From positions 1 through 22,875 of IMG/VR virus record IMGVR_UViG_3300001097_001787: a DNA stretch of 22,875 bases; one strand, given 5' to 3'. The notes below the pieces were generated by a model. It was given only the letters and a program-made list of their open reading frames with translations. It ran no database searches and was not told the origin of the DNA. The position numbers and the translations under genes are program-made. Within the stretch, counting starts at the first letter, position 1; each line of letters opens with the position of its first letter. Shown one piece after another: positions 1-22,875 of the stretch. Source of the stretch: a virus.

Positions 1-252
1 TCGCCGCGCGCCTTCACACCCTCGCCAATCCCCTATCATGAGGAGTGGATTCACAAGGTCCACCGCGACGCCGAGCGCCACGCCGGCAGAAAAGCGGTGC
101 GTGCCTGGGTCGCAAGCGACGTCGCGGGGCTGAGCGGCCGCGCCGTGGCGGATGCGGTCCATGTGGGGCGCGCTGCGGCGTTGGAACTCATCTATACCGG
201 TCGATTGGCGGTGGAGGAGGCGTTGATCGCGCAGGGGTGCATGCATCAGTGA
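1..252 (+). CDS. C-terminal end of an unidentified protein (5' truncated by window edge)
   Basis: Frame 1 is open from the first base to a TGA at 250-252 and encodes 83 residues without a visible start, so the gene begins outside the window. Codons show the same strong third-position G/C bias as the phage genes further on, which supports real coding. The peptide is rich in Arg, Ala and His and is probably helical at its end (GLSGRAVADAVHVGRAAA, then IYTGRLAVEEALIAQG). That stretch vaguely recalls a helix-turn-helix, but I do not recognise a family and assign no function. The gene is followed by an AT-rich gap and the convergent moron gene. An overlapping frame at 45-431 is less coding-like. 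Confidence 0.6.
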   Translation, partial: SPRAFTPSPIPYHEEWIHKVHRDAERHAGRKAVRAWVASDVAGLSGRAVADAVHVGRAAALELIYTGRLAVEEALIAQGCMHQ

Positions 253-299
253 GCAGCTCACGTTTCATCCGAGAATTGGTGTTATGCGAACTTTTATTA

Positions 300-998
300 T
301 CAGAATTGTTTTTGAATATGAGATTGAATTGCTTTTCGGAAGCCGAGCGGGTCAATAATATTTTTAAAAAATTGCGTGCCCACTCCTGTTCCGCGCACCA
401 GCAAAGTTCCTCGATTAAATCGTTGGTCTAAAAAGCCCTGCTTTAGAGCGACGTTTTCAATCTTTGAAAGTGGGAGTTCGCTGATTTGACGATTGAAAAC
501 GCCAGAATCCGAAATGATGCGTTTATTAGTCAAAATATACATCGTACTTTTGAGGCGAAAATAGGCGTAAGTAAGCCAAATTAGAGCAGGCAAAACGCCG
601 CATATTGAACAAAGCCCTAAGGTTGGCGTTGATGCATTGGCCTGCTGCGCATTGGCCATATTGCCTACAGCGATAATTTGCCCCAATAAGCACAGCAACA
701 TAAACCCCGCAACCAACATCGGACCAATCAGCGTGCTAAAGTGGAGCTTAGCCTGATAAAGCACATGTTCACCAGGCATGAGTTCATCTTGGATACGCCG
801 GTTTAAGTCAATATTTCCGGATAACGGTACGGCTTGACGCGACGGTTTTTGCTGGCGGCCGGGATGGTGTGGTCCGTCTGACAAGTGCTCAGGCAAATGT
901 CGTTGAGTAGAAATCAACTTTGGATTGCCGCAATGAGGACACGCCTCGGCATTCGTCGAAACGTCTCGGTTGCATTCAGGACATTGGATAAGAGCCAT
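300..998 (-). CDS. Zinc-ribbon, two-helix membrane protein with bacterial PH (bPH2/DUF304-like) domain; probable moron gene
   Basis: This 232-residue protein reads opposite to all its neighbours. The start at 998 is chosen because GGAGG (complement of 1004-1008) lies five bases upstream; the ATG at 1010 overlaps that ribosome site. Residues 6-23 form a zinc ribbon, CPEC then CPHC (Cys6, 9, 20, 23). A polar linker follows, then hydrophobic helices near 91-111 and 127-147, then a segment (about 149-215, with YILTNKRII and LSKIENV) typical of bacterial PH domains of the YdbS/DUF304 type. It should sit in the host inner membrane with the ribbon and PH domain in the cytoplasm. The DNA is clearly AT-richer than the phage genes. 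Opposite orientation, foreign composition and a place just outside the packaging genes fit a moron expressed from a prophage. Its actual role is unknown. Confidence 0.82.
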   Translation of the reverse strand: MALIQCPECNRDVSTNAEACPHCGNPKLISTQRHLPEHLSDGPHHPGRQQKPSRQAVPLSGNIDLNRRIQDELMPGEHVLYQAKLHFSTLIGPMLVAGFMLLCLLGQIIAVGNMANAQQANASTPTLGLCSICGVLPALIWLTYAYFRLKSTMYILTNKRIISDSGVFNRQISELPLSKIENVALKQGFLDQRFNRGTLLVRGTGVGTQFFKNIIDPLGFRKAIQSHIQKQF

Positions 999-1010
999 AC
1001 TTTCCTCCAT

Positions 1011-1143
1011 TTAGTTTGCATATTTATTAGGCCAAAAATCGATCATCTGAAAAATATATTAACCTAAAATACACAAAAAAGCCAAAAACCTACCCATATC
1101 GCGATTTATATAGTGAAGCGACCCGAAGTTATGGTGTGTAGTT
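1011..1143. promoter_or_regulatory. AT-rich divergent intergenic region, presumed promoters both ways
   Basis: This 133-base gap separates the minus-strand moron gene from the rightward structural genes and is the most AT-rich stretch in the window, with runs of A and T and two CCAAAAA words. It must lie upstream of the moron gene, and may hold the late promoter of the rightward operon. On the minus strand a TTGGCT and a TAATAT about 18 bases apart resemble sigma-70 boxes only weakly. On the plus strand I find no convincing -35/-10 pair. The promoter call rests on position and composition. Confidence 0.35.
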
Positions 1144-1482
1144 ATGCAGTGCCTTCTATTTCCAGTGGCATCGCCTATACCGGACGATGCGAAGCCCATT
1201 CCCGGGTTTGATTATGACTATCTAATTACCCGCGATGGCGAAGTCTGGTCGACCAAGTGGAACGGTCCGCGCACGCTCGAGCAATTTGAGGGCGGCGGAG
1301 GCCCTCGCGTTTGTCTCACCCGCCATGGCCGGCGCTATCGTCCAGACGTTCGGACGCTTCTTCGCAGGACCTTCGGTATCGAGAAACAGCCGACCGGCGA
1401 TGCCGCGCTTCGACGCTATGTGCTTGAAGCGTATGGTGACGACCCGGAGGTGCTTGAGTGGGCTGATCAGCTCACCGGCTGA
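1144..1482 (+). CDS. NUMOD4-like small protein lacking an HNH nuclease domain
   Basis: This 112-residue protein lies 13 bases before the small terminase. Residues 18-78 match the pattern of a NUMOD4 module: IPGFDYDYLITRDGEVWS, then a basic stretch with VCLTRHGRRYRPDVRTLLRRTF, the usual beta-rich unit ending in a helix. NUMOD4 normally precedes an HNH endonuclease. Here the protein instead ends in a short acidic helix (YVLEAYGDDPEVLEWADQL) and has no His-Asn-His motif or zinc cysteines. It may be a DNA-binding packaging accessory or a nuclease remnant. HNH proteins beside terminase genes are common in phages, which supports a packaging role by position only. The ATG at 1144 is the first ATG after an upstream in-frame TGA at 1114, and no clear ribosome site precedes it. 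Confidence 0.72.
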   Translation: MQCLLFPVASPIPDDAKPIPGFDYDYLITRDGEVWSTKWNGPRTLEQFEGGGGPRVCLTRHGRRYRPDVRTLLRRTFGIEKQPTGDAALRRYVLEAYGDDPEVLEWADQLTG

Positions 1483-1495
1483 GATATAATTATGT

Positions 1496-1990
1496 ATGAA
1501 CAAAGACACCAAAACATGGGAAAAACGGGAGGATGAGTCTGACGCGGCATATGCAGCGCTGCGGAAATACCTGGATCTGGGTGTTGAGCGAAGCCACAAA
1601 AAGGTCGTGGAAACCCTCGGTAAACCCTCGGGTTATACTCGGTGGATTGAGTCATGGTCGAGCAAATACGATTGGGTCAAACGGGCGAGTGCCTGGGAGG
1701 CCCATCTTCGCGGTCTTGAGCAGGCCGAGGCCGAGGAGAAGCACCTTGGAAAGCTCGAGGCGCACCGCGAGCGCCAGGAAGAATACGCGCGCCGGGTGAT
1801 GGCCAATGCCTTAAGCCTTATGGAGCGGATCGAAGCGCGCATCGAGCAAATGGAATCGGAGGATATCGCCGATGGGAACGAGCTTGCAAGACTCATCAAG
1901 GCGACCGTCGATATGTTTAAGGCTGCGACCGATGCCGACACCCAGGCGCTCGCCGTTAGCGAACTTTTACGCCTTCTGGCCGACTCATGA
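1496..1990 (+). CDS. terS: Terminase small subunit
   Basis: The 164-residue product has the layout of a phage small terminase. The N-terminal half (about 6-70) carries aromatic and basic residues in the pattern W..RE.ES..AY.AL..YL..G..RS..KV...LG, a helix-turn-helix-like DNA recognition unit, followed by WSSKYDWVKRASAWEAH. Residues 75-125 form a charged helix expected to drive oligomerisation (EAEEKHLGKLEAHRERQEE and onward). The C-terminus would contact the large terminase. It recognises phage DNA and loads the motor. It is followed after three bases by the large terminase, so the two are translationally linked. Family assignment is by pattern and neighbourhood, since small terminases diverge strongly. 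Confidence 0.85.
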   Translation: MNKDTKTWEKREDESDAAYAALRKYLDLGVERSHKKVVETLGKPSGYTRWIESWSSKYDWVKRASAWEAHLRGLEQAEAEEKHLGKLEAHRERQEEYARRVMANALSLMERIEARIEQMESEDIADGNELARLIKATVDMFKAATDADTQALAVSELLRLLADS

Positions 1991-1993
1991 GCT

Positions 1994-3463
1994 ATGACCC
2001 GTTCCAATGTCAAAAAGGCCGGCCTCAAACTTCTTTCAAGTCATTCGCCCTTGGTCAAAAAACTTCGAGGCCAAAGCCTAAGCGGGCGCGAGGTGCCGAC
2101 ACTTGAGCGCTTTGAGTCCGAGTTTCTGGCCGATTATCGCCCGCATAAAAAACAGCGTCTTTTGCACGCCGCGATGGACGTACGTTTTGTGGCCGTCGTC
2201 GCGGGACGCCGCGGTGGGAAGACCTATGCCGGCGGGCGGGAGTTCTTAAGGCGCGTGTTTCGCGACCACGAGAAAAGGATTGGAGATACGCCCTGGCAGG
2301 CGCCGTCGTTTTTGGGCGAGGAGACCAAGGGCGTGCTCGAGTATTGGGTGGTCGCGCCGACCTACAAGCTCACAGCGTACCCCAAGCAAGAGATCTTCGA
2401 GGTCTTAGGCGGTGAGCGCTCGCCGCTGGTTCTCAAATATAACCGCTCAAGCGAGACGCTGTGGCTTATCGGGGGCATCAAGATTCAGTTTCGCTCGGCC
2501 GACCGGCCCGACCGCCTGGTTGCGGCGGGCTTGGACGGGCTGTGGATCGACGAGGCGGCCCGGCTTAAGTCCGACGCGTGGGATGAGAACCTGCGCGCGA
2601 CCTTGAGCGACAAGCAGGGTTGGGCGCTGTTTACGACGACTCCGCTGGGCAAAAATTGGGTTTATGATCAGATATGGTCGCACACGCAGCTCGGCCGGGG
2701 GGACAGGCGAGACGACTTTTTTGGGCTTCACTTTACCACGCTCGACAACGAGCGCGTGCCGAACCTCATCGAGGAGGCAAAACGCGCCAAAGAAGAGCTT
2801 CCTCCGGCGGTCTATCTTCGAAACTACGCCGCCTCATTCGACGCGTTTAAAGGTAAGATTTATGAACACTTCTTAGACGACGCGACCCATATCGTGGACC
2901 GCATCCCCTGGGCGAATCTTCGCCGGCGCATCGGCGGGAAGGACTGGGGATTTGGCAACCCCGGATGCTTGCTGGAGGCGGGCATCGACCACGACGGCAC
3001 CATCTGGGTGTACCGCGAGGATTACCTGCGCAGGTTGACCGTGCCGCCGAGCCCCAATGCCCCCAAGGGTGATTGCTGGATAAACCGGATGAAGTACGCC
3101 AAAAGGCGCGGGGTCGAGTCAATCTGGGTCGACCCGTCTGAGCCCGGCCATATCGAGACGTGCCACGAGTATGGCATCACCGAAGTCGCGAAGGCAGATA
3201 ACGCCGTGGCGCCGGGGATTGAGGCGGTCGCGGCGCTCTTGATGCCAGCGGGCCCTCACCAGGAGCCCGCGATGAAGATTCACCGCGGTTGCACGAATCT
3301 TAGGCGCGAGCTTTCGAGCTACCGCTACCGAGACGATATGGAAAAGCCGGTTAAAGAGGCCGACCATTCATGCGATTCGCTTCGCTACCTCGCGTATTCA
3401 GAGCATCGAAAAGGGGCCGGTTTAAGCCGGCTAAACTTCTCAATTTTTAAGGACGTGGTTTGA
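1994..3463 (+). CDS. terL: Terminase large subunit (packaging ATPase and nuclease)
   Basis: This 489-residue protein is the DNA-packaging motor and headful or cos nuclease. The ATPase domain shows Walker A AGRRGGKT (residues 70-77), Walker B GLWIDEAA with Asp186 and Glu187, and the coupling motif TTTP (214-217). The C-terminal RNase H-like nuclease shows the expected three acidic positions: Asp317 in KDWGF, Asp380 in IWVDPSEPG and Asp461 in HSCDSLRYLAY. Length is normal and every key residue is present, so it should be active. It docks on the portal encoded next; the TGA at 3461-3463 overlaps the portal start. It starts three bases after the small terminase without an obvious ribosome site of its own. 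Confidence 0.96.
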   Translation: MTRSNVKKAGLKLLSSHSPLVKKLRGQSLSGREVPTLERFESEFLADYRPHKKQRLLHAAMDVRFVAVVAGRRGGKTYAGGREFLRRVFRDHEKRIGDTPWQAPSFLGEETKGVLEYWVVAPTYKLTAYPKQEIFEVLGGERSPLVLKYNRSSETLWLIGGIKIQFRSADRPDRLVAAGLDGLWIDEAARLKSDAWDENLRATLSDKQGWALFTTTPLGKNWVYDQIWSHTQLGRGDRRDDFFGLHFTTLDNERVPNLIEEAKRAKEELPPAVYLRNYAASFDAFKGKIYEHFLDDATHIVDRIPWANLRRRIGGKDWGFGNPGCLLEAGIDHDGTIWVYREDYLRRLTVPPSPNAPKGDCWINRMKYAKRRGVESIWVDPSEPGHIETCHEYGITEVAKADNAVAPGIEAVAALLMPAGPHQEPAMKIHRGCTNLRRELSSYRYRDDMEKPVKEADHSCDSLRYLAYSEHRKGAGLSRLNFSIFKDVV

Positions 3464-4926
3464 ACTCAGCCGGCCTAAAAAAGCTAAATGAAGCGCTTAA
3501 AGCGGCCGGTCTTTTCGGCATGACCCAGCGCCACAGCGAGATGCAGCGGGCGAGTGCCGTTTATTGGGGTCTTCAATACGACGGCCTTCCCAAATGGCAT
3601 GACCCGAAGGCCAGCGCTCTACCAATCCGCCAGAAGGCTCCAGCGCTCCAGTATCGACTGACATACCGCGCGGTCAATGAGATCGGCGCGTATCTTTTCG
3701 GTAAGGGCCGAAAGCCCACGCCCCAGATTGAGGGTGAGGCGACCGATGAGGCGCAGGCCGCCTTGCAGAAATTCTATAACTCCGCGTCTGGCGGGACGGG
3801 CATCCGTCATCACCTGGGAGAACTCGGGCGCCTAGCGCTTCTGCACGGGCAGGCGGCTATCGCTTTTCATAAGCGAACCTTTGGTGGGGTCTCGCGCTAT
3901 TCAACGGAGGTGATCGATACCCGGATGAGTAAGCCGACCTTCGGGCGCGACCGGATTGAGGAGGCGGTGAAGCTCGGCATCGACGACGATGAACTCATCG
4001 AGCTGGACGAATACTGGTACACGGTCGAATTCGACCCGTCCGGCGAAGAGATTATCTGGCTTCACCGTCGGCTGTGGGAGATCGGAAAGACCACCGAATT
4101 CAAGCCGCTGTCTCTCGATGAGAAGTTAGAGTGGGTCGAGGACAAGGAGCGCACGGTCGCGCACGGGTTGCAGTTCATCACGGCCGAGTGGGTCTGGAAT
4201 TCGCCGGTGGCAAATGACATCGACGGCGCCCCGCTTTTGTCCGAGGCCGAGTTTAGCCTGGAGGATTCGGTCAACTACACGATGAGCCAGATTGACCGGG
4301 GCATCGCGTATAACCAGGAGCCGTTGACGGTCTTTCTGGGGCCGAATCTACAGTCGGGCTCTGAGATAAAGCGCGGCGCCGGCAATACTGTGCAACTTCC
4401 AAGAGACCCTTCGGGCGGGGTGCCCGAAGCCAAGATGCTCGAGATCTCGGGCGGCGGTCAGAAAACCGCGATGGAATGGGTCCGCATGGTGCGCGGCGCG
4501 TTCTACGAGATCGCCCAGATCGTGATGCATGACCCGCAGCAAGCCATGAATGTGATGAGCGGGACGGCGCTTGAGCGGATGATGTACCCGACGATCGCCC
4601 AGGTCGATAAGATTCGACCCAACTATGGGCGCGGCATCTCGCGCCTTCTTCGAAAGATGCTCCAGGCCGAAGGGCTCGGGCTCTTCGATGTGATGTGTGC
4701 CTGGCCCGCGATTATTGAGCCGTCGGCCGTCGATATCTTGCAGGCGCAGACCGCGACCATTCAGGCGCGAGACGCCGGTGTCATCACGCAGAAGACCACG
4801 ATTGAGCGCACCGCACCGTTTTACGGTGTCGAGGACGTCGAGGCATACCGCGCCGAGGTTCAGGCCGAAGAGGTATCGGGTGGTACGGTGAGCCGTGAAG
4901 ATGATTTCAAAGTTGAGGGCATATAA
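3460..4926 (+). CDS. Portal protein, SPP1 gp6-like family
   Basis: The 488-residue portal would form the dodecameric ring at one capsid vertex through which DNA enters and leaves. The start is TTG at 3460, overlapping the terminase stop as TTGA, and is supported by AAGGA at 3449-3453 six bases upstream. The family is recognised from the overall pattern: an N-terminal region with YRLTYRAVNEIGAYLFGKG, a beta-rich middle with YWYTVEFDPSGEEIIWLHRR, an acidic helix region SEAEFSLEDSVNYTMSQIDRG, and a C-terminal crown segment with SGTALERMMYPTIAQVDKIR typical of SPP1-type portals. The terminase-portal-gp7 order is the classic one for this group. Length fits the family. Confidence 0.9.
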   Translation: MNSAGLKKLNEALKAAGLFGMTQRHSEMQRASAVYWGLQYDGLPKWHDPKASALPIRQKAPALQYRLTYRAVNEIGAYLFGKGRKPTPQIEGEATDEAQAALQKFYNSASGGTGIRHHLGELGRLALLHGQAAIAFHKRTFGGVSRYSTEVIDTRMSKPTFGRDRIEEAVKLGIDDDELIELDEYWYTVEFDPSGEEIIWLHRRLWEIGKTTEFKPLSLDEKLEWVEDKERTVAHGLQFITAEWVWNSPVANDIDGAPLLSEAEFSLEDSVNYTMSQIDRGIAYNQEPLTVFLGPNLQSGSEIKRGAGNTVQLPRDPSGGVPEAKMLEISGGGQKTAMEWVRMVRGAFYEIAQIVMHDPQQAMNVMSGTALERMMYPTIAQVDKIRPNYGRGISRLLRKMLQAEGLGLFDVMCAWPAIIEPSAVDILQAQTATIQARDAGVITQKTTIERTAPFYGVEDVEAYRAEVQAEEVSGGTVSREDDFKVEGI

Positions 4927-4932
4927 TCCAAC

Positions 4933-5892
4933 GTGGCACGACTTCCGAAACGAATCTTAAAGATTGCCGAGTCGAATAATCGGCGGCTTCGCGAGCTGGA
5001 CCACGAGACCCGCCGGGCGCTCGCACGGCGCATGAAGAAGGTTAAAAAAAGCCTCGAGGAGGAGCTTAAAAGTGTTTCAAAAGAAAGTTTTCGCGCCCAA
5101 CAAGTCCGGATGAGTCTGCTCTTTGCCGACCAGGCGAGCAACGAGCTTAAAGATGGGGTCGAGCAGGTTTTATCGGCCGCCGCCTCAGATGCATCAAAGC
5201 TTGCAGGCTACGATGTCTCGCGCGAAATCAACGCCTGGTGGGAGCATTATGGGAACGAGGCGACCGCACCGAATTTCGGCGCGCTGATAAGCGTGGACAA
5301 AGAGATCCTGGTCGAGCGCTTTGCCAAATCCCTTGCAACCTATGGGCAAACAATCGCCAACACGATTAAAAATGAGGTTGCCCAGACGCTCGGGACGCGC
5401 GGCGATAGAGGGGCACTTACCTCGGCGATTCAAGAGGCCATCGGCCGGGAGAAATGGCGCGCTGAGCGCATCGCCCGCACCGAGATCCAGCACGCCTACA
5501 ATGCCTCGCACCACGCGACGATGCGCTACGCCAAAGATAGCGGGGTCGCTCCGGACATTAAAAAGACCTGCATCGTCACTTACGATGCCCGCACCGCCGA
5601 TGACAGTCTTGCGCTTGAGGGGCAGGTGCGCGAGATGGACGAAATGTTCGTCGACGGCGCAGGCCGCCATTATCTACACCCGCCAGGAAGACCCAATGAC
5701 CGCGAAAAGGAGGTTGCTTATTTCCCTGAGGATGCCGAGCCGCAGAAGGAGGACCCGCAGGCGGCGAAGGAGGCGCGTGGGGCCGAGAAAGACGGCGAGG
5801 TCATTGAAGATGCTGTGCGGCGCAGCATTGAGGATAGCAGACTCAAAGATATGTCGGTCGATGACGATGGCAACAAACCGAACAATTTCTGA
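4933..5892 (+). CDS. Head morphogenesis protein, SPP1 gp7 / Mu gpF (MuF) type
   Basis: The start is GTG at 4933, six bases after the portal stop; no in-frame ATG precedes the conserved part. The N-terminal 50 residues are very basic and helical. The MuF core spans about 125-265, with RAERIARTEIQHAYNASHHA (176-195) as the hallmark helix and a final beta part ending HPPGRPNDREKEVAYF. In most family members this end reads like PP..P.CRC; here the cysteine pair is missing. Minor head proteins of this type bind the portal and are packaged in a few copies; some MuF proteins carry C-terminal toxin domains. Here the core is followed only by a charged tail (266-319). A coding-like segment in the -1 frame continues past the stop, so the C-terminus may be truncated or frameshifted. 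Confidence 0.88.
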   Translation: MARLPKRILKIAESNNRRLRELDHETRRALARRMKKVKKSLEEELKSVSKESFRAQQVRMSLLFADQASNELKDGVEQVLSAAASDASKLAGYDVSREINAWWEHYGNEATAPNFGALISVDKEILVERFAKSLATYGQTIANTIKNEVAQTLGTRGDRGALTSAIQEAIGREKWRAERIARTEIQHAYNASHHATMRYAKDSGVAPDIKKTCIVTYDARTADDSLALEGQVREMDEMFVDGAGRHYLHPPGRPNDREKEVAYFPEDAEPQKEDPQAAKEARGAEKDGEVIEDAVRRSIEDSRLKDMSVDDDGNKPNNF

Positions 5893-5987
5893 AAGCCAAG
5901 GGTTTCGGGCGTATTTTCGAGAACGACAAGCAGTTGGCTCGGTACTTGAAGCAGCACTCTCAATACAGGTTTGAAGATGGCGATTAA
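5865..5987 (+). pseudogene. Out-of-frame, coding-like C-terminal tail after the MuF-type protein
   Basis: After the MuF stop at 5890-5892 the -1 frame is open from just after a TGA at 5862-5864 to a TAA at 5985-5987. It reads EQFLKAKGFGRIFENDKQ and continues LARYLKQHSQYRFEDGD, which looks like ordinary soluble protein; the other two frames of the same stretch give Ser/Arg-rich translations. It has no ATG, GTG or ribosome site suited to independent translation. The simplest reading is a lost C-terminal extension of the upstream protein, displaced by an indel between about 5865 and 5890. The bases there (AAC AAT TTC TGA) are not a canonical slippery heptamer. A recoded extension or a very small gene with a rare start are alternatives. 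Confidence 0.4.
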
Positions 5988-6354
5988 TGAACAGACCAAA
6001 CAAGAGCTTCAGCGCGTTATTGCGTTGGTGCAGCCTGGAGGCCGCTTAAACGGGCTGGAAGACTACGAAGATGAAAGAGCGCTTCAGTCTGCTGGAATGG
6101 ATATCACCTATTACCTTACTTTTGGCGGCGAGAATCATATCCGCCGTCAGGCGATGAAGGACCTACCCGCGCGGGTTCGCTTGGCCTTGCAGTCATTGCT
6201 TGGTGAACTCAGCAGTTTGTCGGCCATCTTTCGAATTCAAGACGGTGTTGGAGTCGCGTTTCGTGATGAGACCAGCGTCGATGACCGTGAGCAGGTTCGA
6301 GAGTTCGTAGGATCGAGCTGGGCGCCGCAAGTTTCACGAGGCTTTTTGGCCTGA
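5977..6354 (+). CDS. Hypothetical 125-residue protein downstream of the MuF-type gene
   Basis: The ATG at 5977 is preferred over an in-frame TTG at 5971. The gene overlaps the end of the out-of-frame tail (TAA at 5985-5987), as in a translationally coupled pair. The protein is soluble, without signal peptide, membrane helix or cysteine. It is mainly helical, with a central FGGENHIRRQAMKDLPARVR, a hydrophobic helix LALQSLLGELSSLSAIF, and an acidic end. I do not recognise a family. A small gene tightly coupled behind a MuF-type protein is where phage MuF polymorphic toxins keep their immunity gene, so that role is a possibility, unsupported by any motif. A head accessory protein is equally possible. 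A terminator hairpin follows. Confidence 0.7.
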   Translation: MAINEQTKQELQRVIALVQPGGRLNGLEDYEDERALQSAGMDITYYLTFGGENHIRRQAMKDLPARVRLALQSLLGELSSLSAIFRIQDGVGVAFRDETSVDDREQVREFVGSSWAPQVSRGFLA

Positions 6355-6387
6355 CTTGACGCGCTCGATAAATCATAAGGACTCACA

Positions 6388-6421
6388 GCCGCTCCGGACT
6401 TCCGGACGCGGCCTTTCTTTT
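6388..6421 (+). terminator. Rho-independent terminator/attenuator before the scaffold gene
   Basis: GCCGC (6388-6392) pairs with GCGGC (6408-6412) and CCGGA pairs with TCCGG inside it, giving a GC-rich stem with a two-base loop and one small bulge. It is followed directly by the T-rich tail CTTTCTTTT. It lies in the 94-base gap between the small gene and the scaffold gene. In a continuous late operon it would reduce read-through unless antitermination acts. Confidence 0.7.
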
Positions 6422-6448
6422 GCCCAAAACAACTCACAGGAGATTATC

Positions 6449-7129
6449 ATGCTTTCATTTCTGGCCATGATGGCCATGCCGCTATTTTACGCACCCGACG
6501 GCGGAAACGGCGACTCGGGCGGTGCAGCCCCTGCCGCAGGGGAGAAGCCCCCCGAGACGCCGCCGGCGCCCGAGACGCCCGAGGCTGACGCCGCGAAGCC
6601 GCCGGCGCCCGAGACGCCCGCCGAGGACACCGCCGCCCGCGCCGAGAATAAGAAGCTCAAGGCGCAGCTCGACAAGTTCGAAAAAGAGCGCCTGGCCCGC
6701 GAAGAGGCTGATCTGAGCGAACTTGAAAAGGCCCAAAAGCAGGCGGATCGCTACAAGTCTGAGGTCGAAGTGGCCAAAAAGGAAGCTACAGACATGAGGG
6801 TCGGCGTGGCGCTGTCGAATGCGGCGCATGAGCTCGGACTTAAAAACCCGGTTCAGACCCTTCGCATGGTCGACCGCTCGCTTGTGACGCTCGGGGAGGA
6901 CGGCGAGGTTGTGGGGGCCAAGGAGGCCGTCGAGGCGCTCAAAGAGAGCGTTCCTTTTGCATTCTCGGAAGCGCCCGACGCCGCCCCGGGATCAACCTCG
7001 AGCGCGGATAGCGGCACGTCGAAGCGCAGCGACCGCGCCAGCGCCTCGGGCCAACCCGAGACCGACCGGGACCGGGGGCGCCAGGCGGCAAAGAGACTCA
7101 AGGAGAAGCGGGAGAACGTGCGTCTATAA
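6449..7129 (+). CDS. Probable capsid scaffolding protein
   Basis: The start at 6449 is fixed by AGGAG (6438-6442) six bases upstream; a longer frame from 6356 would run through the terminator hairpin. The 226 residues open with a hydrophobic MLSFLAMMAMPLFYAPDGG, then a Pro/Ala/Glu-rich low-complexity stretch (about 20-60) in which PPAPETP occurs twice, then a coiled coil (about 62-115) of Lys/Glu heptads (ENKKLKAQLDKFEKERLAREE). A small folded part (116-170) and a disordered, charged C-terminus ending KRLKEKRENVRL follow. An acidic coiled coil with a basic helical end, just before the capsid genes, is the classic scaffold layout; the basic end usually binds the coat. It would occupy the procapsid interior and be expelled. 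Family named by architecture and place, not by a diagnostic motif. Confidence 0.78.
   Translation: MLSFLAMMAMPLFYAPDGGNGDSGGAAPAAGEKPPETPPAPETPEADAAKPPAPETPAEDTAARAENKKLKAQLDKFEKERLAREEADLSELEKAQKQADRYKSEVEVAKKEATDMRVGVALSNAAHELGLKNPVQTLRMVDRSLVTLGEDGEVVGAKEAVEALKESVPFAFSEAPDAAPGSTSSADSGTSKRSDRASASGQPETDRDRGRQAAKRLKEKRENVRL
6559..6620 (+). repeat. 23-base direct repeat inside the scaffold gene
   Basis: The same 23 bases, starting GCCGCCGGCGCCCGAGACG, occur at 6559-6581 and 6598-6620, 39 bases (13 codons) apart and in frame. They encode the repeated PPAPETP of the low-complexity segment. The exact identity suggests a recent in-frame duplication; unequal recombination here would change linker length without breaking the frame. 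Confidence 0.85.
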
Positions 7130-7171
7130 AGGCGCACCCGAGAGCCCCTGAAGTGTAGAACTAATCAACCT

Positions 7172-7205
7172 GGACTGCGGCGCAGACGCCCGGTCCTATT
7201 TTTAT
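7172..7205 (+). terminator. Probable terminator between scaffold and decoration genes
   Basis: GGAC (7172-7175) pairs with GTCC (7193-7196) and GGCG with CGCC inside it around a CAGA loop, with small internal mismatches. The hairpin is followed by TATTTTTAT. It fills much of the 91-base gap between the scaffold stop and the next start. The stem is imperfect, so termination may be partial. Confidence 0.5.
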
Positions 7206-7220
7206 GCCCGGAGAAATCAA

Positions 7221-8048
7221 ATGCCTGACCAGGTCACCAATCAATTCATCGGACCCTATGAGCGCGTCGAAGAAGTCTTCATCGACGCCCACGGCAAAGA
7301 CCGCGAGAAATCGGTCAGCGTCGCCACCCAAAACCGCGCGGGGACGCCGTACCGCCAGATCCCGGCCGGCAACGTCCTGGGCAAATACCCCGGCGATGGA
7401 CTTCACTACCCGCTGGCCTTTGACCAGGCACAAGCGGTGGTTTCCAACGCGAACGTGGTGTTGGTCGCGGAGGCTCGTAATTTCCGCGTTGGCGACGTCG
7501 TGGAACTCCCCGCGTCGGTCGCATCGGATGCAACGCGCTTTCGCGCGGTGACAGCACGCAATGTGACCGCGAACACCATCACGCTCGACGGCGCGACGTT
7601 CTCGCTCGCCCAAGGCGATGCGCTCGAGGTCGATCCGAGCCGTGTGTTTGGCGAGGTCGAGACGACTGCGGCCGCGCCCGGGGGCGGGGGGCCGACCGAG
7701 GTCGCGCTACTCGACGGCCACGCAGCTCGGTTCTCGATCGGAAATGTGGTCGATATCGGCGATAATGAGGCGCTTCCGATCACCGCCATTGATGAGGCGG
7801 GCGACACTATCACGGTCACCGGTGACATCGCCGTCACCGACGGAGATCGCGTCGTCAGCGCGAAAAACGGTGTCTACAAGCTCCCGGTTAAAACCGTCAA
7901 CACTTCGGAGGCGGATTATATCCCGCAGAACGTCTTGATGCGTTGCCGTGATCACGGCGAGGTGCGCGAGTCGAACCTTCGCGGGCTGACCCCGGACGCC
8001 AAGGCGTCGCTCAAGCCGCTTATCACCTTCAATCAGCGCTGGAGCTAA
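7221..8048 (+). CDS. Head protein with duplicated beta domain, probable capsid decoration protein
   Basis: The ATG at 7221 follows GGAG (7210-7213) by seven bases. The 275-residue protein sits between scaffold and major capsid, where decoration or stabilising proteins are encoded. Residues about 72-137 and 159-213 are two diverged copies of one beta-rich unit: FRVGDVVELP...ANTITLDG...LAQGDALEV against FSIGNVVDIG...GDTITVTG...VTDGDRVVS, joined by a Gly-rich linker (AAAPGGGGPTE). The G.VV and .TIT..G pattern suggests a small beta barrel. The N-terminus and the last 50 residues (PVKTVNTSEADYIPQNVLM and onward) lie outside the repeat. The role as capsid decoration is inferred from position and fold type; it could also be another abundant head protein. 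Confidence 0.72.
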   Translation: MPDQVTNQFIGPYERVEEVFIDAHGKDREKSVSVATQNRAGTPYRQIPAGNVLGKYPGDGLHYPLAFDQAQAVVSNANVVLVAEARNFRVGDVVELPASVASDATRFRAVTARNVTANTITLDGATFSLAQGDALEVDPSRVFGEVETTAAAPGGGGPTEVALLDGHAARFSIGNVVDIGDNEALPITAIDEAGDTITVTGDIAVTDGDRVVSAKNGVYKLPVKTVNTSEADYIPQNVLMRCRDHGEVRESNLRGLTPDAKASLKPLITFNQRWS

Positions 8049-8064
8049 GCGCAACGTATCCCGT

Positions 8065-8092
8065 TGGAGCGTCCACAATTGTGGACGCTCCA
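8065..8092. promoter_or_regulatory. Perfect 28-base palindrome upstream of the major capsid gene
   Basis: TGGAGCGTCCACAA at 8065-8078 is followed at once by its exact reverse complement (8079-8092), with no spacer. As RNA it would form a 12-base-pair stem capped by an AATT tetraloop. No T-run follows (GAAATTGC), so it is not a standard terminator. It could stabilise the mRNA end of the decoration gene, protect capsid mRNA, attenuate transcription, or be a dimeric protein site. Confidence 0.8.
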
Positions 8093-8129
8093 GAAATTGC
8101 CGCATCACCCACACGACAGGAAAGAGATT

Positions 8130-9158
8130 ATGGAACCCGATTTGAAATACTTTTTGACCCCTGAGGAGATCACGCCCGACTATCTGGCAGGCGTGGTCGA
8201 TGAGACCGTGCCTCGCCAGCGCGAGATCCTCGATTTGATCTCGCTTGAGACCCACGACACCGACGTCATCGAGATGCGCGTGTACGTGCAGCAGCGCGCC
8301 CGCCAGGCTGATATCGTCGGCTTCGGGGATCGATATATCCGCGTCAAAGGCATGAAGCTCGAAGAGATGCGCATCGCGCCGTTTCACATCAAAGATGCGC
8401 GAGATTTCGGCGTTGACGATGTCGAATTGGAACTCGATGGCGACGGGAAGCCGTTGCTGAGCGAGGCGGGCGTGGCGGATGCGGTGCGGTTCCTGGAGAA
8501 TATGCGCCAGAATTTGCAGGTCAATGCGGTGCTCACGATGCTCAACGAGCGAAAATTCACCTACGACAACGGCGACGTGCGCCTGACAATCCCGTTTGAC
8601 GAGCAGGTTATCAACGCGACCGACCCGACCCTGGCGTTCGACGCGGGCGCGGTCAATCCGTACTACGAAACGGATATGCTCAAGGAGAATTTCTATCAGC
8701 AGACTGGCCAGGCGCCCGACCTGGTCCTTTTGTCGGGGCCGACCTCGGCAAATATCAAGACGCTCGATAAGATCGGGGCGACCTTGCAACAGAAGTCCAC
8801 CGGAGACCCGGAGAAGGCCGCCGCGAGTTTTGAGGAGTGGTTCTTTAACGGGCTCACATTCCGGGTGCTCCACGCCAAATACCCGACCCAAAGCGGTCTG
8901 AAAGGCCCGATCGATGAGGGATTCGGTATCGTCACGGTTAAGCAGATGGATGAAGACGGCAAAAGCCCGTTCAAGATCCATCGTGCGGCCAACAAGCTCA
9001 ACGGGCGAGATGCGACGGGTCCAAGCTACAAGATGATCGTCGACAGCGTGGAAACTCCGCAGGCCGCCGTCGCCATGTATGACAACATGATGCCGGGGCT
9101 GGGGAAGCGCAAAATCGCCCAACGATTCAAATTCTACACGCCGACATTTAGCCCATGA
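8130..9158 (+). CDS. Major capsid protein, lambda gpE-like family
   Basis: The start at 8130 follows AGGA (8118-8121); the longer frame from 8064 would run through the palindrome. The product has 342 residues, essentially the size of lambda gpE (341). It begins like this family (DLKYFLTPEEITPDYLAG), continues with a region rich in VDETVPRQREILDLIS and a long helix with VADAVRFLENMRQNLQ, and has the late FNGLTFRVLHAKY segment and a hydrophobic C-terminus (RKIAQRFKFYTPTFSP). It should adopt the HK97 fold and form the icosahedral shell. The next gene's start overlaps its stop as ATGA. A long minus-strand open frame covers this gene and the decoration gene and is only a codon-bias shadow. Confidence 0.87.
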   Translation: MEPDLKYFLTPEEITPDYLAGVVDETVPRQREILDLISLETHDTDVIEMRVYVQQRARQADIVGFGDRYIRVKGMKLEEMRIAPFHIKDARDFGVDDVELELDGDGKPLLSEAGVADAVRFLENMRQNLQVNAVLTMLNERKFTYDNGDVRLTIPFDEQVINATDPTLAFDAGAVNPYYETDMLKENFYQQTGQAPDLVLLSGPTSANIKTLDKIGATLQQKSTGDPEKAAASFEEWFFNGLTFRVLHAKYPTQSGLKGPIDEGFGIVTVKQMDEDGKSPFKIHRAANKLNGRDATGPSYKMIVDSVETPQAAVAMYDNMMPGLGKRKIAQRFKFYTPTFSP

Positions 9159-9610
9159 AAACACTTCACGACATGGAAATGGGGGAGAAGCGCGAGTTGG
9201 GCTACGACCTTGAAGCGGTCGTGGCCCGTGAGATTCGCGGGCGCTCCCACCAGGAGATCGACGAAGCGATTCGCATGGCCGTTGAGGAGGGCGGGGCGCA
9301 GTCCCAGGCTGTTCTCGACGGTCTGGGCGTCACGCTCGAGGAGCCTGGCGAGCCCGAAGATACCCCGCAAGAAGATGAACCGTCTGAAGCCGCGCCCGCG
9401 AAAGAGCGGGTTGCGATTCAGGTGCTTTGCGACCCTATCGGGGTCGATATCTTCCGCCGGGATATCATCATTCACCCCAAAGACGGCATTGCCCGGCGTT
9501 ATCCGCACACGCGGTTGACGCTCGCCGAGGCCCACGCCCTCATCGAAGAGGGTCGCGGGCGACTTAACCCCAGGGCGTCTAAGACGCCCGAGAAACGGAC
9601 ATGTGACTAA
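9155..9610 (+). CDS. Hypothetical acidic head-associated protein (position of lambda gpFI)
   Basis: This 151-residue protein begins in an ATGA overlap with the capsid gene, so it is coupled to capsid translation. It has two parts. A helical acidic N-terminus (1-60, with EAVVAREIRGRSHQEIDEAIRM) leads through a Glu/Pro linker (61-82) to a compact C-terminal unit (about 85-135) with RVAIQVLCDPIGVDIFRRD and LTLAEAHALIEEG. I recognise no family. Lambda encodes gpFI, a two-part factor that helps terminase dock on procapsids, directly after gpE. The analogy here is position and an acidic linker only. Confidence 0.72.
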   Translation: MKTLHDMEMGEKRELGYDLEAVVAREIRGRSHQEIDEAIRMAVEEGGAQSQAVLDGLGVTLEEPGEPEDTPQEDEPSEAAPAKERVAIQVLCDPIGVDIFRRDIIIHPKDGIARRYPHTRLTLAEAHALIEEGRGRLNPRASKTPEKRTCD

Positions 9611-9870
9611 TGGCTAGAGAACCCCGTCATACGGTCCAGCAGTGCGAAGACCGACTCGACGAGATCGACGAGAAGATCCGCTATTACGAGGATGTTCCCC
9701 AGGTCGCCAAAGACGGCCCGGTCTCCATGAACTTCTTGTCTCGCATTGGCCAGCTCCAGGATGAGCGCGCCAAGTGGGAGCAATACCTGGCCGATGCCTA
9801 TGCATTTGAGGAGGCGGGAGGCGGGACGCCTCAAAGTCGACTTCAGGGGCCAAAGTTCACCCTGACATAA
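9610..9870 (+). CDS. Small head-tail joining protein, gpW-like (tentative)
   Basis: The start overlaps the previous stop as TAATG. The 86 residues are two helices around a short beta turn: TVQQCEDRLDEIDEKIRYYE, then VAKDGPVSMNFLSRIGQLQDERAKW, then a tail. Lambda gpW (68 residues) has this helix, beta hairpin, helix layout, binds under the portal and stops DNA leaking. The match is to general layout and gene order, not to a strong motif. The C-terminal 20 residues (GGGTPQSRLQGPKFTLT) are an extension, possibly contacting the next connector. Confidence 0.68.
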   Translation: MAREPRHTVQQCEDRLDEIDEKIRYYEDVPQVAKDGPVSMNFLSRIGQLQDERAKWEQYLADAYAFEEAGGGTPQSRLQGPKFTLT

Positions 9871-9892
9871 CCCCAAAAAGACGTGGTCTCTT

Positions 9893-10282
9893 ATGACTCC
9901 TCTTATCCTTGAAAAAATGTACGAGACGATGAAGCGCTCGGGGGCATTGTTTTTGCCAAGCACCCCCAATATGCGCCGGATCAGGCTTATTGGAGGCGCC
10001 GAGAACCGTGTCGGCGAGATGGAAGGCGCCGTGGAAGAAACGCTCGATTTCAAAGCGGTAATTTGGACGGCACGGGCCAATTCGCGAGAGCGCGGCGGCG
10101 CGGTGGATGAGGCCGCCGATATGGAACTTCACTACCAGGACGATTCTCTTCTAAAAGTCGGCGATCTCGTTGAGCGCATCGCGGACGGCACCCGGTTCAG
10201 GGTGGGCGGGGTGACCGACCTTGGCGGCCCGTCTCACCCGCTGGGTTTTGTGGCACGCATTAACGAGGTGGACACACGATGA
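9893..10282 (+). CDS. Probable head-tail connector (lambda FII-like / head closure)
   Basis: The 129-residue product follows the gpW-like gene after 22 bases. A second in-frame ATG lies at 9917; neither start has a clear ribosome site, so the N-terminus is uncertain by eight residues. The C-terminal half (about 75-129) is beta-rich, with MELHYQDDSLLKVGDLVERI and TRFRVGGVTDLG, a pattern common in phage head-tail adaptors, where a small barrel attaches head to tail. The end overlaps the next start as ATGA. Lambda FII is 117 residues and lies in the same place. Assignment rests on fold type and order. Confidence 0.7.
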   Translation: MTPLILEKMYETMKRSGALFLPSTPNMRRIRLIGGAENRVGEMEGAVEETLDFKAVIWTARANSRERGGAVDEAADMELHYQDDSLLKVGDLVERIADGTRFRVGGVTDLGGPSHPLGFVARINEVDTR

Positions 10283-10821
10283 GCACCAAACACGTCACAA
10301 TGGAGCAGCTATCGGCCGTTTTGAGGGTCGATTTCGAGGAGATGGTCGAGGCGAGCGAAGGCGCACTTTTTCGCGCCGCGCTCAAAGGCGTTCGTCCCGT
10401 CGTCGAAGATACCCCGACCGACCGCGGCCAGGCGAAGGCCGGGTGGGATGTGCGCCGGGTTAAGGGCGGCGCGGATCTCTATAATGACGTCCCCTATATC
10501 GGGGTGTTGGAGTCGGGAAGTCGCCCGCATCGCCCGCCGATGATGCCCATTATAGAGTGGGTCGTCCGGAAATTCGGCCTTAACCTCGAGCTTATAGATG
10601 CCGGGGGGAGCGACGAAGACGGAAAAAAGGCCATGAAGCGCGCCAAGAAATCCTTTGAGAGCATCAAAGATGTGCCGTGGCGCACCTACCGCTTTGCACT
10701 CGCCATCGTCGAGAAGATCGAGCGGGAGGGAAGCGAGCCGCATTATATGGTCAAGAATAACCTCGATAAGCTCGAAGCCATCGCCAAGAGCGAGGTCGAG
10801 AAAGCCCTGGGCAGCCTGTGA
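10279..10821 (+). CDS. HK97 gp10-like neck / tail completion protein
   Basis: The 180-residue protein shows the typical centre of the HK97 gp10 family: TPTDRGQAKAGWDVRR, then a beta strand and YNDVPYIGVLESGSRPHRPP (about residues 44-86). These proteins sit at the head-proximal end of the tail and help complete or join it. The C-terminal half holds long charged helices (DEDGKKAMKRAKKSFES, then a second one). It starts in an ATGA overlap and ends in a GTGA overlap with the next gene, so the three connector genes are translated as a unit. Confidence 0.83.
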   Translation: MSTKHVTMEQLSAVLRVDFEEMVEASEGALFRAALKGVRPVVEDTPTDRGQAKAGWDVRRVKGGADLYNDVPYIGVLESGSRPHRPPMMPIIEWVVRKFGLNLELIDAGGSDEDGKKAMKRAKKSFESIKDVPWRTYRFALAIVEKIEREGSEPHYMVKNNLDKLEAIAKSEVEKALGSL

Positions 10822-11363
10822 AGAGCGTGCGCGATGAAATTCGATATCACGTAGCCCTCGCCCTCGAGGGGATTGCGTGGCCGGAGCTCACTAAGATCTA
10901 CAAGGGCTGGGTGGAGAACGAGAAATTCGTCGCACCCTCGGTCACGGTGCTTCTGGGACCTGGGGCAAGAGTCCCCGCTCGGGGTGTCTGGGCACGCGAG
11001 GAGGTCGCGCCCGATACGGTGGCTGTGACGTTTATTCAGTCTAAAATAACCCTCCCCGTCACCCTTGAGATGTACACGCCCAATCGGACGATGCAATCGG
11101 CGTATATGCCGCTTATACGCGCGCTCTTTTATCCGCCGGCATTGCCCGGATCGACAAACGAGCCGCCAGCGCCCGGGCTGGAACTCACCCTGGACGAACA
11201 TTTCGGGGCCTTCGCCCGGGTCGTTCTTTTGGACGATGAAGCGCCCGAAGAAACCGAAGGCGGCATTTTTCGCGCCCGGTTTGAGCTTGAATGCATGACC
11301 CATGAGATGACGCGCACTGAATACCTGAAATCAACCTTTAGCCACGACCTCACTACGGAGTGA
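10818..11363 (+). CDS. Probable tail terminator / neck protein
   Basis: The start is GTG at 10818, within GTGA overlapping the previous stop. The 181 residues begin with a helix (KSVRDEIRYHVALALEGI), continue with strands (FVAPSVTVLLGPGARVP, VAVTFIQSKITLPVTLEMYT), and end with a strand-rich part (FRARFELECMTHEM). A helix followed by a mixed sheet just before the sheath gene matches the usual place and outline of tail terminator proteins (lambda gpU-like), which cap the tube and fix tail length. No diagnostic motif is visible; it could be another neck protein. Confidence 0.68.
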   Translation: MKSVRDEIRYHVALALEGIAWPELTKIYKGWVENEKFVAPSVTVLLGPGARVPARGVWAREEVAPDTVAVTFIQSKITLPVTLEMYTPNRTMQSAYMPLIRALFYPPALPGSTNEPPAPGLELTLDEHFGAFARVVLLDDEAPEETEGGIFRARFELECMTHEMTRTEYLKSTFSHDLTTE

Positions 11364-11369
11364 TCAAAG

Positions 11370-12776
11370 ATGGCCACTTATTATTCGAAAAACCCGACTG
11401 ATTGGTACGCCCTCGAGGGCATTTATATCGCCGAGATGCAGCAACCCGGCGGGGCGAGCATCCGCTCCAATGGCGGGCTCGCCAAAATCGTCGGAGAATT
11501 CCCCTGGGGGCCGGTAAACGAGTTGGTGAAAGTCGGCTCTTCGGCGCAGTTTAAGGACGGGCTTATCGGCGAGACACAGTCCCTTCAAGAATACGCAGGA
11601 TTCCGGGCCATCACCGGCAAGGCGTGGGGCGGGCTTCATATCGTGCGCGTCGGTGTCGCCGGGCAAGCCAAGGCGAGTGTGACTCTGGCGGAAGCCGCCT
11701 TGAAGGACGCTTATAAGCTGGACGCGAAATATGTCGGCGCGGCGGGGAATGAGATCGCATACTCCCACACCGATAATAACGACAATACCTTCGATTTGAC
11801 CCTGAGCTGGGGCAACGCGTCCAAGGCATACCGCGGGCTTAGCCTGTCGGCCGCAAGCTTGGAGACCGTCGATAACCCGTGGGTTGATATCACGCTGATC
11901 GATGATACCGCCGACGTCCCCGCAGATAGCACGGGGTTTCTGGAGAACGGCGCAAATGGCACGCCCGGCGACGCCGATTATTCCGACGCGCTCGACGCCC
12001 TTCTGGTGGACGCCTCCGGTGGTGTCGTTTTTGCCGCCGAATATACCAGTCCCGCCTGGCTCGCGGCGCTTCAAACCCATGTGGCCGAAAAGCGCGCCCA
12101 GGGCGTGGCGCAGGCCGCCGCCGGGGACGTCGCGGCCAATATCAGCGCGGCTGAGGGGATCAGCGACGACCGCATGATCTTCGGCGTGCATCGGGTGAAG
12201 CAATTCATCGCGTCCACGCTTGTCGAGGTGGACCTTGCGCCCTTTATCGCCTCGGTCCTGGTCAATTCAAGCCCGCATATCTCGCCGGCGGCCAACCGAA
12301 ACAGCGAGTGGCTAAAGCCCATCCGCGCCTTCGCAGACGGTGTGGGTTTGACGCGCTCGACCTACATCAAAATCAAGCAGGCTGGCGCTATGGCGCTTGA
12401 GCAGCAGGATGGAAGCTGGACGATTGTCAGCGGCATCACGAGCGACACCACGCCGGGGAAAGAGCAGGTGAATACCCGGCGCATGAAAGACCTAATCGCC
12501 CAGAATTCAGCGCGCTCGCTCGCCCCGTTCCAATCCGAGCCGCCCTACCCCTCAAACGTCAATGGGGCCAAGGCTGTGCTGGTGAAGATGCTCGGCCTTC
12601 TGGCCGGAAACCCCTCGAACCCCGACAGCCAATTGATTGAGGATTCCCGGGTTGACATCGTCGAATTGACGCCCAATTCGGTGCAATTCAAGCTCACCGC
12701 AAAGCTGTGGGGCGCGATGGATCACATTATCGCAAGTATTTTGGTGGGCGAGAATGTCGAGATTGAAGAAGCTTGA
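11370..12776 (+). CDS. Tail sheath protein
   Basis: GGAG at 11357-11360 lies nine bases before the ATG. This 468-residue protein is the contractile sheath subunit. Its start (WYALEGIYIAEMQQPGG) and next block (KIVGEFPWGPVNELVKV, then SSAQFKDGLIG) follow the sheath N-terminal pattern of 'biological activity strand then G..PWGP'. The middle (about 140-290) is the variable outer domain, and the last 130 residues hold a conserved core with IKQAGAMALEQQDGSW, a TPGKEQVNTRRMKDLIA helix, and the C-terminal strand near DHIIASILVGE (451-461) that interlocks neighbouring subunits. Its presence sets the tail type as contractile. A degenerate copy of the C-terminus lies downstream. Confidence 0.92.
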   Translation: MATYYSKNPTDWYALEGIYIAEMQQPGGASIRSNGGLAKIVGEFPWGPVNELVKVGSSAQFKDGLIGETQSLQEYAGFRAITGKAWGGLHIVRVGVAGQAKASVTLAEAALKDAYKLDAKYVGAAGNEIAYSHTDNNDNTFDLTLSWGNASKAYRGLSLSAASLETVDNPWVDITLIDDTADVPADSTGFLENGANGTPGDADYSDALDALLVDASGGVVFAAEYTSPAWLAALQTHVAEKRAQGVAQAAAGDVAANISAAEGISDDRMIFGVHRVKQFIASTLVEVDLAPFIASVLVNSSPHISPAANRNSEWLKPIRAFADGVGLTRSTYIKIKQAGAMALEQQDGSWTIVSGITSDTTPGKEQVNTRRMKDLIAQNSARSLAPFQSEPPYPSNVNGAKAVLVKMLGLLAGNPSNPDSQLIEDSRVDIVELTPNSVQFKLTAKLWGAMDHIIASILVGENVEIEEA

Positions 12777-12782
12777 TGCTTT

Positions 12783-12857
12783 CCCCGCAATGCGGGGCTG
12801 AACCGGATCATATCATTGCGTCGATTCTGGTCGATGAGTGCTCCCCGCGATGCGGGG
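12783..12857 (+). repeat. Paired palindromes flanking a diverged copy of the sheath C-terminus
   Basis: Two 15-base palindromes, CCCCGCAATGCGGGG (12783-12797) and CCCCGCGATGCGGGG (12843-12857), lie exactly 60 bases apart in the sheath-tube gap. Each can form a six-pair GC stem; neither has a T-tail. Between them, bases 12807-12839 encode DHIIASILVDE, against DHIIASILVGE in the sheath (12720-12752), mostly with different synonymous codons (Ser AGT against TCG, Leu TTG against CTG). A short frame from 12773 spans this region but lacks a ribosome site and runs into the tube gene in another frame, so I treat it as a remnant rather than a gene. Confidence 0.75.
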
Positions 12858-12885
12858 CGAATCCATTAAACAATAGGGAAAAACA

Positions 12886-13311
12886 ATGCCTGCTAAAGGA
12901 CAAGATTACCAATTTTTGCTGCTCGACGGCTCCGGGGAGATCGTCCGCACGATTTCCCCCAATGACATGACCTTTAACCTGGTCGAAAACCGCGAGCGCA
13001 TCGAGCGCACCGGCACGCGCCACTCGCCCCTCGACCAGACCATTACCGGTTGGGATGGGAAGGCCAGCTTTGATGAGGAGGACTTCGTACTTGATGACCT
13101 CATACAGGGTATTCAAGACGGCTACTTCAATGGCCAGAAGATCGAAGATATGGAGATTCTTCACACCAAATATATCCCGGAATTGGGCGCCACGCGCACC
13201 TATCGCTACCCGGGCGTGAAGATCGGATACAACGAGAACGCCGGCGGTCAAAAGGACAAGGTATCCAAAGAGATCGACTGGCAGAGTGGCCCTCGAGAGA
13301 TCCTCGCCTAA
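12886..13311 (+). CDS. Tail tube protein
   Basis: The ATG at 12886 follows AGGG (12875-12878) by seven bases in an A-rich leader. The 141-residue protein lies directly after the sheath, where the tube is encoded. It is beta-rich, with an N-terminal strand YQFLLLDGSGEIVRTIS, a loop with ERTGTRHSPLDQT, a helix DEEDFVLDDLIQGIQDG, and final strands (TYRYPGVKIGYNE, SKEIDWQSGPREIL). Tube proteins stack as hexameric rings to make the inner DNA conduit. Size fits contractile-tail tube proteins, and order and fold type carry the call. Confidence 0.83.
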   Translation: MPAKGQDYQFLLLDGSGEIVRTISPNDMTFNLVENRERIERTGTRHSPLDQTITGWDGKASFDEEDFVLDDLIQGIQDGYFNGQKIEDMEILHTKYIPELGATRTYRYPGVKIGYNENAGGQKDKVSKEIDWQSGPREILA

Positions 13312-13322
13312 TCCTCGCCTAA
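13301..13322 (+). repeat. 11-base tandem duplication at the tube stop codon
   Basis: TCCTCGCCTAA occurs at 13301-13311 and again at 13312-13322. The first copy contains the tube protein's last codons and its TAA; the second lies after the stop and is untranslated. It is most simply a replication-slippage duplication that left the protein end unchanged. Confidence 0.9.
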
Positions 13323-13363
13323 TCCGGCGCAACCCTCATTCATTCACTTTTAGGAATATTATT

Positions 13364-14197
13364 ATGAGCAGAAACCCGAAACGAGACTGGAGCGCCACGC
13401 TCCCCGGAGGCATTCCCATCGAGGGAATCTTGCCCGATTCACTGATCGCGCGTCGCGCGCTGGAACTTGTCACCGGGCATAATTCGATGCCGGTGGAGGC
13501 CGTGGTTCAAAAGGCGATGGCCAATCAACTTCGGCTGTGCATCCAGAAGATCGGCGGACGCGAGGTAAGCTGGTCGAAGCTGCGCGGAAAGCTTCTGGAT
13601 CACTTCCTGGACCCGAAGCAGCAGCATTTAATCCGGCGCATGTTCCAGCAGCTCACCGACCCCAGCGAGGCGGAGGTGAAGTTTATGCACGACTCACTCG
13701 CCATTGAAAACGACGACGGCGAGTGGGCCTGGAGCGGGAAAATGCTGTGCGGCGAGGCGCTTGATGCGTGGATTGATGCCAACGAGAAAAGGGCCGAAGC
13801 CGAGGCGCTCCTGGAGATGGACCCCGACGATGAAGACGGCGCGCTTCGCCGTTTTGAAGAGGCCGTGGCGGCGCTCGATGGGGCCAACGAGAAAGCCATC
13901 ACGGTGCACGGGACCATCCCCAATACGAACGTGATTCAGCGCGCGATTGAGCAAATCCCGGCGGAGGCGAGAAAGAAGCCCGCGCTTAGCCGCAAGGAGT
14001 CTTCGGAGAATCTGGTTCGCCTGTGCATCACTGAGATCGCGGGGACGGCCGTCGGGTTTAGCGAGCTTAAGGGGACTGGGATCGACACGTGGCTTCACCC
14101 CAAAGAGCAGACGCTCATCGCCCACGCGCTTATGGAACTCGGCACGCCCCAAGCCGAAGAAGAGGCCGATTTTTTGGCGACAATCACGCAGGGCTAG
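13364..14197 (+). CDS. Tail assembly chaperone (G-type), internally duplicated
   Basis: The start at 13364 follows TAGGA (13351-13355); a longer frame from 13286 would overlap the tube gene. Position between tube and tape measure, and a -1 frame partner, identify a tail assembly chaperone, which coats the tape measure and recruits tube subunits. The 277-residue product contains two aligned halves: residues 54-113 (NQLRLCIQKIGGREVSWSKL and onward) and 216-275 (NLVRLCITEIAGTAVGFSEL and onward) align without gaps at an offset of 162, sharing for example F/WL.PK at 81-85 and 243-247. Between them lies an acidic helical linker (about 135-180). The slippery heptamer is near the end of the second copy. 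It is about twice the usual size for such proteins because of the duplication. Confidence 0.85.
   Translation: MSRNPKRDWSATLPGGIPIEGILPDSLIARRALELVTGHNSMPVEAVVQKAMANQLRLCIQKIGGREVSWSKLRGKLLDHFLDPKQQHLIRRMFQQLTDPSEAEVKFMHDSLAIENDDGEWAWSGKMLCGEALDAWIDANEKRAEAEALLEMDPDDEDGALRRFEEAVAALDGANEKAITVHGTIPNTNVIQRAIEQIPAEARKKPALSRKESSENLVRLCITEIAGTAVGFSELKGTGIDTWLHPKEQTLIAHALMELGTPQAEEEADFLATITQG
14170..14176 (+). other. Programmed -1 ribosomal frameshift slippery site (T TTT TTG)
   Basis: In the chaperone frame the codons read GAT TTT TTG GCG, placing a canonical X XXY YYZ heptamer, T TTT TTG, over 14170-14176. A -1 slip re-pairs both tRNAs on TTT TTT and continues GGC GAC AAT into a frame open to 14472. 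The chaperone's own stop is only 19 bases downstream (TAG 14195-14197). This is the standard arrangement for making a long and a short tail chaperone. I have not computed downstream RNA structure. Confidence 0.82.
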
Positions 14198-14472
14198 AAA
14201 CCCCCGAAGTGCTGCGTGACGTCGAGATGGCAAGCTGGCGCGAGATGGCGCAAACGCCGCTTGGACCCGAGGCGGTGTTTGCCCTCGATGAGGAGACGCT
14301 CGACAGGCTCGGCCAGGTCATCGCGTCTCTTTGCCGGTGGGGGAACCATGATTGGAGCGAGGCGATGGGGCTTCCCATGCATCACCTTTTCTGGCGCTTT
14401 GACAGTCTTCAAAAACTCATTCAACACGAACAGGCGGCCGCTCCTTCGGGGCCACCAGGCACCAAACTTTAA
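14176..14472 (+). CDS. Tail assembly chaperone T-type extension, made as a frameshift fusion
   Basis: After the slip this -1 frame adds 98 residues, giving a fused product of about 369 residues beginning at 13364. The segment is soluble and mostly helical: EVLRDVEMASWREM, a middle with LDEETLDRLGQVIASLCRW, and the end MGLPMHHLFWRFDSLQKLIQHE, a hydrophobic helix pair of the kind seen at the ends of long tail chaperones, where it binds the tape measure. The Gly/Pro tail APSGPPGTKL follows. The tape measure starts two bases after its stop. Independent translation is possible (an ATG at 14227) but has no good ribosome site; the frameshift route is preferred. Confidence 0.78.
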   Translation, partial: GDNHAGLETPEVLRDVEMASWREMAQTPLGPEAVFALDEETLDRLGQVIASLCRWGNHDWSEAMGLPMHHLFWRFDSLQKLIQHEQAAAPSGPPGTKL

Positions 14473-14474
14473 TT

Positions 14475-16418
14475 ATGCCTCTATCGTCAGTCTACAATAT
14501 TGAAACCCGCTACCGGGTGGATGCCATGAACGCCCGGCGCCAGGTGGATTCCCTCGCCGACCGGATGGGTAGGCTTTCGTCGCGCGCCGAGCACACCAAA
14601 AGCAGGCTCGCCGGGCTCTTTACCGGTCTCGCGGTGGGTGCAGGTGCTGTGGGCCTCGCCGGGGTCGGCCTGGCAACGCGCCACATGTTTCAACTCGGCA
14701 TGGCCACCGAAAGCGCCAAGATCTCAATCGCCGGTATCTTCTCGACTGTCGGGGATAAGTCCAAAAGCTTCACCCAGAATCTTGAGCGCGCGCAAACCCT
14801 CTTTGAGAAGTTCGGCGAGGCATCGATCGAAAGCCCGTTTGACCGCTACGATTTCGTTGAGGTCTTTGGCGCCGCTGCCCCCGCGCTCGCGTCTGATCAG
14901 CTTGGGCTAAATGACGATCAAATCACCAGCATGATGTCCCGCGCGGCCATGGCCGGGAAGGTCTTTAATCAGGGCGATATGGAGCAAACTGGGCGCGATA
15001 TTGTCCAGATGCTCCAGGGGAATGCGGGCACCGACACCAAAACATTTGCCGCGATCCGGACCGAACTCTTTGACAAGATGGGCGTGTCGGGGACCGAGGC
15101 GTTTAATAAGATTGCGAAAAATGACCCATCTCAGGTTTTCGAGGCGATAAACGATGCACTCAAAGGGCTCGACCCGGCGATCAAGACCTACGGCGACTCT
15201 TTTGAGGGCTTGTTTTCAACGATCAAGGAGCAACTCAATATTGGAGTTTTGCATGCATGGGATGCCTTTACAGAGGAGGTTCAAGACGATCTCGCTGCGG
15301 TCGCCGATTATCTAAAAGATCATCAAGGCGATATTAAGGCATTCGCCAGCCGAGCGGGTAAATTTTTGGGCGATGCATTCCAAAAAATCGGGCGTATGGC
15401 CGTATGGGCCAAAGACCATATCGGTGAGCTCATCAGCGCATTGGGCCTACTGGCCGGCTATAAAAGCATTAAGGTTGGCATCGATATCGCTGAGATCGCC
15501 AAAGCTGGGGCGCTCGGGCTGAGCGGTGGCGGTGGAATGATTGGCAAAGCGGTTCAGGGTGGAAGTGCGCTGTTAGGAGGCGGAAAGATGGCCAGCATGG
15601 TGGCGGGTATCACCACGGCAGGGCTGGCGCTTGGCGGTGTGGCGGTTGCGTCGGTCGCGCTGTCTGAGGCCTTTAAAATTTTATCGAGTGACACCAAAGA
15701 CTTAAGCGCGTCCGAGAAGGCATCGAGAGACTATTGGGAGGCGTCTTCAAGTTTCTTTATGGGGTCTCTTACAGACCTCGGCAAGTCAATCGGACTTGTA
15801 AACGACAAAACGGGAAACATTCAAGGCGTTGGCGAAGTCGTACTCGGGTTGGGTGGTGTCATCGCACAAGCCGCTGGATATATTCTAGACTCAGCCACAG
15901 CATTATGGTCTGCATTCCAGTTAATCATATTTGGCATAGGATCAGCTTTCGAAGAGCTATTAAATATGATTGGCATAACGCAAAACTCACACAATTTCGT
16001 CGAGGCTATCGCGGGCGTGCGCCAAGATCTGGCGCCGATTTATGACCGTTGGTTTGGTAACGGAAAATCGGCGCCAAATGCATCACCCAAAAACACTGCA
16101 CCCGCGCCCTGGTATGCGCCACAGGATAAATCCATCGCCCAGGAAGAGGCCAATAGGGCGCTTAAAAATACGATGGGATTTTATGCCCCTGTTACTCCAG
16201 GTGATGCGTTTGGAGATTGGATGGGCAAAGGAGCCAAAGAGCGCGCCGACAGCACCAAAAAGCCTGAAAATCAGGGCACTCCAAAGGTCGACATCACCAA
16301 CAATATCACCCAGCATATCCGCACCGGGGCCGACCCGGACCGCATCGCGCTTCGGGCCGCAGATGTCATCGGCGAGAAGATTCGCCACTCGATTAAACCG
16401 TATGCCCAGGGGCTTTAA
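14475..16418 (+). CDS. Tail tape measure protein
   Basis: At 647 residues it is among the longest products here and follows the chaperone gene, as tape measures do. The N-terminus has helices (MNARRQVDSLADRMGRLSSR) and a Gly/Ala-rich hydrophobic segment (LFTGLAVGAGAVGLAGVGLA). The middle is helical with further hydrophobic stretches around 365-390 and 445-500. The C-terminus ends in the familiar PKVDITNNITQHI and DPDRIALRAADVIGEKI pattern. It runs down the tail tube, sets its length and is ejected on infection. By the usual rule of about 0.15 nm per residue the tail would be near 100 nm (inference). Bases about 15,770-16,020 are AT-richer with rarer codons, suggesting a recombined patch. Confidence 0.92.
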   Translation: MPLSSVYNIETRYRVDAMNARRQVDSLADRMGRLSSRAEHTKSRLAGLFTGLAVGAGAVGLAGVGLATRHMFQLGMATESAKISIAGIFSTVGDKSKSFTQNLERAQTLFEKFGEASIESPFDRYDFVEVFGAAAPALASDQLGLNDDQITSMMSRAAMAGKVFNQGDMEQTGRDIVQMLQGNAGTDTKTFAAIRTELFDKMGVSGTEAFNKIAKNDPSQVFEAINDALKGLDPAIKTYGDSFEGLFSTIKEQLNIGVLHAWDAFTEEVQDDLAAVADYLKDHQGDIKAFASRAGKFLGDAFQKIGRMAVWAKDHIGELISALGLLAGYKSIKVGIDIAEIAKAGALGLSGGGGMIGKAVQGGSALLGGGKMASMVAGITTAGLALGGVAVASVALSEAFKILSSDTKDLSASEKASRDYWEASSSFFMGSLTDLGKSIGLVNDKTGNIQGVGEVVLGLGGVIAQAAGYILDSATALWSAFQLIIFGIGSAFEELLNMIGITQNSHNFVEAIAGVRQDLAPIYDRWFGNGKSAPNASPKNTAPAPWYAPQDKSIAQEEANRALKNTMGFYAPVTPGDAFGDWMGKGAKERADSTKKPENQGTPKVDITNNITQHIRTGADPDRIALRAADVIGEKIRHSIKPYAQGL

Positions 16419-17429
16419 ATGGAAGATTCCCCCGCAATTATATTCACCCGGGAGGAGGGCGAAACGGACCGGGAACACATCGAATTGACCGAGTACGACC
16501 TGCCTACTCCGCCGATTCAATGGGGCGGAAAGCTCGACGAGACGGTCACACGTTATTCGCACGGTGAGGCGTCGGTGCAGGTGCACGGGCTCGAGCTTGA
16601 GCCGGTGCATATCGAGGGGGTGCTCTCCGATACGCGTTGGGGTTTGATCGGGCATGCGCTTGAGCAAAAAAGCCAGATGCTCGGCCTGATGCACCTCGGC
16701 GGCCTGGTGCGCATGGACTACGGCGAGGAGCAATTGTGGGGAACGTTCAGCGTTAAATTTGAGGAAAAGAGGCGCGACCATATTGGGTATACGGTGGACT
16801 TTCGCCCGTACTGGCAAGCACCGCCCGAATACCAAAATATTATGAGCTTCTCGCCGGCTCCGGCCGACGAGGGCACCATGATATTTACCGAGCTTGAGAC
16901 CATGTATAATACGGCCGATAGCGCCCCCAAAGAAGTCGACCCAAGCCTCGCCACACAGATCCGCCTGGCCGCTTTGAGCGCGCTCAATAAGTTGTCGGCC
17001 GCGAAGAGTAAAATTGGTGAAGTGGTGGCGTATTCCGATTTTAACGCCCAGGCGATCGGGCTTATCTTGCGCGACCTTCAGGGCACCCATTCGGCCGTCC
17101 GAAGCATCTCGAATCGGCTTCGCGGACTTGCTCCAGAGGCGGTTTCCGACCCCGGCGTCGCCACGCTTCGGGCGCAAAGTTGGACGATGGAGATCGAGCG
17201 GCGATCACGGGGACTATCCGCCGAGGTGCTGGCATTTATCCGCGCCTTCGTCGCTTCGGTTAAACCCGCGACGACGCGGGCCTACGTGGTCGCGCGCGGT
17301 GACACGCTTCAATCTATCGCGCGCGAGTTCTTAGGCGACTTTAGTCGCTGGATGGAAATAGCGGACTTAAACGACCTGGACACGACCGACCTTACGGTTG
17401 GTCAAATATTGGAGATTGGACCGCGATGA
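16419..17429 (+). CDS. LysM-containing tail/baseplate hub protein
   Basis: The start codon directly follows the tape measure stop, with AGGGG (16407-16411) seven bases upstream. Of 336 residues, the first 140 form a beta-rich domain (VTRYSHGEASVQVHG, VRMDYGEEQLWGTFSVKFEE, HIGYTVDFRPYWQ). The middle (about 175-285) is helical (SLATQIRLAALSALNKLSAA). Residues 289-336 are a LysM domain (YVVARGDTLQSIAREFLGD, then LNDLDTTDLTVGQILEI). In contractile tails, a LysM protein here links the tube tip to the hub, as in phage Mu/PBSX-type tails. LysM need not bind cell wall in this setting. Its stop overlaps the hub start (ATGA). Confidence 0.84.
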   Translation: MEDSPAIIFTREEGETDREHIELTEYDLPTPPIQWGGKLDETVTRYSHGEASVQVHGLELEPVHIEGVLSDTRWGLIGHALEQKSQMLGLMHLGGLVRMDYGEEQLWGTFSVKFEEKRRDHIGYTVDFRPYWQAPPEYQNIMSFSPAPADEGTMIFTELETMYNTADSAPKEVDPSLATQIRLAALSALNKLSAAKSKIGEVVAYSDFNAQAIGLILRDLQGTHSAVRSISNRLRGLAPEAVSDPGVATLRAQSWTMEIERRSRGLSAEVLAFIRAFVASVKPATTRAYVVARGDTLQSIAREFLGDFSRWMEIADLNDLDTTDLTVGQILEIGPR

Positions 17430-18766
17430 GCCTTTATTATCCATCAGCCCGGGTGTCCTTGACGATTATTCCGGCGGGGAGGGATCTGTTGGCGCTTGGC
17501 GACGAGGATAAGCTAAAGCTGACCGACATCAAGCCGGTCTCCTGCCAGGTTAAATCCAATGATTTGCACACCGCGGATACCTTCGAATTGGTGCTCGAAG
17601 AGTCGGTTTTCCCCGTCGATCCAAGGGTTATCCAGACGGTGTCCGTCGCGATTTTTATGGGCGACGCCGGCGGCATCAATCGAAAGCTCGATACCGGCCA
17701 GGGCGATGAGGTCATCCTTGGCATCGTCGATGATATCGAGAAGAACTTTTCGCGCACGGATAAAGATACAATAACCCTAAAAGGGCGCGATTATTCGACC
17801 TTTTTGCTCGACACCGAGTGGGGAGACAGTGTCTACGTTGACCTCAAAGGGCCTATCACTGAGATCGTGCAGACCGTCTTGGAATCGGTGCCAGCGACCC
17901 GGCTTATGCGCGCGGTGAGTCTTTTCGACACGGAGCCAACTTTCCCGGATGCGCCGAAGTCCAAATCGCATTTTATCGCCAAATCCGGCGCGTCCATTTG
18001 GGAGGGCTTGTCTGAAATCTCGGCGCGTATTGGCGCCATTGTCACGGTGCGGGCCGACCAGGTGATTATAAGGCCACCCAGAACGGCCGACGCGAACGCG
18101 GCGATGCCGCTTTTTGTCCACGGCCAGAATCTGGAGAGCCTCGCGGTAAAGTGCGAATATGGCCAGCACACCACGTCCAATATTGTGGTGCGCGCCCGGA
18201 ACTCTGACACCTTTAAGACCGTGGTCGGGAGGTGGCCGACAAAGGCAAAAAAGACCACGACGGCCCAAAAGTCGCGCAAACAAACCCAGACCGCGGCCAG
18301 TGAGAAGACGACCTCCTTTAGCATCCGACACCCCGCCCCGACCGTTGAGCTCCTCACAGAGATTGCTCGCCAGGTCTGGATACGCCACGCCCAACAGAAG
18401 TTAAAAATTAGCTTTTCGACCAAAGAAATGCGCGTCTGGGAAGCGCCTCAATCTGTGATCGACGCAGGCACGGTCGATGAGGCAATGCGAAACTTTGAGG
18501 TTACACGACTGAGAAACGGCGACTCGGTTCGTATTCATATCGGCCGACAAACCCGGAATATTCTGCAAAAGGCAGTCAATGACGAGCAACAGGCCCGCTA
18601 TCTTCGCCAGCAGGGATTCGCCCAGAGCGTCGCCGCTGAGCTCGCCCGGGGTTGGCGGCGCATCGACTCCCCGATGTTTGTCGTCAGCGCGTCACATCGG
18701 ATTGATGAGGGTGGAAAATACTCGCTCGACGTCGAGTGCGAAAATCAAATCACGGTGGATATATGA
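17426..18766 (+). CDS. Baseplate hub protein, P2 gpD / Mu gp44-like (T4 gp27 fold)
   Basis: This 446-residue protein is the baseplate central hub that seats the spike. The first 120 residues are beta-rich (SARVSLTIIPAGRD, then SCQVKSNDLHTADTFELVLEE), with GIVDDIEKNFSRTDKDTITLKGRDYS (about 99-124) typical of gpD-like hubs. The central part includes IWEGLSEISARIGAIVTVR. A Lys/Thr/Gln linker (270-292) and a C-terminal domain with RRIDSPMFVVSASHRIDEGG and YSLDVECENQITV follow. Layout and order (LysM protein, gpD, gpV) match Mu/P2-like tails. It overlaps genes on both sides by four bases. Confidence 0.85.
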   Translation: MSLYYPSARVSLTIIPAGRDLLALGDEDKLKLTDIKPVSCQVKSNDLHTADTFELVLEESVFPVDPRVIQTVSVAIFMGDAGGINRKLDTGQGDEVILGIVDDIEKNFSRTDKDTITLKGRDYSTFLLDTEWGDSVYVDLKGPITEIVQTVLESVPATRLMRAVSLFDTEPTFPDAPKSKSHFIAKSGASIWEGLSEISARIGAIVTVRADQVIIRPPRTADANAAMPLFVHGQNLESLAVKCEYGQHTTSNIVVRARNSDTFKTVVGRWPTKAKKTTTAQKSRKQTQTAASEKTTSFSIRHPAPTVELLTEIARQVWIRHAQQKLKISFSTKEMRVWEAPQSVIDAGTVDEAMRNFEVTRLRNGDSVRIHIGRQTRNILQKAVNDEQQARYLRQQGFAQSVAAELARGWRRIDSPMFVVSASHRIDEGGKYSLDVECENQITVDI

Positions 18767-19341
18767 GTGATATCGAAGCTGAATTACACCACATCAACCA
18801 GCGCCTGGGGCAACTCTCGGACGGACGAGTGTTGAGCGCGGAGCTCGCCGGCGGGCGGATCGAGGTGGAGGTTGAGCTCACCCCCGACGGCCGGCGGATC
18901 TGGGCCGAGCTTTGCGTGGCGGCCGGAGGCGCGGGCGGGGGCGTCTTCCGGGTCCCGGCCGCCGGTGACACCGTCCAGGTGCTCCTGATCGACGCCGACC
19001 CGACCGATGCGCGTGTGGTGGGCTGGACACCGACCGGGGCGATGGGGCTCCCCGACGGGGTCGAGGCCGGCGCGACGTATCTGGTCGCGGTGCCCGGCGA
19101 GCATCTTCGCCTGCTTGCCTCGGGGAGCGGAAAGCTCAAGATCGCGACGGACGCCGGTGACGTGCTCGAGGAGATATCGAAGGCGCTCTCCGAGCTTGTC
19201 GGCGCGTTTAGCACGCTGTCGGCCGACGTCGCCACGCCAACCCTTTTTGGCACATCTAAAATCGCGGGCACGGCCTCATATACGCAAGCGGCGACGGCGC
19301 TTGGAAAGATCAAGACGGTGGTGGATTTGATACGCGAGTGA
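18763..19341 (+). CDS. Baseplate spike protein, P2 gpV / Mu gp45-like
   Basis: The start at 18763 is the ATGA overlap with the hub gene; an in-frame ATG at 18736 lies inside the hub coding sequence. The 192 residues open with a helix (EAELHHINQRLGQLS), then an OB-fold-like barrel (about 20-115; GGRIEVEVELTPDGRRIWAE, then GDTVQVLLIDADPTDARVVGW). A beta helix-like stretch with SGKLKIATDAGDV leads to a helical end (EEISKALSELVGAFSTLS). It forms the membrane-piercing trimer. Unlike P2 and Mu spikes, I see no His-X-His iron-binding tip; histidines are confined to residues 8, 9 and one further on. Codons are the most GC-rich in the tail. Confidence 0.83.
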   Translation: MSDIEAELHHINQRLGQLSDGRVLSAELAGGRIEVEVELTPDGRRIWAELCVAAGGAGGGVFRVPAAGDTVQVLLIDADPTDARVVGWTPTGAMGLPDGVEAGATYLVAVPGEHLRLLASGSGKLKIATDAGDVLEEISKALSELVGAFSTLSADVATPTLFGTSKIAGTASYTQAATALGKIKTVVDLIRE

Positions 19342-19364
19342 GCAACCAAAATAACGATAACCAG

Positions 19365-19398
19365 AAGAGCCGGTATCCGCCGGCTCTTCGCATTTCTT
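19365..19398 (+). terminator. Rho-independent terminator after the spike gene
   Basis: AAGAGCCGG (19365-19373) pairs perfectly with CCGGCTCTT (19380-19388) around a six-base loop, and is followed by CGCATTTCTT. It sits in the 67-base gap before the next gene, directly upstream of that gene's ribosome site. Confidence 0.75.
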
Positions 19399-19408
19399 GG
19401 AGAACCCT

Positions 19409-19672
19409 ATGGCACTGGACTCAAAACGACTCGCCGATGCGCTCAAGGCTGCGGCCGATGAGGCCGAGGCAAGCGGTCCCGATCCGCTGAATGATCCGGA
19501 CGGATTCAAGACCTACCTCTGGGAGCAGATCGCCGGCGCCATCGTCTCGGAGCTTCAGCAAAACGCGTCGGTCACCGTGGAGGTCGCCACCGGCATCGTT
19601 GTGCAGGTCAACACCGGCACTGGCACAGGGGCGACCACGGCGGACGGGGTCGGCAGTGGGGGTATCCAATGA
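19409..19672 (+). CDS. Small conserved-looking tail protein of unknown function
   Basis: GGAG (19399-19402) lies six bases before the ATG at 19409; a TTG at 19397 is in frame but precedes that ribosome site. The 87 residues have an amphipathic helix (KRLADALKAAADEAEAS), an acidic turn, a helix LWEQIAGAIVSELQQ and then a Thr/Val/Gly-rich beta end (VEVATGIVVQVNTGTGTGATT). The 'TGTG' end is a pattern I associate with small proteins between spike and wedge genes in myophage modules. A baseplate or spike accessory role is likely by position only. Confidence 0.75.
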   Translation: MALDSKRLADALKAAADEAEASGPDPLNDPDGFKTYLWEQIAGAIVSELQQNASVTVEVATGIVVQVNTGTGTGATTADGVGSGGIQ

Positions 19673-20043
19673 CCATTTTACGCGCAGACATCTTCGAGCC
19701 GCTTGAAGAGGTCGAGACATCCACAGGTCACTTCGACTTTAAGGCCGCGACGGGAAACGAGCTCGCCGCCCAACGCATCCTTCGCGGCTATTTTACGGTT
19801 CCCGGAACGCTTCATCACAGGCCCGGATGGGGTGGGGGGTTGCAGCGTTATCAGGGAGAGCCCGCCACGGTGGCGAATCGACAACAGATTGTGAACCGCG
19901 CGCAGAGATTTTTGGGAAGTCTCCCCTTTGTCGAAGAGGCATCGGTGAGCGTTTCTGCCGGGCCAATGGGAGAGTTTCAGCTTTTCACACGAGTTCGCAT
20001 CAACGGGGCCGAATTGGTCCTGCCGGAGGTAACGATTGCCTGA
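19669..20043 (+). CDS. Baseplate wedge protein, T4 gp25 / P2 gpW / Mu gp46-like
   Basis: It begins in an ATGA overlap with the preceding gene. The 124-residue product has the core of the gp25-like family: an N-terminal beta-poor segment, then AAQRILRGYFTVPGTLHHRPGWGGGLQRY (about 33-61), a helix NRQQIVNRAQRFLGSLPFVEEA, and final strands (SVSVSAGPMGEFQLFTRVRI). The 'pG...~pGWG~gL..Y' element is characteristic. It connects the wedge to the sheath and hub, and starts contraction. The next gene's ribosome site lies within its last codons. Confidence 0.85.
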   Translation: MTILRADIFEPLEEVETSTGHFDFKAATGNELAAQRILRGYFTVPGTLHHRPGWGGGLQRYQGEPATVANRQQIVNRAQRFLGSLPFVEEASVSVSAGPMGEFQLFTRVRINGAELVLPEVTIA

Positions 20044-20572
20044 TTTAGCGACATTTCAACAGCTTTACGACGAGTTTAAGGCCGAGGTGCTCGCCGCGCC
20101 CGCCGATCGCCTTAATGACTTTAGCCCAGGTTCCTTTCTGGACGCCTTTGCGGCCGTGGCGGCGACGGCCTCTCAGGGCATTCAGCGTTGGATGCTTCGC
20201 CAGGTGATGCGTGCTTTTGTGTCCGATGCGATGGGGGGCGACCTCGATTATGTCGTGGTGGATCGCTACGGCTCCGAGATTTCGAGGCGCCCCGATGAGA
20301 GCGATACGGATTATAGGCTTCGCGTCGACGCGTGGCTCGATGCACTCGGACGCGGGACCCCCCTGGCGCTTCGGATCTATGCCGAAAGTTTGGAGGCGGT
20401 CCTGAGCGCCGCCGTCACCGAGAACGTCCAAACTGGACAAACCACCGTCACGGCCGTTTTTGATGACACACAGGCCACCGACGACGCGGTGCGCGACGCG
20501 TTTATCGCGGGGCTTGATGGCTGGCGAGCAGCCGGTGATGCGGTTAACCTCACACTTACCCCGGTGGTATAA
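20036..20572 (+). CDS. Short baseplate J-like protein
   Basis: The start is TTG at 20036, fixed by a near-perfect ribosome site GGAGGTAA (20025-20032) and overlapping the wedge gene by eight bases. At 178 residues it is much shorter than Mu gp47 or P2 gpJ (roughly 300-380). What remains includes DFSPGSFLDAFAAVAATASQ (28-47) and a core around GGDLDYVVVDRYG (68-80) with ESDTDYRLRVDAWLDALG (88-105). A final part (130-178) resembles the C-terminal strand/helix of J proteins (DDAVRDAFIAGLDGWRAAGDAV). The middle beta domain of longer J proteins seems absent. The truncation is internal, so it could be a working minimal wedge protein. Confidence 0.8.
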   Translation: MPDLATFQQLYDEFKAEVLAAPADRLNDFSPGSFLDAFAAVAATASQGIQRWMLRQVMRAFVSDAMGGDLDYVVVDRYGSEISRRPDESDTDYRLRVDAWLDALGRGTPLALRIYAESLEAVLSAAVTENVQTGQTTVTAVFDDTQATDDAVRDAFIAGLDGWRAAGDAVNLTLTPVV

Positions 20573-20573
20573 A

Positions 20574-21299
20574 ATGAGCCGAAGCACATCGACAATTTTG
20601 GGGGAGATCTCCGCCCTGGCGGTCAATTGGCTGTCCGAGCCGCCTGACGGGCGGCTGATGCTCAAGGCGCTGGCCAATGTGCTCCAGGGCGCCGAGGCCC
20701 GTTTCGATGAGTGGGCTAAAGAGCTTTTTCGCCAATCCGCAAGCCCAGTGTGGCTTGCGCAGTGGGGGCGCGAATTTGGCATCGATCGGCTCCCCTGGGA
20801 GTCGGTTGAAAGCTGGCGGGAGCGTATTTTTATCGGGCCGAGATCGCCGACGCCGGCGTATCTAAAACGAGCGATCGAGGCGCGGCTTGCCACGGAGGGT
20901 TACGCGGTCGATATCATCGAGCCAAACCAGCGATTTTCGCTCGCCGGCGGCGAAGATAGCGCCTTAAAGGAGCGCCGCGGCGTCTACACCGATACGAATA
21001 CCGCGCTTCTCGCCGACGGCATGCCGCGCCGGATGTTCTGGGCCATTATCCCGACGCCTGATTTTGTGCGCCTCGAAGCGGGGTGTTTTACCGACGTCGG
21101 ATCCTATGTGGACCACAACGCCTATCTCGACGGCACGCCTGACTATGAGCGCCGCCGTTTTAAGCGCGAAGCCATCAAATTCCTAAAAGAAAATCACCCA
21201 TCCTCGGCGGCCTGGGGCATTCAGCTCCAGGACGAAAGCATCCCAAGCATCGCACATTTTAACGCCCTACTTTCTGGGCCCATTGGAGGCATCTTATGA
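20574..21299 (+). CDS. Tail protein I-like (P2 gpI / Mu gp48-type)
   Basis: The start at 20574 follows the J-like stop by one base; a longer frame from 20460 lies inside the J gene. The 241-residue product starts with helices (ISALAVNWLSEPPDGRLML), then FDEWAKELFRQSASPVWLAQWGREFGI (about 44-70) and WESVESWRERIFIGPRSPTPAYLKRAIE (75-102), the wording typical of gpI-like baseplate proteins that carry the fibre. The C-terminal half adds an unusual region (RRGVYTDTNTALLADGMPRR, then FWAIIPTPDF). It ends in an ATGA overlap with the fibre gene, as J, I and fibre genes usually do. Confidence 0.84.
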   Translation: MSRSTSTILGEISALAVNWLSEPPDGRLMLKALANVLQGAEARFDEWAKELFRQSASPVWLAQWGREFGIDRLPWESVESWRERIFIGPRSPTPAYLKRAIEARLATEGYAVDIIEPNQRFSLAGGEDSALKERRGVYTDTNTALLADGMPRRMFWAIIPTPDFVRLEAGCFTDVGSYVDHNAYLDGTPDYERRRFKREAIKFLKENHPSSAAWGIQLQDESIPSIAHFNALLSGPIGGIL

Positions 21300-22690
21300 A
21301 CCTGATTCGCGCCGTACACAATATGTATGAGCTTTTAACCTCAACCAAGATCGATCAGCTCTCCAAGAGCATCTGGTCGACCGTGGCCGCCGTTTTGTGG
21401 AGCCTCTTTCGAAACGGGTCGGGAGACTTCGAATCGGGCTTTATCGGAGAGGCGTGCAACCCCACCGCCGGCGGCGCCAGCCCGACGGTGACGCTTGCAC
21501 CCGGACTCGCCCTTTATTTCGACGCCACCGAGCCCGACCTATGGCGCGGCAAGGTCAAGCCGCTCTTTTTACGAGCGCCGCAAATCGTTGAATTCGACAT
21601 AAATAACGACGCATACGACCGCATCGACTCTGTTTTTATTCGCCCCAAAGAGACCGAGGAGGATGAGCAAGAGCGCTGGCTTTTCGACCCGATTCAGAAG
21701 GCTGAATATCGCTCAAACGAGCCGGGGCGTGTGCGATACGGATTTGAAACCATCGTGGTGAAAGGAACACCTAATGTTTCGCCGGCGGCGCCTGATACGC
21801 CTTCAGGCTGGCTAAGAGTCGCCGACGTGCGTCGCCCCTCGGGCCAGGTCAATGTCACCACGCCCGACATCACCGACTTGCGCACTATCATGACGCTCAC
21901 ACCGGGTAATGCGCGTCTTGATTGGTTGAATCTAAAAAAAGGCGCAGAAATCGATCTTGAGGATGGCGACGGAGGGTTTACCAGGCTTTTTCGCGGGGCC
22001 AACGGCTCGTTAAACCTCGTCACCAATCTAATGGGCGCGCTCCCCGACGGGATCATGAACCTTGGTACGCTCACCGCATATTCGCATCTGGCGGCCGATA
22101 CACTTCGCGGCGCTCTGGGCGATATCATCGAGATTCGAGATTCGTCCGGTGGAGAGGGTGGCCTGCGCACCAAGTCGATTGAGGCGTTCGACACAAGCGG
22201 AGTCTGGATTAAAGACAAGGTCCAACTATTTGACGGCGTTGATTTTCGGGCATTTATAAGCCTGAACGACCCGCTTCCGATGACCGTCCGGCTGTACACA
22301 GAGATGCTCTCGGGTGGCTTATGGGCCCCCTACAATGTACCATTCTTCATCTCTAAAATAACCAGCAATTATATCGACTCGGACACCGTAAAGAGCGACA
22401 AATTCATTGCTCCAAACGTCGCGGTAGCCGGCGGTGTCATCGACGGTGACGGTACCATCCTCGAGTCATTCGGTGTCGTTTTGGGAAGTAACACTAAAAC
22501 CACCACCGGTGCGTATGCGGTTGTGCTGGAATCCAGCGGGATAATACCGGTGGCCTCGCCTGGTGACAATACGCTCCAATATACGGTCCTCCCGTATATG
22601 GACCCGGGCGATGACAAGAAAACGAAATTTATCATTAACGACTCAACCGGGGCGCAAGCCGACTCGAAATTCACTTTTATTGTCTACTAA
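21296..22690 (+). CDS. Tail fibre / receptor-binding protein
   Basis: Of 464 residues, the first 200 form a baseplate-binding region of a type common in phage fibres: FESGFIGEACNPTAGG, then TVTLAPGLALYFDA, then YDRIDSVFIRPKE (107-119) and a 'KGTPNVSPAAPDTPSGWLRVADV'-like block (about 156-178) with DITDLR. The rest is beta-rich with long repeats of short strands, including SHLAADTLRGALGDIIEI, and a C-terminal domain with AVAGGVIDGDGTIL and SGIIPVASPGD. No chaperone or acetyltransferase signature is visible. The C-terminal third uses more A/T-ending codons than neighbours, consistent with a swapped receptor-binding end. It is made together with the gpI-like protein. Confidence 0.8.
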   Translation: MNLIRAVHNMYELLTSTKIDQLSKSIWSTVAAVLWSLFRNGSGDFESGFIGEACNPTAGGASPTVTLAPGLALYFDATEPDLWRGKVKPLFLRAPQIVEFDINNDAYDRIDSVFIRPKETEEDEQERWLFDPIQKAEYRSNEPGRVRYGFETIVVKGTPNVSPAAPDTPSGWLRVADVRRPSGQVNVTTPDITDLRTIMTLTPGNARLDWLNLKKGAEIDLEDGDGGFTRLFRGANGSLNLVTNLMGALPDGIMNLGTLTAYSHLAADTLRGALGDIIEIRDSSGGEGGLRTKSIEAFDTSGVWIKDKVQLFDGVDFRAFISLNDPLPMTVRLYTEMLSGGLWAPYNVPFFISKITSNYIDSDTVKSDKFIAPNVAVAGGVIDGDGTILESFGVVLGSNTKTTTGAYAVVLESSGIIPVASPGDNTLQYTVLPYMDPGDDKKTKFIINDSTGAQADSKFTFIVY

Positions 22691-22702
22691 AAGGAGGTCA
22701 CT

Positions 22703-22875
22703 ATGAGCAGACCAACACTCGCACAACTCGCGTATCTGAACGCCGGTCTGGGGCCGCAGTGGACCGCGCAACCGACCGTCTCCGCCCCGAACGGCCCACC
22801 TTCCTCACCGAGCGACGGCATTGCGACGCAAAACGCGGTGGTCGCGCTCCTGGGCGTGGATATGGCAGCACGCTC
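22703..22875 (+). CDS. Start of an unidentified protein (3' truncated by window edge)
   Basis: A strong ribosome site AAGGAGG (22691-22697) stands five bases before ATG 22703, and the frame stays open to the last base, giving 57 residues. The N-terminus reads MSRPTLAQLAYLNAGLGPQW, then a Pro/Ser-rich stretch and IATQNAVVALLGVDMAAR. Codons match the phage bias. I do not recognise it. Lying just after the fibre gene, it could be a fibre-associated protein, another fibre component or the first lysis gene. Confidence 0.75.
   Translation, partial: MSRPTLAQLAYLNAGLGPQWTAQPTVSAPNGPPSSPSDGIATQNAVVALLGVDMAAR

Follow-up and report, generated by a model that had tools for sequence, protein, structure and literature searches.

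The window (the whole stretch of DNA analysed, a virus contig of 22,875 bases) carries, between its tail tube and tape measure genes, a gene that probably encodes the tail assembly chaperone G of a contractile-tailed phage, together with a −1 frameshift product GT, and in this gene the G unit appears to have undergone a doubling that places both copies in a single chain and has since been maintained. The evidence comes from the gene position, an internal repeat of the protein, the predicted fold of both units, a putative slippery site at the 3′ end of the gene, and the presence of double-unit and single-unit proteins at the same place in related phages.

Genomic context of the chaperone gene

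Profile matches named the terminase, portal, MuF, capsid, neck, sheath, and LysM baseplate proteins of the window, as well as a hub-like tail protein, a spike OB-domain protein, and baseplate wedge proteins. The head, sheath, and baseplate matches thus indicated a contractile-tailed phage. The tail sheath gene (11370–12776, plus strand; phrog_279 tail sheath, E 1.5e-21) is followed by a gene at 12886–13311 on the plus strand, which was named tail tube from its place after the sheath. Its product matched phrog_12993 (E 2.4e-9), a PHROG family without a named function, and homologs were found at the same place in relatives L113, L114, L199, L200, L202, and L203. Next comes the 277-residue chaperone gene (13364–14197, plus strand), recognized by its open reading frame, position, internal repeat, and fold match, and then the tape measure gene (14475–16418, plus strand; 647 residues), which was also named from its place and whose N-terminus is homologous to the product of the gene after G in L114, L199, L200, L202, L203, and L026. 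Tail assembly chaperone genes sit between the tube and the tape measure, and the gene studied here has this position, both neighbors being named by place and by homology among the relatives. Another candidate, the neck gene at 10279–10818, was rejected: its match to Phage_TAC_19 was weak (14.4 bits, cut-off 27), and the phrog_5 neck family matched it better (E 5.8e-7).

Several features elsewhere in the contig were also recorded. At 12720–12858, the last sheath codons (DHIIASILV) are repeated directly after the sheath stop, most of the differences being synonymous, and two copies of a GC-rich palindrome (TCCCCGCRATGCGGGGC) stand 60 nt apart; together these look like a scar of recombination or duplication. 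On the minus strand, at 300–1010, a protein with a zinc ribbon and a bacterial PH domain (bPH_2, E 1.8e-11) is encoded beside the packaging genes, which lie on the opposite strand; this could be an accessory gene, or a gene of the host at the border of a prophage. The MuF protein has 319 residues in the window and 566 in L027 (4508–6208), the additional part being C-terminal.

Internal repeat and predicted structure of the two units

The earlier note had reported that residues 54–113 and 216–275 of the protein align without gaps at an offset of 162, and this alignment was reproduced, with 21 of 60 positions identical and 32 of 60 positive in BLOSUM62. The repeat is real and extends beyond that span: the best gap-free match joins residues 17–104 with 179–266 at the same offset (27 of 88 identical, score 123), compared with a maximum of 56 when the complete protein was shuffled 300 times, and none of 2000 comparisons of one half with the shuffled other half reached the observed score. 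When the two halves were compared as profiles, each built from three sequences (window, L113, and L200), they matched with a probability of 99.3 and E 2.2e-20. The interval given previously was 13520–14197; the gene itself runs from 13364 to 14197, and the former start corresponds to residue 53. Over the stretch 17–104/179–266, the copies share only 45% of their DNA positions (34% at third codon positions); therefore, the duplication is old and does not result from a recent assembly error.

The AlphaFold2 model of the chaperone (pLDDT 92.0, pTM 0.84, 7-row alignment) predicted helices and strands in the same order in both copies. Unit 1, delimited by the predicted elements and the profile match to unit 2, covers residues 1–113 (13364–13702, plus strand) and is predicted to contain two strands (8–13 and 17–22), two helices (26–34 and 44–59), a strand (60–63), two short helices (70–73 and 75–80), and two further helices (84–98 and 102–110). 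Unit 2, recognized by the same element order, spans about residues 118–277 (13715–14194, plus strand), with predicted strands at 120–127 and 179–184, helices at 188–196, 200–203, and 206–221, a strand at 222–225, and helices at 232–235, 240–243, 246–260, and 264–273. Between its first two strands, the model places a helical hairpin composed of helices 131–152 and 154–176 (residues 131–176; 13754–13891, plus strand). The region between the copies had previously been described as an acidic linker. It is indeed acidic, with 20 Asp/Glu and 6 Lys/Arg at residues 114–178, but 46 of its residues form the predicted hairpin inside the unit 2 beta-hairpin, and the supposed linker is therefore mainly an insertion within unit 2. 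Longer charged stretches align to this place in L113 and L200, and none does in L114. The model of the single-unit L202 protein (pLDDT 85.8) has the element order of each window unit, with a short loop replacing the hairpin; L199, L203, and L026, judged by alignment, have no space for a helical hairpin.

Putative frameshift site and T extension

A slippery heptamer, T TTT TTG, is located at 14170–14176 (plus strand), and its slip TTT codon starts 26 nt before the final base of the stop codon of G. Between 14071 and 14472 the −1 frame remains open, and a putative T extension of 99 residues counted from the slip occupies 14173–14472 (plus strand), as indicated by the open frame and its similarity to relatives. 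The sequence thus supports the previous proposals that the frameshift site lies in the second copy only and that a fused product would combine a single T domain with two G units. A second in-frame TTTT was found at codon 164, between the copies. TTTTTTG is not rare in the record (7 matches on both strands versus 3.6 expected; 8 of 100 shuffles had as many), and the case for the slip site therefore rests on its position and on the relatives.

Each of the eight close G genes (L026, L199, L202, L203, L114, L200, L113, and that of the window) has a TTT codon preceded by T near its 3′ end. In seven of them this codon occupies the aligned position; in L026 it was placed by eye. The distance from the slip codon to the last base of the stop is 26 nt in five of the eight and 32, 44, and 86 nt in L026, L202, and L199, and the −1 frame extends 60–101 residues past the G stop across the set. 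The full heptamer T TTT TTG occurs in the window, L114, L199, and L202, and L026 has T TTT TTC; L113, L200, and L203 have TTTT only, so that a slip there would need one-tRNA slippage. The T frame of the window was similar to those of five of the seven relatives (L113, L200, L199, L202, and L203; 0 of 500 shuffles as good), and its similarity to L114 and L026 was not significant (41 and 321 of 500 shuffles as good). The overlapping frame and slippery site at the 3′ end of G, characteristic of the G/GT class, are thus present as sequence features.

Two possible frameshift signals were considered and rejected. RNA structure after the slip gave a z-score of −2.05 in the window, but only −1.25 in L113, −1.47 in L200, 0.16 in L114, and 0.59 in L202; therefore, we do not claim a conserved stimulator. 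A Shine-Dalgarno-like stretch before the slip ranked high in L113 (10 of 284), L200 (6 of 303), L114 (16 of 249), and L202 (15 of 156) and more poorly in L199 (33 of 132), L203 (55 of 130), L026 (48 of 121), and the window (93 of 268), and acidic codons alone could produce such a stretch. In the more distant single-unit phages L204–L208, the 3′ ends of the chaperone genes lie close to slippery motifs of other kinds (G GGA AAA, G GGG GGA, and G GGG GAA), where the −1 frames are open; the chaperone and the tape measure are separated by a gene of roughly 400 residues.

The location of the slip site after unit 2 only, together with the 26% identity between the units, raises the question of whether both are still equivalent. 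Unit 1 could have taken another job, for example holding the tube or an end of the tape measure, leaving unit 2 as the sole true G; the somewhat higher conservation of unit 2 among the window, L113, and L200 (40, 47, and 42%, versus 42, 37, and 35% for unit 1) points in the same direction. However, the core positions (N..LR, L, D..L, and K.Q) are kept by both units in all three phages, and the predicted fold is equal in both units of the window. A complete division of this kind is conceivable, but we consider it somewhat improbable.

Double-unit and single-unit relatives

The relatives were obtained from alignments of terminase, MuF, and sheath proteins, after which the gene between the tube and the tape measure was read; a chaperone region was accepted only where the sheath or tube placed the locus. 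The 13 chaperones compared, the window included, were all found via the window's own neighbor genes and do not represent a random phage sample. Records retrieved under two designations (L203 and L115; L201 and L113) were counted once each. Three contigs were left out because they end too early: L209 before the chaperone, L116 at the tube, and L027, which has the closest terminase (56%), before the tail genes.

Double-unit proteins were encoded in 4 of the 13 loci, so that the search for further phages with the double unit yielded L113 (293 residues), L200 (312), and L114 (258) besides the window (277). The remaining nine proteins were single-unit: L199 (141 residues), L202 (165), L203 (139), L026 (130), and the more distant L204–L208 (139–175). 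A test of half against half separated the two groups, with z-scores of 21.7, 12.6, 10.6, and 24.9 for the four double-unit proteins and from −1.6 to 0.7 for the nine single-unit ones. The statement that tail chaperones typically have a single unit therefore agrees with 9 of the 12 relatives compared. Judged from its position and size, the protein of L110 (149 residues, contig of L031) likewise seems to be single-unit. It stands outside the half-against-half count, and the sheath and tube of this locus were identified by eye. The gene order sheath, tube, G, −1 frame, and tape measure was found in the relatives as well, and the L199, L202, and L203 chaperones aligned to either unit of the window.

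Direct searches contributed little. Nothing usable was returned by the chaperone protein in viral contigs, phages, and genome contigs, by the sheath and the tube in viral contigs and phages, by the tape measure in phages, by the alignment of the two halves in viral contigs, or by the L202 and L113 chaperones in phages. The window chaperone and sheath likewise gave nothing usable in the L006 genome. Among 14 records of the terminase scan, the chaperone gave one weak match (G012, E 0.0075) with no sheath or tube match around it, which was not counted; among 30 of the 80 loci of the MuF scan, 3 records matched and 27 gave nothing.

Duplication history

On the tree of tail genes, the window, L113, and L200 formed a clade (support 100/100), and L114 clustered with the single-unit L203 (82/80). 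On the domain tree, the first units of the window, L113, and L200 formed one clade (95/97) and their second units another (92/96), which points to one duplication common to all three phages. Both units of L114, in turn, grouped with the single unit of L203 (76/90). The approximately unbiased test disfavored the grouping of all four first units (p-AU 0.036); the grouping of all four second units was not disfavored (0.135). The union of the two L114 units (0.439) and that of the four double-unit phages on the tail-gene tree (0.202) were not rejected; some of the tested groups were named after the first tree had been viewed. The domain tree is shaky because of the long branches of L026, L203, and the second unit of L114. 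The position of the L114 units and the p-AU values favor a second duplication that would have taken place separately in the L114 line.

Alternatively, the chain could have arisen by fusion of two already diverged chaperone genes, one with and one without the hairpin, and not by tandem duplication in place. Unit 1 of the window resembles the hairpin-less single units L199, L202, and L203, and it is 37% identical to L202 and only 26% to unit 2, while the strand–hairpin–strand layout of unit 2 is seemingly that of the single unit of Arthrobacter phage Molivia, as read from its sequence. On the other hand, in the best domain tree a single branch separates the six units of the window, L113, and L200 from all others, though its support is only 53/32, and a loop can gain a helical hairpin; moreover, L114 has two units that are hairpin-less by alignment. 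We regard a fusion as rather unlikely.

Comparison with known tail assembly chaperones

No Pfam tail-chaperone family matched the whole protein or its halves, and no PHROG chaperone family matched the protein; PF10109 gave no match at E ≤ 10, and ten single-unit relatives scanned against Pfam and PHROG matched no chaperone family. A Retrotrans_gag match of the whole protein (E 0.11) and weak PHROG matches were dropped as chance. In the Foldseek search of BFVD, the Molivia tail assembly chaperone ranked first among the matches of the model (E 4.9e-4, probability 1.00), and 5 of the top 20 matches were named tail assembly chaperone, two of them from Molivia. The match suggests a fold like that of known tail assembly chaperones, although the overall superposition was poor (214 columns, TM 0.32/0.40, rmsd 22.4; the covered part of the window chain not given). 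The L202 model likewise matched the Molivia chaperone along with further proteins named tail assembly chaperone, every one of them with an E-value above 0.001. In the PDB, none of the 258 Foldseek matches of the window model at E ≤ 10 reached E ≤ 0.001, and the VIA-align matches listed mostly spanned the helical hairpin.

In lambda and other long-tailed phages, the G/GT genes likewise lie between the tube and the tape measure, with a −1 extension near the 3′ end of G; the window differs by having two G units in one chain, and no common sequence family was found. Molivia (accession MF185731, given in a table of PMC5794937; genes 38/39) provides a closer parallel: its slip codons, GAT TTT TTG, are identical to those of the window, and its −1 frame, a counterpart of that in the window, ends where the annotated joined chaperone gene ends. 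Inspection of the sequence suggests a single unit in which two strands flank a helical hairpin, the layout also seen in unit 2 of the window. However, the Molivia chaperone has 204 residues and no internal repeat (a weak half-scan, z 0.8), no sequence similarity to the window units or the T extension was detectable, and Molivia is classified as a siphophage in PMC5794937, in contrast to the contractile-tailed phage of the window. The nearest single units (L199, L202, L203, and L026) have the same place, −1 frame, and slip codon as the window; they differ from it in having 130–165 residues, one unit, and no hairpin (L202 by model, the others by alignment). HK97 gp13 (2OB9), YqbN (3KLU), and 3FGX, named tail assembly chaperones in PMC9603447, where a gp13-like protein is reported to form filaments, belong to the same functional class as the window chaperone. 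They were not among the best 50 Foldseek and best 50 VIA-align PDB matches, which indicates neither likeness nor difference.

Since no named sequence family matches the window protein or the ten scanned single-unit relatives, some other tail protein could in principle occupy the place of the chaperone. The position, the −1 frame, the Molivia-like slip codon, and the fold matches to annotated tail assembly chaperones make this very improbable. An assembly artefact or chance similarity, which might be suspected because only metagenomic fragments are known, can practically be dismissed: the doubling occurs in four records, L113 and L200 come from one metagenome yet have sheaths only 49% identical, L114 comes from another metagenome, the window copies differ at 55% of DNA positions, and the repeat score is far above those of shuffles.

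Possible role of the doubled unit

In lambda, many G molecules bind the tape measure and a few GT molecules carry the tube-binding T domain, neither being part of the mature virion, according to PMC5009743. If the doubled chaperone acts similarly, G would coat the tape measure and a few GT chains would recruit tube subunits. Each two-unit chain would then fill two neighboring G positions on the tape measure, a tape measure would carry half as many chains, and every GT would contribute a single T domain for two G units. The two units might also pair as the built-in dimer proposed in the earlier note, which could change packing along the tape measure. Since the units are only 26% identical and neither has been lost, it is probable that they differ in part in their partners or faces; unit 1, for instance, may contact a neighbor or the tape measure, and unit 2 may lie beside the T domain.

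If doubling served longer tapes, longer tape measures would be expected in the double-unit phages. However, the complete lengths available, two for double-unit phages (window, 647; L114, 705) and six for single-unit phages (L026, 549; L207, 589; L208, 612; L204, 637; L202, 664; and L203, 747), showed no obvious link. The tape measure of L200 is seemingly split in two frames of 431 and 243 residues (11504–13473), which may reflect a sequencing error, an intron, or a frameshift.

A broader scenario can be put forward only tentatively: the doubling may have arisen at least twice in these myophages, after which the units specialized and the coat came to be built from invariant pairs of G units, each pair accompanied by one T domain. 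One event would precede the split of the window, L113, and L200, with a hairpin in unit 2, and the other would have occurred in the L114 line without a hairpin.

A literature search of titles and abstract openings, in which few subscription journals were covered, found no doubled tail assembly chaperone among the papers listed, which is weak evidence of absence. The accessible parts of PMC12846349, on duplicated tail tube genes and a conserved chaperone frameshift, and of PMC10885494, on the prediction of chaperone frameshifts, mention no doubled chaperone.

For annotation, the finding is a warning that a 277-residue "hypothetical protein" ahead of the tape measure can be a doubled chaperone. 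The number of chaperone units per tape measure and the proportions of G and GT are best known from lambda. Paired chaperone units would set the spacing of neighbors and the ratio of T to G units covalently, and the single-unit relatives, with their homologous neighbor genes, provide a natural comparison for the doubling.
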